From NCBI GenBank assembly GCA_030156945.1, contig JASGLT010000009.1, positions 1 through 64,000 of the forward strand: a DNA stretch of 64,000 nucleotides, given 5' to 3'. The notes beneath the pieces are model-generated. The model made no database searches, was not told the origin of the DNA, and worked only from the letters and a program-made list of their open reading frames with translations. Position numbers and translations under genes: made by a program. This DNA comes from Thermococcaceae archaeon. Lineage in GTDB: Archaea; Methanobacteriota_B; Thermococci; Thermococcales; Thermococcaceae. Shown here one piece after another: positions 1 through 64,000 of this stretch. Within the stretch, counting starts at the first letter, position 1; each line of letters begins with the position of its first letter.

Positions 1-10
1 CTTCCGATCT
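1..10. other. Sequencing adapter remnant at contig end
   Basis: The first ten bases, CTTCCGATCT, are identical to the 3' end shared by Illumina TruSeq-type adapters. Genomic sequence appears to begin at base 11. The match is read directly from the sequence; a chance ten-base match at the exact first base is unlikely. It means the left edge is an untrimmed contig end and the stop codon at 9-11 is artificial. Confidence 0.85.
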
Positions 11-284
11 AAAAATAGGGCATCGGGTACAGAAAACCGAATATCCCAACCTCACGAACCCTTAAAACGGGCTCATAACTCACCTCCTCGGCAATGGGGA
101 TGTTCACGAAACTGCCCAAAAGGGCCATAACGAAGAGGGTAAAAGCCACTTCGGGAGGCAGGCCAAGCCTTCCAAAAGCAACGAGCACAGCGCCCGAGAA
201 GAACACGAATATCAAAACGAGCAGTACGCCAAGGATGAGAAGGAGCGGCCACCAGAGGGGAGGGAAGAAAAACCGACGCCTCAT
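9..284 (-). CDS. DUF1614 family membrane protein, 3' part missing
   Basis: N-terminal 91 residues of a DUF1614-type integral membrane protein of unknown function. A basic start ([12 protein letters not shown]) is followed by two hydrophobic membrane segments and the family-like stretch GSFVNIPI, then a conserved soluble turn. Family members I know of are well over 200 residues, so most of the gene lies beyond the contig edge, and the apparent stop is formed partly by adapter bases. I place the start at the ATG at 284, which overlaps the upstream ASCH gene's stop as ATGA. An in-frame start at 308 would give a longer overlap and is less likely. It is probably co-transcribed with the ASCH gene. 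Confidence 0.75.
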   Translation of the reverse strand: MRRRFFFPPLWWPLLLILGVLLVLIFVFFSGAVLVAFGRLGLPPEVAFTLFVMALLGSFVNIPIAEEVSYEPVLRVREVGIFGFLYPMPYF

Positions 285-649
285 TCCTTCACCACCACTT
301 TCGCCCATATCTGAGCTCCCCTGGTCATCTCCACGTCCTTTGGCTTCTTGAACTTTTTACCGTTCCTGAGAACCCAGGCGTAGAGGGGTTTGCCGTTGGA
401 ATATTCCCGGAGGAACTCAATGCTGACCCTGTGCTTGTCCTCATGCTCGGCCAGCTCCTCGGGAGTGAAGGGGCCCAGAACCTCCACGAGCTCCGCCTTT
501 CCTATCGCCTTACCGTTGGAGAGTATGAGTATTTCGCCTCTCGTCTTTGTTCTCGACTTCCGTATCTCCCAGACCTTTTTCCCCTCCACTATAAGGCTCG
601 CAAAGGGTTCCCTGACTATTAGACCCTTTTTCTTTTCCCCTGCCATCAT
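281..649 (-). CDS. ASCH domain protein
   Basis: A 122-residue single-domain ASCH protein. These beta-barrel proteins are related to PUA domains and are thought to bind RNA; some cleave modified nucleosides. The characteristic loop [12 protein letters not shown] (about residues 23-34) carries the G-K-x-x-E-x-R signature. It is the first gene of a short leftward transcript with the DUF1614 gene. A TATA-like TTTTATTAAGG lies at about 668-678 on this strand, close enough that the mRNA may be almost leaderless. The start could be either of two adjacent ATG codons (649 or 646). The target RNA or nucleoside cannot be inferred. Confidence 0.8.
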
Positions 650-733
650 GCTAGATTTGGGTCAAACCTTAATAAAACCAACGCCGGAAAATACTTTAAG
701 GAAAAAGCCGAAAAGTCCCTGGAGGTTCGACCG

Positions 734-1369
734 ATGAAGATAATATGGTATGGTCATGCATGCTTCTGGATTGAAATGAACGGGGTTAAATTGCTGATAG
801 ACCCTTACCCTGAAGTAGACGACGAGAGGATAGGAGAGGTGGACTACATACTAATCACCCACGAGCACACGGACCACTACGGAAAGGTTGAGCTGCTCTC
901 CAGACTCAGGGATGCAACAGTCATAGGGCCAAAGCCGGTCTATCTTATGGCCGTGAGCGATGGTGTGACCAAGGTTAGAGAGATTGAAGCCGGCGAGACT
1001 ATAGAGCTTGAGAACGGAGTCAGAGTTACTGCCGTTTATGTTGAACATCCATCAAGCCAGTACCCCCTCGGATACCTCATAGAGAACGAGAAGAGGGTCT
1101 TTCACGCTGGAGATACCTACTCCACACCCGCCCTCCAGAGACTGAGGGGAAAAGTGGACATCCTCCTAGTCCCCATAAGCGGGCGCTCTACCGCCAACGA
1201 AAGGGAAGCGGCACAGATAGTCGAGGACATAAGGCCCCGTGTTGTAATACCCATGCACTACGGCGTCTACGGCGAGGGTGACCCCCAAAAGCTCAGGGAA
1301 GAGCTGCAGAGAAGGAGGGTCTGGGCACTCGTCAAGGAGCTCAAGCCCTACGAAGAGCTGACCCTTTAG
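734..1369 (+). CDS. MBL-fold metal-dependent hydrolase (COG2220/UPF0173 type)
   Basis: A metallo-beta-lactamase-fold hydrolase of 211 residues. The signature THEHTDH (residues 37-43) supplies the dinuclear metal ligands; further ligands are GD in FHAGDTY and the histidine in PMHYG near the C-terminus. The N-terminal [12 protein letters not shown] pattern is typical of the small archaeal and bacterial UPF0173/UlaG-like group, whose substrate is generally unknown. The start is well supported by GGAGG at 721-725, eight bases before the ATG, with a TATA-like TACTTTAAGG upstream near 690. Its stop lies directly against radB, so the two are probably one transcript. Confidence 0.82.
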
Positions 1370-1378
1370 GTGAACCCC

Positions 1379-2083
1379 ATGCTCTCAACCGGCGTTAATT
1401 CTATAGACACTCTCTTAGGCGGGGGATTCGGCAGGGGAGTTATCACCCAGGTATACGGCAGTTTTGCCACCGGAAAAACCACCCTTGCAATGCAAACCGG
1501 GCTGTTGAGCGGGGGAAAGGTTGCATACGTAGACACGGAGGGCGGTTTTTTTCCCGAGAGGCTGCAGCAGATGGCGGAAAGCAGGGGGCTCGATCCAGAG
1601 GAGTCCCTCCAACGCTTCATAATCTTCACCCCCGGGGACTTCAAAGAGCAGAGACGGACTATAGGCTCACTGAAGAAGCTCATCGACCCCTCGTTCTCCC
1701 TCGTGGTCGTGGATTCAATAACCGCCCACTACCGCGCGGAAGAGCAGAGAAAAAACCTAACAAACGAACTCGCAAAACAGCTCCAAGTTCTTCTCTGGAT
1801 AGCAAGAAAACACAACATCCCCGTCATAGTAACCAACCAGGTTCACTTTGATACGAGAGCGGAAAGGACCAAACCCGTAGCCGAGCACACTCTGGGCTAC
1901 CGCTGCAAGGACATCATAAGACTCGACAAGCTCAACTCGCCGGGAAGCCGGATTGCAGTCCTCGAAAGGCACAGATTCAGGCCGGAGGGATTGATTGCCT
2001 ACTTCCGGATAACGGAGAAGGGCATAGAGGACGTTGATTTATTACGTCCTGAAGGTCAACCGCCAAAAAGCCTTCCTCCCTGA
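1379..2083 (+). CDS. radB: DNA repair and recombination protein RadB
   Basis: RadB is the euryarchaeal RecA/Rad51 paralogue that assists RadA-mediated homologous recombination. The Walker A motif YGSFATGKTT lies near residues 28-37 and Walker B is FSLVVVDS. There is no N-terminal helix-hairpin-helix domain, which separates RadB from RadA. I choose the ATG at 1379; a GTG at 1370 right after the MBL stop is possible. The conserved family body seems to end near GIEDVD, but the frame continues about 15 more residues and overlaps the convergent ATPase gene by 107 bp. That overhang looks like an acquired tail caused by loss of the native stop. Confidence 0.93.
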   Translation: MLSTGVNSIDTLLGGGFGRGVITQVYGSFATGKTTLAMQTGLLSGGKVAYVDTEGGFFPERLQQMAESRGLDPEESLQRFIIFTPGDFKEQRRTIGSLKKLIDPSFSLVVVDSITAHYRAEEQRKNLTNELAKQLQVLLWIARKHNIPVIVTNQVHFDTRAERTKPVAEHTLGYRCKDIIRLDKLNSPGSRIAVLERHRFRPEGLIAYFRITEKGIEDVDLLRPEGQPPKSLPP

Positions 2084-3422
2084 GGTCTTCCTTTCCTTCG
2101 ATGCTCCTTGCGGCAATCCCATACTTCTTCTCGCCCCTCAACGGAACGATGTTGGATTTTCTTTGGAGGTTTTCAAGGATCTTTAGAGCCTCTCTTTCCC
2201 TTAGATCTCTCCACTTAACTTCCATTAAGAGAACGTTTTTCCTGTCGTAGGCAACCACATCTATCTCCTCCCCTTTGTGCCACCACCTACCTACTCGGAG
2301 CGGTTTGAATCCAAGATCACTCCGTCTCACGAACTCCCTAACGATCTTTTCGTACTCTCTGCCGACGAAGGCCGGGAAGTTCCCCTCAAAATCGTCCCTC
2401 AGAGTATCAAAATCTCCTTCCTCAACGTGCTGGTAGTTGTGGTAGACAAAGCGGAACCAGAAGTTGAAGAACTCGTCCCGCAGGGAGTAGGCGACCTTCC
2501 TAGTCTTTCCAGGGTTTTCCGTTGCTGGCACCTCTCTTATGAGGTACTCGTAGTGATTTGTCAGTTCACTCAAGTACTTTCCGACGGTGAGAAGCTTTAG
2601 CCCAGTCCTGTCGCTTATCTCCTTGGGCGTTACGTGTCCGAGGCTGACGGCCTCCAGGATTGAGAAGTAAGAACGGTAGTACCTTCCGAACTCGAGCTTC
2701 AGGACGTTGAACCCCTCTTCCGTTAGTGGAGCAAATTCGTCAAAGAACAGATCGTCCAACGTCTTTCTTGCGTTGCCAGAGTAGTATCGCTTTAGGTAGA
2801 GAAGGTATCTCGGCATTCCGCCAAGTGCGGAGTAAAGCTCCACGAAATCTTGAGGAGAAACCCCAGCGAACTCCCTCACGAAACCATAAGCTTTCCAGAA
2901 GTCGAAGGGCTTAAGTTTCATGAACTCATCAACGCGCCCAAAGAGAGGTTCCTTCCTGTCCATGAAGAGGCGCTTTATCATCCCCACGTACGAGCCAACG
3001 GCGAGGAGGGTAAGGTTTGACTCCTCTTTTTTCAAGTCCCAGAGCTTCTGGAGGGATGAGAAGAACAAGGGCTTAACGAACCTGAAGTTCTGGAACTCGT
3101 CAAAGACAACCACTATCTTTTTCTCCCTTGAAAAGTCGAGAATGAACTCAAAGAGCTCCTCAAGGGTGGAAAACTTGAGCTTTAGGTAGCTGGGGAGATA
3201 CTCGGAGAGGTTCTTCTCAATCTCCTCTTGGAACTCCTCAAGGAGGAGAGCCTCGTCCTTTTCCCCAACGAAGAAATACAGGCCGAGCTTGTCTCTCAGG
3301 AACTCTCTCGCGAGGGCCGTCTTCCCGACCCTTCTACGTCCATAGATGACGACGAACGTTGAACCCGGCTGGGAGTGAAGCGAGTTGAGCTTTTCAATCT
3401 CCCGCTCCCTGTCGTAGAACAT
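1977..3422 (-). CDS. Archaeal ATPase with C-terminal DUF234 nuclease-like domain
   Basis: An archaeal-type P-loop ATPase of about 481 residues. Walker A is YGRRRVGKTA near the N-terminus, Walker B is IVVVFDEFQN, and sensor-like LLAVGS follows. A middle winged-helix-like section (around GHVTPKEISDRTG) precedes a DUF234 domain with a PD-(D/E)XK-like signature, EIDVVAYDRKNVLLMEVKW, whose D, E and K may form a nuclease site. The cellular role of the family is unknown. I place the start at the ATG at 3422 (MFYDREREI); the frame upstream is non-conserved. The promoter carries an inverted repeat overlapping the start codon. The 3' end runs 107 bp into radB. Confidence 0.85.
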   Translation of the reverse strand: MFYDREREIEKLNSLHSQPGSTFVVIYGRRRVGKTALAREFLRDKLGLYFFVGEKDEALLLEEFQEEIEKNLSEYLPSYLKLKFSTLEELFEFILDFSREKKIVVVFDEFQNFRFVKPLFFSSLQKLWDLKKEESNLTLLAVGSYVGMIKRLFMDRKEPLFGRVDEFMKLKPFDFWKAYGFVREFAGVSPQDFVELYSALGGMPRYLLYLKRYYSGNARKTLDDLFFDEFAPLTEEGFNVLKLEFGRYYRSYFSILEAVSLGHVTPKEISDRTGLKLLTVGKYLSELTNHYEYLIREVPATENPGKTRKVAYSLRDEFFNFWFRFVYHNYQHVEEGDFDTLRDDFEGNFPAFVGREYEKIVREFVRRSDLGFKPLRVGRWWHKGEEIDVVAYDRKNVLLMEVKWRDLREREALKILENLQRKSNIVPLRGEKKYGIAARSIEGKEDLREEGFLAVDLQDVINQRPLCPSPLSGSRQSIPPA

Positions 3423-3465
3423 ATTACCCACCAAGTATATTACTGATTGGGTAATATTTAAGGGT
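3421..3465 (-). promoter_or_regulatory. Promoter with inverted repeat over ATPase start
   Basis: On the leftward strand a TATA-like TTAAATAT (about 3453-3460) lies some 30 bp before the ATG at 3422. Perfect 10-bp arms ATATTACCCA (3421-3430) and TGGGTAATAT (3448-3457) flank it. A second inner box, TATTACTGATTGGGTAATA (3438-3456), has 6-bp arms. The outer arm overlaps the start codon, which implies a leaderless transcript. The arrangement fits a repressor site covering both TATA and transcription start. Confidence 0.6.
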
Positions 3466-3474
3466 TGCGGAAAA

Positions 3475-3582
3475 TCAAAGCTTCGGCTCGATCTTCTCAA
3501 GCTCTCCAAAAAGCTCTATCGTCCGCTTGAGAATTTCGACGACCTTGTAGATGTGCTCAAGCTCTTCCAGGCTCAGTTTCAT
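3475..3582 (-). pseudogene. Short ORF, possible gene remnant
   Basis: A 35-codon reading frame starting at the ATG at 3582 and rich in charged, coiled-coil-like residues (LEELEHIYKVVEILKR). The same frame stays open upstream for about 37 more codons without an ATG, GTG or TTG start. This suggests the 3' end of a larger gene whose 5' part was lost. No family recognised. It could equally be a chance frame; it has no clear ribosome site. Confidence 0.3.
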
Positions 3583-3831
3583 TCCCTTCCTGTCCTTCAG
3601 GTACTTCTCGACAACCCCCTCCCCTGAGGAAGGGAGCTGAAGAAGCCATGAAAAAGCCAGAGTGAGTAAAATTGACTTTAATAGACCGCCACCTTACGAA
3701 ACTCGGATTTCGACGCGGAAGCGGGATCTGCTGGTAGGGCTGGAAATGGGTCGTTCCAAGCTTCAAGAAACTGGCAACGCACGAGTAAAGACTGAAAAAG
3801 AGGTAGAAAAGGCTGGCATCAGAGCTCTACC
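3583..3831. other. Intergenic region, possible decayed mobile DNA
   Basis: No convincing gene. On the plus strand a frame from 3641 to 3835 encodes a basic peptide ending [20 protein letters not shown] with no start codon of its own. It vaguely resembles the variable tail of IS605-type TnpB proteins, but no zinc ribbon or catalytic motif remains, so I do not call a transposase. Base composition is mixed and no terminal inverted repeats were seen. Confidence 0.35.
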
Positions 3832-5247
3832 CTAAACCTTCTCATAGACCTCTTGGACGATGCGGAGGGCCGTTCTGTACAGCTTTTCTGTGATTATGCC
3901 GTCCTCATAGTGCTGGGTCAGCTTTTCTTTGTCCACTATTTCCTTCTTCCCGTCGGGCCACTTTACGATATCCACCTCGAGGTCGACGTAGCGGGCCTTC
4001 TCGGGGTAAATCTCAACGGGCGTGTTTATGTTGTAGTACTCCCCCTTCAGGTTGCCGTTTCTGTCGTAGTATCGGTGTACAAACCACCACTTTCCGGCCT
4101 CTATCTCAGTTATAGCATAGTCCCCACTCTCTATGGGTATATCAAGTCCGTCGTAAACCTTTCCTGGCTTCAGGCGGCGTTTGAAAGTCACCTTGAGGGG
4201 TTCAACCGAGACCTCCATGACCTCCCCCGGCCCAATTCTCATCTTCTGACCGTCGGGCTTCACATGCTCCAGCCCGAAGAGCCAGCCGCGCTTGGGCCCC
4301 TTGGTCTCAACGAGGGTTTCCCAGAACCCTTGGCGCACCTTTTCCCTCTGTGAGGGGAGCTTCCTGAGAATGCCCTCCGCTATCTCAACCGCGAAACTGA
4401 GCTCTGGGTCGTTTGCCTTTAGCTGGTGGTGTCCCGGGACCGTTGGAACCACCTTGTTCCTAACTTCATCCAGCTTTTTCTTCGCCCCTCCCCCAAATTC
4501 AACCTCGTATATGTTCCTCCCTTCGATCACAAGCGACGGGGCAAAGTACGTGTCGGCCTTAGCGAGTCTGTCAGCAAGCTTGGAGAGCTTAACTATCTCG
4601 TCTCGGAGGGTGTTCCAGTCCTTGTAGGCTGCGGCAGTCCTCCAAAGAATGCCCCAATCTCCGAGGTCGATGCTGAGACCGAGTATGCGGAGCCTCTCGC
4701 GCTCGTTTGGATCCCTTATCTTGCGTGAAATCTTAACGTGCCTCTGCGCCCCAAGGGGTTTTGGGATAAGGACAGCGTAATCCCCCGGAACGGTCAGGGA
4801 GAGGCTGAGCCTCGGAAGAAGGTTGTGCTTCTTGACCTGGACAAGTATCTCATCCCCCTCGTTCAGTGAGCCAGCCTCCTCCCTGGTTAGGGTGCCTATG
4901 GCGCTTCCAATGTCCACGTAAACGTACTTCTTGTCCTTCTGCACCACTATACCCTTGTAAATAGCGTGAAGCTGGTAGGGCAGCCTCCTGAAGAACACGT
5001 CTATGAACTCCTCCTCAATAACCTCCTTCGCCTTCTCAACCTCGGTACCAAACATGACAATGCCGTGCTTATCAGCTTTGTCGTATACGTCGACCTGGAA
5101 CTCATCGTACGTCTTCTCAAAATTAAAGCGCTCTGCTATCCTGGAACTCGGCTGGGAGATTTTAAAGCCCCTGTCGAGGAAAATCTTGGTCAGCGCCGTG
5201 CTGTAGATTCCCCTAATCCGAACTGAAACTCCTGTGTCTGTAGACAC
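3832..5247 (-). CDS. Probable ribonuclease FAU-1
   Basis: FAU-1 is a Thermococcales protein first described from Pyrococcus furiosus as binding AU-rich RNA, later linked to RNase E/G-like cleavage and 5S rRNA maturation. The protein is about 471 residues, the usual family length. An N-terminal RNase E/G-like region includes an S1-like segment ([15 protein letters not shown]), and a DUF402 domain follows in the C-terminal third. Three in-frame GTG codons (5256, 5253, 5247) are possible starts. I choose 5247 because GAGGTG lies six bases before it. The gene overlaps the end of the upstream coiled-coil gene by about 35 bp, so the two are translationally linked. Confidence 0.88.
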
Positions 5248-5959
5248 CTTCACCACCTCTCATCCTCTTTTCCACAACCCCGATGAGCGTGAGCCCTTCC
5301 AGGATTTCCTCAGCTCCGGAAACCCCGCTCAGTTTTTCAACGTTCCTCGCCTCGACCCAGAGGAGTCCCTGGGAGTGCCAGGTCTTAAGCGCCCACTCAA
5401 CCTTGTGGACATCGCCTGGATGAGTGTAGAGGCGATAAACAAACCGCCTCAGCGCCTCAAGCTCCCCCTCGATTTCATCTATTTTCCTCAGCTTGTCGAG
5501 TATACCAGCGGGCACCTTTTTCTTATTTTCGGCGTCGGCTATAAGCTCGAGACCCTCAACTTCACTTGCCAGCGTGCTCAGGGCCTTCCTAACCCCGTAG
5601 TCATAAACCCTGTGGAACTGAATAAGCCTATCGAGAAGGCCCTTAACCTTCAGCCTCGCCTCGTAATCCAGCTCCTGGACGAGTGCAGACATGAGCTCCT
5701 CAAGCCTGAACTTCATCTGATGCTCGTTCTTGTAGAGATCCTTGGCGAGCTCCCCGATCCTACCCCCCATCTGGGAAAGCTCTTTGTAGAGTTCCGTGGA
5801 TATTTCAAGCTTTTCCTGGGAAATAGCGTGCAGACCCTTCAGTTTGGTGAAAAGCGCTTCCCTCTCAGTTTCACCGTAGAGACCCGGGAAGGCCTTTTCA
5901 AAGTCCGAGTGAAGCTTCTCAAGGCGGGATATCCTAGACTTAATTTCTTGAACCTTCAT
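5213..5959 (-). CDS. Conserved coiled-coil protein of unknown function
   Basis: A 248-residue, largely helical, charged protein with no membrane segment and no enzymatic motif I recognise. Heptad-like stretches occur around residues 5-35 and 60-100. It sits directly upstream of and overlapping FAU-1, so a role in RNA metabolism is possible, but that is inference from position only. I choose the ATG at 5959 behind GGGGGTG; a GTG at 5965 is also in frame. Function unknown. Confidence 0.7.
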
Positions 5960-6084
5960 CCGCACCCCCTAAAAAATCCTAAGCCCTCCCCCTACTTTTA
6001 CTTTTCGATGGATTTTTGTTAAGCTTTTTAGTTTACCCAAAACGCTTTTTTAAGCTATAACATTACCCACCAGTGGTGAATGGG

Positions 6085-7011
6085 ATGGTCCTCTACGACC
6101 GCTTCGGAAGGCCAGTAACGAACCTCAGGATTTCGCTCACGCAGGAGTGCAACTACCGCTGCTTCTTCTGTCACAGGGAGGGGCAGAGGTTTCCCACAAG
6201 AAACGAAATAACCCCCGATGAAATAGAGCGCCTCGTTAGAATCGCATCACGGCTTGGAATAAGAAAGGTAAAGCTCACTGGCGGAGAGCCTACTGTGAGA
6301 GAGGACATAATCGAAATAGTGAGGCGGATAAAGCCATACGTTATCGACCTCAGCATGACGACCAACGGAAGTAGGCTGAAGGAGCTGGCGAAGCCGCTGG
6401 CTAAAGCGGGCCTCGACAGGGTAAACGTATCACTCCACAGTCTGAAGACAGAAGTCTATAAGCAAATAACCGGCGTTGATGGGCTTGAGGATGTTCTTGA
6501 GGGCATTGAGGAAGCGGTGAAATACCTTTCGCCTGTGAAGCTCAACATGACCGTCATGAGAGGACTAAACGACGGCGAAATCTGGGATATGGTTGAATTC
6601 GCAGCTAAAACTAGGACGATCCTCCAGCTGATAGAGCTTGAGGCTCCCAGGGAGATGACCGAGGCGGCCTTTTTCAGAAAGTACTTCTACCCGCTCAAGC
6701 CCGTTGAGGAGAAACTAGAAAAGCTTGCCGTTGAAACACGGGAGAGGCAGATGCACCGGAGGAAAAAGTACTTCATCCCGACGGACTACGGCACTGCCGA
6801 GGTTGAGGTCGTTCGGGCCATGCACAACACTGTCTTCTGCGCTAACTGCACGAGGCTGAGGGTTACCTCAGATGGCAAGTTCAAGACTTGCCTCCTGAGG
6901 AACGACGATTTCATTGACTTCCTTTCTGCTATGAGAAATGGGGCGAGCGATGAGGAGATAGTCGAAATACTGAAAAAGGCCGTGTTCATGAGGGAGCCGT
7001 ACTGGAGATAA
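6085..7011 (+). CDS. moaA: GTP 3',8-cyclase MoaA
   Basis: MoaA is the radical SAM enzyme that rearranges GTP in the first step of molybdopterin (here probably tungstopterin) cofactor synthesis. The N-terminal cluster motif CNYRCFFC (CxxxCxxC) lies near residue 22, followed by [10 protein letters not shown] for SAM binding. The C-terminal second [4Fe-4S] site is represented by [10 protein letters not shown] and a later cysteine in KTCLL. The length (about 308) fits the archaeal family. I choose the ATG at 6085, which has GGTGAA just upstream; GTG codons at 6073 and 6076 are alternatives. The promoter TATA is TTTTTTAAGC before 6055. Thermococcales use tungsten enzymes, so this is core metabolism. 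Confidence 0.92.
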
Positions 7012-7064
7012 CTGAGGAAACGCTTTAATACCCGGTTCACGTATATAGATGGGGAGGGGCTAAA

Positions 7065-8940
<1,876 letters not shown>

Positions 8941-9011
8941 GAGTCCAAAACCAAAATTTCAGAATAAGGTAAGTTATTTATAGTTCCACGGCCAACATTA
9001 AGGTGGGCTTC

Positions 9012-9728
9012 ATGATGGGGAGAATCTCAACCGGGGTGGAAGGACTCGATGAAATGCTCCAAGGAGGGCTCATCCCCGGAAGAACGTACCTCGTAAAGGG
9101 TGGCCCTGGTAGCGGTAAAACCACTCTGGCAGTTCAGTTCATAATGGAAGGCGTTAAAAACGGCGAAAAATGCCTTTACATGACCCTAGAGGAGTCCCCA
9201 AAATCCCTGAAAGAAAACGTTGCCAAGTTCGGTTTCTATCTAGACCACCCCAACGTCATGCTCATTGACGCCAGACCAGGCGTCACGGACATGGGCGACC
9301 TCTTTCTTGACGATTTCCACGCCAAGCTGACTCAGAACTTCGAGGGCATGATAAAAAGTGTAGAGGAACTCCTCCAGTCATGGGAGTACTCCAGAGTAGC
9401 TATCGACCCGATAACCATGATGAAGATAACCCTCAAGGATGAACTGGACTACAGAAGGCTGTTCCTGCGTTTCCTGGAAGTCCTCGACCGCTACAATGTC
9501 ACTGCACTCTTTACCGCAGAACTTATTTCAACGGACATTGAGGAATACATGGCCAGCGGTGTTATAGAGCTCAGAACCATTGAAACCAGCACGGGCAGAA
9601 CTCTCAGGGGAATCAAGATAACCAAGTTCCGTGGAAGTGGTTTTGACGACGAGATGAGGCCCTATTCCATAACAGAACGCGGCATGGAAGTCTATTCACG
9701 CATCGGATTCAGGGAGACTTCTGTCTGA
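9012..9728 (+). CDS. KaiC-like RecA-superfamily ATPase
   Basis: A single-domain KaiC/GvpD-type ATPase of 238 residues. It opens with RISTGVEGLDEMLQGGLIPG, then Walker A VKGGPGSGKTTLA (around residues 28-40), then YMTLEES and Walker B-like RVAIDP. These stand-alone KaiC-like proteins are abundant in Thermococcales and are generally suspected to have signalling or regulatory roles. No partner kinase or motility gene is adjacent. AGGTGG sits five bases before the ATG at 9012. A TATA-like TTATTTATAG near 8974 gives it its own promoter. Substrate unknown. Confidence 0.85.
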   Translation: MMGRISTGVEGLDEMLQGGLIPGRTYLVKGGPGSGKTTLAVQFIMEGVKNGEKCLYMTLEESPKSLKENVAKFGFYLDHPNVMLIDARPGVTDMGDLFLDDFHAKLTQNFEGMIKSVEELLQSWEYSRVAIDPITMMKITLKDELDYRRLFLRFLEVLDRYNVTALFTAELISTDIEEYMASGVIELRTIETSTGRTLRGIKITKFRGSGFDDEMRPYSITERGMEVYSRIGFRETSV

Positions 9729-9890
9729 GTACCCATCAAAGAAAACCCAACCTCAACCATCCTCAGAGAGGAGAGAATTCCTTTAAAGCCCGAGGCCATT
9801 TAGGTCTTAACACCCGAGGGGCTTGTTGAGATTGCAAAGGAAAGTATGGGGAGGAGTATCTAAGCCCCTTGTTAAAAGAGATGTTCTTCC

Positions 9891-9935
9891 GTGAATTATT
9901 CACGCGAGCATAGTTTCGAGTGAAAGTTTTATTAG
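9891..9935 (+). promoter_or_regulatory. Promoter and palindrome upstream of mntA-hepT
   Basis: GTGAATTATTCAC (9891-9903) is a perfect 13-bp palindrome. A further GTGAA half-site at 9920-9924 pairs with the TTCAC at 9899-9903. A TATA-like TTTTATTAG (about 9927-9935) lies some 25-30 bp before the ATG at 9959. This fits an operator for autoregulation of the toxin-antitoxin pair, but no regulator is identified. Confidence 0.4.
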
Positions 9936-9958
9936 CTTAGCCGCATAATAACTTACGT

Positions 9959-10261
9959 ATGATGAGCGCGGAGGAGATAGTTGAGGTTCTCAGAAAGCAT
10001 CGGGACGAGATAAAAAGGTTCGGGGTTAGGGAACTCTGGCTCTTTGGCTCCTACGTCAGGGGCGAAGCTGGGGAGGACAGCGATGTTGACATCCTGGTCG
10101 AGTTCGAACCTGGGAAGAAGACCTTCGACAACTACATGGGACTCAAGCTCTACATCGAAGACCTTCTCGGGGTTGAGGTGGATCTCATAACGGTGGAGGC
10201 TCTCAAACCCGGGGTGAGAAAATACATTTGGAAAGAGGCGGTGGCCATTGAGGGACTATAG
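9959..10261 (+). CDS. mntA: MntA-type nucleotidyltransferase antitoxin
   Basis: A minimal nucleotidyltransferase of 100 residues. The fold signature GSYVRG (residues 30-35) is followed by SDVDILVEF (41-49) with the metal-binding Asp42 and Asp44. In HEPN/MNT modules the MNT protein neutralises the HEPN toxin by AMPylating a tyrosine of its active site. It starts at one of two adjacent ATGs (9959, 9962) and overlaps hepT by 14 bp. The mRNA appears nearly leaderless. The pair lies in an accessory region beside a DUF4143 ATPase. Confidence 0.88.
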
Positions 10262-10583
10262 GCTCTACATCGAGGACGTCCTTGAGGCCATTGAGCGGAT
10301 AGAACAGTACACCGAGGGGTTAGACCTTGAAGAGTTCAGGAGAAACCCGATGGTAGTTGACGCCGTCGTCAGGAACCTTGAGATTATTGGGGAAGTGTGT
10401 AGAGCTATTCCAGAAGAGGTGAGGGAGAACCATCCCGAAATCGAGTGGAGGAAGATAGTGGGGCTTAGAAACATCCTGATCCACCAGTACTTTGGGATCG
10501 ATGTTGAGATAGTCTGGGACTTGGTGAGGAACAAGCTTCCAGAGCTAAGGGAGAAAGTGGAGAAGCTCCTTGAGGAGCTGTAG
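10248..10583 (+). CDS. hepT: HepT-type HEPN toxin (DUF86)
   Basis: An all-helical 111-residue HEPN domain of the DUF86/HepT family, an RNase-type toxin. The catalytic RX4HXY motif is RNILIHQY: Arg74, His79 and Tyr81. Tyr81 is the expected AMPylation target of the cognate MntA. The motif is complete, so the protein looks active. Translation probably begins at TTG 10248, inside the last codons of mntA, which gives coupled synthesis. Confidence 0.88.
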
Positions 10584-10607
10584 TCTGCCGTCTCTTACTA
10601 GGAGCCT

Positions 10608-10856
10608 TTAAGCTCGGTTCTCGTGAAAGAACCCGACGACCTTTCCATTCTCCATCGTCTTCCTCAGCATCTCGGCGGCTTTCTCACTTCTTCTGTGTTC
10701 CTCATTCTCGTTTATCCCGTACCTCTCTGGGTTTTCGACCATCTCCCTCGTCAGCTTCAGGGCCTCGGCTATGCTGACCTCTTCCATAGCCAGCTCGTAG
10801 ACGAGGTTGTCCCTGCGGTAGGATTGGAGCCTTTTGAGCCTCTCACGGGAATCCAC
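10608..10856 (-). CDS. Small hypothetical protein
   Basis: An 82-residue, highly charged and probably helical protein starting at GTG 10856. No domain recognised. Its size and composition (ELAMEEVSIAEALKLTREMVENPERYG) are those of many archaeal antitoxins, but no toxin partner is directly beside it on the same strand. It lies downstream of the DUF4143 ATPase on the same strand, separated by about 77 bp, and could be part of that transcript. The frame is open further upstream, so it may also be a truncated remnant. Confidence 0.45.
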   Translation of the reverse strand: MDSRERLKRLQSYRRDNLVYELAMEEVSIAEALKLTREMVENPERYGINENEEHRRSEKAAEMLRKTMENGKVVGFFHENRA

Positions 10857-10933
10857 GAGAACCGTTTGAGGAAGAAGGCCTATTTTGCACCCGATGGAAG
10901 AATTAAAGCCCGGAAAGGATAAAAGTTTTCATT

Positions 10934-12250
10934 TCAAGAGAGCAGGAACCTCCACAGCGGGAGGCATCTGACGTTTATCCCCTTCACCCTATCCTCGCAG
11001 GACTTCCAGCCCGTCACCACAGTTCCTTCGCTTAAGCCAAACTGTTTCGCCGCCTCGACAAGGCCCTCCACCTCCCGCTCCCAGCTCTCGTCAACGTCCC
11101 AGCTCACCTGAACGAGCCTCGATACCCTCAGATTGGCCCTCACCACGAAGTCAACCTCGTGGCCATTCCTGTAGTAGAAGACGTTCTCCCTCCCGTACCT
11201 CTGTACGAGGTGCCTCGCCACTGCATTTTCCGCCAATCTCCCTATGTTCTCTGTGAACCGCGTTATCATGACGTTGGCCAGCCCGGTGTCAACGGCGTAG
11301 AGCTTCTTCGGATACCTCCTGACGTCCTTCACCTTTGGCGAGAGGATTGGAACCCTGTGGATAAGGTAAGCCTCCTCCATTGCGTCGAGGACTGAATCTA
11401 CAAGGTTGGGGGAGACCTTCCTTCCGACTATACCAGAGACCTCGTTCCTCAGCCTTGATGCGCTAACGAGGGAGGAGAACCTGCTCAGGGCCAGCTCGGC
11501 GACGAGCTTGACGAGCCTCGCGTCCCTGAAGCCGTGGCGGTAGGCAACGTCCCTAAGGATTATTCCCTCGAACAGTTCCCTCAAAAGCTCCCTCTTTAAT
11601 CCCTCGTCATCGGTTAGAACAACCTGCGGGAACCCGCCGAACTCAAGGTACTCCCTTAAGGCCCTCTCAACCTCCCCCCTCCTTCCGAGAAGGGCAGGGA
11701 GCTCGGTGGGGAGCCCCTTGAAGGAGAGAAACTCTCTGAATGAGAGGGGGTAAACCTCTGTTACTAAAACGCGTCCGGTTAAGAGGGTTGCAAGCTCGGA
11801 GCGGAGGAGGGAAGAGCTCGACCCGGTTACTATGACCTCGGCTTCACCCAAATCCAGAACCTTCCTGACCCACCGCTCCCAGCCCTCGACGTTCTGGACC
11901 TCGTCGAGAACCACCACGGGTCTAGCTCCCCTTGAAACGTAGGTCTTAAACGCCGAGAAGATCTCTTCCAGAAGCTCCAAGCTCAGGTGTGGATAGAACC
12001 TCGGCTCCTCAAGGTTCACGTAGAGCGTCTCCTCCGGCGGAAGGCCCTTCTCTATCAGGACCCTCAGGTACTGCCGGGCTAACGTGGTCTTGCCCGCCCT
12101 CCTAACCCCCACGAGAGCCAGGGCGTTCCCCGTGGAGAGCTTTCGTCTTATGTCCTTAAGATAATCCCCTCTCGTGATGCCTGTATCCTGCTCTCTACCC
12201 CAAAAGTTGTAGGGGGCAAGCACCTCAATAAGCTCTTCCCGGCTCAGCAT
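10934..12250 (-). CDS. AAA-type ATPase with DUF4143 domain
   Basis: 438 residues, COG1373-type. Walker A ALVGVRRAGKTTLA is near residue 45 and Walker B RPVVVLDEVQN is near 110-120, followed by VIVTGSSSSLL. A winged-helix-like middle and a C-terminal DUF4143 domain follow, with HEVDFVVRANLRVSRLVQVSW. That is the decayed PD-(D/E)XK-like segment, with Lys replaced (QVSW). These solo ATPases are frequent in archaea, are patchily distributed and have no proven function. The start ATG at 12250 sits one base from a promoter palindrome. It is adjacent to a MntA/HepT pair. Confidence 0.85.
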   Translation of the reverse strand: MLSREELIEVLAPYNFWGREQDTGITRGDYLKDIRRKLSTGNALALVGVRRAGKTTLARQYLRVLIEKGLPPEETLYVNLEEPRFYPHLSLELLEEIFSAFKTYVSRGARPVVVLDEVQNVEGWERWVRKVLDLGEAEVIVTGSSSSLLRSELATLLTGRVLVTEVYPLSFREFLSFKGLPTELPALLGRRGEVERALREYLEFGGFPQVVLTDDEGLKRELLRELFEGIILRDVAYRHGFRDARLVKLVAELALSRFSSLVSASRLRNEVSGIVGRKVSPNLVDSVLDAMEEAYLIHRVPILSPKVKDVRRYPKKLYAVDTGLANVMITRFTENIGRLAENAVARHLVQRYGRENVFYYRNGHEVDFVVRANLRVSRLVQVSWDVDESWEREVEGLVEAAKQFGLSEGTVVTGWKSCEDRVKGINVRCLPLWRFLLS

Positions 12251-12251
12251 T

Positions 12252-12304
12252 TTATATCACAGAAAATATAAGAAAGGTGGGTTTTTATATTTTTCGCAGT
12301 ATAA
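12252..12304 (-). promoter_or_regulatory. Tandem 20-bp inverted-repeat boxes at ATPase promoter
   Basis: Two boxes, read on the plus strand as TTATATCACAGAAAATATAA (12252-12271) and TTATATTTTTCGCAGTATAA (12285-12304). Each has TTATA/TATAA arms. Reverse-complementing one gives 15 of 20 matches to the other, and all five differences are transitions. Centres are 33 bp apart. The TATA box (AAAAATATAAAAA on the gene strand) is inside the distal box, and the proximal box abuts the start codon. Confidence 0.6.
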
Positions 12305-12305
12305 C

Positions 12306-13811
12306 TTACTTCTTCCCCAAAAACTCAAAAAGCGTCGCCTGCTTGCCCTTCTTGGACTTATCTTTTTCAGACTTTTTGATGGGTTCAACCTCCCTCTCTG
12401 CCTCCTCAAGCTCCTCCTCGGTTAGCTCCTCTGCCTCTTCTTCGGCTTCCTCGACTCCAGTGGTCTCTTTTTCCCCAATTTCCCCCTCTTCAAGCTCTTC
12501 CTCAACTTCCTCCACCTTTGCTTGGGCCTCCCGAGCTCTCGCCTCGAGCTCTCCTTCGCGCTTGAGCTTCTTCTCGATGTTCATGCTCTTGGCCCAGATT
12601 TTTATTGCCTTTTCCTTGTCGCCGGCTATGAACTCAACCTCCTTCTCGCTTAGGTCGAGGAACACCACGAAGTGGGCCGCCAAATCGGGGTTGTTCTCGA
12701 AGATAACCCTAAGGTAGCGGAGGGTCTCTATTGCCTCAAGCTTCGCCATGTGCATTTCGCTCATTATCTTCTTGATTACCGAGTCCCTGAGCGAGCGCTC
12801 CTCCTTGCTCTCAGTGAGGAGCTTTATCGTCTTCGGCGGGTAGATTTTAACGAAGCCCTTCTTTTTAACGCCTGCAACAGCCACTCCCGCGGTCATCATG
12901 TCGGTTGCGTACTTCCAGAGGCCATAGTTTCCAGTCATCTGAGCTCTTCCAAGGTATATATCAGCCCTGCTGATGGCTTCATACGCCCTGGCTATATCTT
13001 CAGGCTTGTAGTAGACGTAAGGGACGTTCTCGTCTATCCACTGGAGGAGCTCGTTAGGCATCATGTCAACCCCAAGAACGGCCAGCTTTGCTCTCCTGGC
13101 ATTGTCTGTCGCAAAAAGCTGAGCAAGTGCCTGAAAGACGCTCTTCTCCGTATCGCGGTAGGCCAGAACTTCAACTGCATCCTCGACCCCACCGGTAACG
13201 ACTGTCTGGAGGTCGTTTATAGCCGCCCTTAAATCGCCGTTCGCCCTTTTGGCTATCTCATAGAGGATTTCTTTGGGAACTTCGACACCCTCGCGCTTCA
13301 GGATTCTCACAAGGGCCTTTATGATGTCCCTCTGCGTCAGTCTCTTGTACTCCACTATCTGGGCTTTGTTTCGTATTTCCCTTGGGACCTCCCAGTAGTG
13401 GTTGGCGCTCATTATTATCGGGTTTCTTGCCTTGTCAATGAGCTTCGCTATCTCCCTAGCTCCAGAGGACTCTATATTGTCCGCTTCATCAAGGAATATC
13501 AGCTTCCTCCTCTTTCCGAGTATGTCCATGGTGTATGCAGCCTGTACATAGCGCTCTATCTTTTCATAGGTTCTCTCGTCACTCGCATTGAGCTCGATGA
13601 CCTCGAAGCCGTACTCATTGGCCAGAGCATAAACCGTCGTCGTCTTGCCTGTACCGGGTGGTCCCGCTAATATGAGGGCTTTCTTCTTCGGCGGGTTTCC
13701 GTGGAGCCAGGCCTCAATCCACGCCCTAACCTGCTCCAATGCCTTATCCTGGTTCACTATCTCGCTGAGCTTCCTAGGCCTGTATTTTTCAACCCAAGGA
13801 ACTGCCGCCAT
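12306..13811 (-). CDS. rfcL: Replication factor C large subunit
   Basis: The large subunit of the archaeal clamp loader, which with four small subunits loads PCNA at primer ends. The AAA+ module begins [15 protein letters not shown]; Walker [10 protein letters not shown] is at about 50-58 and Walker B IFLDEADN follows. A long acidic Glu-rich linker (about 410-480) leads to a C-terminal PIP box, [11 protein letters not shown], which binds PCNA. The length of about 501 matches Pyrococcus RfcL. I choose the ATG at 13811 with GTGATC just upstream; a GTG at 13820 overlaps the rfcS stop. It is the second gene of the rfcS-rfcL operon. Confidence 0.96.
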
Positions 13812-13816
13812 AGGGA

Positions 13817-14797
13817 TCACTTACCCATAATCGTGAACTGGGCAAGGAGGGCCTCGAGCTGTATCATCTCGTTGGCACCTTCAACTAGCCTGAAGTTGTA
13901 CTCGCCTATCTTGTCAGCTAAAGCCACCTTCTTGTCCTCCGGAATCGGGAGGTTGAAGACCTCCTTGTGCATCTGGATGAGCACGTCCTCACCGCTGAGG
14001 CCCTGCTTCAGGAGTATGTCCCTCAGCTTCTCCCTGGCCTTCAGGAAGTTGCCCTCCAGTGCAAGCTTCATCATCTCTCTTACGTCCTCGGGCCTCGCTC
14101 TGCTGGCAACTAGGAAGACGTTCTCGTCGGTTATCTTCGTGTCTAGGGCAGCGGCCGCCTGAAGGACGTTTATGGCCCTTCTAAGGTCGCCCTCAGCGAC
14201 GTAGAGGAGCGCTTGGAGACCTTCCTCGGTGAGCTCGAGACCCTCGTTTTCGGCTATGTACTTGATGCGCTTCGCTATGTCTTCGTCGCGGAGCGGCCTG
14301 AAGCGGAAGATGGCACAGCGGCTCTGGATCGGCTCGATGATCTTGGACGAATAATTACAGGACAGGATAAAGCGGACGTTGTTCGAGAACATCTCCATCG
14401 TCCTTCTGAGGGCCTGCTGAGCGTCCTGTGTGAGGGCATCCGCCTCGTCAAGGAAGATTATCTTGAAGCTCGCGCCGCCTATCGGCTTCGTCCTCGCGAA
14501 CTCCTTCACCTTCTCCCTGATGACGTTTATGCCCCTCTCATCGCTCGCGTTAAGTTCAAGGAAGTTGTGCCTCCAGTTCTCGCCGAAGAGCTCCCTAGCG
14601 AGTGCCAGGGCGGCCGTCGTCTTCCCGACACCGGGCGGCCCTGCAAAGAGAAGGTGCGGCATCGAGCCCGTTTTAACGTAGTGCTTAAGCCTCTTGACTA
14701 TGTGATCCTGACCCACTATGTCGTCGAGCCTTGCTGGACGGTACTTTTCAACCCACGGCTTTTCGAGAATTTTAACTTCCTTCACTTCCTCCGGCAT
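13817..14797 (-). CDS. rfcS: Replication factor C small subunit (intein-free)
   Basis: The small subunit of the clamp loader, 326 residues. Walker A GPPGVGKT is at 53-60 and Walker B FLDEADAL follows. The SRC motif QSRCAIFRF carries the trans-acting arginine, followed by the C-terminal collar domain. In several Pyrococcus and Thermococcus genomes this gene carries an intein, often at the P-loop; here the P-loop and downstream conserved blocks are uninterrupted. AGGTGA six bases before the ATG supports the start, and TATA-like CCTTAAAC lies about 40 bp upstream. Confidence 0.96.
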
Positions 14798-14989
14798 GGA
14801 TTTTCACCTAACCCTTCTTATGTGCTTAAGGAGTTTAAGGCTTTTGCCATAGATGCGCTAGAGCATGCTCCATACCAGAATATCCAAACTGGAAAAGTGG
14901 ACAAAAACTCTATATTGAGAGGAGTTGGAGTATGAGCTTCCGGCCCTTTTAGTTCCCTTTTCAGGCTGCACTGACCTGCCCACTGCAAA

Positions 14990-15000
14990 ACTTTTATACT
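14990..15000 (+). promoter_or_regulatory. TATA promoter of the 2-amino-3-ketobutyrate CoA ligase gene
   Basis: CTTTTATACT preceded by a purine-rich BRE-like CAAAA lies 30-40 bp before the ATG at 15030. This is a standard archaeal spacing and supports choosing 15030 over the longer frame that begins at 14925. Confidence 0.65.
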
Positions 15001-15029
15001 TCGATGCCCAAAAAACACCGGTGGTTCTC

Positions 15030-16217
15030 ATGGGGAAGCTTGACTGGATTAGGGAAGAGCTCCAGGAGCTCAAGGAAAAGGGCCTCTACGTCACCATCAG
15101 AAAGCTTCAGAGCGCCCAGGGCCCTTGGGTTATAGTTGACGGAAAGAAGGTTCTCAACATGTGCTCCAACAACTACCTCGGCTTGGCCGCCCACCCGGAG
15201 ATAAGGTACGCGGCCATAAGGGCAATTCTCGACTACGGCGTCGGTGCAGGCGCAGTCAGAACCATAGCCGGAACAATGGACCTTCACGTCGAGCTCGAGG
15301 AAAAGCTGGCCAAGTTCAAGAAGAGGGAAGCGGCCATACTCTTCCAGAGCGGCTACAACGCCAACCTCGGAGCAATAAGCGCGCTCCTCAAGAAGGGCGA
15401 GGACGGAGTTTTCATCAGCGAGGAGCTCAACCACGCAAGCATCATAGACGGAATGCGCCTTAGCGGCGCTCCCAAGGTCATCTACAAGCACCTCGACATG
15501 GAAGACCTCAAGAAGCGCCTCGAGGAGAACAAGGACAAGAAAAAGAAAATCATCGTAAGCGACGGCGTCTTCTCGATGGACGGCGATTTAGCACCGCTCC
15601 CGGAGATGGCCGAGCTGGCCGAGCAGTACGACGCAATCCTCTACATTGACGACGCCCACGGTGAAGGAGTTTTAGGTGACAGTGGAAGGGGTATCGTCGA
15701 CCACTTCAAGCTCCACGACAGGGTTGACTTTGAGATGGGTACGCTCAGCAAGGCCTTCGGTGTCATAGGCGGCTACGTTGCAGGACCGGAGGAGGCCATT
15801 GACTACCTCCGCCAGAGGGCGAGGCCGTTCCTCTTCTCGAGCGCCCCGAACCCGCCTGACGTCGCGGCAGCCATAGCGGCCGTTGAAATACTCCAGAGGA
15901 GCGATGAGCTCGTTAGGAAGCTCTGGGACAACACCCACTTCCTCCAGAAGGGCCTCAGAGACCTCGGCTACGACCTCGGCAACACCAAGCACCCGATTAC
16001 GCCGGTCATGCTCTACGACGAGAAGCTCGCCCAGGAGTTCTCAAGAAGGCTGTACGACGAGTACAACATCTTCGCGCAGGCGATCGTCTATCCGACCGTC
16101 CCGCTCGGAACAGCCCGTATAAGGCTCGAGCCCTCAGCCGCCCACAGCAAGGAAGACCTGCAGTACGTCATAGACGCATTCGAAGACCTCGGAAAGAAGA
16201 CGGGCTTTTTGAAGTAA
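15030..16217 (+). CDS. kbl: 2-amino-3-ketobutyrate CoA ligase / glycine C-acetyltransferase
   Basis: A PLP-dependent alpha-oxoamine synthase family enzyme of 395 residues. With threonine dehydrogenase it splits 2-amino-3-ketobutyrate and CoA into glycine and acetyl-CoA. Visible motifs are NMCSNNYLGLA, the PLP aspartate region YIDDAHGEGVLG and the Schiff-base lysine in GTLSKAFGVIGG. Relatives in the superfamily make other oxoamines, so the threonine pathway is likely but not certain; no tdh gene is in the window. Codon usage is strongly biased to C/G endings, suggesting high expression. GGTGG precedes the ATG. The gene is monocistronic and convergent with the GmrSD-like gene. Confidence 0.88.
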   Translation: MGKLDWIREELQELKEKGLYVTIRKLQSAQGPWVIVDGKKVLNMCSNNYLGLAAHPEIRYAAIRAILDYGVGAGAVRTIAGTMDLHVELEEKLAKFKKREAAILFQSGYNANLGAISALLKKGEDGVFISEELNHASIIDGMRLSGAPKVIYKHLDMEDLKKRLEENKDKKKKIIVSDGVFSMDGDLAPLPEMAELAEQYDAILYIDDAHGEGVLGDSGRGIVDHFKLHDRVDFEMGTLSKAFGVIGGYVAGPEEAIDYLRQRARPFLFSSAPNPPDVAAAIAAVEILQRSDELVRKLWDNTHFLQKGLRDLGYDLGNTKHPITPVMLYDEKLAQEFSRRLYDEYNIFAQAIVYPTVPLGTARIRLEPSAAHSKEDLQYVIDAFEDLGKKTGFLK

Positions 16218-16224
16218 GAGCAAT

Positions 16225-16268
16225 TATTTTACATCATTATTTTTTAAAATTTTACAAAAAAGAAAAGG
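16225..16268. terminator. Bidirectional T-rich terminator
   Basis: Between convergent genes the plus strand has a run of six T (about 16240-16245) and TTTT tracts, and the minus strand reads TTTTCTTTTTTG. Archaeal RNA polymerase terminates at such oligo-T tracts without a hairpin, so this short AT-rich spacer probably stops both transcripts. Confidence 0.5.
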
Positions 16269-16269
16269 T

Positions 16270-18024
16270 CTAACAATCAAGACAATCAAGATATAGGTTC
16301 AACGCTCTTTTTAATAGTTCGGCATGCCTACGCTTAAAGGAATGTTTATTCCAAACTGGATAGTTTCTAAGCATTGCAGTAATGGCAAAGGGAGTGCGAG
16401 TGACGTCAAAGTATCGCTCAAGTTTCTTCTTGAACCCATAATTAGATGCCCGAGAGTTTTTCCTGCGGTTCAAAAGTGCAAGATTGCCCAACTTATTAAC
16501 GATAGCCTTTGCATCATCTTCACTGAAGAACTTAAGCCACTCCTCACTTAGAGTTCTGGGTAGTATGTGCTCCACTGTGATTGTCCCAATATTCGCATAA
16601 CCGGGAAAGTTTTCCTCCTGCAGTTCCATATCCAATCTCAGAAGGAGATATCTCGCTAGTTTTCCACCCTTAAGACTGTAAAACTGGGGATCATCAAGTT
16701 TTGATAGCAATATAGCCTTAACTTCCTCAGGGTTTTCAAAACTTATAACTCGTCCTTTTCGACCACGTCTGAAGTCACCCGTATCAGAGAACATAGTATT
16801 GAAAACGTCATCGGGAGAGTTGGCCATTTTTATCAGCCGTATAAGGTTCACAGCACTTGTAACCCTCTCAGTAGCCGTGAAATCGGCACACCACTCCACA
16901 AAGAGTTTTTTCTCAAGTTTGAAAGCAAAAGTATATAGCGACTCATCATCCTTGAACTTTTTGTGGAAAAACATAAGCGGAGCAACCCATTCGGAAAACG
17001 GCAGAAACCTATTCATTAGGTCCATAAGTGTTGTGTATTTGATCATTTGGTAGGCATTTACCCCTGAAAGTTCTGGATCAAGAACTTTATCTCGGTAAAT
17101 CTCTCCATACTTGATTACCACCTCAAAGAACTCTTCCCCACGCCTGATGTAGCCAGATTTAAACAGTGATTCAAATTCATCAACGAGATTTCTCTTAGCC
17201 TTTTCCTCTGCATAAATGGTTCTTATCCAGTTCAGGAGTATTTCAAGCTTTTCTCTGCCAATATCCTCCTCCAAATCAAACCACATCCTGAAATAGCGGT
17301 CTCTTCTATCCTCTGGTATGGGTTCGAGGTTCATACTCTTCAAGACGTCGGCAGCTGAGAGCGGCAAACCCCTAGTGTTTATAACGTTAAAAAGTCTGAA
17401 GGCTGAGCTACGGTCAGTAGTCACGATACGAACAAAATAAACACTTGTGAATAAGTAGTTCAGGAACCTCTTGGCTGTGTTAGGATCAATGTCTCTTGAA
17501 AATTCTTCAAATGTTTTTATCGCTTCGTATAAGTGATACGCTGGAGAATCTTTATCGCTAAGGGGAATCCTACCTGCTTCAAAATCCTCAAGGAACCTCT
17601 TCGTTCCTCCAGGTGTGTAGATATACTCTGAGAAAAATTCTCTAAGGTCATCCCAAACCCTGATACGCTCTCGAGAAGGAATGCCAGCATACTCATCCCC
17701 CTCTTCCATGACCCATTTGTGAAGACTCCTGTCAAGATTATCTCTAAGAACGGCAAGTAGAACGACAAGGGAGGTAAGCCTCTGTTGCCCATCTACAATC
17801 TCATACGTAAGCCCGTCGGATTCCTCCTTCAGTATTAAAGAACCCAAAAAGTAGCTAGGTTGCTCGCCCTCTATAGCATCCATTATATCATCCACAAGTT
17901 CCTGAAAGTTGTCTTCACCCCAACTAAATGGTCTCTGATAAATTGGAATCTTGTAGAACTTATTTTTCAAAAGGTCTCGAACGTTGAACTCCTTAGCTTC
18001 GATTATAGGCTTGTCCTGTGACAT
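16270..18024 (-). CDS. GmrSD-like DUF262/DUF1524 protein (defence candidate)
   Basis: A 584-residue single-chain protein with the architecture of the GmrSD group of type IV, modification-dependent restriction enzymes. The N-terminal DUF262 (ParB/Srx-like) domain has YKIPIYQRPFSW (24-35) and IVDGQQRLTSL (76-86), involved in nucleotide hydrolysis. The C-terminal DUF1524 HNH-type nuclease shows VEHILPRTLSEEW (His486) and NLALLNRRKNSRASN. Both signatures are intact. GGTGATT precedes the ATG; TATA-like TATTTAATG is near 18058. No methylase or other defence gene adjoins it. The codon choice (more AGA, ATA and A/T-ending codons) differs from neighbours, consistent with recent transfer. Confidence 0.85.
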   Translation of the reverse strand: MSQDKPIIEAKEFNVRDLLKNKFYKIPIYQRPFSWGEDNFQELVDDIMDAIEGEQPSYFLGSLILKEESDGLTYEIVDGQQRLTSLVVLLAVLRDNLDRSLHKWVMEEGDEYAGIPSRERIRVWDDLREFFSEYIYTPGGTKRFLEDFEAGRIPLSDKDSPAYHLYEAIKTFEEFSRDIDPNTAKRFLNYLFTSVYFVRIVTTDRSSAFRLFNVINTRGLPLSAADVLKSMNLEPIPEDRRDRYFRMWFDLEEDIGREKLEILLNWIRTIYAEEKAKRNLVDEFESLFKSGYIRRGEEFFEVVIKYGEIYRDKVLDPELSGVNAYQMIKYTTLMDLMNRFLPFSEWVAPLMFFHKKFKDDESLYTFAFKLEKKLFVEWCADFTATERVTSAVNLIRLIKMANSPDDVFNTMFSDTGDFRRGRKGRVISFENPEEVKAILLSKLDDPQFYSLKGGKLARYLLLRLDMELQEENFPGYANIGTITVEHILPRTLSEEWLKFFSEDDAKAIVNKLGNLALLNRRKNSRASNYGFKKKLERYFDVTRTPFAITAMLRNYPVWNKHSFKRRHAELLKRALNLYLDCLDC

Positions 18025-18081
18025 AAATAATCACCTTACAGAAGTCAAACACTAGGCATTAAATAGTTTTCCATAATCTAA

Positions 18082-18588
18082 TCAAAACTTCACCCACTCG
18101 ACCTTGTAGTAGGTCACATCGGCGTCCTCGTCAATTATCGCCATTATCATGTTCTTCCTCACGCCGTGGGCGACCCTAACCCTCGCCGTTATGTCGTTCG
18201 GGCTTAACCTGGAGTTCTCGGGAACTACCCAGACGAGCCACTCGGAGTGCTCCTCCATTCCCCTCCGGTAAACCCTGAAGTGGGAGCCGAACTTCAGGCC
18301 CGACTTCACGGTGTAGCCCCTGTCCCTCAGGTCTTTGTAGACGAGGTACTTGGCATCAAAGAGCTCGTCCCTAGCCCTTCCGAGGTTCATTATCTCCTCA
18401 AGCGAGAGCTCCCTCTTGCCTTCTCTGACCTCTATTTTGCCGCGTTCGACGAGGTATGCCGCCTCAAGGAGCGACAGGAACAGCTTACCCTCAACGACCT
18501 TTCCAAAGTATCGCTTGTTGTAGAGTCCGTTTATCGCGTTCTGATCCGTTGAAAAGACCCTGTCCCCGCTCAGGTAGAAGATTATCAT
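18082..18588 (-). CDS. endA: tRNA-splicing endonuclease
   Basis: The archaeal endonuclease that cuts bulge-helix-bulge motifs to remove introns from tRNA and rRNA precursors. The 168-residue size is that of the homotetrameric/homodimeric one-domain type. Catalytic residues are visible as Tyr107 (FRVYRRG), His114 (EHSEW) and Lys145 (VRKNM). I choose the ATG at 18588, which overlaps the rimI stop as TGATG; the longer frame from 18603 lies in rimI. It is translationally coupled to rimI. Confidence 0.93.
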   Translation of the reverse strand: MIIFYLSGDRVFSTDQNAINGLYNKRYFGKVVEGKLFLSLLEAAYLVERGKIEVREGKRELSLEEIMNLGRARDELFDAKYLVYKDLRDRGYTVKSGLKFGSHFRVYRRGMEEHSEWLVWVVPENSRLSPNDITARVRVAHGVRKNMIMAIIDEDADVTYYKVEWVKF

Positions 18589-19088
18589 CAGCTCCCCCTC
18601 CACTCTTCCACGGGCAGGAGCATGTAGTACGCATCTTCGCCGTCGGAATAGTAGCCTATGATCCGCTTGACCTTCTTAAATCCAAGCCGCTCATAGAGGG
18701 CTATTGCCCCAAGGTTGCTCACCCTGACCTCAAGGCCGATGTATCGGGCGCCCTTCCTTATGAGCCTCTCTATTACCTCCTTCAAAAGGGCTGAACCAAT
18801 GCCATTACCCCGATAATCCTTATCAACGGCTATGCTCATGATGTGCCCCTCAAGATCGGGCCTAAGGTAACCCATCACGTAGCCCACTACCCTCCCGTTG
18901 TACTCCGCCACGAGAAAAGTATCCGGGTTGTTCTCAAGGAAGGTGAGAAAGAGACCCCTCGGGTAGGCCTCGCGAAAGGCCTCAGCCTCTATCCTCATCA
19001 CTTCAGGTATGTCAAAGAGCTTTGCAGGCCTTATGATAACCATTGCGAGGGGAATCCTTCTGCTGGCCTCTCTCGCCGATGTGCTCAT
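18588..19088 (-). CDS. rimI: Ribosomal-protein-alanine N-acetyltransferase RimI-like
   Basis: A GNAT-family acetyltransferase of 166 residues. The acetyl-CoA loop DYRGNGIGSALL and the C-terminal ALYERLGFKKVKRIIGYYSDGEDAYYM pattern are typical of RimI/Ard1-type archaeal N-terminal acetyltransferases. In archaea this enzyme acetylates N-termini of many proteins. The start at 19088 is supported by GGGAGGAG 9-16 bases upstream and by conservation beginning only after it; the frame to 19313 is non-conserved. It is first in an operon with endA. Confidence 0.87.
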   Translation of the reverse strand: MSTSAREASRRIPLAMVIIRPAKLFDIPEVMRIEAEAFREAYPRGLFLTFLENNPDTFLVAEYNGRVVGYVMGYLRPDLEGHIMSIAVDKDYRGNGIGSALLKEVIERLIRKGARYIGLEVRVSNLGAIALYERLGFKKVKRIIGYYSDGEDAYYMLLPVEEWRGS

Positions 19089-19136
19089 ATTATAAACTCC
19101 TCCCGAAGCCTTAAAAGGATTGAGGAGAGTCTCCGA

Positions 19137-19150
19137 TGGGTGGCCACCCA
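19137..19150. repeat. Perfect 14-bp palindrome before C/D RNA
   Basis: TGGGTGGCCACCCA is a perfect 14-bp palindrome two bases before the C box of the guide RNA. It could form the 5' edge of the primary transcript or be a protein site for the nearby promoters. Its role is unknown. Confidence 0.5.
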
Positions 19151-19208
19151 GCGTGATGAGCACTCTCGAACCTGACGGGCAGGATGATGACCGGATTCCT
19201 GGCTGATT
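19151..19208 (+). ncRNA. C/D box methylation guide sRNA
   Basis: All four boxes of an archaeal C/D sRNA are present in order: C GTGATGA (19153-19159), D' CTGA (19172-19175), C' ATGATGA (19184-19190), D CTGA (19203-19206). Both guide regions are exactly 12 nt: GCACTCTCGAAC before D' and CCGGATTCCTGG before D. Such RNAs bind L7Ae, Nop5 and fibrillarin and direct 2'-O-methylation of the base paired five nucleotides upstream of D or D'. Predicted targets are therefore RNAs containing GTTCGAGAGTGC and CCAGGAATCCGG, each methylated at its fifth base (G). TATA-like CCTTAAAAGG (about 19109-19118) is suitably placed. A T-tract follows D. Confidence 0.85.
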
Positions 19209-19278
19209 TTTCTCCTTTTGTAGTAAGAAGGGGCAAGCAGCAAAGTTTAAGACTTTAAAGCTGGAAGCTAATCGATAG

Positions 19279-21066
<1,788 letters not shown>

Positions 21067-21079
21067 GGAGGTGTGTATA

Positions 21080-21280
21080 TTGGAAGACGTTCACAAGTTG
21101 TTTGAGATGCTCCCAGACGATCTAAAGAGAGAAGTAGTCGAGTACATAGAATTCCTTATTGAAAATCGTGGGATTAGGGGGAGAAAACCAACCCTCTCAT
21201 GGAAGGGAGCTCTCAAGGACATCAAAGAAAAGTACACCTCAGTTGAGCTTCAGCACAAAGCATTAGAGTGGTGGGGATGA
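21080..21280 (+). CDS. vapB: VapB-type antitoxin (DUF2281)
   Basis: A 66-residue DUF2281-like antitoxin. The N-terminal helix EDVHKLFEMLPDDLKREVVEYIEFL is characteristic of this VapB class; the C-terminal part (LSWKGALKDIKEKYTSVELQHKALEWW) would wrap around the PIN toxin. I infer a TTG start at 21080 because AGGAGGTG at 21067-21074 is ideally spaced; an in-frame GTG at 21071 lies inside that ribosome site. It begins 13 bp after the herA stop and abuts vapC, so it is part of the end-resection operon. Confidence 0.78.
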   Translation: MEDVHKLFEMLPDDLKREVVEYIEFLIENRGIRGRKPTLSWKGALKDIKEKYTSVELQHKALEWWG

Positions 21281-21712
21281 ATGTTTCTGGTTGATACCAA
21301 CATTTTCCTTGAGGTTCTTCTCGGGCAGGAACGCGCAGAGGAAGCAGAAACGTTCCTGCTTGAAATTCCAGGAGAATTTCTTTACATTTCAGACTTTTCA
21401 CTTTATTCAATAGGCATAATCCTTTCAAAGGTAAAAAGGGCCGATGTGTATCCAGCTTTTGTTGAGGACATAATACTCAGAGCAGGTATGCGCCTCAGCA
21501 GGCTCACAATATTTGACTTTAGAGAGCTTGTCGAGGTAATAGAAAGATTCAATTTAGACTTTGACGATGCATACCAATATACACTTGCGAAAAAACACAA
21601 CCTCAGGATAGTTAGCTTTGATTCAGATTTTGAAAAGACGGATCTTGGAAAAATCTCCCCAAAGGAAGCCTTGGAAGCCTTGGTCCTCTTCAAGGGGTGG
21701 TCTGGACGATGA
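21281..21712 (+). CDS. vapC: VapC-type PIN domain toxin
   Basis: A 143-residue PIN-domain ribonuclease. Acidic catalytic residues are visible in VDTNIF (Asp5), DFDDAYQYTLA and FDSDF. The start ATG follows the vapB stop directly, and its stop overlaps the mre11 ATG (ATGA). Translation of mre11 is therefore coupled to the toxin gene. VapC toxins usually cut tRNA or rRNA. The pair interrupts an operon that in Pyrococcus has herA directly before mre11, as I recall it. Confidence 0.88.
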   Translation: MFLVDTNIFLEVLLGQERAEEAETFLLEIPGEFLYISDFSLYSIGIILSKVKRADVYPAFVEDIILRAGMRLSRLTIFDFRELVEVIERFNLDFDDAYQYTLAKKHNLRIVSFDSDFEKTDLGKISPKEALEALVLFKGWSGR

Positions 21713-23072
21713 AGTTCGCACACATAGCGGATGTCCACCTGGGCTTCGAGCAGTACCGCCTGCCGTACAGGGCCGACGAGTTCGCGGAGGCATTCAGGCG
21801 AGCGATTGAGATAGCCGTAGAGGAGAAGGTTGACTTCATACTCATAGCCGGAGACCTCTTCCACTCCAGCAGACCCAGCCCTGAAACGCTGAAGCAGGCG
21901 ATGGAAATACTCTCCCTGCCGAAGGAGAGGGACATACCGGTTTTTGGAATCGAGGGCAACCACGACAGGACGCAGAGGAGGGTTTCTGCTTACCATCTCC
22001 TCGAAAAGCTCGGCCTTCTCTACCTAATCGGCCTCAGGGAGGAGAGGGTTGAGAGCGAGCACCAGACGAGTGAGAAGACCGATAGGGGCTGGCTCGTTAA
22101 AGGGGTTTTTGAGAAGGGCAACAAAAGCGTCGAGATACACGGTATGAAGTACATGAGCGCGGCGTGGCTCGAAAAGAACCCGCCGAAGGAGATATTCAGG
22201 CCGGAGGGGGACTCCATACTTATGCTCCACCAGGGGGTTAGGGAGCTCGTCGAGGAGATGATGGGCAAGCTGCCCGAGAGCCAGCGCGACTACTACGAGC
22301 TCAGGCTCGGCGACCTGCCAAAGGGCTACCTCTACTACGCCCTCGGCCACATTCACAGGGCGTTCCTGACGAGCTACGACATCGGAAAGCTCGCTTATCC
22401 GGGCTCGCTCCAGAGGTGGGACTTCGGGGACTACGAGCTACGCTACCGCTGGGACGGGAATGCTTTCAAGCCGACCGCTGGGAACCCTAAGGGCTTCTAC
22501 ATCGTCGAGGACTGGGAGCCGAGGTTCGTGGAGCTGAAGGTCAGGCCCTTCATAGATATCAACATCAAGGCCGACGAAGAAACCGCAAAGAGGGAACTGA
22601 AGCGCCTCTCCACCAAGATTCCAGAGGAAGCTTTTGTGAGGCTTGACGTCCGCTGGCTGAGGCCTTATGACGTTTCAAAGCTCACCGAGCTGATAAAGGC
22701 GCGCTATGTTTACGTGAGGACGAGGTTCGAGAGGAAGCTGACCGGAAGAACCCCCTCGGGAGAAGTTCCAAAGCCGGAGGAGTACTTCATTCCCGTCGAG
22801 CTGAAGGCGATAAACCTCACGGGCGAAAGGACCATCGAGTCCATTGACGAGGTCGTTGAGCTCTTCCTCGGTGAGGGATGGGACGAGAAGCTTCCTAAAA
22901 AGTCTGAAGAGCCCGAAAGGAAAGAAGATGCTCCTGCCAGGAAAGAAGAGGTCAGACCCGAAAAGGAAAAGACAAACAAAGCCCAAGAGAAAGAGCACAA
23001 GGATTCTGAAAAGAAGGTCGTTAAAAAGCCTTCCAAAGGTTCAAACCTCCTTGACTGGCTCGGTGGTGGGAG

Positions 23073-23076
<4 letters not shown>
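21709..23076 (+). CDS. mre11: DNA double-strand break repair nuclease Mre11
   Basis: The manganese-dependent exo/endonuclease of the Mre11-Rad50 complex. Phosphoesterase motifs are intact: ADVHLGF (Asp8, His10), AGDLFH (Asp49), EGNHDR (Asn84, His85) and GHIHRA. The catalytic and capping domains fill about residues 1-330, followed by the Rad50-binding segment and a charged, repetitive Lys/Glu-rich tail (about 395-440) ending SNLLDWLGGGR. The ATG at 21709 overlaps the vapC stop; the longer frame to 21697 is unlikely. It overlaps rad50 by four bases. Confidence 0.96.
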
Positions 23077-27055
<3,979 letters not shown>

Positions 27056-27057
27056 CG

Positions 27058-27071
27058 AAAGGTTTAAACGG
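27058..27071 (+). promoter_or_regulatory. TATA promoter of ABC transporter operon
   Basis: AAAGGTTTAAACGG lies about 25-30 bp before the permease ATG at 27092, immediately after nurA. This separates the transporter from the repair operon and predicts an almost leaderless mRNA. Confidence 0.55.
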
Positions 27072-27091
27072 CTGGACAAAAAGTCCAGCAC

Positions 27092-28105
27092 ATGCGGAAG
27101 ATTATCCCAGCGCTCATCGTGCTCTCGCTGGTCTCGATGTTCCTCGGGGTCTACATAGGCCCGGTCAACCTGAGCCCCTCTGACGTAACGAGCGGCATAG
27201 CCTATGGGATCAAACTGACTCTCTCCAGGTTCTTCTCGCTGAACCTCGGTGAGCCACCAAAGTACTTCTCGATAATCTGGAAAATCCGCCTTCCTGAGGT
27301 TCTTCTTGCCTATCTTGTGGGCCTATCCCTCGCGTCGGCGGGCGTTACTTCTCAAGCTCTCTTCAGAAACCCGCTCGCAGACCCTTACATAATCGGAATA
27401 AGCTCTGGTGCGGCGTTCGGCGCGGCGCTTTCCCTGCTGGTAGGGATAACCTACATGCCGTACCTGTCGCTGGCCTTCTCTTTCCTCTCGGTTTTCATCG
27501 TGTACTCCCTGGCCAAGACAAACGGGAAGGTGCCCGTTGACACACTCCTCTTAGCTGGAATAGCCTACGGCTTCCTCGCGAACGCCGCCACATGGTACAT
27601 CTACGTCACCCACCCGCACAACGCCTACATCACCTGGACGTGGCTTCTGGGAAGCTTCAACGGGGCGGAGTGGAAGGAAGTTCTGATAATGCTCGTGGTT
27701 TCCTCGCTAGGGACGGGCTTTCTCATCTGGAAGTGGCGCGAGCTGAACCTGATTTTGCTCGGCGAGGAGAGCATAGCCCTCGGTTTAGATCTCCACCTGT
27801 ACAGGAAAGTTTTCCTCGGCGTTATCGCCACGCTGACGGCCTTTTCAGTTTATACCTCTGGTATCATCGGCTTTGTTGGTCTCGTTAGTCCACACATAAT
27901 GCGCATCATTCTAGGGCCGAACCACAGGGAGCTTACTCCATCAACTGCCCTCTTCGGGGGAATCCTTCTCGTCATCGCAGACCTCCTAGCGAGAACCGTT
28001 GCAAAGCCCCAAGTAATTCCCGTCGGCATAATCACGGCCTTCATGGGCGCGCCCTTCTTCTTGTATTTACTCATGAAGCACAAGAGGGGTGAGCTGATGA
28101 GATGA
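27092..28105 (+). CDS. FecCD/BtuC-type ABC transporter permease
   Basis: Integral membrane subunit of an iron-siderophore, haem or cobalamin importer, 337 residues with about nine to ten transmembrane helices. Family motifs are RLPEVLLAYLVGLSLASAGVTSQ, RNPLADPYIIGISSGAAFG and GIIGFVGLVSPHIMR, the last being the coupling-helix region. No substrate-binding protein gene is adjacent, so the substrate is undecided among Fe-chelates and corrinoids. It overlaps the ATPase gene by four bases. Confidence 0.88.
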   Translation: MRKIIPALIVLSLVSMFLGVYIGPVNLSPSDVTSGIAYGIKLTLSRFFSLNLGEPPKYFSIIWKIRLPEVLLAYLVGLSLASAGVTSQALFRNPLADPYIIGISSGAAFGAALSLLVGITYMPYLSLAFSFLSVFIVYSLAKTNGKVPVDTLLLAGIAYGFLANAATWYIYVTHPHNAYITWTWLLGSFNGAEWKEVLIMLVVSSLGTGFLIWKWRELNLILLGEESIALGLDLHLYRKVFLGVIATLTAFSVYTSGIIGFVGLVSPHIMRIILGPNHRELTPSTALFGGILLVIADLLARTVAKPQVIPVGIITAFMGAPFFLYLLMKHKRGELMR

Positions 28106-28830
28106 GGCTCTTCGCGAGGGTTTCATACTCCTACGGGCAGAGGGAAGTGCTGAAAGATGTGGAGATAGAGGCCAGCAGGGGTGAGCTGTTGGCCATAATA
28201 GGACCAAACGGGGCCGGTAAATCAACCCTCCTCAAGTCCCTCGTTGGTATTTTGAAGCCAATCGGAAAGGCCGAGCTGGACGGGAGGGACCTTCTCTCTC
28301 TCAAACCGGCCGAGAGGGCCAGACTGATAACGTACGTCCCCCAGAGCTCCTTCCCGGAGTTTGCCTTCACCGTTGAGGAGTTCGTGGAGATGGGGAGCTA
28401 CATGACAGGTGGAAGCGTGGAGAAGGCTTTGAAAAAGGTCGGCCTCTGGGAGAGGAGGAGGGACAGAATAACGGCCCTCAGTGGAGGAGAGTTCCAGCTC
28501 GCTCTGATAGCTAGGGCTCTGGCACAGGGGAGCAGGGCGGTGCTCCTCGACGAACCCACGAGCCACCTCGATGTTAACCACGCGCTCACCGTGATGGAAC
28601 TTCTCCGCGAGCTGAAGACGGAAAGGATAATCATAGCTGTTCTCCACGACGTAAACCTGGCCCTCGAGTACGCCGACAGGCTCGTCGTGATGAAAGATGG
28701 AGAGAAGTTCTGGGAGGGAAAGCCAGGGGAGATAACGCCCGATGTCCTTGAAAGGGTTTACGGGATTAGGGCAAAGATAGTAGAAGTCGATTCCCGCAGG
28801 GTCTTCATCCCAGAGCTGGCAAAGGTTTAA
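28102..28830 (+). CDS. FecE/BtuD-type ABC transporter ATPase
   Basis: Nucleotide-binding subunit partner of the upstream permease, 242 residues. Walker A is GPNGAGKSTLL, the Q-loop lies in YVPQSSF, the signature is LSGGEFQLA, Walker B is RAVLLDEPTSHLD and the switch histidine is in AVLHDVN. Its ATG overlaps the permease stop. As with the permease, the transported substrate (iron chelate or cobalamin) cannot be fixed without the binding protein. Confidence 0.9.
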   Translation: MRLFARVSYSYGQREVLKDVEIEASRGELLAIIGPNGAGKSTLLKSLVGILKPIGKAELDGRDLLSLKPAERARLITYVPQSSFPEFAFTVEEFVEMGSYMTGGSVEKALKKVGLWERRRDRITALSGGEFQLALIARALAQGSRAVLLDEPTSHLDVNHALTVMELLRELKTERIIIAVLHDVNLALEYADRLVVMKDGEKFWEGKPGEITPDVLERVYGIRAKIVEVDSRRVFIPELAKV

Positions 28831-28867
28831 AACGAACGTGCGTTTCTTAGGTTAGGGGTGAGAGAAA

Positions 28868-29467
28868 ATGGAGAAGAAGACAGGTACGACAACTGTGGGA
28901 ATCAGGACAAATGAAGGGGTAATCCTCGCGGCCGACACACAGGCCTCACTCGATCACATGGTCGAGACCCTGAACATAAAGAAAATCCTCCCAATCACCG
29001 ACAGGATAGCGATAACAACAGCTGGAAGCGTGGGCGATATCCAGGCACTTGCGAGGATGCTTGAGGCGGAAGCGCGCTACTACCAGTTCACCTGGGGCAG
29101 GCCGATGACGGCCAAAGCGATGGCCCACCTGCTAAGCAACCTCCTCAACGAGAACAAGTGGTTCCCGTACATGGTTCAGATTATCATCGGCGGCTACGTT
29201 GAGGAACCCACACTGGCCAACCTCGATGCCCTTGGCGGACTGGTCTTCGACAACTACACTGCAACTGGCTCGGGAAGCCCATTCGCCATAGCGATCCTCG
29301 AAGACGGCTACAGAGAGAACATGAGCATAGAAGAAGCCAAAGAGCTGGCCATAAGGGCTGTCCGGACGGCAGGGAAGCGCGATGTCTACACAGGGGACAG
29401 AAAAGTCCAGGTCGTTGTAATAACCAGGGACGGCATGAAGGAGGAGTTCGTCGAGTTCAAGGAGTGA
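28868..29467 (+). CDS. psmB: Proteasome subunit beta
   Basis: Catalytic beta subunit of the archaeal 20S proteasome, 199 residues. A six-residue propeptide (MEKKTG) precedes the mature N-terminal nucleophile Thr7 in [21 protein letters not shown]; autocleavage at Gly6-Thr7 is expected. The supporting Asp and Lys residues (AADTQ, KKI) and GSGSPFA are present. Thermococcales carry two beta paralogues; which this is cannot be fixed from sequence alone. GGGGTGAGAG precedes the ATG, and TATA-like GGTTTAAAA is at about 28824. Confidence 0.95.
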
Positions 29468-29504
29468 ACCAATCTTTTTTAACCCCTTTTCCGGACTCTT
29501 TACC

Positions 29505-30608
29505 ATGTTAAAGGCCGGAAGCAAAACTTTGACACTCATTTTAACGGCACTCCTGATACTTTCCCTCTATTCAGCCGTTAGGTTAAGTGAGGGGCCGGAT
29601 TTCATACTGAAAGAGGCCGATGAAATTCTGACCCAGGTCGAGGAGATAAGGGGGCTGGAGTTCAAGGAAAAGCCAAAGATCGTTGTCATAAGCAAAGCCA
29701 CTGCGCTCGAGATGTGGAAGCCTGGGAAACCAGACCTTGAAAGGCTCCGCAGGGAGGAGCTGGTCTACAAGATGACCCTTCTTCTCCCGCCGGACTATGA
29801 GTACATCAAAGAGGAGAGCGAGAGAAGCGCTGGCTGGATAGCGGCGACCGTCGGGGATACAATCTACATCATCGAGGAGAACTTCATGGCGAATCCTGAC
29901 ACTGCCCGAAGGACGATAGCCCACGAGAGCGTCCACGTGCTCCAGAAACAGTGTTTCAACGCCAGATACAGCGCAGACACCTTTGACGGAACCCTTGCAG
30001 TTCAGGCGCTGGTGGAAGGTGATGCAGACCTCGTCGCTGACACCTACTGCGAGAGGAACGGGATTCCTATCCACAAGATACGCTCGCTGAGCGGGGATCC
30101 CCTAACTGATATCCACATATTTCCCTACGTCTTCGGAGACTCCTTCGTCAGATACCTCTACGAAAAGGGCAACTGGACGCTCGTGAATCGGGCCTACGAA
30201 CGCTATCCAGAGACAACCCTTCAGGTGATGGTCCCCGAATACTACCTTGAAAACAGGAAGCCAGAGAACGTGACGGTGGAAGTTCCCGAGAACTGGAGCG
30301 TCCTTATAAACGACAGAATGGGCGCGTTCTACATCTACATCCTCATGAGGGACGTCGCAAAGCTCGAAAACGATACGGCGTGGAACGTCTCAACGAGCTG
30401 GCTGGGGGACAGGCTTATCCTGGCCAACAACGGCACCGACTACGTTCTCCTCTGGAAAGTTGAGTTTGAAGACGGGAAAGCCGCCGAAGTCTTCGCGGAA
30501 ACTCTAAAGAAGCTCGCCGATGGAAACCCATATGCGACCTTCGAGATAATTCGGGATGATAATTTCGTTACCTTAAAAGCCGTTAGGAGGGTTAGAGTTG
30601 AAGCTTAG
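29505..30608 (+). CDS. Membrane-anchored HExxH metalloprotease-like protein
   Basis: 367 residues. An N-terminal hydrophobic segment (about 8-25) acts as signal anchor, leaving the rest outside the cell. HESVH (His140, Glu141, His144) followed by EGDAD (Glu171) 27 residues later forms the ligand pattern of gluzincin-type zinc peptidases. The remaining C-terminal half has no recognised domain but contains many possible N-glycosylation sites. The gene overlaps the start of threonine synthase by 11 bp. I know no characterised homologue; protease function is inferred from the motif. Confidence 0.75.
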   Translation: MLKAGSKTLTLILTALLILSLYSAVRLSEGPDFILKEADEILTQVEEIRGLEFKEKPKIVVISKATALEMWKPGKPDLERLRREELVYKMTLLLPPDYEYIKEESERSAGWIAATVGDTIYIIEENFMANPDTARRTIAHESVHVLQKQCFNARYSADTFDGTLAVQALVEGDADLVADTYCERNGIPIHKIRSLSGDPLTDIHIFPYVFGDSFVRYLYEKGNWTLVNRAYERYPETTLQVMVPEYYLENRKPENVTVEVPENWSVLINDRMGAFYIYILMRDVAKLENDTAWNVSTSWLGDRLILANNGTDYVLLWKVEFEDGKAAEVFAETLKKLADGNPYATFEIIRDDNFVTLKAVRRVRVEA

Positions 30609-31740
30609 ATGCCCAATATGCGGGAAAACTTACGATGAGCCCGTCCAGAGGTGCGAGTGCGGTGAGCCCGTGGAGTTTGAAGCCTTCAAGGCAGAACCGT
30701 ACCTCGGAAAGACCGTCTGGGAGAGGTTTTGGGAATTCTGGCCGGTAGAGCCAGCGATGGAGCTCTCACTCGGCGAAGGAGATACACCGCTCGTGAAATC
30801 AAAGCTTGGAAAAGAACTCGGAGTGAGGCTCTACCTGAAAAACGAGACCGTAAACCCGACCTGGAGCTTCAAGGACAGGGGGACGTTTCTGGCGGTGAGC
30901 TACGCGGCCAGAGCGGGATACAAGGCCATTGGAACGGTTTCCACGGGCAACATGGCGGCAAGTGTCGCTGCTTACGCCGCGAGAGCCGGTTTAAAGGCCA
31001 AAATCCTGGTATCGGAGAGCACTAGCGAGGAGAAGCTAAAGGCTGTGAGCGTTTACGGCGCGGACGTGATAAGGGTCAGGGGAGATTACGGGAGGCTCTA
31101 CTTCGAGAGCCTGAAGCTGGGGGAAAAGCTCGGTATCTACTTCATCAACTCGGACAACCCGTTTCGCGTCGAGGGCTACAAGGGGATAGCCTTCGAGATA
31201 GCAGAAGAGCTGACTCCGGACTACGTTTTAATCCCAACGAGCTCAGGCGGCCTCTTCAGAGGAATTGCCAAGGGATTAATCGAGCTGAAGGAGAGTGGGC
31301 TGATAGAGGAACTCCCGACGCTGGTAGCGGTCCAAGCAGAGGGATGTTCGCCGATATGCAGGGCCTTCAAGGAAGGAAGGGAAAGGATAGAGCGCTTTGA
31401 AAACCCAAAAACGGTAGCAAAGGCCATAGCAAATCCCTATCCCCCGAGCGGGAACGCCGTCCTTAAGCTGCTCCGCGAGTTCGGCTGGAAGTGCACCTCC
31501 GTTAGCGACGAAGAAATCCTCGAAGCGCAGGGAGAGCTTGCAAAGGAAGGCCTCTTCGTCCAGCCCGCAAGTGCAACTGGTATAGCGGCCCTCAAAAAAC
31601 TCATGGAAAGGGGAGAAACCGAAGAAGGGGCAAAGGTCGTGTCGATACTCACGGGCTCGGGTTTGAAAACTCTCCACACTGTTCAAACAAGAGGGATAAA
31701 AGAGTACCCCCCGGAAAAACTTGGAGAAGTCACCATCTAA
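30598..31740 (+). CDS. thrC: Threonine synthase
   Basis: PLP enzyme converting O-phosphohomoserine to threonine, 380 residues. A small N-terminal zinc-ribbon-like CPIC...CEC segment precedes the fold-type II core. The PLP lysine is Lys92 in WSFKDRG; the phosphate-binding and substrate motifs STGNMAAS and PTSSGG follow. Translation most likely starts at TTG 30598, which has GGAGGGTTAG in front and lies inside the upstream gene's last codons. Homoserine pathway genes are not in the window. Confidence 0.9.
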   Translation: MKLRCPICGKTYDEPVQRCECGEPVEFEAFKAEPYLGKTVWERFWEFWPVEPAMELSLGEGDTPLVKSKLGKELGVRLYLKNETVNPTWSFKDRGTFLAVSYAARAGYKAIGTVSTGNMAASVAAYAARAGLKAKILVSESTSEEKLKAVSVYGADVIRVRGDYGRLYFESLKLGEKLGIYFINSDNPFRVEGYKGIAFEIAEELTPDYVLIPTSSGGLFRGIAKGLIELKESGLIEELPTLVAVQAEGCSPICRAFKEGRERIERFENPKTVAKAIANPYPPSGNAVLKLLREFGWKCTSVSDEEILEAQGELAKEGLFVQPASATGIAALKKLMERGETEEGAKVVSILTGSGLKTLHTVQTRGIKEYPPEKLGEVTI

Positions 31741-32022
31741 ACGTCTTGAAAAACTGCCTTCCCCTTTCCCTGTATTTTTCAGTTGAATCCTCATAAAGCT
31801 TCGGATCCTCCCCAAATAGGAAACGTAGGCCTTCCAGACCACCCCCACAGCTAGACCGTACATGCCGAGTATTGGCGCCGCAAAACCGTTTGTGAAGTAA
31901 GACCAGAAGGCTACGATTCCAGCAATAAAACCGAATGTAAAAGCTATCATGAAGCCCAAAAAGGATCCTATATCCGTATCGCTCCATGAATAGAGCAAAA
32001 TCCACCATTGATCACCAAACAT
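31730..32022 (-). pseudogene. Small two-helix membrane protein, frameshifted
   Basis: From the ATG at 32022 the frame encodes two membrane helices (about residues 21-40 and 42-62, IAFTFGFIAGIVAFWSYF and AAPILGMYGLAVGVVWKAY). It then drifts into a nonsense tail antisense to thrC. A different frame continues naturally from about 31825 with a charged tail, FGEDPKLYEDSTEKYRERGR, to the stop at 31730. A single missing base near 31825 (after the codons for WKAY) would restore a protein of about 97 residues. This is either a sequencing error or a young pseudogene. The promoter is palindromic. Function unknown. Confidence 0.6.
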
Positions 32023-32052
32023 TTACAACGGTGTAAATGTTTATAAGTTTTA
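32017..32052 (-). promoter_or_regulatory. Perfect palindrome at start of small membrane protein gene
   Basis: Arms AAACATTTACA (32017-32027) and TGTAAATGTTT (32032-32042) are perfect 11-bp inverted repeats around a 4-bp centre. The start codon (32020-32022) lies inside one arm, and the TATA box TTATAAA (about 32040-32046 on the gene strand) overlaps the other. The mRNA would be leaderless and fully occluded by a bound repressor. Confidence 0.65.
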
Positions 32053-32161
32053 CTCCACATCAAACCAAAGAACTCCCCACTTTGAGATAAAACTGGTAAA
32101 GAAATGGGCGCCATGTAACTTGGGGCAAGCCCTACAAAGAGAAAACTAAAGGCTCAAAATG

Positions 32162-33001
32162 TCAATCGCTCCTTCCGGCTACGTAGAGGCTCCCGTAGGG
32201 CCTCTTGCTCTTCGGTATAACCTTCACGAAGTCCCCTTCCATTAGCTCAGACTTCGAAACCCCGAACTCAGAGGAATACCTCTCGGCAACCTCCTCGATG
32301 AACTCCAGGTCTTTCTCATCCACTTCAGCCACCATGGCCTCCTTAGCAACCTGGTAAGGGGAAACCCTCCCCCTTATGTAGATGGCCCCACCGTGCATGC
32401 CGGTTCCAACGTAGCGCATCCTGTGCCTCTCAACCCCGAGGCCGAAGAGGACAACCTTTCCCCCGGCCATGTACTCGCCGAGGAAGTCCTGGGCCGTTGA
32501 GCCGACCACGAGTAGGGGCTCCTTGCCGTCGATGCCCTTCATGTGAATCGCTCCGCGGTAGCCTATTGAATCCCTGATTAAAATAGCCCCCCCGCGCATG
32601 CTCATCGCAACCACATCGCCGGCCCTTCCGTGAACCACTATCTCACCGCCGTCCATCGTGTTCCCAACCCCGTCCTGGGCGTTCCCGTAAACGACTATCC
32701 TGTGGCCGCTCAGGAACGCCCCGAGGTCGTTGCCGGGGTAGCCCCTCACCTCCAGCTCAACCTTCACGCCCTCCCTGAAGAACAGCCTCGTGCCTATGAA
32801 CCTCTGGCCGTATATGTTTTCAAGTACTACCTTCCTCGCCCCCCTCAGGACGAGCTCCCTTACGAGGTCGTTTATCTCCTTGTGGGTAAGGCTGGAGGCG
32901 TCTATCCAGGCCGTTTTCCCCTCCACCCTGACCCTATCCATCAGCTCGTTAGGATTCCTAACCCCCAAAAAGTAGGGGTTGACAACATCGGCGCGCATCA
33001 T
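32162..33001 (-). CDS. Glutamate synthase, GXGXG (C-terminal) domain subunit
   Basis: 279 residues forming the right-handed beta-helix that in bacteria is the C-terminal domain of the GltB large subunit. Repeated glycine turns are visible (GNAQDGVGNTMDGGEIVVHG, GRAGDVVAMSMRGG, GTGMHGGAIYIRG). In archaea the large subunit is split into separate polypeptides; this is the third and last gene of the operon here. It probably supports the channel between glutaminase and FMN sites. The C-terminal extension (VAKEAMVAEVDEKDLEF) is typical of the archaeal form. Confidence 0.87.
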   Translation of the reverse strand: MMRADVVNPYFLGVRNPNELMDRVRVEGKTAWIDASSLTHKEINDLVRELVLRGARKVVLENIYGQRFIGTRLFFREGVKVELEVRGYPGNDLGAFLSGHRIVVYGNAQDGVGNTMDGGEIVVHGRAGDVVAMSMRGGAILIRDSIGYRGAIHMKGIDGKEPLLVVGSTAQDFLGEYMAGGKVVLFGLGVERHRMRYVGTGMHGGAIYIRGRVSPYQVAKEAMVAEVDEKDLEFIEEVAERYSSEFGVSKSELMEGDFVKVIPKSKRPYGSLYVAGRSD

Positions 33002-33004
33002 ACT

Positions 33005-34513
33005 TCATTCCCCCGCTCCCTTGACTCCCAAAACCTCAAGCTCCCACCTTTCAAGACCCACGCCCCTGAGGTGCTCCCTATTGCCGCGCAGGCTCTCTAT
33101 AGCGTTTATTCCCATTGCCCCCAGCATCTCCTTTATCTCCATGCTCCAGGCCCTCAGGAGGTTCAAGAGGCGCCTCTTTGCGAGGTTGGGTTGGAGGCGC
33201 CTCTCAAGAACCGGATCCTGGGTCGCTATGCCCCAGGGGCACTTGCCCGTGTGGCACATCTGGCACATGGTACAGCCCATCGCTATGAGCGCGGCGGTTC
33301 CAATGTAGACCGCATCCGCCCCCAGAGCTATCGCCTTAACGACGTCCGCCGAGTTCCTTATCCCGCCCGATGCTATTATCGACACTTTGTGCCTTATTCC
33401 CTCCTCACGGAGCCTCCTATCAACGGCCGAAAGCGCCAGCTCTATCGGGATTCCAACGTTGTCTCGGATTATCTTTGGGCTGGCCCCGGTTCCGCCGCGG
33501 TAGCCGTCGATTACTATTGCGTCAGCCCCAGCCCTCGCTATGCCGCTCGCTATTGCCGCTATGTTGTGAACGGCCGCAACCTTCACGAAGACCGGCTTCT
33601 CGTAGTTAGTAGCTTCTTTTATCGCATGGATCAGCGTGGAGAGGTCCTCGATGGAGTATATGTCGTGGTGGGGAGCGGGCGAAAGTGCGTCCGTTCCCTC
33701 CGGAATCATTCTCGTCCTCGCTATCCTGTCGGTTACCTTCTCGCCCGGGAGGTGACCTCCAATCCCCGGTTTTGCCCCCTGGCCGATCTTTATCTCTATC
33801 GCGGCAGAGTAGTTAAGGTACTCTGAATCGACGCCGAACCTCCCGCTCGCGACCTGAACCACCGCCACGTCACCAAACTCCTCCCTCAGCTCCTTTGGAA
33901 TACCTCCTTCTCCCGTGCTGAAGAGCGTTCCCGCTTCCTTCGCCGCCATGGCCAGGGCCTTGAAGGCGTTGTAGCTGATAGACCCGAATGACATTCCCGC
34001 GAACATTATGGGCGTCTCTATCGAGACGTTGGGGGGGAGATCGGTCTTTATCTCGACCTCCTCGGGATCGACCTCAAGGAAGTCTGGCTTGGAGCCTATG
34101 AATGTCCTCAGCTCTATGGGCTCCCTTAGGGGGTCTATTGGAGGATTCGTAACCTGGGAGGCGTTCAGGAGGAGGTGGTCGAAGTAAACCCTGTGGGGCC
34201 TGTCGTTGCCCATCCCCGTGAGCAGGACGCCCCCTCCTTCGGCCTGCCTGATCACATCGCTTATCGTGGACTTAGTCCAGTAGGCGTTGGGCCTGTAGGA
34301 GCCCTCGTAGGGCTTCACTGTTAGGGCGTTCTCGGGACAGAAAATTACGCAGCGCTGGCAGCCTACGCACTTGGTTGAGTCTATTATTATTCTTTTGTGC
34401 TCCTTGTCCCACTGGTGGACGCCGAAGGGGCACTGGAAGACGCAGGCTCCGCAGTTGGTGCACCTATCGTCGTCCCTGATGACCTGGAACTCCGGAAGGA
34501 GGAACGAGACCAT
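33005..34513 (-). CDS. Glutamate synthase, FMN/ferredoxin-domain subunit
   Basis: 502 residues. The N-terminal two-cluster ferredoxin domain has CTNCGACVFQC and CVGCQRCVIFC. The FMN-binding TIM-barrel glutamate synthase domain follows, with GQGAKPGIGGHLPG, DGYRGGTGASP and SGGIRNSADVVKA. A cysteine cluster near the end, CTMCQMCHTGKCPWG, supplies the 3Fe-4S ligands. It reduces 2-iminoglutarate using electrons probably from ferredoxin; no NADPH subunit gene is present nearby. It is the central gene of the three-gene operon. Confidence 0.93.
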   Translation of the reverse strand: MVSFLLPEFQVIRDDDRCTNCGACVFQCPFGVHQWDKEHKRIIIDSTKCVGCQRCVIFCPENALTVKPYEGSYRPNAYWTKSTISDVIRQAEGGGVLLTGMGNDRPHRVYFDHLLLNASQVTNPPIDPLREPIELRTFIGSKPDFLEVDPEEVEIKTDLPPNVSIETPIMFAGMSFGSISYNAFKALAMAAKEAGTLFSTGEGGIPKELREEFGDVAVVQVASGRFGVDSEYLNYSAAIEIKIGQGAKPGIGGHLPGEKVTDRIARTRMIPEGTDALSPAPHHDIYSIEDLSTLIHAIKEATNYEKPVFVKVAAVHNIAAIASGIARAGADAIVIDGYRGGTGASPKIIRDNVGIPIELALSAVDRRLREEGIRHKVSIIASGGIRNSADVVKAIALGADAVYIGTAALIAMGCTMCQMCHTGKCPWGIATQDPVLERRLQPNLAKRRLLNLLRAWSMEIKEMLGAMGINAIESLRGNREHLRGVGLERWELEVLGVKGAGE

Positions 34514-34515
34514 CT

Positions 34516-35628
34516 TTACTCACCCAGAACCTTTTTGAGGGCCCTCTCTTCAAGCAGGGCTACCACGGGCTCCCCTCCGTAGGGAGTGTAAACCCTGTCG
34601 AGGTTCGGCGAAACGGCTCGTATTGCGGCTTCCTCGGAGGAGATGTAGAACTTGTCCCCGCGCTCTGCAGTTGTGAGCGGGCGGAGCCTTATCCTGTCGG
34701 TTAGGCCGACCATCATGCCGTGCCTGGCTACGATTATGGCCCAGGGGCCGTTCAGGAGTAGGGGGGAATAGACCATCCTGAGAGCCCTGTAGAAGTTCCT
34801 CTCCTTTTCCTCCATCTCGTCTATCTCATCCCAAGTCGGTGGCGCCAGTATCTTTGCCACGACCTCGATCGGGAGCCCCTGCTTCCTCATGAGGAGGTCG
34901 AAGGCGTAAGTCAGAACCTCTGTGTCAGTCTTTAAGGTACTGTAGTATCCGAACATCTCAAGGTAGCGCTTGTTGGTGCCGTAGGAGCTTATCTCACCGT
35001 TGTGAACGACGCTCCAGTCAAGGAGGCCGAAGGGGTGCGCTCCACCCCACCAGCCCGGGGTGTTGGTCGGGAATCTCGTGTGGGCCGTCCAAATGTAGCC
35101 CTTGTATTCGTTGAGCATGAAGAAATCGGCTATCTGCTCGGGGAAGCCAACGCCTTTGAATATTCCCATGTTCCTGCCTGAGGATATAACGAAGGCGCCA
35201 TCTATTGCGGTGTTTATTTTCATAACATGCTTGACAACGTAATCCTCATCAGATAGAGCATTTTCTTGCCCCTTCTTCTTTGGGGCGACGAAATAGCGCC
35301 AGAACAGGGGCGGGTTAGGCAGACCGACCGAATCATCAGTCGGAATCGCATCCTCGTGCACAACGTCAAAGCGAGAATGCAGAAACTCATCAACCTTTCT
35401 TTTGGCTTCCTTGGAGTCGAATATCAGGTGCAGGGCATAGTAGGGCTTGTACTGCTTATAAAGACCGTATACTGCAAAACCTGCTCCGAGGCCGTTCCCC
35501 CTTACCCTCATGTTCTCCATGGCCCTGACTATTTTCCGAGCCCTGAACCTGCTTCCACTCCTGTCCATGACTCCAAAGATTCCGCATGCGGAAAAGTCCT
35601 TGTCGTCCTTAACATAGGGGGCCAGCAT
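34516..35628 (-). CDS. Glutamate synthase, glutamine amidotransferase subunit
   Basis: 370-residue class II (Ntn-type) glutaminase domain. Cys15 in SACGIFGV is the expected N-terminal nucleophile after removal of a 14-residue propeptide. Other glutaminase features are AHTRFPTNTPGWWGGAHPF, VVHNGEISSYG and the Asp in TDTEVLTYA. It releases ammonia from glutamine for the FMN subunit. It is first in the operon; AGGGTGAT precedes the ATG and a TATA box is at about 35680-35692. It is transcribed away from citrate synthase. Confidence 0.92.
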   Translation of the reverse strand: MLAPYVKDDKDFSACGIFGVMDRSGSRFRARKIVRAMENMRVRGNGLGAGFAVYGLYKQYKPYYALHLIFDSKEAKRKVDEFLHSRFDVVHEDAIPTDDSVGLPNPPLFWRYFVAPKKKGQENALSDEDYVVKHVMKINTAIDGAFVISSGRNMGIFKGVGFPEQIADFFMLNEYKGYIWTAHTRFPTNTPGWWGGAHPFGLLDWSVVHNGEISSYGTNKRYLEMFGYYSTLKTDTEVLTYAFDLLMRKQGLPIEVVAKILAPPTWDEIDEMEEKERNFYRALRMVYSPLLLNGPWAIIVARHGMMVGLTDRIRLRPLTTAERGDKFYISSEEAAIRAVSPNLDRVYTPYGGEPVVALLEERALKKVLGE

Positions 35629-36018
35629 TTAGTATCACCCTTCGGGATATATTGCCCTAGGAAATGCAGACAAAAATCTCTTATATTTTTCGCATAATTT
35701 GTAAAATTTTCGACAATCTTGGGGTTAAATCCGAAGAAATTTTCAACACTTTTTCTAATCACTCGCAGTGATACATTGAAAATGACAAAAGAAAAGCGGG
35801 TGAGAAGGGGTAAGTAGTGGTCACGACGTCAAAGCTCGAGAACCCGTGGCGAGTACCGGGGGAAAATTAGACAAAAATCTGTAAAATAATCCTTGCTAAA
35901 TATCCAAAAAAATCTGTAATATAGCAAATTATTGTTAAAATCTTGTCTCATTTACAAACAAAATTGCGATAAACATATATACCTCCGCGCCATCCGCCTA
36001 TTCACTGAGGGCGATACA
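35629..36018. promoter_or_regulatory. Divergent glutamate synthase / citrate synthase control region
   Basis: A 390-bp gene-free AT-rich spacer. The leftward TATA AAAAATATAAGAG lies at about 35680-35692; the rightward TATA AACATATATACC is at about 35972-35983. AGACAAAAATCT occurs perfectly at 35668-35679 (just downstream of the leftward TATA) and at 35869-35880. AAAAATCTGTAA recurs at 35874-35885 and about 35907-35918. These direct repeats are good candidates for a shared regulator's sites. A GC-richer island (35790-35865) separates the two AT-rich halves. No ORF of note. Confidence 0.55.
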
Positions 36019-37140
36019 ATGGTGCCAAACCTCCAGAGCGGCATGGAAAACGTTTACGTTGACACCTCAGCGATATGCTACATAGACGGAAAGAGGGGAG
36101 AGCTCTACTACAGGGGATACAGCATAGATGAGCTCTCCAGGATGAGCACCTACGAGGAAGTAGCCTATCTCCTGTGGTACGGTCGGCTCCCGAGGAGAAG
36201 CGAGCTCAGGGAGTTCAGGAAGAGCCTCTCCCTGGAGAGGGAGCTTCAGGAGGAAGTTTACTCTATAATGGAGCTTCTTCCTAAGTCTGTCAACCCGATG
36301 GGGGCCCTGAGAACGATCGTGTCCTATCTCGGAAACCTTGACGGAGAGCCGAGTGTCACGGTTGAGGACGTCTACAGGAAAGGTGTCAGCGTCACAGCCA
36401 AGATCCCCACGATCGTGGCCAGCCTGTGGAACATCAAAAACGGGAGAGAGCCGATAAGGCCAAGGAAAGACCTGAGCCACGCAGCCAACTTCCTCTACAT
36501 GCTCCACGGGGAAAAGCCCTCGAAGGACGAGGAAAGGGCAATGGACGTTGCCCTGATCCTCTACGCGGAGCACGAAATAAACGCCTCAGCCTTCGCCGTC
36601 ATGACCGTCGGCTCAACCCTGAGCGACTACTATTCGGCCCTTGTGGCCGGGATAGGGGCTTTGAAGGGGCCGCTCCACGGGGGTGCGGTTGAAGAGGCCC
36701 TAAGACAGTTCATGGAGATAGGCTCGCCCGAGAGGGTTGAGGAGTGGTTCTGGAGGAAGCTCGAGAGGGGAGAGAGGATAATGGGCGCCGGCCACAGGGT
36801 CTACAAGACCTACGACCCGAGGGCCCTAATATTCAAGGAGTACGCTAGGGCCCTGGGAGAGCCGGAGCTCTACGCCGTTGCAGAAAAGCTGGAAGAGCTC
36901 GTTGAGAGTCATCTCGCAAAGAAGGGCGTCCACATAAACGTCGACTACTGGGCAGGCATAGTTTTCCACGCCCTCGGAATTCCACCGGAGCTGTACACTA
37001 CGATCTTCGCGATGGGAAGGGTTGCTGGCTGGACCGCCCATCTGGCCGAATACCTGAGCCACAACCGGCTCATAAGACCCCGCCTGAAGTACGTGGGCGA
37101 AATAGGCAGGAGATACGTTCCAATAGAGGAGAGGGGGTAG
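36019..37140 (+). CDS. gltA: Citrate synthase
   Basis: Condenses oxaloacetate and acetyl-CoA to citrate, 373 residues, the compact archaeal/thermophilic type. Active-site features are [23 protein letters not shown] and the C-terminal Asp in the segment [22 protein letters not shown] binds substrate. I choose the ATG at 36019 ([15 protein letters not shown]), which matches the known length of Pyrococcus citrate synthase; the frame back to 35932 runs through the promoter. First gene of a citrate synthase-icd-aconitase operon. Confidence 0.93.
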
Positions 37141-37144
37141 AGGA

Positions 37145-38323
37145 ATGGGCATAGTTGAAATCCTAAAGGGAAGGCTGAAGGTTCCAGGGGAGGTTGAAAT
37201 AGGCTACATAGAGGGAGACGGCATAGGGGCCGAGGTCATACCACAGGCCATAAGGGTAGTTGACAGAGCCGTAGAGCTCACCTACGAGGACAAGAGCATC
37301 GAGTGGGTGGAGTTAAAGGCGGGAAAAAAGGCGCTTAAGGAGAGGGGAAGCCTTTTACCAGAGGAAACGATCGAGAGGATAGCCGAGCTCAAAGTGGCCT
37401 TGAAAGGGCCCCTCGAAACGCCCGTTGGGAGCGGGCACAGGAGTTTGAACGTGGCCCTCAGGAAGACCCTCGACCTCTACGCCAACGTCAGGCCGGTTCA
37501 GTACTATGGTGCCCCAACTCCCTTCGAGTACGCCGATAAGGTGGACTTTATCATCTTCCGCGAGAACACCGAGGACGTATATTCCGGAATAGAGTGGAAA
37601 GCCTGGAGTGAAGGGGCGGGAAAGGTGAGGGAGTTCCTCAGGAGGGAGTTCGGAATCGAGGTTAGGGAGGATTCCGGGATAGGGGTAAAGCCCATCTCCA
37701 AGTTCGCAACCCAGAGGCTCATGAGGAAGGCCCTTCAGTGGGCGGTGGAGAAGGGGAGGAAGAGAGTAACTGTGATGCACAAGGGGAACATCATGAAGTT
37801 CACCGAGGGAGCCTTCAGGGAGTGGGCTTACGAGGTTGCCGAGAGGGAGTTCTCCGAGTTCGTGAGCATCGGGGAGAGGAAGCCGGGGAAGATCCTCGTC
37901 GATGATAGAATAGCGGACAACATGTTCCAGCAGATAATAATACGCCCCTGGGAGTACGATGTCATAGTCACCCCAAACCTCAACGGAGACTACATAAGCG
38001 ACGCTGCAGCTGCCCTCGTTGGCGGCGTTGGAATGGCTGCTGGGCTCAACGTGGGCGATACCGTTGCCCTGGCGGAGCCTGTCCACGGTACCGCTCCAGA
38101 CATAGCCGGAAAGAGAATAGCGAACCCATCAGCTGCCATCCTCAGCGGCGCCCTGCTTTTGGAGTACATAGGATGGTCCAAAGGGGCGGAGCTCATAAGG
38201 AAAGCTCTAAGGGAGACCATCTCGGCAGGAAAGGTAACCGCTGACCTTTCGAAGGGTGGGAAGGCCCTCTCAACGGAAGAATTCACGGCCGAGGTCATCA
38301 AAGCAATGGAGGTGCTCGGATGA
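37145..38323 (+). CDS. icd: Isocitrate dehydrogenase
   Basis: Oxidative decarboxylation of isocitrate to 2-oxoglutarate, 392 residues. Substrate motifs GSGHRSLNVALRKTLDLYANVRP and FRENTEDVYSGIEW and the metal-binding Asp in DRIADNMFQ/NLNGDYISD are intact. The HGTAPDIAGKRIANP region and downstream residues resemble NADP-dependent enzymes; cofactor preference is inferred, not proven. It begins five bases after the citrate synthase stop and overlaps aconitase by four bases. Confidence 0.92.
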   Translation: MGIVEILKGRLKVPGEVEIGYIEGDGIGAEVIPQAIRVVDRAVELTYEDKSIEWVELKAGKKALKERGSLLPEETIERIAELKVALKGPLETPVGSGHRSLNVALRKTLDLYANVRPVQYYGAPTPFEYADKVDFIIFRENTEDVYSGIEWKAWSEGAGKVREFLRREFGIEVREDSGIGVKPISKFATQRLMRKALQWAVEKGRKRVTVMHKGNIMKFTEGAFREWAYEVAEREFSEFVSIGERKPGKILVDDRIADNMFQQIIIRPWEYDVIVTPNLNGDYISDAAAALVGGVGMAAGLNVGDTVALAEPVHGTAPDIAGKRIANPSAAILSGALLLEYIGWSKGAELIRKALRETISAGKVTADLSKGGKALSTEEFTAEVIKAMEVLG

Positions 38324-40779
38324 GGCCCGTCGAGAGGGAGGGGATAAAGTTCTACGACATCACCTCGCTTGAGAAGGAGGGTTACGACGTCCATTCCCTC
38401 CCCTACTCCCTCAGGATAATCCTTGAAAACCTTTTGAGGCACGGTGAGGACGTTTCTCCCCTGTTCGAGGGGAAGGGCGAGATCAACTTCTACCCGGCGA
38501 GGATAATAATGCAGGACTACACCGGGGTCCCTGCGGTTGTCGATCTGGCTGCGATGAGAGACTACGTGGCCGAAAAAGGTGGCGATCCGGAGAGGGTGAA
38601 CCCAGAGATACCCGTCGAGCTCGTCATCGATCATTCTCTCATAGTCCTCTACCACGGGACGGATTACTCGCTGGAGGAAAACATGAAGGCAGAGCTCGAG
38701 GCCAACAGGGAGAGGTACTCGCTCCTGAGGTGGGCATCCTCAGCATTCAGGAACTTCCGCGTTGTGCCGCCGGGAAGGGGGATAATCCACCAGGTAAACG
38801 TTGAGAGGCTCGCCAGGATAGTCTTTGAGGAAAACGGTCTGGTCTACCCAGACACCGTTCTTGGAACGGACAGCCACACGCCGATGGTCAACGGCATAAG
38901 CGTTCTTGGCTGGGGTGTTGGTGGAATAGAGGCAGAAGCTGCTCTCCTTGGGCTTCCATATCCCATGCCGGTTCCCGAGGTCGTTGGAGTCTTTCTGGAG
39001 GGAGAGCCCTCTCCGGAGGTAACGCCGACTGACATTGCCCTTACAATCACCGAAAAGCTCAGAAAGGAGAACGTCGTCGGAAAGTTCCTCGAGTACACAG
39101 GCAACGTTTCGGCTTTATCAGCTTTCGACAGAGCGGTTATAGCCAACATGACGCCCGAGAACGGCGCGACCGTTGGCTACTTCCCGATAGACGAGGAAAC
39201 AATAAGGTTCGTGGAGCTCACGCGCGGGAAGGAGAAGGCCGAGCTGGTTGAGAGGTACGCGAGGCTGAACGGCCTCTTCGCAGGCGATGACGTGAAGTAC
39301 TCCAAGACCCTCAAAATAGATCTCTCGAAGGTAGAGCCTTCCGTTGCCGGTCCAGACCATCCAGAGGACAGGGTGCCGCTGAAGAAGCTGAAAGAGAGCG
39401 TAACGTGGAAGGGAAAAGGGAGGTACAGGGTGAACATCGAGGGCACCCACGAGCTTGAGGATGGGAGCGTCGTTTTGGCTGCCATAGCGAGCTGCACCAA
39501 CACGAGCAACCCCTACAACATCCTTTCAGCGGCTTTAGTAGCAAAAAAGGCGGTCGAACTCGGATTAAAGCCGAAGCCCTGGGTTAAGACGAGCTTCACA
39601 CCGGGGAGCAGGGTCGTCGTCGAATACCTGGAAAGGCTCGGTCTCTTGGAATACCTAAAGGCCCTCGGCTTCCACGTGAACGGCTTTGCCTGCGCCTCCT
39701 GCATAGGTAACAGCGGGCCGCTCCTACCCGAGGTAGAGAGGGCAATCGGGGAGGGTATGAAGGGTGTGGCTGTGATAAGCGGCAACAGGAACTTCAGGAG
39801 GAGGGTCAACCCGCTGGTAGAGCACACATATCTTGCAAGCCCTCCCCTAGTAGTTGCCTTCGCCATAGCAGGGAGGATTGACATAAGCCCCGAGGAACCA
39901 CTGGCCCTCGACCCCAACGGGAGGCCGGTTTACCTGAGGGACCTCATGCCGAGCATGGAAGAGGTTAAGGCCTTGGAGGGAGCCATAGGGAGGGAGCTCT
40001 TCGAGGAGAAGTACAGGGACCTCTTCAGCGGTTGGGGAGAGGAAAACGGGGGTAAGCTGTTCAGCTGGGGAAATTCTACCTACATAAGGAAGCCACCCTT
40101 CTTCGAGCTCGAGCCAGTGGGCGAGAGCATCAAAGGCGCGAGAGCCCTCATCGTCCTCGGTGACAGGATAAGCACCGACGACATAAGTCCAGCAAACGCG
40201 ATATCCCCTGAAAGCCCAGCGGGGAGGTATCTAACCTTCCTGGGGGTCAATAACCTCCACACCTACGGGGCCAGAAGGGGCAACCACGAGGTCATGATGC
40301 GGGGAACCTTTGCGCGCTTCAAAACTACCTACTGGCCAACAGGAGAAGAGATGAGCGTCTACGAGGCAGCCATGAGATACAGAAATGACGAAACCCCTCT
40401 GATAATCATAGCGGGCAGGCAGTACGGAGTCGGGAGCAGCAGGGACTGGGCGGCGAAGGGGCCCGCTTTGCTCGGCGTTAAGGCCGTTTTAGCCGAATCC
40501 TTCGAGAGGATCCACAGGAGCAACCTCGTTGGCGTGGGAATACTCCCGCTGACCTTCACCAACCCCGAAGACAGGAAGAGGCTAAGGGGCGACGAGACCT
40601 TCGACATCGAGATCGGGGAGCTCAAACCCGAGAAGCTCCTGAAGGTCGTCGCCAGGAGAGATGGCGAGGAGTTCGAGTTCAGGGCAAGGGCAGAAGTCAA
40701 GAGCTCGGCCGAGGTCGAGTACCTGAAAGCCGGGGGAATACTCAAATACGCTGCCGAGAGAATTCTGAGGGGCTCTTAA
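38320..40779 (+). CDS. acnA: Aconitate hydratase
   Basis: Interconverts citrate and isocitrate, completing the route to 2-oxoglutarate. AcnA/IRP-type, 819 residues, somewhat shorter than the roughly 890 of bacterial AcnA. [4Fe-4S] ligands are Cys392 (ASCTNTSNP), Cys458 and Cys461 (CASCIGNSGP). The C-terminal swivelling domain has GDRISTDDISPA and YGVGSSRDWAAKGP. ATG overlaps the icd stop. AT-rich TTTTAAATTTTAAAAAA follows the stop as a likely terminator. Confidence 0.94.
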   Translation: MRPVEREGIKFYDITSLEKEGYDVHSLPYSLRIILENLLRHGEDVSPLFEGKGEINFYPARIIMQDYTGVPAVVDLAAMRDYVAEKGGDPERVNPEIPVELVIDHSLIVLYHGTDYSLEENMKAELEANRERYSLLRWASSAFRNFRVVPPGRGIIHQVNVERLARIVFEENGLVYPDTVLGTDSHTPMVNGISVLGWGVGGIEAEAALLGLPYPMPVPEVVGVFLEGEPSPEVTPTDIALTITEKLRKENVVGKFLEYTGNVSALSAFDRAVIANMTPENGATVGYFPIDEETIRFVELTRGKEKAELVERYARLNGLFAGDDVKYSKTLKIDLSKVEPSVAGPDHPEDRVPLKKLKESVTWKGKGRYRVNIEGTHELEDGSVVLAAIASCTNTSNPYNILSAALVAKKAVELGLKPKPWVKTSFTPGSRVVVEYLERLGLLEYLKALGFHVNGFACASCIGNSGPLLPEVERAIGEGMKGVAVISGNRNFRRRVNPLVEHTYLASPPLVVAFAIAGRIDISPEEPLALDPNGRPVYLRDLMPSMEEVKALEGAIGRELFEEKYRDLFSGWGEENGGKLFSWGNSTYIRKPPFFELEPVGESIKGARALIVLGDRISTDDISPANAISPESPAGRYLTFLGVNNLHTYGARRGNHEVMMRGTFARFKTTYWPTGEEMSVYEAAMRYRNDETPLIIIAGRQYGVGSSRDWAAKGPALLGVKAVLAESFERIHRSNLVGVGILPLTFTNPEDRKRLRGDETFDIEIGELKPEKLLKVVARRDGEEFEFRARAEVKSSAEVEYLKAGGILKYAAERILRGS

Positions 40780-40811
40780 TTTTAAATTTTAAAAAACATG
40801 AAGGAAACCCC

Positions 40812-42017
40812 TCAGCTCCCCCACTCGAGGGGCACCTCGTAATAATTGCCCCTGCTACTGTACTTGGCGTAGTATAACCTCGAGCCCCGCCAGTTATTTA
40901 TGATTATCTGGAAGGCTATTCTACTCGCCGCTCCCTCCGATTTGCGGTAGGAGTCGACGGAGCCCGTAAAGCACACGTTGACCCCCTCTCCAATGCAGAA
41001 GGACAGAGACGGTGTGGAGAGATAAACACCGCCATCGTCGCTGAGGTCGTGGAAGAACACCCTGAAACTCTCGCCGGCAGTTTTTAGATGGGCTTCCTTT
41101 ATCAACCCGGAGGGGATTTTGCCAGGATCACTCAGAGTCTCTATCTTGGAAAAACCAACTATCTCTTCCGGGACAAGCTCGTAGATAGGCCGGCAGAGGA
41201 GATAGCCGCAAACGTAATAGCGGTCCAGTCTGTACCTGACCCTGCCATAAACTACCTTCATCTCCCCGTTGGAGGCCCCCAAATTGTCCGGGGCGTAGCC
41301 AAATGGGACGTTCACCGAGCCAGAGCGCTCCCACCCATTGGGGTCAACTTCCTCACTCCAAGCGTTGCCAGCCTGTGAGAAGGAGTCAATTGCCATCTTG
41401 TCGTTTTCATCTATTATGACTTTTTGGGTCACGCCCGGAACGCTGTGGAGCTTGAAAAGCTTAATGTTGTCAACTATCTTGGTTCCTAAAGACACCACAG
41501 AGGCGCTAACTCTACCTCCAGAATAAGATGTAACCCCACTCCCCTCCTCTTTCAAGGGCACCCGTACTTCAAGCTTGCTCAGGGGCTTTTCGGGGGAGAA
41601 TTCAACGAATCTCGCACCCCAGTAACCTTTGGCGGAAACTATGACGAGAAGCTTGTTTTCCCTGAAGCGTGTTTTAAGAACCTCCTTAGCCTCCCCGTCC
41701 ACCACCTCCCTCTCAGTGTAAGTTCCAACCGGTATCCTCGCAACCTTTACCAACGGAGCTGTGGAAGTCCCGACGTAGAGAATCTTGGGCTCCCCTTCAG
41801 AATAGTCCACAACTACAACCACCATGTCCTCCAAAGACCTATCTATCTGAACAGAAACGGAAGCAAGACCCACGGGCTTACCCTGAAGCCAGTCAAGGTA
41901 GGTGCTGTAGAGAACATCGGAATCCGCTGGACTCACACCGTAAGCCAGAGGGACAGCCACAAAAACTACCAAAACTACGCCCAAAAGTGGAATCATGAGT
42001 TTCTCCCACTTGCGCAT
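40812..42017 (-). CDS. Secreted protein of unknown function
   Basis: 401 residues with a clear N-terminal signal or anchor (residues 7-27, MIPLLGVVLVVFVAVPLAYG). The rest appears extracellular and beta-rich, with aromatic residues and two possible disulphides (CGYLLC around residue 270 and SFCIGEGVNVCF near 345). No domain recognised. GGAGGG eight bases before the ATG and TATA CTTTATATAC near 42052 support the start. It is a single gene, convergent with aconitase. Confidence 0.7.
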   Translation of the reverse strand: MRKWEKLMIPLLGVVLVVFVAVPLAYGVSPADSDVLYSTYLDWLQGKPVGLASVSVQIDRSLEDMVVVVVDYSEGEPKILYVGTSTAPLVKVARIPVGTYTEREVVDGEAKEVLKTRFRENKLLVIVSAKGYWGARFVEFSPEKPLSKLEVRVPLKEEGSGVTSYSGGRVSASVVSLGTKIVDNIKLFKLHSVPGVTQKVIIDENDKMAIDSFSQAGNAWSEEVDPNGWERSGSVNVPFGYAPDNLGASNGEMKVVYGRVRYRLDRYYVCGYLLCRPIYELVPEEIVGFSKIETLSDPGKIPSGLIKEAHLKTAGESFRVFFHDLSDDGGVYLSTPSLSFCIGEGVNVCFTGSVDSYRKSEGAASRIAFQIIINNWRGSRLYYAKYSSRGNYYEVPLEWGS

Positions 42018-42160
42018 AAAAATCCCTCCAAATTAGCACTAATCTGAAGTTGTATATAAAGTTTCCTGTAGGTATTAGTACGTTATATGATGCAAAGATT
42101 TAGCAAATTTAGAAGAATTCGGCATAGTATTTGATACCCTAAAACTCCCGTGATCTCACA

Positions 42161-42172
42161 AAGCTTTATACG
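42161..42172 (+). promoter_or_regulatory. TATA promoter of DODA-like gene
   Basis: AAGCTTTATACG lies about 30-40 bp before the ATG at 42201 and supports that start rather than the longer frame from 42150. Confidence 0.55.
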
Positions 42173-42200
42173 TCTCCACCCAACTTTCCTTGGTGGTACC

Positions 42201-42989
42201 ATGCTAGCCGGAATAGCCCTCATGCCGCACGGAAACCCGGTTTTAGACCCGCCCGACGATGAAACGAAAAAGCTGGCCGAGGTTTTAAGGGATATCGGAA
42301 GGGAGTTGGGCGGTGTCGATGCATACGTCCTCATAAGCCCTCACAACGTCAGGATGAGCGACCACCTCGGGGTTGTGATGGCCCAGCATCTAATTTCCTG
42401 GCTCGGCTTTGAGGGCGTTGAACTGCCCGGAGAGTGGGAGACGGATAGAGAGCTTGCTGAAGAAATCCACAACGGCTGGAAAGGAGCCAAAATCCCGACC
42501 GTTGACCTGCACTTCGCAAGCAGGAGCGGGATCTATTCCCGCTGGCCCCTAACATGGGGAGAACTTATACCGCTTCAGTTCCTTGAGAAAAAGCCGCTCG
42601 TTCTGCTAACTCCAGCTAGAAGTCTGAGCAGGGAGACACTTATAAAAGCCGGAGAAGTCCTCGGCGAAGTTCTTGAGAGGAGCGAGAAGAAAATCGCGCT
42701 CATAGTCAGCGCAGACCACGGGCACGCTCACGACGAGAACGGCCCATACGGCTACGCCAAGGAGAGCGAGGAGTACGACAGGCTGATCATTGAGCTGATA
42801 AACGAGAACCGCCTTGAGGAGCTTCCAGAAATCCCGGACGAGCTGATAGAGAAGGCCCTACCCGACAGCTACTGGCAGATGCTCATAATGCTTGGGGTGA
42901 TGCACAGAGTTCCAATCAAGCTCGTCGAGAGCGCCTACGCCTGCCCGACGTACTTCGGCATGGCGGGAGCGCTGTGGGTGAGGAAGTAG
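42201..42989 (+). CDS. DODA/LigB-type class III extradiol dioxygenase-like protein
   Basis: 262-residue member of the LigB/DODA (MEMO-related) fold. Likely metal ligands are His10 (ALMPHGNP), the His in ISPHNVRM and the His residues in VSADHGHAHDENGPYGY. True extradiol dioxygenases cleave catechols with Fe(II), but many archaeal relatives act in unknown or cofactor-related reactions, so activity is open. GGTGG precedes the ATG at 42201. It is monocistronic; its 3' end abuts the operator array of the following ATPase gene. Confidence 0.75.
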   Translation: MLAGIALMPHGNPVLDPPDDETKKLAEVLRDIGRELGGVDAYVLISPHNVRMSDHLGVVMAQHLISWLGFEGVELPGEWETDRELAEEIHNGWKGAKIPTVDLHFASRSGIYSRWPLTWGELIPLQFLEKKPLVLLTPARSLSRETLIKAGEVLGEVLERSEKKIALIVSADHGHAHDENGPYGYAKESEEYDRLIIELINENRLEELPEIPDELIEKALPDSYWQMLIMLGVMHRVPIKLVESAYACPTYFGMAGALWVRK

Positions 42990-42990
42990 T

Positions 42991-43074
42991 GTGTAGTTGA
43001 AATACACACTTTCTTGCTATTTTGTGTATTTCTAATACACAAGCTTTAAATACTATCGTGTATTATTTTTACAC
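42991..43074 (+). promoter_or_regulatory. Triple 17-bp operator array at ATPase promoter
   Basis: Three copies of a 17-bp inverted repeat: GTGTAGTTGAAATACAC (42991-43007), GTGTATTTCTAATACAC (43024-43040) and GTGTATTATTTTTACAC (43058-43074). Centres are 33 and 34 bp apart, about three helical turns. The middle box is a perfect palindrome with 9-bp arms when extended to 43022-43042. The TATA box CTTTAAATAC (about 43044-43053) lies between boxes two and three, and box three touches the start codon at 43075. Confidence 0.8.
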
Positions 43075-44337
43075 ATGGTGGGGCTGAAGGAGATAACCCT
43101 TGAGTACATAGGCGCTCTTGAGTACGTCGAGGAAATCCCGCGGGAAGTTGAGATACCGTACGTAGATGACATAAAGGCCATAATCGGACCGAGGAGGGTT
43201 GGAAAAACTTTCCTCATGCTGAAAAAGGCAAAGAGTATGCTGGAAAACGGCAATAACGTTCTCTACCTTCCGCTCGACGAGCCCGAGCTGGCAAGAATGG
43301 ACGCAAGGGAGCTCGCCGAAGAAGTCAGGAAGGAGTATCCAAGCGGAAAGGTCACCCTGTTTCTCGACGAAGTTCAGGAGTGGAGGGACTGGGACAGAAA
43401 ACTCCGCTGGCTCCACGACGTTAAAGACTTTGACTTATACGTCTCAGGCTCCTCGTCAGCACTCCTCTCCTCTGAGATACCCACGAGGCTCAGGGGAAGG
43501 CACGTCTCACGGCTCGTACTTCCCCTGTCGTTTAGAGAGATTACCGGAACCATCAAAGCCGAGACGTTCAGGGAGAGGGGAAGGCTGAAAGCCCTTTTGG
43601 AGGACTACCTGAAATGGGGGGGCTTTCCCGAGGTTTGGAAGACCAGGTCAAGGGAAAAGGTCATCTCGATCCTGGAAACGGTTCTTTACAGGGACATAAT
43701 AGAAAGGTTCTCCTTCCGGGACGTCGGAGAGTTCAAGGAGGTCTTCTACCACGTCCTATCTCTTTACGGGAGCTATTTCACATACCGCTCACTCCAGAGG
43801 AGCCTGAAGGCCCTGGGGCTGGAGCTAAATTTGAAGACCTTGATAAACTACCTCAGCGCCATGGAAAGCGCTTTCCTGATATTTCAGCTCCCCCTCTTCA
43901 GTCCCTCCCATAGAAAGACGCTCGTGAATCCGAGGAAGCTCTATCTTGTGGACACCTCATTCACGAACCTGTTCTTTAAGGGAGAAGATGTAGGCAGAAA
44001 AATCGAAAACATTGTTTTCCTCGAACTCCTGAGAGAAAAGAGCTACTTCAACCCAATGATTGACCTTTCTTACTATTCCGACGGAGAGAGTGAAGTTGAC
44101 TTTGTCGTGAGGGAAGGAAACGCCGTAAAAAAACTGATACAGGTAACCTACGAGCTCAACGCATCAAACTACGAGAGGGAGGTTTTAGGCCTTGTTAAAG
44201 TTGGGAAAAAGCTCAAGTGCGACGATTTGACGCTTGTAACGATGGATACCGAGGACAAGATAAAGGAAAGGGGTAAAGAAGTCAAAGTAGTTCCGCTGTA
44301 CAAGTTTTTACTTGAAAAGAGACAGAAAAAAGCATAA
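43075..44337 (+). CDS. AAA-type ATPase with DUF4143 domain
   Basis: 420 residues, COG1373-type. Walker A is AIIGPRRVGKTFLM (about 36-49), Walker B is KVTLFLDEVQEW, and YVSGSSSALLSSE is the sensor region. A winged-helix-like middle (TYRSLQRSLKALGLELN) precedes the C-terminal DUF4143 with SEVDFVVREGNAVKKLIQVTY, where the expected nuclease lysine is absent. Expression appears tightly controlled by three operator boxes. Function unproven; distribution of the family is patchy, as for mobile or defence genes. Confidence 0.87.
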   Translation: MVGLKEITLEYIGALEYVEEIPREVEIPYVDDIKAIIGPRRVGKTFLMLKKAKSMLENGNNVLYLPLDEPELARMDARELAEEVRKEYPSGKVTLFLDEVQEWRDWDRKLRWLHDVKDFDLYVSGSSSALLSSEIPTRLRGRHVSRLVLPLSFREITGTIKAETFRERGRLKALLEDYLKWGGFPEVWKTRSREKVISILETVLYRDIIERFSFRDVGEFKEVFYHVLSLYGSYFTYRSLQRSLKALGLELNLKTLINYLSAMESAFLIFQLPLFSPSHRKTLVNPRKLYLVDTSFTNLFFKGEDVGRKIENIVFLELLREKSYFNPMIDLSYYSDGESEVDFVVREGNAVKKLIQVTYELNASNYEREVLGLVKVGKKLKCDDLTLVTMDTEDKIKERGKEVKVVPLYKFLLEKRQKKA

Positions 44338-44349
44338 AACAAAACTCTC

Positions 44350-45924
44350 TCAGCGCCTTATGTCCACGATTCTGCCCTCGCTTATGACCACCGTGACGTT
44401 GTCCCCCTGCTTAATGGACAGCAGCTTGAGGATAAGCTCGTCGCTCAGGTCAGCCGCGCTTATGTAGAGCGTCCTGTTGCCAACTACAAGTATCCAGTGG
44501 GTGTTGCCGTCCTTGATGTAGGAGTAGAGGGCCTTCACTTCACCCGCTATCTCCTCCGCCTGAACGACTTCTCCCCTGAGAAGGAACTCCCTAACTTCCC
44601 TCTCGTCTTCGAATATCTTTACCTCCTTTGTCTCTGCGTTGACGAATGCTATCTTGGCAACACCCGAGCCGCTCCGCGGAATGATAGCTAAGCGCCACCA
44701 GAGCGTCCCGTCGATGAAAACGGGTATCGGCTCAACGGCCATGAACTGGCTCCAGTCAAAGGTCGGGAGGGCCTTCTTCACGTAGTCTATTGCCTTGACC
44801 GGGCCCGTTAAGGGGGTTTCAAACTTCACCTGACTCATCTCGCCAGTGCGGGCGTCCATGAGGTAGATGGCAGCCAGACCGTGAGCCTTTCCGTAGGGCT
44901 CGACCGCCGTCATCCAGTACTTCCTGCCGTCGTTTGCCACAACCAAAAAAGGCTGCCTGTTACCCTGGTTGCTGACATCGATGAGCTCTATCTGGTTCTC
45001 GTGGTGGAGCCAGAGGTTCTTTATGTTGGCAAAGACGCTATCCTTCCAGTAGTTCTGGGCCTCCACAACGCTCCTCACAAGTTTTTCAGGAAAGATAGGG
45101 AAGTCCTTGAGACGCTCGTCATTGATGGCTTCCTCGGGACTTAGATCCTCAACGTTGCCGTCCTCATCAACGATGAAAACTCCTCCCCACTTTGGAACCG
45201 TGTAGAAAACTTTGAAATCGTAGGAGATGTAAGGGACGACTATGTATAGCTTTCCGTTGTAGTATAGGGCCCTCGGAAGGTCGAGGTCGACGAGGTAGTG
45301 CTTCTTGTAGAGAACCCAGTTTAGGTTGTCGAAGAACTGCATCCCCGGGCCAACCTGAAGTTCTTCCTCGATGCGTTGCATCTTGGCCTGAGTCGTGCCC
45401 ATATCCACGAACAGGACGCCCTTATCCTTGAGCCTGATAGAGTTCCAGGCGCCGTCGGGAACTATGTAGAAGCCCCACACAGGGGTGCCGTTCAGCATCG
45501 TCAGATGCCCGTCGCTGAGGGTGTAGCGCGCGTACTCGATCGTGTCTATGGCGTAGCGATAAGCGGTAAATTTGGGAAGGATTCTGATGTAGCTCGTGGA
45601 GAGATTGAGCTCTCCCGTTACGAGCGACGGATGGTACTCCCTGTAAAGCTCGGTGTTAGCAAAGGGAGACGATAGGATAATGGCAACTATCGAAAGGAAG
45701 AACAGACCGCCGAGGATCAGCGGGAGTGTGTAATTTTTCTCCAAGACGTAGCGCCTTGGTTTGATGGCCATCAACGCTCCCAGGGCGAGGAACATGTAGA
45801 GAAGCGCAGGGTTTCTGTAGAAGCCCATCACAAGCCCGTGGAACCATGGCCTGAAGAACCAGCCTATGAGGATCAATGGTAGGATACCAACCAATCCGGT
45901 GTAATCCCTGTAGTCACGCTCCAT
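44350..45924 (-). CDS. Membrane protein of unknown function with large outside domain
   Basis: 524 residues. Three hydrophobic segments occupy roughly residues 12-30, 38-55 and 65-85, followed by a soluble domain of more than 400 residues, probably extracellular, rich in beta strands and YxV motifs. A C-terminal OB-like piece (IKQGDNVTVVISEGRIVDI) is visible. I choose the ATG at 45924 (MERDYRDYTG) behind GGTGA; the frame back to 45996 enters alaX. TATA-like GTTAATAAAC is near 45957. No family recognised beyond Thermococcales-like membrane proteins. Confidence 0.7.
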   Translation of the reverse strand: MERDYRDYTGLVGILPLILIGWFFRPWFHGLVMGFYRNPALLYMFLALGALMAIKPRRYVLEKNYTLPLILGGLFFLSIVAIILSSPFANTELYREYHPSLVTGELNLSTSYIRILPKFTAYRYAIDTIEYARYTLSDGHLTMLNGTPVWGFYIVPDGAWNSIRLKDKGVLFVDMGTTQAKMQRIEEELQVGPGMQFFDNLNWVLYKKHYLVDLDLPRALYYNGKLYIVVPYISYDFKVFYTVPKWGGVFIVDEDGNVEDLSPEEAINDERLKDFPIFPEKLVRSVVEAQNYWKDSVFANIKNLWLHHENQIELIDVSNQGNRQPFLVVANDGRKYWMTAVEPYGKAHGLAAIYLMDARTGEMSQVKFETPLTGPVKAIDYVKKALPTFDWSQFMAVEPIPVFIDGTLWWRLAIIPRSGSGVAKIAFVNAETKEVKIFEDEREVREFLLRGEVVQAEEIAGEVKALYSYIKDGNTHWILVVGNRTLYISAADLSDELILKLLSIKQGDNVTVVISEGRIVDIRR

Positions 45925-45982
45925 GGTCACCACTCCCTGCTTTACTACACGGAATAGTTTATTAACCTTTGCACTGGACGAC

Positions 45983-46444
45983 TCAAAGAACCTCAAAGCT
46001 TACCTCTAGGAGCTCCTTGTTCGGCCTGAAGCGGACCTTTCTGATCCTTATTTCTCCAACTTCCCCCGTCGTCCCCGCGTGCTCCTCCTTGCACGCGTTA
46101 ACGTTCCAGCCCTCAATAACAACGACCCTGAGGGTTCTGACATCCGGGGGGATCGGAAAAAGGTCGTACATGTCCTCCCCGAACCGTTTCTCGGCCTCCT
46201 CTCGGGGGAGCTCGTAGACCTCTATTGGGACGTCTTCTTCCACCTTTTCGTTCGCCAGGCGCTCTATTCCAGCAACCTCCTCCGCGGTCGGCTTCCTGCT
46301 GAACTTAACTATAAGAACGCCCCTGTTCTCCTTAACGTACGTTGATGCCGTCCATTTTGCTTCTTCTCCGAGAACCTTAACTACGGCGCCCTTAACCACG
46401 TGGAGAGCCGTGTGGGTTCTAACTTCAATTGGAATCCCCTGCAT
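45983..46444 (-). CDS. alaX: Alanyl-tRNA editing protein AlaX, short form
   Basis: A free-standing editing domain homologous to that of alanyl-tRNA synthetase; it hydrolyses Ser- or Gly-tRNA(Ala). The zinc site is complete: His11 and His15 in HTALH, Cys118 and His122 in CKEEH. The 153-residue length corresponds to the AlaX-S class. TATA-like GGGTTAATAATCC lies upstream near 46470, and the start is close to the predicted transcription start. It has its own leftward promoter upstream of the membrane protein gene. Confidence 0.88.
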
Positions 46445-46589
46445 GAATCAAAATTGGAGGGAGGATTATTAACCCTTACCCCGGCAGTGCACCACCAACT
46501 GAAAGATGTCCGCTTTGATTGAAAATTTTTCATGACCTTTTTTCCAAGGCCGAACGAAAAACGGAGAAAGCTTTCCTCTTTAAACAAAA

Positions 46590-46602
46590 ACGGTTATAAA
46601 TG
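46590..46602 (+). promoter_or_regulatory. TATA promoter of cDPGS-like gene
   Basis: ACGGTTATAAATG lies about 50-60 bp before the ATG at 46649. Together with GGAGGG (46635-46640) and a roughly 30-nt AT-rich leader, it resembles a strongly expressed, ribosome-site-led gene, unlike the leaderless ATPase genes. Confidence 0.6.
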
Positions 46603-46648
46603 CCAAAAACTATCCACAAACGAACAGAAAATTTTGGAGGGACAAAAA

Positions 46649-47995
46649 ATGACGGAGAAGAAAAAGAAGAGGGTTCTGATTTTGGGCGCCGCTGGAAGGG
46701 ACTTCCACAACTTCAACGTGTTCTTCAGGGACAACCCCGAGTACGAGGTAGTCGCTTTCACCGCCACCCAGATCCCTGACATCGAGGGCAGGATTTATCC
46801 GCCAGAGCTCGCCGGTGAGCTCTACCCGAACGGAATCCCCATCTGGAGCGAGGACGACATGGAGAAGATCATCAAGGAGCACGACATTGACGTCGTCGTG
46901 TTCGCTTACTCCGACGTCTCCCACGAGCACGTAATGCACCTCGCCAGCAGGGCTCACTCAGCCGGAGCCGACTTCTGGCTTCTCGGCCCGAAGAGCACCA
47001 TGCTCAAGTCAAGCAAGCCTGTCGTAGCGGTTACCGCCGTAAGAACCGGCTGTGGAAAGAGCCAGACTTCAAGGAAGGTCGCCCAGCTCCTCCAGGAGAT
47101 GGGCTACAAGGTCGTCGCCATAAGGCACCCGATGCCCTACGGCGACCTCAGGAAGCAGGTCGTTCAGAGGTTTGCCACCTTCGAAGACCTCGAAAAGTAC
47201 GAGTGCACCATCGAGGAGAGGGAGGAGTACGAGCCCTACATCGAGCGCGGCATGGTGGTTTACGCTGGCGTTGACTACGAGAAGATTCTGAGAGAGGCCG
47301 AGAAGGAAGCCGACATAATCCTCTGGGACGGCGGAAACAACGACTTCCCGTTCTACGAGCCGGACCTCTGGATAGTCGTCACCGACCCGCACAGGCCTGG
47401 CCACGAGCTCAAGTACCACCCAGGTGAGACCAACTTCAGGAGCGCTGACGTCATAATCATCAACAAGATCGACACTGCCAACCGCGAGGACATCCAGAAG
47501 GTCCGCGAGAGCATTGAGAAGGTCAACCCGAACGCAACCGTCATCGAGGCTGCTTCACCGATCTTCGTTGACAAGCCGGAGCTCATCAAGGGTAAGCGCG
47601 TTCTGGTTGTTGAGGACGGTCCGACCCTCACCCACGGCGGCATGAAGTACGGAGCGGGTTACGTTGCTGCCAAGAAGTTCGGAGCTGCTGAGATCATCGA
47701 CCCGAGGCCCTACGCCGTCGGTTCAATCGTCGAGACCTACAAGAAGTACCCGCACCTGGACGTCATCCTCCCGGCTATGGGCTACGGCAAGAAGCAGATC
47801 AAGGAGCTTGAGGAGACCATCAACCGCGCCGATGCCGACGTCGTCATCATGGGTACCCCAGTTGACCTCCGCAGGTTCATGAACCTCAACAAGCCGGCCG
47901 TTAGGGTCAAGTACGAGCTTGAGGAGATCGGCCAGCCCAAGCTCAAGGACGTCCTTGAGGAGTGGGCCAAGAACTGCGAGAAGCTCAAGAAGTAA
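46649..47995 (+). CDS. Cyclic 2,3-diphosphoglycerate synthetase-like P-loop protein
   Basis: 448 residues. The N-terminal Rossmann-like part (RVLILGAAGRDFHNFNVFF) precedes a P-loop domain with AVRTGCGKSQTSR. A GTPase-like IINKIDTAN is followed by the C-terminal domain. Homologues in methanogens make cyclic 2,3-diphosphoglycerate, a thermolyte; Thermococcales carry the homologue, but its product there is not established as far as I know. Codon usage is extremely biased to C/G-ending codons, indicating high expression. GGAGGG sets the ATG at 46649. Confidence 0.82.
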   Translation: MTEKKKKRVLILGAAGRDFHNFNVFFRDNPEYEVVAFTATQIPDIEGRIYPPELAGELYPNGIPIWSEDDMEKIIKEHDIDVVVFAYSDVSHEHVMHLASRAHSAGADFWLLGPKSTMLKSSKPVVAVTAVRTGCGKSQTSRKVAQLLQEMGYKVVAIRHPMPYGDLRKQVVQRFATFEDLEKYECTIEEREEYEPYIERGMVVYAGVDYEKILREAEKEADIILWDGGNNDFPFYEPDLWIVVTDPHRPGHELKYHPGETNFRSADVIIINKIDTANREDIQKVRESIEKVNPNATVIEAASPIFVDKPELIKGKRVLVVEDGPTLTHGGMKYGAGYVAAKKFGAAEIIDPRPYAVGSIVETYKKYPHLDVILPAMGYGKKQIKELEETINRADADVVIMGTPVDLRRFMNLNKPAVRVKYELEEIGQPKLKDVLEEWAKNCEKLKK

Positions 47996-48038
47996 GCTTT
48001 TTAAGCCCCTTTTCTTTCTTATATTCGGTGGTAGCTTG

Positions 48039-48791
48039 ATGTACGCCGCCGAGCTGAAGAAGGTATTTGAAGTCCAGAGGAAAATATCGGACATCCATCC
48101 AATTTTAAAGAGAACCTATCCGATCGTGGTCGTAAAGGGCGACGAACTGTGGATTTTTGAGCCGGAAGAATCCAAGCAGACCTACAAACTCGCCAAGACG
48201 GCCAAATCCAAAACTCCCCTGCCAGAAGGCATCAGAGCCGCTTTTCCCGTTGAAGAGTACGACTACAAAATGGCCTGTGTTGTCTCCGATGACGTCTTTG
48301 AGTCCCTGAGAGGCTACGCCTTAATATTCCACGAGTTCGTGCACTGCTACCAGTTCGAGTGCTGCGAGCTCGAGCTTAAAAAGTCCCTCGAAGTGTTCCT
48401 GGAGGAGCAGGCCAAAGGCAACTACTCCTGGGAGCTGAACTATCCGTTCCCCTACGAGAAAGGGGAGTTCCAAAGGGCCTACGCCGAATTTCTCTCGGCC
48501 CTCGAAAGGGGAGACGCTGAGGGCGTAAAGAAGAGCCGCAGAGAGCTCAGAGAGCACCTCACAAAGAAGGAGTACGAATACATGGTCTGGCAGGAGTGGA
48601 AGGAAGGGCTGGCGAGGTTCATAGAGAACAGGATACTCAGGAGGCTCGGACTGCCAGAGAACCACTACGGCCTCGAAAAGCCCTGGGATCGAACATTGTT
48701 CTACGAAGGAGGTGCGAGGTTCATAGAATTCCTCACGGGAGGCTCCCCCACCGACCTGAGGGGGCTCTTCAAGAGCATGATGGAGTTTTAG
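48039..48791 (+). CDS. HExxH-containing protein, possible metallopeptidase
   Basis: 250 residues, no signal peptide, so cytosolic. HEFVH (His98, Glu99, His102) in LIFHEFVHCYQFE forms a zincin-like helix. A glutamate in WKEGLARFIENR about 90 residues later could be the third ligand, and GGARFIEFLTG near the C-terminus resembles substrate-site segments of zincins. No family name recognised. GGTGG lies 8-12 bases before the ATG at 48039. Monocistronic after the cDPGS-like gene; the intergenic T-rich stretch at about 48010 probably ends the previous transcript. Confidence 0.65.
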   Translation: MYAAELKKVFEVQRKISDIHPILKRTYPIVVVKGDELWIFEPEESKQTYKLAKTAKSKTPLPEGIRAAFPVEEYDYKMACVVSDDVFESLRGYALIFHEFVHCYQFECCELELKKSLEVFLEEQAKGNYSWELNYPFPYEKGEFQRAYAEFLSALERGDAEGVKKSRRELREHLTKKEYEYMVWQEWKEGLARFIENRILRRLGLPENHYGLEKPWDRTLFYEGGARFIEFLTGGSPTDLRGLFKSMMEF

Positions 48792-48802
48792 TTCATTTTC
48801 CC

Positions 48803-49600
48803 TCAAATTCTTAAAAACCTCCAGCCCCCCTGGTGGACTTCAATCCCTTCTGTCTTCACGTTAAGGCGCTTTATCAGCTCCACAAGCTCCTTCAGGAGCC
48901 TCGCGAACTTCTCACCGCTGGTCATCACGCTGTAGCTCTCCGGGAAGTTTTCCTTCAGCAGCTCCTCAAACTCCCTTCCAGCCCCGCGCAGGTTCAGAAC
49001 CTCAAACCCGAAGTAGTCAACGAAGTCCCGTGTTTCCCTTACAACGGCCTCGACATCGGTGATCCCCGGGATTATCGGGCTGATAAAGGCGTAAGTCCTT
49101 ATGCCCTCTTCACTAAGCTCCTTCAGGGCGTTTATCCTGGCCTTTTGAACCGGGGAAAAGGGTTCTATCAGCTCTTTCTCTCTCCCCTCAAAGGTGTTAA
49201 CTGTTAGGCCCACTTCAACGTGGTCAAACAGCTTGAAAAGGTCTATGTCCCTGACCACGAGGGGCGACTTCGTGAGAACGTCGAGTCTGTTCCTCTTGTC
49301 CATGAACTGCAGAACGCGCCTCGTGAGCTTGAGCTCCTTCTCAATCGGCTGATAAGGGTCAGAAACGCTCGACATGAAGACCGTGCCGTCCACCCGCCTC
49401 CTCGCGAGTTCCGGGGCGTTCGTCTTGACCTCCACCCAGCTGCCCCACTCACCGTAGGGCTTCCACTTGCAGACGAACTTGGCGTAGCAGTACCTGCAGG
49501 CAAACTGACAGCCAACGTACTGGTTTATTGCATAATCCGCCCCAGGGATGCCGCTTTTTGTGTAAATACTCCTCGCCTTCGTTTTTATTATCCTGACCAA
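48803..49600 (-). CDS. Radical SAM protein, SPL/Rv2578c-like
   Basis: 265 residues. The iron-sulphur motif is VGCQFACRYCYAKF (CxxxCxxC with YCYA), typical of COG1533 (spore photoproduct lyase-like and archaeal relatives of unknown reaction). Further barrel segments follow: SSVSDPYQPIE, VLTKSPLVVRD and FISPIIPGITD. I choose TTG 49600, placed after GGGGGAGGA, because conserved sequence begins there; the ATG frame extends back to 49669 through a TATA-like region. It is divergent from the NfeD gene. Substrate unknown. Confidence 0.78.
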   Translation of the reverse strand: MVRIIKTKARSIYTKSGIPGADYAINQYVGCQFACRYCYAKFVCKWKPYGEWGSWVEVKTNAPELARRRVDGTVFMSSVSDPYQPIEKELKLTRRVLQFMDKRNRLDVLTKSPLVVRDIDLFKLFDHVEVGLTVNTFEGREKELIEPFSPVQKARINALKELSEEGIRTYAFISPIIPGITDVEAVVRETRDFVDYFGFEVLNLRGAGREFEELLKENFPESYSVMTSGEKFARLLKELVELIKRLNVKTEGIEVHQGGWRFLRI

Positions 49601-49684
49601 CGTCCTCCCCCGCAAAAATAAATAAATCTTCGGGTTTATATCCATTGGGTTCGAGCACGAACTCCTCACGGGGGCGGTTTCAGA

Positions 49685-50101
49685 ATGAGGAAGGCCTGGA
49701 GAAATGCCCTGAAGCTCTTTGCACTGCTGGCGGATGAGATAGTGGTGGGAGTTTTCCTCCTGATAATCCTTCCGGGAATCGGGGTAAATGTGCCCCTCAT
49801 CCCCAGCCTTGGAGTTCTGGGGTTCCTTATTTTCAAGGACGTGGTCGCCGTTAAATTCTTATGGGAGGTCTTCGACAAGAGGATCGAAGTTGGCCCGGAA
49901 GCTCTAATCGGTGTGGAGGGAGTTGTGGTTGAAGATTTAGATCCCTATGGCCTTGTGAAGGTAAAAAACGAACTGTGGAGCGCGGAATGTGTCAACGGCC
50001 GCGCCAAGAAGGGAGAGAAAGTAGTTGTGGTGGACGTCAGGGGGACAAGGCTCATAGTTAAAACGTCGAAAAGGCACGGTGGTCAAAATTACTCGATATG
50101 A
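49685..50101 (+). CDS. NfeD-like membrane protein
   Basis: 138 residues with two hydrophobic helices (about 12-30 and 35-55) and a C-terminal OB-fold domain (LIGVEGVVVEDLDPYGLVKVKNELWSA), the signature of short NfeD proteins. These normally pair with stomatin-like or SPFH proteins in membrane-domain organisation; no such partner is adjacent here. TATA-like sequence lies within the 80-bp spacer from the radical SAM gene. Confident in family, not in role. Confidence 0.82.
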   Translation: MRKAWRNALKLFALLADEIVVGVFLLIILPGIGVNVPLIPSLGVLGFLIFKDVVAVKFLWEVFDKRIEVGPEALIGVEGVVVEDLDPYGLVKVKNELWSAECVNGRAKKGEKVVVVDVRGTRLIVKTSKRHGGQNYSI

Positions 50102-50157
50102 AGTAAATTTTATAAACCATTTGTATAACCCAATGCGATGCCACTGGAGGTGAGAAA

Positions 50158-50406
50158 ATGTTCGTTATGTTCGCCGGATTTTTCATTGTGCTGGGCCTCA
50201 TAGGACTCGCGGCAATGATATGGGTGATATACGATGTCCTTGTAAATCAAACGAGGATGCCAGACGTCGAGAAGATAATCTGGATTCTCGTCGCACTTCT
50301 GCTGGGCCTCATCGGGGCGATAATCTACTACGTGATCGTTAAAGCTCCAAGAAAGTACGAGAAGCCCAAAGATAAAAACGAAGAGGGAGAAATTCGAGTC
50401 TATTAG
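50158..50406 (+). CDS. PLDc_N-domain small membrane protein
   Basis: 82 residues with two membrane helices (about 5-25 and 41-62) joined by IYDVLVNQTRMPDVEKIIWI. This is the pattern of the phospholipase D-nuclease N-terminal domain found alone in many archaea and bacteria. There is no catalytic HKD motif. GGAGGTGAGAA seven bases before the ATG is a near-perfect ribosome site. TATA-like AATTTTATAAACC near 50107 gives its own promoter. Function unknown. Confidence 0.8.
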   Translation: MFVMFAGFFIVLGLIGLAAMIWVIYDVLVNQTRMPDVEKIIWILVALLLGLIGAIIYYVIVKAPRKYEKPKDKNEEGEIRVY

Positions 50407-50439
50407 CTCGACCCAAAACCTTTTAGGGATTAAAGCCTA

Positions 50440-50510
50440 GTACTACCTGCCCGGGGAGTGCCGCCGAAGGCGGAGCCGATGAACTTGGGCGGGTTATTAC
50501 CCCCTTTATT
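50440..50510 (+). ncRNA. Structured RNA candidate
   Basis: The spacer contains a strong fold: ACCTGCCC (50445-50452) pairs with GGGCGGGT (50487-50494), extended by three weaker pairs. It encloses an inner hairpin CCGCC-GAA-GGCGG (50461-50473) and an asymmetric GAGT/CCGATGAA internal region that could form a K-turn. A TATA-like CCTTTTAGG (50419-50427) is placed about 20-25 bp upstream, and CCCCCTTTATT follows. It is GC-rich in an AT-richer spacer. No known class matched by eye; it could be an H/ACA-like or orphan RNA. Confidence 0.4.
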
Positions 50511-50562
50511 CTGCCCTATGTCCCCGTATTAAATTCCACCGACTCGTTCTCCCAGTATTATA

Positions 50563-50578
50563 CCCTCCGGGAGGAGGG
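50563..50578. repeat. Short perfect hairpin
   Basis: CCCTCC-GGGA-GGAGGG is a six-pair stem with a four-base loop. It lies between the RNA candidate and the end of the toxin gene and may be a transcript end or protein site; its orientation cannot be decided. Confidence 0.35.
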
Positions 50579-50630
50579 AAATCTATACCTAGCTCAAGAA
50601 GAGCGACAAGGCCGAGATATCGATAAAAAT

Positions 50631-51106
50631 CTAAACCTCTCCCACCTCTCTCAAAACTTTTTCATAAAGCTCCTCACTTAAGCAGAAGCCCGTGGCCCTC
50701 AGCCTTTCGAGTTCTTCCCTCAGGCTTTCGATTTTCCCCTGAAACTTCGCCCTAAGGAGAATACAGTGGTTCCGGCAACCTTAAGCCCCAACGCCCTCGC
50801 CACTTCCCGGCCATCGTAGTCATCAATCAGAACCAGCTCGGCGTTCCTTTCGAGGGCAAGAACTATCGCCTCGCTCTCACCTTCGTCCAGCTCGAGCATA
50901 AGGGTACGCTTCAGCCTCTCGTCAGATATCTTCTCAACTTTTATCCATCCGGCGTTCTTAATCGCCAGTGCGTCTTCGCTCTCACCGCCTTCGATAACGC
51001 ACTCTTTGTAAACTGCTTCGGGTATCACAATCTCCCCAAATAACTCCCTAAGAAGTTCGAGCCTCTCAATCTTGGCAAGGTGGATGAGTGGAGTAGAGTC
51101 ACTCAC
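50631..51106 (-). pseudogene. DUF3368 PIN-like toxin, frameshifted
   Basis: A VapC-like PIN protein of the DUF3368 family. The frame from GTG 51106 carries SDSTPLIHL, LDEGESEAIVLALE and LVLIDDYDGREVARALG with the acidic catalytic residues, up to VAGTTV. One base is then missing near 50762-50764: the next frame continues in family style (ILLRAKFQGKIESL, GFCLSEELYEKVLREVG) to the stop at 50631. Restored, it is about 156 residues. As written the frame ends early at 50720. The start overlaps the antitoxin stop. Either a sequencing error or an inactivated toxin. Confidence 0.75.
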
Positions 51107-51347
51107 CGCGGGCAAAGGCCAGATCCTCCTCAAGCTCCTTCTCAGTGTAGTGCCTTGGGACTTCCCTCTTGGCCAGCTCCTCAAGGAACTCCCGCTTGGT
51201 AAGTCCTGCAAGCTTAGCCGACTTCCCTAGAGGGAGAATGCCCCGCTGGTAGAGGATAACAGCTAAGTCAATCCTCAGCTCCCTCTCAACTTCTCCCCTC
51301 GGAAGCTTCATGGCTGTGATGACGTCCTCGGGAATTACTATCTCCAT
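51099..51347 (-). CDS. UPF0175 family antitoxin
   Basis: 82 residues. UPF0175 proteins are small helix-turn-helix-like antitoxins paired with DUF3368 toxins. The diagnostic run is LAVILYQRGILPLGKSAKLAGLTKREFLEEL. I choose the ATG at 51347 (MEIVIPED) with GGTGG upstream; the longer frame covers the promoter. TATA-like GATTAAATATT is at about 51376-51386 on this strand. It is divergent from the ATPase gene at 51489, sharing the 141-bp operator region. Confidence 0.82.
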   Translation of the reverse strand: MEIVIPEDVITAMKLPRGEVERELRIDLAVILYQRGILPLGKSAKLAGLTKREFLEELAKREVPRHYTEKELEEDLAFARGE

Positions 51348-51399
51348 TCTCGCCACCATTGGAAAATAGCTCCAGCAATATTTAATCCTTCCGTCTTTT

Positions 51400-51479
51400 A
51401 GTTCTCGTGGATTAATGCCATACTTGTGAGAACTCTCGCTTCTCAACCCTTATAAACCCTTGAGAACTATGAGTTCTCA
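51400..51479 (+). promoter_or_regulatory. Tandem 19-bp operators between antitoxin and ATPase genes
   Basis: TGAGAACTCTCGCTTCTCA (51427-51445) and TGAGAACTATGAGTTCTCA (51461-51479) are inverted repeats whose centres are 34 bp apart; the second has perfect 8-bp arms. The rightward TATA box CTTATAAACC (about 51449-51458) lies between them, so the second covers the ATPase transcription start. A further AGTTCTC half-site is at 51400-51406, nearer the divergent antitoxin promoter. Confidence 0.75.
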
Positions 51480-51488
51480 GGTGTTGGC

Positions 51489-52667
51489 ATGAGGCTCGGT
51501 GATTTAACATACATGAACCCATGGTGGGAGGGGAAGAAAGACTACCACGTGAGGCGCTGGAAGGAGCAGAAAATTCGCTGGTTCCCTGGATGGATAGAGA
51601 AAATCTCACTAAAGCCCTTCTCCCTCAACTTCGTTCTTGGTCCCAGGCAGGTCGGAAAGACAACGGGAATAAAACTCCTCATCAACGAAATCCTGAAGGA
51701 AAATCCCCCCGAGTCCGTTCTTTACATTAACGTTGAAGTCCTGCCGAGCTATAAAGAGCTCTCCAAGCTTATCCGTGAGTTTCAGGAGCTGAAGAGGGAA
51801 GAGGGAATAAAAACCGGCTACATCTTCCTGGACGAGGCCTCATCACTTGAAGGCTGGTGGAGAGGAGTTAAACCGCTCATTGATGCTGGCCTTCTGGAGA
51901 ACGACGTTGTAACTGTTACAGGCTCAAGCTCACTCCGGGTTAAGAGGGATATCGAGCTCTTTCCTGGAAGGAGAGGCAACGGGAAGACGATTGAGGTCAT
52001 GACGCTTTCATTTCCAGAGTACGCAAAGGTCATGGGGCTTAAAAATCCCAGACTGGAAAGTGAGGGAGTCATCAAGCTCTTTGAGGAGTACCTACAAACC
52101 GGCGGTTTTCCAGGTTCAATAAACGGACTTCCAATGGACGAGCTCCTCGGGGCATACATCGGAGAGTTCGTCCGCTTTGGAAAGAGCCTTGAGATAGCGA
52201 AGGAGACCTTCGCAGCGCTGATAAGGAGCGCGCCCTCGGCAACGAGCTTCAGGGCGCTCTCAGAGATGACATCGGGGTACTCCTACAAGGTCGTTCAGGA
52301 CTACATCGAGTTTTTCAGGGAGTTATACATCCTCGGAATAGCTTACCTCAAGCAGGGCAACCAGGTGCTTTACAAAAGAGAGAAGAAGTTCTTCTTCAGA
52401 GACCCGCTACTCGCGAGACTGTTTTCAACATGGAGCGGGACGGAGCTTAGGGAGGATGCCCTCTACGAATGGATTGTTCAGGAGCATGTTTTCAGAAAGT
52501 TCGGAGAGGTTTACTACTTCAGAAACGCTTACGAGGTGGACGTCGTTGCAGACAATCTGAAAATCAAGGTAAAAGCTGGGAAAGCCCACAGGAAATATCC
52601 AAGGGACGTAAAGGTTCTGGAAAAAGAGGAAGTGCCATTCTTCCTCCTGGAACTCACTCCCCCATAA
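51489..52667 (+). CDS. AAA-type ATPase with DUF4143-like domain
   Basis: 392 residues. Walker A is VLGPRQVGKTTGI (about 49-61), Walker B is TGYIFLDEASS, and VVTVTGSSSLRV is the sensor region. A middle winged-helix-like segment (ATSFRALSEMTSGYSYKVVQDY) precedes the C-terminal nuclease-like fold, with NAYEVDVVADNLKIKVKAG retaining a lysine at the expected position. It lies beside a UPF0175/DUF3368 toxin-antitoxin pair and has tandem operators. Its 3' end overlaps yjbQ by 14 bp. Function unknown. Confidence 0.85.
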   Translation: MRLGDLTYMNPWWEGKKDYHVRRWKEQKIRWFPGWIEKISLKPFSLNFVLGPRQVGKTTGIKLLINEILKENPPESVLYINVEVLPSYKELSKLIREFQELKREEGIKTGYIFLDEASSLEGWWRGVKPLIDAGLLENDVVTVTGSSSLRVKRDIELFPGRRGNGKTIEVMTLSFPEYAKVMGLKNPRLESEGVIKLFEEYLQTGGFPGSINGLPMDELLGAYIGEFVRFGKSLEIAKETFAALIRSAPSATSFRALSEMTSGYSYKVVQDYIEFFRELYILGIAYLKQGNQVLYKREKKFFFRDPLLARLFSTWSGTELREDALYEWIVQEHVFRKFGEVYYFRNAYEVDVVADNLKIKVKAGKAHRKYPRDVKVLEKEEVPFFLLELTPP

Positions 52668-53067
52668 CCTGCACCACAACTCTCCTGTACCTCGGCCTAA
52701 CGTCGAGCTCTACGAAGAATATCTGCTGCCACGTCCCCCTTACGAGCCTCCCATCCACCACGGGGAAGCATTCACTCGCTCCGAGAAGGCTCGCCCTCAG
52801 ATGACTGTGGGCGTTATCATCGATCCTGTCGTGGAGGTAGCCCGCACCCTTCGGGATCAGCTCCTTGAGAGCCCTCTTGAAGTCCTCAAGGAGACCGCTC
52901 TCGTGCTCTATCGTGATTATAGCACCGGTTGCACCGGGCACGAAGACGAGAACCTGACCGTTCCCTATTCCGCTCTCCTCTACGACCCTTTCAACCTCGC
53001 TGGTTATGTCCACCAGGTCTATCTCACCCTTCGTTGAAAAGCGCAGTTCCTCGGTGTGAACCTTCAT
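52654..53067 (-). CDS. yjbQ: YjbQ family protein (secondary thiamine-phosphate synthase)
   Basis: 137-residue UPF0047/YjbQ protein. Conserved features are VFVPGATGAIITIEHESGLLEDF, HDRIDDNAHSHLRASLLG and GTWQQIFFVELD. E. coli YjbQ has weak thiamine-phosphate synthase activity, although the true role of the family is debated. Here it is the last gene of an operon headed by a ThiN-domain regulator, which fits a thiamine link. I choose the ATG at 53067 behind GGTGG; the longer frame lies in the VanZ-like gene. It overlaps that gene by about 44 bp. Confidence 0.88.
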   Translation of the reverse strand: MKVHTEELRFSTKGEIDLVDITSEVERVVEESGIGNGQVLVFVPGATGAIITIEHESGLLEDFKRALKELIPKGAGYLHDRIDDNAHSHLRASLLGASECFPVVDGRLVRGTWQQIFFVELDVRPRYRRVVVQVMGE

Positions 53068-53350
53068 GCCACCACCCGAGTAAAACTCCCGCAGCAAAGC
53101 CTATTAGGTTTGCGGCCAAGTCCCCGGGAGAAAACGTTCTTCCAGGGACGAAGAACTGGAACACCTCAAGGAGAACTGTGAATGGAGCCGTGTAAGGCCA
53201 CAACCTCCGCGAGAGGACTCCCAGGACTGCAAACTCAAGAAAATGAGCGACCTTATCCCCTCCCTCCACAGAAGTTCCCGGCGGCGAGGGATAGAGGTTG
53301 AGGAAAAAGAGCGGAGGGAGGTAGAGCCACAGCAAGCGCGAAGCCTTCAT
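53024..53350 (-). CDS. VanZ-like small membrane protein
   Basis: 108 residues with three to four hydrophobic segments. The pattern DKVAHFLEFAVLGVLSRRLW then LLEVFQFFVPGRTFSPGDLAANLIGFAAG is the VanZ-like signature. Its biochemical role is unknown. It sits between the ThiN-domain regulator (ATGA overlap) and yjbQ (44-bp overlap), so the three are co-translated. Whether it transports or binds a thiamine-related compound is speculation from context. Confidence 0.8.
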   Translation of the reverse strand: MKASRLLWLYLPPLFFLNLYPSPPGTSVEGGDKVAHFLEFAVLGVLSRRLWPYTAPFTVLLEVFQFFVPGRTFSPGDLAANLIGFAAGVLLGWWHEGSHRGTALFNEG

Positions 53351-54237
53351 AGGAACCTCTCCAGCTCCTTAAGCTTCCTCAGAACTTCAAGGGGATCCTT
53401 TCCGAATATATAAACGAGGGGCTCAACGCCCTCTCCACCCCCATCAATAACAGCATCATACTCCCCCCTTTCAAAGGGAGAAGCTATGACCTTAACGGCA
53501 TCCTCTTCGCTGAACCCACCCGTTTTTACCCGAGTATAGCTTATTCCCGCCTTTTCAAGCGCCATTTCAACGTCCTTTCCGTATCTTATGTTCAGGACAC
53601 TCCTTATCTCGGGTCTGATCTTCCCCAGCTCAACTAGAATCCCGGCCGTGAACCTGCTTGCCCCGAACTCCGGGGGAAGTGCGTAAGGATGTCCCTTAAC
53701 GGTAGTTATCCTCCCGGGGACTGCCGCAACGTCTTCGGGACTCCGCGGCCTTTCAAGTGCAAAGGCAAAATTGCTCCTGACCTCTGGGATGAGCGTTGAG
53801 AACTTTTCGTCGCTCAGAAGGTCTTTAAGCGCCAGGGAAAGAAGGTCGAGTATCTCCTTCCTCGAAGGCTCCGGAGAGAATATTCTACCGCACACTTCAG
53901 GAGAAACTCCCGCGTATTCCGCGTAGAGTCTGCAAAGGGAACCCCTTCTGAAGAGCTCAAGGAGCCTTCTGGAGACAAAAACTATAAGCTCCTCCTCGGT
54001 CGCGCCAATAAGAATTAGGTTTGAAGCATCCTCGGCAATCTTTTCAAGCTCCGGCAAAACTTCCTCGGGAGCCCTCTTGTACCTACCGGCAAGGTACTTG
54101 CTGACCATTGCCTGGGTTATCCCAAGATGACGGGCTATCTGCCCCTGGGTCATTCCCCTATCGTAGAGCCTCTTGGATATTTCAGCGCGCAAAAAGGGCA
54201 GAATTTCCTCGGCTATGTAAAGGCTCGGAAGCCTCAT
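53347..54237 (-). CDS. thiR: HTH regulator with ThiN domain (ThiR-like)
   Basis: 296 residues. An N-terminal Cro/XRE-type helix-turn-helix (MTQGQIARHLGITQAMVSKYL, about residues 28-48) precedes a linker and a C-terminal ThiN thiamine-phosphate synthase-like domain (from GHPYALPPEFGASRFTAG). In archaea such fusions are described as thiamine-responsive repressors rather than enzymes. I choose the ATG at 54237 behind GGGTGAT. Divergent from pyrB, with shared CCTTTAAAAACC serving as TATA on both strands. Probably controls its own operon and other thiamine genes. Confidence 0.83.
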   Translation of the reverse strand: MRLPSLYIAEEILPFLRAEISKRLYDRGMTQGQIARHLGITQAMVSKYLAGRYKRAPEEVLPELEKIAEDASNLILIGATEEELIVFVSRRLLELFRRGSLCRLYAEYAGVSPEVCGRIFSPEPSRKEILDLLSLALKDLLSDEKFSTLIPEVRSNFAFALERPRSPEDVAAVPGRITTVKGHPYALPPEFGASRFTAGILVELGKIRPEIRSVLNIRYGKDVEMALEKAGISYTRVKTGGFSEEDAVKVIASPFERGEYDAVIDGGGEGVEPLVYIFGKDPLEVLRKLKELERFL

Positions 54238-54312
54238 GAAATCACCCTCGCGTGTGGTCATTGCGATTTAATCCCCAGTGTGAACCTTCAACTCCACAAA
54301 TTTCTGTTAAAA

Positions 54313-55287
<975 letters not shown>

Positions 55288-55291
55288 TAAC

Positions 55292-55747
55292 ATGGCCGAG
55301 CTGAAGGTTAGTGCGATTAGAGAGGGAACCGTTATTGACCACATCCCGGCCGGCAAGGGGCTCGAAGTTATCAAGATACTCGGCCTCAACAGAGTTAACG
55401 GGGGCATTTTGCTCCTGGCCGCCCACGTGCCGAGCAAGAAGCTTGGGAGGAAGGACATCGTTAAGGTTGAAGGCAAGTTTCTGAGCGAGGAGGAAGTCAA
55501 CAAGATAGCCCTCATAGCCCCAAACGCCACGGTGAACATTGTGAGAGACTACAAAGTCACTGAAAAGTTCAAGGTTGATGTTCCCGAGGAGATAACCGGA
55601 ATACTCCGCTGCGCCAACCCCAACTGCGTCAGCAACCACGAATACACAACCTCACGCTTCTACGTTGTTTCCAAAGACCCCCTCAAGGTGCGCTGCCACT
55701 ACTGTGAGAGGACAATGGAGGGGGAGGAGATCCTGAGGAACCTCTGA
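55292..55747 (+). CDS. pyrI: Aspartate carbamoyltransferase regulatory chain
   Basis: Allosteric subunit binding CTP/ATP and joining the catalytic trimers, 151 residues. The N-terminal nucleotide domain (TVIDHIPAGKGLEVIKILGL) is followed by a zinc domain with four cysteines: CANPNC and CHYC. Separated from pyrB by four bases (TGATAACATG). All zinc ligands are intact, so the holoenzyme should be regulated in the classical way. Confidence 0.96.
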   Translation: MAELKVSAIREGTVIDHIPAGKGLEVIKILGLNRVNGGILLLAAHVPSKKLGRKDIVKVEGKFLSEEEVNKIALIAPNATVNIVRDYKVTEKFKVDVPEEITGILRCANPNCVSNHEYTTSRFYVVSKDPLKVRCHYCERTMEGEEILRNL

Positions 55748-55799
55748 GGAGGGGCGAAAAACTTAAAATCCTCCCTCCTACATTTTGATCGTGAGTGGT

Positions 55800-57350
55800 A
55801 TGAAACAAAACTCAGCAGTGTTAGTTGTCATCCTACTCATCACGATTCTTTTAGTCGGGATAATGTTGCACTCCCATCTCCCCGGTAGGAGGAGCCCAGA
55901 CTCGATGAGTGTTAGAGTTTACGTCATGATACTGGAGAAGAATGCTGCCTTTGAGATGGCCGACTTCTCTGTGAGGGTTGGAAATGCCCTCCTAACCGAA
56001 ACCAACAAGCCGGTTTTGGCCTATCGAGGAGGGCCTGGAGAAATTAGGCTAAACGTCCAAGGCACCACACAAAACTGGAATGGTGTCAAATTCGAGGTAA
56101 AGGGCAACATAACGCTCAAGGCTCTGAGGGAAGGGGACTATCTGGTGGCTCTCGAAGCGTTTCATGAGCCTGGAGTCTTCCTTCTGAAGCAGAGTCCAGA
56201 TATAAGTGGGGTCCTTGGAAGAGACCTCCCAGAAACATTGCTTCATGAGGATGAACCCATAGTCGAAGATGTGCTAAGAGAAGCCGGAGCCTCGGAGGAA
56301 CTAAAGAAAAACCTGGAGTTAAGGGAAAAGTACCTGAAGTTATGGAAGGAGACTGGCAATCTGAGCTATCTCCTCGCTTATAGGGACCTGAGCTATCACA
56401 CAAGAACCCTCGCACTCCTTAAGAAGCTTGGAAAGCTGGACGCCGTTGGGGTAAAGACCTACGTAATGGGCATGATTGCGACGGACTATTACTACAGCCA
56501 CTTTAATGAGCCAGGAAAAAAGGACATGACGCTCGTCTTTGATAACAGCTCCCCGTATTACGGGACAATTAAAGCCACCGATGGACCGCTCAAGAGCAGC
56601 CTGCCCTTCGTGTATTACCCCGCACGCGGCTTCAACCTCTACCCTGTGTCCGCGAGCCACTGGGCACACAGCTACTTCCTCATGGGAAGGCGTGACCTTT
56701 CTATGAGGATACTCGACCAGCTCATGCCCTTCATCGAATACCGAGATTACAATGGAGAAACCTGCGCAATTCTCCCGGTGTACTTCCATTTCCAGAACGC
56801 AAGCATCCCGTGGGTTTCAGGCTACGCTCAAGGGATGGCCGCTGGCCTCTATGCTCTTGCCTACAACATGACAGGAAACGAGAGCTACCTCACCATTGCA
56901 AAGCTCTTTCTGAACTCCTTTGACCTCCCTCTCAGTGAGAACGGGTTTGTGACTAAGACAAAGTACGGGGTATGGTACCTTGAGTACAACTACTACCCAG
57001 AACAGCTCGTTCTGAACGGTCACATAATAACGCTCCAGGGCCTCTACTATTACTGGAAGGTTACGGGGGACGAGAAAGCCTATGAGCTCTTCATCAAAGG
57101 GGGAGAAAGCGTCAAACGGGCACTTCCCGACTTCGACACAGGAAACTGGAGCAGATACGCGAGCATATACAACTCATCGAGCGAGTTCTACCACCGGCTC
57201 CACATAAGACTCCTCCTGTGGCTCTATGCAAAAACGGGCGACGAGACATTCATGGAGTACGCAGAGAAGTGGAACAGCTACTTGGCTGAGAGAGGACTGA
57301 AAAAAGAGGATATAGAAAAACTACTCCAAGAGGTGCGGAACTCTCCTTAG
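55800..57350 (+). CDS. Secreted D-glucuronyl C5-epimerase-like protein
   Basis: 516 residues. One N-terminal hydrophobic anchor (about 7-26) and an unassigned extracytoplasmic domain (about 35-170) precede an alpha/alpha-barrel C-terminal half of the glucuronyl C5-epimerase C-terminal type. Diagnostic stretches are WVSGYAQGMAAGLYALAY, WYLEYNYYPEQLVLNGHI and YHRLHIRLLLWLYAKTGDE. In animals and bacteria this fold inverts glucuronate in polysaccharides; here it may act on surface glycans, which is inference. TATA-like AAACTTAAAATCC near 55765. The 3' end overlaps the convergent ECF gene by 30 bp. Confidence 0.75.
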   Translation: MKQNSAVLVVILLITILLVGIMLHSHLPGRRSPDSMSVRVYVMILEKNAAFEMADFSVRVGNALLTETNKPVLAYRGGPGEIRLNVQGTTQNWNGVKFEVKGNITLKALREGDYLVALEAFHEPGVFLLKQSPDISGVLGRDLPETLLHEDEPIVEDVLREAGASEELKKNLELREKYLKLWKETGNLSYLLAYRDLSYHTRTLALLKKLGKLDAVGVKTYVMGMIATDYYYSHFNEPGKKDMTLVFDNSSPYYGTIKATDGPLKSSLPFVYYPARGFNLYPVSASHWAHSYFLMGRRDLSMRILDQLMPFIEYRDYNGETCAILPVYFHFQNASIPWVSGYAQGMAAGLYALAYNMTGNESYLTIAKLFLNSFDLPLSENGFVTKTKYGVWYLEYNYYPEQLVLNGHIITLQGLYYYWKVTGDEKAYELFIKGGESVKRALPDFDTGNWSRYASIYNSSSEFYHRLHIRLLLWLYAKTGDETFMEYAEKWNSYLAERGLKKEDIEKLLQEVRNSP

Positions 57351-57902
57351 CACGGGTATGGTAACCAGCAGGCTGATAAAGACGTCTATGGCACTCTGGA
57401 TGGCGTTAGGGAAGGTTATCGCAAACCAGAAGGGGACGCCCGTCAACCTCTCAACCGTCGGAATCACGTGCTCGCGTGACGTGCCAAGAAAAATCGGGAG
57501 TGCAACGTAGTAGTTGAGGGCTATCATCAGGGGTGCCCTAATAAGAATCCCCACAATGTATGCAACCACTCCAAACAGTGCAAGCTTCTTCTTATTGGAA
57601 TGGTCAAGTCCAATCCCCCTCCTTGCGATTTCAAGGCCAATGAGGACGCCAAAAGTCGCCGTGGTCTTCATCATAGCCCCAAGCCAGCCAGCGGAAGAGA
57701 CAACGCTCAGACCGAGGAATAGCATGGCGAGGGCCGTCAATCCGCCCCAGAAGCCCAGAATGAAGTAGGCAACGACGATCGGAACTGCAACGAGGTCTAT
57801 TTTCATGCCCCACACTGTCGGCATCTCAACGGGCATCACCTCGAGAACAAGTGCAAGGGCCAGCATCAAACCTATTACGGCAATTTCCTTCGATCTCATC
57901 AT
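57321..57902 (-). CDS. ECF transporter S component
   Basis: 193 residues with about six membrane helices, the size and hydropathy of vitamin-binding S components of energy-coupling-factor transporters. Family-like start (IAVIGLMLALALVLEVMPVEMP) and GFWGGLTALAMLFLG. No A, A' or T component gene is nearby, so it must share a common ECF module. The ligand (riboflavin, biotin, thiamine or a queuosine precursor) cannot be told from sequence by eye. I choose the ATG at 57902; 57899 is also possible. A palindrome lies 42 bp upstream. Confidence 0.72.
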   Translation of the reverse strand: MMRSKEIAVIGLMLALALVLEVMPVEMPTVWGMKIDLVAVPIVVAYFILGFWGGLTALAMLFLGLSVVSSAGWLGAMMKTTATFGVLIGLEIARRGIGLDHSNKKKLALFGVVAYIVGILIRAPLMIALNYYVALPIFLGTSREHVIPTVERLTGVPFWFAITFPNAIQSAIDVFISLLVTIPVLRRVPHLLE

Positions 57903-57943
57903 CCCAACCACCGTTCCAATTTTTTGAATAGTTTTTTAAATAT

Positions 57944-57963
57944 TTGTTCCAAATTTAGAACAA
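57944..57963. promoter_or_regulatory. 20-bp palindrome between divergent promoters
   Basis: TTGTTCCAAATTTAGAACAA has perfect 6-bp outer arms and a palindromic AAATTT centre with one mismatched pair. It lies between the leftward TATA (AATATTTAAAA, about 57934-57944) of the ECF S gene and the rightward TATA (ACTTATAAGC, about 57967-57976) of the 57999 gene. A related GTTCCAATTT is at 57913-57922. It is a good candidate for a shared vitamin-responsive operator. Confidence 0.55.
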
Positions 57964-57998
57964 TCTACTTATAAGCTCCGGCCCCCATAAAAAGGCCG

Positions 57999-58802
57999 AT
58001 GAACGTCAGAGAGATAGAAAGGCTTGTAAGGGAAATAAGACGCGAACACAGGCTCCCAGACAGCCCGTTCAGGATAGATGAGGTAAGGTACGACGAAAAA
58101 AACGACAAACTGTTCATAATCGCCCACGACAGGACGGACAAGAGCGTTATCATCGGCAACAGCCTTGTAATAGGAAAACTAAGGGAGAGGCTCGGGGTCG
58201 GACAGGTAACTGTTTATTCAAACATCGACCTTGAAATAAAGCGGAGAAAGCTGGAACTGGCTGAAAAAGCTATCAATGAGACGAAGCTTGAGTTCCTTCT
58301 CCCCATAATAGAGGCCGAGAAAAGGTTCCCTCCAAGGGAGTGGCCTGATGTAAGAGGGGAACTAAACACACTCGTATTCCTCAGCTTCAACGCGAGGGCC
58401 CTTGTTGGCTTCTCCAAAAAGCTGGAATTACCTTACAAAGCCGTTGGGCTGAAGTACTCGTTTCCCAAGCTCAGCTATGAACCCATTGAGGGAGAACCCA
58501 GAGAATTGTTCTTTCCAGACGAAGAGAAGCTCGTTAAAATTGCCAAGGAGAAGGGAGCAGAGCTGGTTCTTGCAGACTTCCCGTTCGGGCTCAAGTGGGC
58601 GGATGAAATTGCACTCCTGAACCCGTTCCGCTTTCTCCACATTGGCTTCTTCGAGCTGAAGTACCTCTTCGGCTTCGACTGGCCGACCATCGTGGATAAA
58701 AACGCCCTTATCGAATTCGTTGTTGGGCTGACGTATGAGGGCCTCATGGAGTCAACGGATGGTGCAAACCTTATATGGCGCGCATGGAGGCGGGGAAGAT
58801 GA
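57999..58802 (+). CDS. Conserved protein of unknown function
   Basis: 267 residues, soluble, no domain I can name. N-terminal charged helix, then a segment KLFIIAHDRTDKSVIIGNS and later VTVYSNIDLEIKRRKLELAEKAI, loosely reminiscent of nucleotide alpha-hydrolase folds, but no P-loop or SGGxDS motif is present. The ATG is about 25 bp after the TATA box, so it is leaderless. It is coupled by an ATGA overlap to the following kinase and heads a four-gene operon. Confidence 0.65.
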   Translation: MNVREIERLVREIRREHRLPDSPFRIDEVRYDEKNDKLFIIAHDRTDKSVIIGNSLVIGKLRERLGVGQVTVYSNIDLEIKRRKLELAEKAINETKLEFLLPIIEAEKRFPPREWPDVRGELNTLVFLSFNARALVGFSKKLELPYKAVGLKYSFPKLSYEPIEGEPRELFFPDEEKLVKIAKEKGAELVLADFPFGLKWADEIALLNPFRFLHIGFFELKYLFGFDWPTIVDKNALIEFVVGLTYEGLMESTDGANLIWRAWRRGR

Positions 58803-59371
58803 TAATAGGCGTCGTTGGAAAGATAGCCGCTGGAAAAACGACGGTGGCAAAGTTCTTCGAGGAGAAGGGCTTCTGCCGCGTGAGCTGCAGCGACCCGCTG
58901 ATAGACCTTCTCACCCACAACGTTTCAGACTATTCCTGGATTCCAGAGCTCCCCGAAAAGGCAGAACCAACCCGAGACAGGCTCATCGAGTTTGGAAAGT
59001 ATCTGAAGGACAAGTACGGCGGCGACATCCTCATCCGGCTGGCCGTGGACAAGAAGAGGCACTGCAAAAACATCGTCATCGACGGTGTCCGCTCAATAGA
59101 AGAGGTCGAGACTATCAAACGCCTCGGCGGGAAGGTCATATACGTGGAGGCAAGGCCGGAGGTAAGGTACGAAAGGTTAAGGAAAAGAGGGGCAGAGAAG
59201 GACAAGGTCATCCAGAGCTTCGAGGACTTCCTTAGAATGGACGAAGAAGAGGAGAAGCTGTACCACACGACGAAACTGAAAGAAGTTGCCGACTACGTAA
59301 TCGTGAACGAGGGGACGCTGGAGGATCTGAGGGAGAAGGTTGAAAAGATAATTTTGGAGGTAGTGGGATGA
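58799..59371 (+). CDS. P-loop nucleotide/nucleoside kinase-like protein
   Basis: 190 residues starting MIIGVVGKIAAGKTTVAKFF: Walker A is GKIAAGKTT at residues 7-15. The overall pattern (CSDPL, the conserved VIDGVRSIEEVE and the lid-like RPEVRYERLRKRG) is that of dephospho-CoA kinase/adenylate-kinase relatives. Thermococcales use an unrelated dephospho-CoA kinase, as I recall, so the substrate is open. The ATG overlaps the upstream stop, and its own TGA overlaps the next ATG. Confidence 0.75.
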   Translation: MIIGVVGKIAAGKTTVAKFFEEKGFCRVSCSDPLIDLLTHNVSDYSWIPELPEKAEPTRDRLIEFGKYLKDKYGGDILIRLAVDKKRHCKNIVIDGVRSIEEVETIKRLGGKVIYVEARPEVRYERLRKRGAEKDKVIQSFEDFLRMDEEEEKLYHTTKLKEVADYVIVNEGTLEDLREKVEKIILEVVG

Positions 59372-59937
59372 AGCTCCTCGTCATAGCCCCCTGCCTGCTC
59401 AGCCCCTTCTACGTCTACCGCGGGCCGAAGGAGAAGGAGTACGAGACGGCCAGAAGGTTAAGGGAGCTCATAGGGGAGCTCGGCGAAGAGTGGCAGGTTT
59501 TGGCATATCCCTGTCCCGAGTACGAGCTGATAAGCTGGCCGAGGGCACCTGCCAGCAGGGAAGTCTACGAGAGGCTCGGCATGAGGGCGAGGGCTAAGAT
59601 AATAGCGGACTTCATAGGAAGGGTTCTGACCGAGGAGAAACCCGAAAAAGTTGTTTTCGTCGGCGTTAAGGGCTCACCCACCTGCGGCGTCTTCCACACG
59701 AGCTCCAGCAACCCGGAAAGCTATCCGTACAGAGCAATGGGGGAGTTCTTCTACCTGAGGAAGGATGAGCGGATAGAACGCTCAAAGGAACTGGTAAGAG
59801 AGCAGAACTTCGAGCTGAAGCCCATGCCAGGAATACTCTTTGAAATCCTTATGGCGAGTTTCCCTGAGGGTATTTATATCGAGTTTGACAAAGAGGACAT
59901 TGAGAGGAGCCTCAAACGGTTGGAGGTGTTGCTGTGA
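59368..59937 (+). CDS. Conserved protein with GSPTCG motif
   Basis: 189 residues. Notable features are an N-terminal APCLLSPF with Cys, YPCPEYELISWPR, and VFVGVKGSPTCGVFHTSS, a cysteine-containing loop resembling those of DUF523-like proteins. Three conserved-looking cysteines (about 9, 49 and 110) might bind metal or a cluster. No function known to me. Overlaps both neighbours by four bases, so it is made together with the kinase and the flavodoxin. Confidence 0.65.
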   Translation: MKLLVIAPCLLSPFYVYRGPKEKEYETARRLRELIGELGEEWQVLAYPCPEYELISWPRAPASREVYERLGMRARAKIIADFIGRVLTEEKPEKVVFVGVKGSPTCGVFHTSSSNPESYPYRAMGEFFYLRKDERIERSKELVREQNFELKPMPGILFEILMASFPEGIYIEFDKEDIERSLKRLEVLL

Positions 59938-60395
59938 GGGCCCTCATAGCCTACGTTTCCGTCCACCACGGGAACACGGAGAAGGTTGCAAAAGCCATCG
60001 CTGAAGTTCTCGGCGCGGAGATGAGGAAAGCGTGGGAGGTAAGGCCGGAGGAGCTTCTTAGCTACGACCTCCTCGGCTTCGGCTCGGGCATCTACTACTG
60101 GAAGCACCACAGGGCGCTATTCAAGCTCCTCGATTCCCTTCCCAACGTTGAAGGCAAGAAGGCATTTATCTTCTCCACCGCCGGGATAAACGTCCCGTTC
60201 ATCAACCACAGAAAGCTGAGAAAAGCCCTCAAGGAGAAGGGCTTCGAGATAGTTGGCGAGTTCTCCTGCCGGGGCTGGGACACCAACGGCTGGCTTGAGA
60301 AGATTGGCGGGCTGAACAAGGGGCATCCGGATGAGAGAGACCTTGAGAGGGCAAGGAAGTTCGCGGAGGGGCTAAAGAAGATTTTAGAGAGATAA
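59934..60395 (+). CDS. Flavodoxin family protein
   Basis: 153 residues. The FMN phosphate loop is seen in AYVSVHHGNTEKVAKAIAE near the N-terminus, with SGIYYWKHHRALFKLLD and the FSTAGIN loop further on. Starts at GTG 59934, overlapping the upstream stop (GTGA). It may deliver electrons to, or be reduced by, another product of this four-gene operon. Redox partner unknown. Confidence 0.82.
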   Translation: MRALIAYVSVHHGNTEKVAKAIAEVLGAEMRKAWEVRPEELLSYDLLGFGSGIYYWKHHRALFKLLDSLPNVEGKKAFIFSTAGINVPFINHRKLRKALKEKGFEIVGEFSCRGWDTNGWLEKIGGLNKGHPDERDLERARKFAEGLKKILER

Positions 60396-60401
60396 AAAGC
60401 A

Positions 60402-60824
60402 TCACAGCGACACCAGCAGCGCGCCAACAACTATCAGCACTGCCCCAACGACTGTTTTGAAGTCCATCTTCTCTCCGAGGACAAGCCAGGCTAAAATTAT
60501 CGCAAGTGCAACGCTGATCTTGTCTATCGCTATCACTGCAGTCGTTCTCCCATTCTTTATAGCCATGAAGTAGAAGAGCCAGGAGAGCGCCCCTGCAACG
60601 CCCGATAGGGTTACAAGGAGCAGGGCGCGGTGGTCAAAGCCGACCGTGTTTGTTTTTCCGGTGGCGAGGGCAACGAGAAGGAGAAAGGCGAACATTATGA
60701 AGGCCCTGATCACAGTTGCCACGGTGGAATCAACGTCCCTGAGGCCGAGCTTTCCAAAGATTGGGACGAGGGCGGCGAAAAAAGCAGCGAGGAGGGCGTA
60801 GATGATGTAGAGGGGGATTCTCAA
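60402..60824 (-). CDS. EamA-type small transporter
   Basis: 140 residues, five hydrophobic helices: half of a drug/metabolite transporter fold, with the EamA hallmark pattern DSTVATVIRAFIMF, AIKNGRTTAVIAIDKISVALA and LVLGEKMDFKTVVGAVLIVVG. Such half-size members act as dimers. Translation probably begins at TTG 60824, eight bases after GGAGG, directly behind the phosphohexomutase stop, so it shares that transcript. Substrate unknown. Confidence 0.8.
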   Translation of the reverse strand: MRIPLYIIYALLAAFFAALVPIFGKLGLRDVDSTVATVIRAFIMFAFLLLVALATGKTNTVGFDHRALLLVTLSGVAGALSWLFYFMAIKNGRTTAVIAIDKISVALAIILAWLVLGEKMDFKTVVGAVLIVVGALLVSL

Positions 60825-60826
60825 GT

Positions 60827-62176
60827 TCAGGCCTCCGAGATGGCTTTCTTCACGAGCCTCTTCGCCTTCTCCATCAGCTCCTTAGCCTTCTCCTCCGTGT
60901 GGGCCTCGAGGGTTATCCTCATTATCGGCTCCGTCCCGCTCGGGCGGAAGAGAATCCACCAGTCGGAGTTCTCTATCCTGATTCCGTCAATGTCTATCAG
61001 CCCCTCGTAGTCGAACGTCTTTAGGGCCTCGCGCGCTATTATCTCCATGGCTTTCGCCTTCTTCTCGTTCGGGCAGGGGATTTTGGCGCGAAGCGTTACG
61101 TAGCGCGGGACTTCTTTGGCAAGCTCGCTTATCGGCCCGAGTCTGTCGATCATCTCCAGAACCAAAGCCCCAGCAAAGATTCCGTCGGGGGTGAGGTTCC
61201 ACTGCGGGATTATCCAGGTCCCGCTCGGCTCGCCGCCGAAGATGCCGCCGTACCTGGCGAGCTCCTCGGCAACGGCCACATCCCCAACGCGCGTCCTTAT
61301 AACCTCTCCGCCGAGGGGTTTAACGTAGTCATCGAGGGCAAAGCCAGCATCTACCGTTGTCACAATCTTCCCCTTCCCGAACTTCCTCAGCATGTAGCCA
61401 GATATGAGGCTCAACATTACCTCGTACTCAACGAAGTTGCCCTCATCGTCAACGACGCCAATCCTGTCGGCGTCGCCGTCGTGTGCTATGCCGACGTCGG
61501 CTTTCATCGCCTTGACGGTCTTCGCCAAAGCGGAAAGACTCTTTGCGTTCGGCTCGAGCTCCCTCACGAAGAAGCCGCTCGGGTGGGAGTTGAGCGAGAT
61601 TACCCTATTTCCCATCTCGCGCTGGAGGTAGGGAGAAACTATCGAGCCCGCGCCGTTTCCAGAATCGAGGACGACTGTGTAGGAGTTCTCAAGCTTGACG
61701 AATTTTAGAGCCTCGTTTATGTACTCCTCGCGCGGGTCAGCCCTTCTAAGCGTCCCGATCTCGTTCCAGGGCGCTTTTTTGAAGTTCCCGGAGTCCATTA
61801 TGGCCTCGAGCTCGATCTCCATCTCCGGGGTGTAGGCCATTCCGTTTGCCTGCCACACCTTTATGCCGTTGTACTCCGGCGGATTATGGGAGGCTGTGAT
61901 GGTAACGCCAGCGTCGGCACCGTAGAGCTTTATCGCAAAGCCCGTGAGAGGAGTAGGTGCCATGCCGATGTCGATCACGTCAACGCCCGTTGAGAGAAGT
62001 CCGCTTATAACCGCTGATTTGATTACGTCTCCGCTCGTCCTCGTGTCCTTCCCTATAACTACGGTTCCGCCATCGAGGTACGTTCCAAGAGCCTTCCCAA
62101 CACTCAGGGCCAGATCCGGCGTCAGCTTCTCGTTGAAAATCTCTCTGATTCCGCTGGTTCCGAAGTACTTCCCCAT
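60827..62176 (-). CDS. Phosphoglucosamine/phosphomannomutase family enzyme
   Basis: Alpha-D-phosphohexomutase of 449 residues. Phosphoserine is Ser96 in [13 protein letters not shown]; metal loop DGDADRIG near residue 238; sugar-specificity loop GEPSGTWI; phosphate loop [10 protein letters not shown]. Archaeal members act on glucosamine-phosphate (GlmM), mannose- or glucose-phosphate, and I cannot decide by eye. GGAGGTAGGAG before the ATG at 62176 fixes the start; the frame to 62269 crosses the divergent promoter. Confidence 0.88.
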
Positions 62177-62234
62177 GCTCCTACCTCCGGAAGGCGTATA
62201 TATGAGACATGCATAAAACCCTTTGGGTGGTAGC

Positions 62235-62687
62235 ATGGGGAACGACAACCCCTCAACCAGGGACAACATGCCCTACGTCAACGGGGCAGTCCTCTTTGCC
62301 CTCGTGGTTCTGGCCGTTCTCACCTTTGCTGGGCTCTATGCGAACTCAGCGTTGGGCTTCGCAACAATCCCCGTGTTCGTCTTCCTCGTGGTTCTTTTCA
62401 TGGGCTGGAGCAACAACCGCGCCCTCGACAGGGGAGAGATGAGGAGGGCAATGACGGCCTCCCTTCTGACAGCCTTCTTGGTGATGGTACTCGGAGACGG
62501 CCATCTCCTAATCCCCTCAGAGCTAAGAGACTACTTCCTCGGCGTGCTTTCCACAATAATAGGCTTTTACTTCGGCTACCGCGGAAGGGAGAGCGAGGAA
62601 GAGAGGTTCAACAGACTGGTGCACACAATAAAGTCTGGAGGAGAAATTAAAAACGAGGGAAAAGGTAGGAAGAATACAAACGGCTAA
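62235..62687 (+). CDS. Four-helix membrane protein of unknown function
   Basis: 150 residues, about four hydrophobic segments (roughly 17-35, 40-55, 70-90 and 98-110) and a charged C-terminal tail. No domain recognised. GGTGG precedes the ATG at 62235; the frame from 62223 starts inside that site. A TATA-like GCATAAAACCC at 62211-62221 serves this strand. Divergent from the phosphohexomutase and convergent with the lipoprotein. Confidence 0.62.
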
Positions 62688-63397
62688 CCTTCAAAAACCG
62701 CCACCTCTTTCCCATCGGGGTCGAGGACGTGGACAACGACGTCTCCGTTCAGCCTCTCCTCAAGGCCCGAAACCAGCTCCATGTAAGTATCTTTGGCCGA
62801 GTTTGCCTCTTCAGCCGTCTTGAAGGAGCTCATGGCCCTGACGTGGTAGGTGGAGCCGTTCTTCTCGAGGATTACGTCCCACGGCCCGCTTCCCGCGAAG
62901 TCGAGCAGGTAGTTCAGGACTTTCTGGGCCTCTTCCTCGCTCGCCTCAGTGTACCAGACGTTGATGTCGTTCAAGGAAACGTAGCGGTACCTGCTCTCCA
63001 CCTGGTAGAGGACGTTCTTTTCGTCATCGAGAACCTGGAGAAGCACTTTATGACTGTTGAAAACGTCCTGCGACATCTTTGACGCCAGAAAGATTAGGTA
63101 GAACTTCAGAGAATCCTCCATTTCGCTGGAACTCTTGTAAGTGCTTGTCAATCCCACGGTGTAGCCGTTATCTTTCTTTACGTAAACGTCTATCTCATCG
63201 GGGTTCAATTCGGCGTTTATGAGGTTAATAAGCGCCTTTGCCTGATCAGTGGATACCTCTCCCGAATAGTGGACTGTAACCCCGTTTATACCGAGGGTTT
63301 TTTCACTCTCGACGTTAACGTCTGGGCTCTCGACACAGCCGCCCGCGAGCACAAACATCGCGAGGAGCAGAGCCGAGAGCGCGTAAACCTTCCTCAT
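62684..63397 (-). CDS. Lipoprotein of unknown function
   Basis: 237 residues. The signal sequence ends in LAGGC, a lipobox with Cys21 as the likely lipidation site, so it should be anchored to the outer face of the cell membrane. The mature part has two similar halves (around HYSGEVSTDQAKALINLIN and WYTEASEEEAQKVLNYLLD), suggesting an internal duplication. No known family. It lies after, and is probably co-transcribed with, the small anchored protein at 63407. Confidence 0.7.
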   Translation of the reverse strand: MRKVYALSALLLAMFVLAGGCVESPDVNVESEKTLGINGVTVHYSGEVSTDQAKALINLINAELNPDEIDVYVKKDNGYTVGLTSTYKSSSEMEDSLKFYLIFLASKMSQDVFNSHKVLLQVLDDEKNVLYQVESRYRYVSLNDINVWYTEASEEEAQKVLNYLLDFAGSGPWDVILEKNGSTYHVRAMSSFKTAEEANSAKDTYMELVSGLEERLNGDVVVHVLDPDGKEVAVFEG

Positions 63398-63406
63398 ATT
63401 CCCACC

Positions 63407-63796
63407 TCACTTCTTCACGAGCCTGTATATTCCAACCTTTGCAGTGTAGCTTTCGTCGGGGTTCGGTGGCGCGTAGTCAACTCTGACCACAAAGGGCTTC
63501 GACGAGCCGTAGATCATACTTGAGGTATCCTCGTAGGAAGAGACAACCTCGTTTGTGTCAGGATCAAGTATCTTGATGCCCTTAACGACCCCAGTTCCTC
63601 CGGCCTCAATCTTGTACTTCCCAGGTTCAAGGATGTGCGAAAGGTAAAAGACGTCACCACTTACCGTGTCGCTCTTCACTTCCACGGGAACCTTCTCGTA
63701 GAAGGTCTCGTAATAGTACTGCATGCCGAACGCCGCCACGATGCCGAGCACTATCAGCACGAAAAACCCCAGGATCAGTTTCTTAAAGAATCCCAT
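63407..63796 (-). CDS. Small membrane-anchored protein
   Basis: 129 residues. An N-terminal helix (about 5-25) anchors a beta-rich outside domain (YKIEAGGTGVVKGIKILDPDTNEVVSSYED). No family recognised. The ATG at 63796 follows GGGGTGAG; an alternative ATG is at 63805. It sits between the partial gene at the window edge and the lipoprotein, all leftward, and likely forms an envelope operon with them. Confidence 0.65.
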   Translation of the reverse strand: MGFFKKLILGFFVLIVLGIVAAFGMQYYYETFYEKVPVEVKSDTVSGDVFYLSHILEPGKYKIEAGGTGVVKGIKILDPDTNEVVSSYEDTSSMIYGSSKPFVVRVDYAPPNPDESYTAKVGIYRLVKK

Positions 63797-63815
63797 CCTT
63801 CTCACCCCCTCACCC

Positions 63816-64000
63816 CTAAAACCCGAAGAGGCCTCCTCCCTTGACCTTAACGCCGAGGTCGGAGAGCTTCTTCTTTATCTCCCGCTGGTTCATGTTTCCC
63901 GAGAACTTGTTCTTCTCCTTCCACTTTATCTCCATCTCATCATTTTTGCCCTCGTCAACGTTGCCCCCCTTGAGCTTGACCTCCTTTATCTCGCGGAGGG
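63816..64000 (-). CDS. C-terminal end of a leftward gene, cut by window
   Basis: Open frame of 60 codons entering from the right edge and ending at TAG 63816-63818. The residues are lysine-rich (EIKWKEKNKF, MNQREIKKKLSDLGVKVKGGGLFGF). The upstream part is outside the window, so neither start nor family can be given. It precedes the small anchored protein by about 20 bp, probably in one operon. Confidence 0.6.
   Translation of the reverse strand, partial: LREIKEVKLKGGNVDEGKNDEMEIKWKEKNKFSGNMNQREIKKKLSDLGVKVKGGGLFGF

Follow-up and report, generated by a model that had tools for sequence, protein, structure and literature searches.

Archaeal regulators that repress their own genes by blocking the core promoter are known, among them LrpA of Pyrococcus furiosus and MDR1 of Archaeoglobus fulgidus, the latter with several operators by its start site. 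The array of palindromes analysed herein resembles both systems, in that its putative operators lie over and beside the TATA element and the start of the regulator's presumed own gene, where repression would act by blocking the transcription machinery. Whereas LrpA and MDR1 are small dedicated transcription factors, the presumed repressor here is an AAA+ ATPase of 420 aa that also has a nuclease-like domain, and no two paralogues have the same operator sequence.

Pfam places the gene clearly among the AAA_14/DUF4143 (COG1373-type) ATPases, whose function, to our knowledge, is not known. Among the related DUF234/ATPase_2 archaeal ATPases, the one member tested (L093) lacks such an array. Orc1/Cdc6 and STAND ATPases share with our protein an AAA+ core with a winged helix, and Orc1 binds repeated boxes, but the structural similarity is low (TM-scores 0.2–0.4), and the boxes here lie at promoters and are paralogue-specific. 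AbiEi, from a toxin-antitoxin system, autoregulates by binding cooperatively to inverted repeats of the promoter that drives it (PMC7319586); no second gene, however, consistently accompanies the ATPase here. Searches of the open-access literature on AAA_14, DUF4143, COG1373 and DUF234 ATPases, and on archaeal ATPases under autoregulation, returned no description of such operators or of self-regulation by this family, although a paywalled one is possible, and the family-wide rule of paired palindromes described below is, as far as we found, unreported.

Box array and core promoter

The window, a 64,000-nucleotide stretch of a Thermococcaceae archaeon (contig JASGLT010000009.1, positions 1 to 64,000), contains three exact GTGTA-N7-TACAC palindromes upstream of the ATPase gene (43075–44337, plus strand). 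Box 1 (GTGTAGTTGAAATACAC, 42991–43007), box 2 (GTGTATTTCTAATACAC, 43024–43040) and box 3 (GTGTATTATTTTTACAC, 43058–43074) are centred at 42999, 43032 and 43066, with spacings of 33 and 34 bp, and box 3 stops one base before the ATG at 43075. An earlier, sequence-only reading of the locus had described three boxes of equal length at these spacings, the last touching the start codon, and this description proved exact. A TATA-like element (TTTAAATA, 43045–43052, plus strand), assigned by archaeal promoter rules, occupies positions −30 to −23 from the ATG, a distance that fits the leaderless start expected there. The same reading had all three boxes bracketing the TATA box, which is true of boxes 2 and 3 but not of box 1, which lies further upstream. 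The core design is thus a pair, comprising box 2 as candidate distal operator, which adjoins the BRE/TATA region and is kept in orthologues, and box 3 as candidate proximal operator, whose position against the ATG is likewise kept; box 1 is an extra of a few close Thermococcus relatives. On a paired-palindrome score with a maximum of 42, where 29 served as the threshold for counts, the promoter reaches 39, while dinucleotide shuffles reach 29 at most and none of 200 equals the observed value.

The box is unique to this promoter. A search of the whole genome (2,079,360 bases, 53 contigs) for the same box elsewhere returned three exact matches, all of them here, and the reversed-pattern control returned none; the GTGTA box therefore defines no regulon. 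With one mismatch allowed, 35 palindromic sites were found genome-wide, compared with 18 in the control; they are dispersed and for the most part GC-rich, and this search likewise revealed no clear regulon. A regulon of one global factor was rejected, as the box is unique and the boxes of paralogues differ. Isolated exact matches occur in other Thermococcaceae genomes, and those inspected were coding sequence or relics.

Conservation with the gene and layout across the family

Ten other Thermococcus genomes have orthologues of the ATPase at 68–94% identity, and all of these are preceded by the same GTGTA boxes, the proximal box always abutting the ATG. Loss of the boxes from orthologous promoters, which had been named beforehand as an outcome that would count against the proposal, was therefore not seen in these genomes. 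At four loci (L046, L047, L052 and L053) the upstream gene differs and the boxes are kept, which ties them to the ATPase gene rather than to its surroundings. Box 1 is restricted to the closest relatives, being intact in G024 and imperfect in G032. Two further genomes, G028 and G001, lack the ATPase altogether, with the flanks joined from ~43028 to ~44349 in window coordinates. Behind the same LigB-like gene, both retain a perfect box 1 and a decayed box 2 (L073 ~1045–1125; L074 ~1027–1096, reverse strand), and from their sequence these empty sites look like the remains of deletion.

The genome itself provides a second comparison. A family profile search identified 11 members and one weak DUF234/ATPase_2 relative (L093). 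All 11 promoters score 29–39 with 11 different palindromes, and L093 scores 24. The threshold of 29 was reached by 6 of 356 other promoters, taken from ~464 kb of the same genome with the first ATG of long ORFs as start, compared with 11 of 11 family members (Fisher p 3.5e-17). Two of these pairs, at L088 and L090, are weak, being equalled by 5 and 1 of 200 shuffles, respectively.

Two of the other members lie in the window. An AAA_14 ATPase paralogue (51489–52667, plus strand) is served by TGAGAACTCTCGCTTCTCA and TGAGAACTATGAGTTCTCA (TGAGAACT...TTCTCA; 51427–51479), 34 bp apart and unique in the genome. This gene was not listed in the DUF4143 search; it appeared as the top background promoter (score 39) and was only afterwards recognised as the eleventh member. 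When its boxes and those of L089 were searched genome-wide, a single one-mismatch site was found beyond their own promoters. A small ORF adjoining this gene (50720–51211, minus strand) resembles a PIN-domain protein in sequence. The third instance comprises two 20-bp boxes, TTATATTTTCTGTGATATAA and TTATACTGCGAAAAATATAA, 33 bp apart on the minus strand at 12252–12304 (coordinates worked out from score offsets), upstream of a DUF4143 ATPase with its ATG at 12250 and a profile match at 10937–12166 (minus strand).

The window array is one instance of a broad rule for AAA_14/DUF4143 ATPases. Of the 133 family genes scored, 108 have upstream of them a pair of 15–21 bp palindromes, spaced by 32–35 bp and in most cases reaching the start codon, in a sampling that is uneven and mostly Thermococcaceae; these 108 reach a score of 29, and 95 reach 32. 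The layout extends over Thermococci, Thermoproteota, Brockarchaeota, Culexarchaeota and Micrarchaeota. In most members the promoter is enclosed by two or three palindromes that match one another, while the palindrome sequence is peculiar to that member. Among 42 non-redundant cases, in a search that allowed 30–37 bp, the spacing was 32 (2 cases), 33 (13), 34 (21) or 35 bp (6). The proximal box mostly ends no more than 3 bases from the ATG, and otherwise ~30–34 bp above it, a distance that accommodates one more phased box. The remaining 25 promoters (~19%) have no clear pair and include one whole clade with SxNTLYSYF recognition helices (among L114–L131, L137 and L140), which nevertheless has a strongly conserved promoter (GAGGGAAACTTTTTAAGGATTTT).

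Geometry is shared and sequence is not. Homologues in other archaeal phyla have the same layout with other palindromes, including GTGGAnTATnATTCCAC, GTTTCCTAGTAGGAAAC and ACTCATTnnnAATGAGT. Among homologues at 44–61% identity (Thermococcales, Thermoproteota, Brockarchaeota, Culexarchaeota and Micrarchaeota) the palindrome is mostly GTGGAnTATnATTCCAC, with GTTTCC...GGAAAC at L054 and L056 and ATAC...GTAT at L025. A paralogous Thermococcus clade carries GGTAC...GTACC, and class-level relatives in another taxonomic family carry ACTCATTnnnAATGAGT. The ATPase at L055 (genome G075), which has GTGGA boxes, has its reading frame interrupted near Walker A, possibly as a pseudogene or through a sequencing error.

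Bacterial plasmid relatives have repeats in some cases, with a geometry less clean than the archaeal one: operator-like inverted repeats lie upstream of L188, L190 and L191 (e.g. TTTTGTATAGTACACAAAA) at a spacing of 39–42 bp. L190, on a plasmid of Arcobacter cloacae, is a DUF4143-type ATPase gene located between cas3 and cas4. A Treponema plasmid carries a further DUF4143-type ATPase, L187, inside a type I restriction system, with hsdR on one side and the DNA methyltransferase gene on the other.

Predicted structure of the ATPase and proposed autorepression

Both Pfam domains score well above their cut-offs in the 420-aa protein encoded at 43075–44337 (AAA_14, 109.7 bits against 27; DUF4143, 68.7 bits against 28.1). 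Residues G38, R40, R41, G43, K44, D98 and E99 are invariant in 39 sequences, so that Walker A (GxRRxGKT) and Walker B (LDE) motifs are present. Sequence searching found no solved relatives. An AlphaFold model built from 39 relatives (mean pLDDT 90.6) comprises an AAA+ core (~32–160), a winged helix (~217–291) and a nuclease-like α/β domain (~329–407). When the whole chain was compared with the PDB using Foldseek, Orc1 with DNA, DnaA and STAND ATPases came out on top, at low TM-scores of 0.2–0.4.

The winged-helix region attributed to DUF4143-type ATPases in the sequence-only reading is predicted here with high confidence. It is modelled with helices at 217–229 and 237–246, a recognition helix at 253–265 and strands at 269–272 and 287–291, and retains a pLDDT of 92 when modelled alone. 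Among PDB folds it comes nearest to Fur, MarR and PadR regulators, a similarity of modest significance (E ~0.01 at best, TM-score ~0.68), and the paralogue L089 gives weak HTH_5, HTH_IclR and GntR sequence matches at the same position. The modelled C-terminal domain looks nuclease-like. Of the PD-(D/E)XK set, D342 is invariant, and the expected lysine is a threonine here (QVTYE), with EVK in the paralogues L089 and L091.

The pattern calls for a regulator that invariably accompanies the gene, is paralogue-specific and has a DNA-binding domain, and the ATPase, with its predicted winged helix, combines all three properties. We consider it probable that the boxes serve the ATPase itself as operators in a private autorepression loop. 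This self-repression had been suggested beforehand, and on indirect evidence it is the best-supported reading, given that the boxes are kept with the gene, the box is unique in the genome, the 11 paralogues have different boxes and a winged helix is predicted. The role of the ATPase as binder, a repressive effect of binding and cooperativity are inferred. The protein would bind the boxes, probably as one dimer per palindrome, via the winged helix, which has the ATPase domain on one side and the nuclease-like domain on the other. Since boxes 2 and 3 flank the TATA element and run to the start, their occupancy would block loading of TBP, TFB and RNA polymerase at the leaderless promoter, holding the gene low. 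As the boxes are about three helical turns apart (33–34 bp, ~3.1–3.2 turns), neighbouring dimers would lie nearly on one face of the DNA and could bridge. This 33–34 bp phasing is kept across the family. Paralogues in one cell would not cross-regulate, because each family member has its own palindrome. Derepression by nucleotide state or a bound signal is plausible, though speculative.

The boxes might instead be operators of a separate transcription factor, local or global, as palindromes adjoining archaeal TATA boxes are generally typical of ordinary archaeal repressors. This we regard as improbable: the box is unique in the genome, the combination of eleven paralogues, eleven boxes and one geometry would need as many dedicated regulators, and inspection of the loci covered showed no gene that regularly accompanies the ATPase. 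An unrelated global regulator, the other case set against self-repression in advance, does not fit, since the box is unique and the 11 paralogues have different boxes at one geometry. A toxin-antitoxin module was also rejected, with no partner gene linked and neighbours that vary between lineages (by inspection).

The ATPase could also be the binder and yet use the boxes as a recognition address for DNA processing, as an Orc1-like initiator, a partition protein or a targeted nuclease, with promoter overlap as a side effect. The whole-chain fold similarity to DnaA and to Orc1/Cdc6 bound to origin DNA, together with the nuclease-like appearance of the C-terminal domain, speaks for this role, but a replication or nuclease site need not hold the fixed position relative to TATA and ATG seen in most cases, and up to 13 family genes per genome are too many for origins; we judge it very improbable. 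Selfish or mobile-element ends travelling with the gene, to which its varied neighbourhoods and precise-looking losses might point, were rejected as scarcely credible, because the boxes are confined to the region upstream of the gene and its 3' end has none, and the empty sites of G028 and G001 retain box 1 and a decayed box 2, as a deletion would leave.

Private autorepression by the ATPase would also bear on a widespread family, of which one Thermococcus genome can hold as many as 13 recognisable copies. The palindrome pair of its own that precedes nearly every copy is the first handle on this family known to us, and the pattern predicts both specific DNA binding by these ATPases and the exact site for each. 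If true, it would provide natural pairs of orthogonal repressors and operators in hyperthermophiles, where such tools are scarce. A tentative and rather unlikely extension casts the AAA_14/DUF4143 ATPases as a large archaeal family of switches that recognise themselves and are insulated from one another. Operator and recognition helix would co-diverge after each duplication or speciation, and each copy would stay silent until its ATPase state is altered by a signal, for which foreign DNA or a viral protein might serve; this change would release the gene and, with it, the nuclease-like domain.

Recognition helix and box sequence

Co-variation between protein and box was scanned in 42 proteins. 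The partial correlation is 0.12 for the winged helix (permutation p 0.046) and 0.18 for the recognition helix, against 0.02–0.05 for the other domains, and single 7-residue windows in the ATPase domain score equally high. The scan is mildly supportive of the ATPase as binder; singling out the recognition helix window by window was rejected, as the scan is too confounded by relatedness.

In the clade of the window's ATPase, residue 252, where the recognition helix begins, tracks the box, with aspartate accompanying GTGGA or TGGAA (~20 loci), asparagine accompanying GTGTA (12 rows) and serine accompanying GTTTCC (2), a co-variation that comprises few independent switches. This residue may set specificity. 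In a tree built without the recognition helix, L055 is a basal Thermococcales member and has aspartate with GTGGA, as in other phyla. The aspartate/GTGGA state is therefore probably ancestral, and the asparagine and serine states probably arose together with new boxes. In Micrarchaeota, an SPTT motif goes with ATAC...GTAT.
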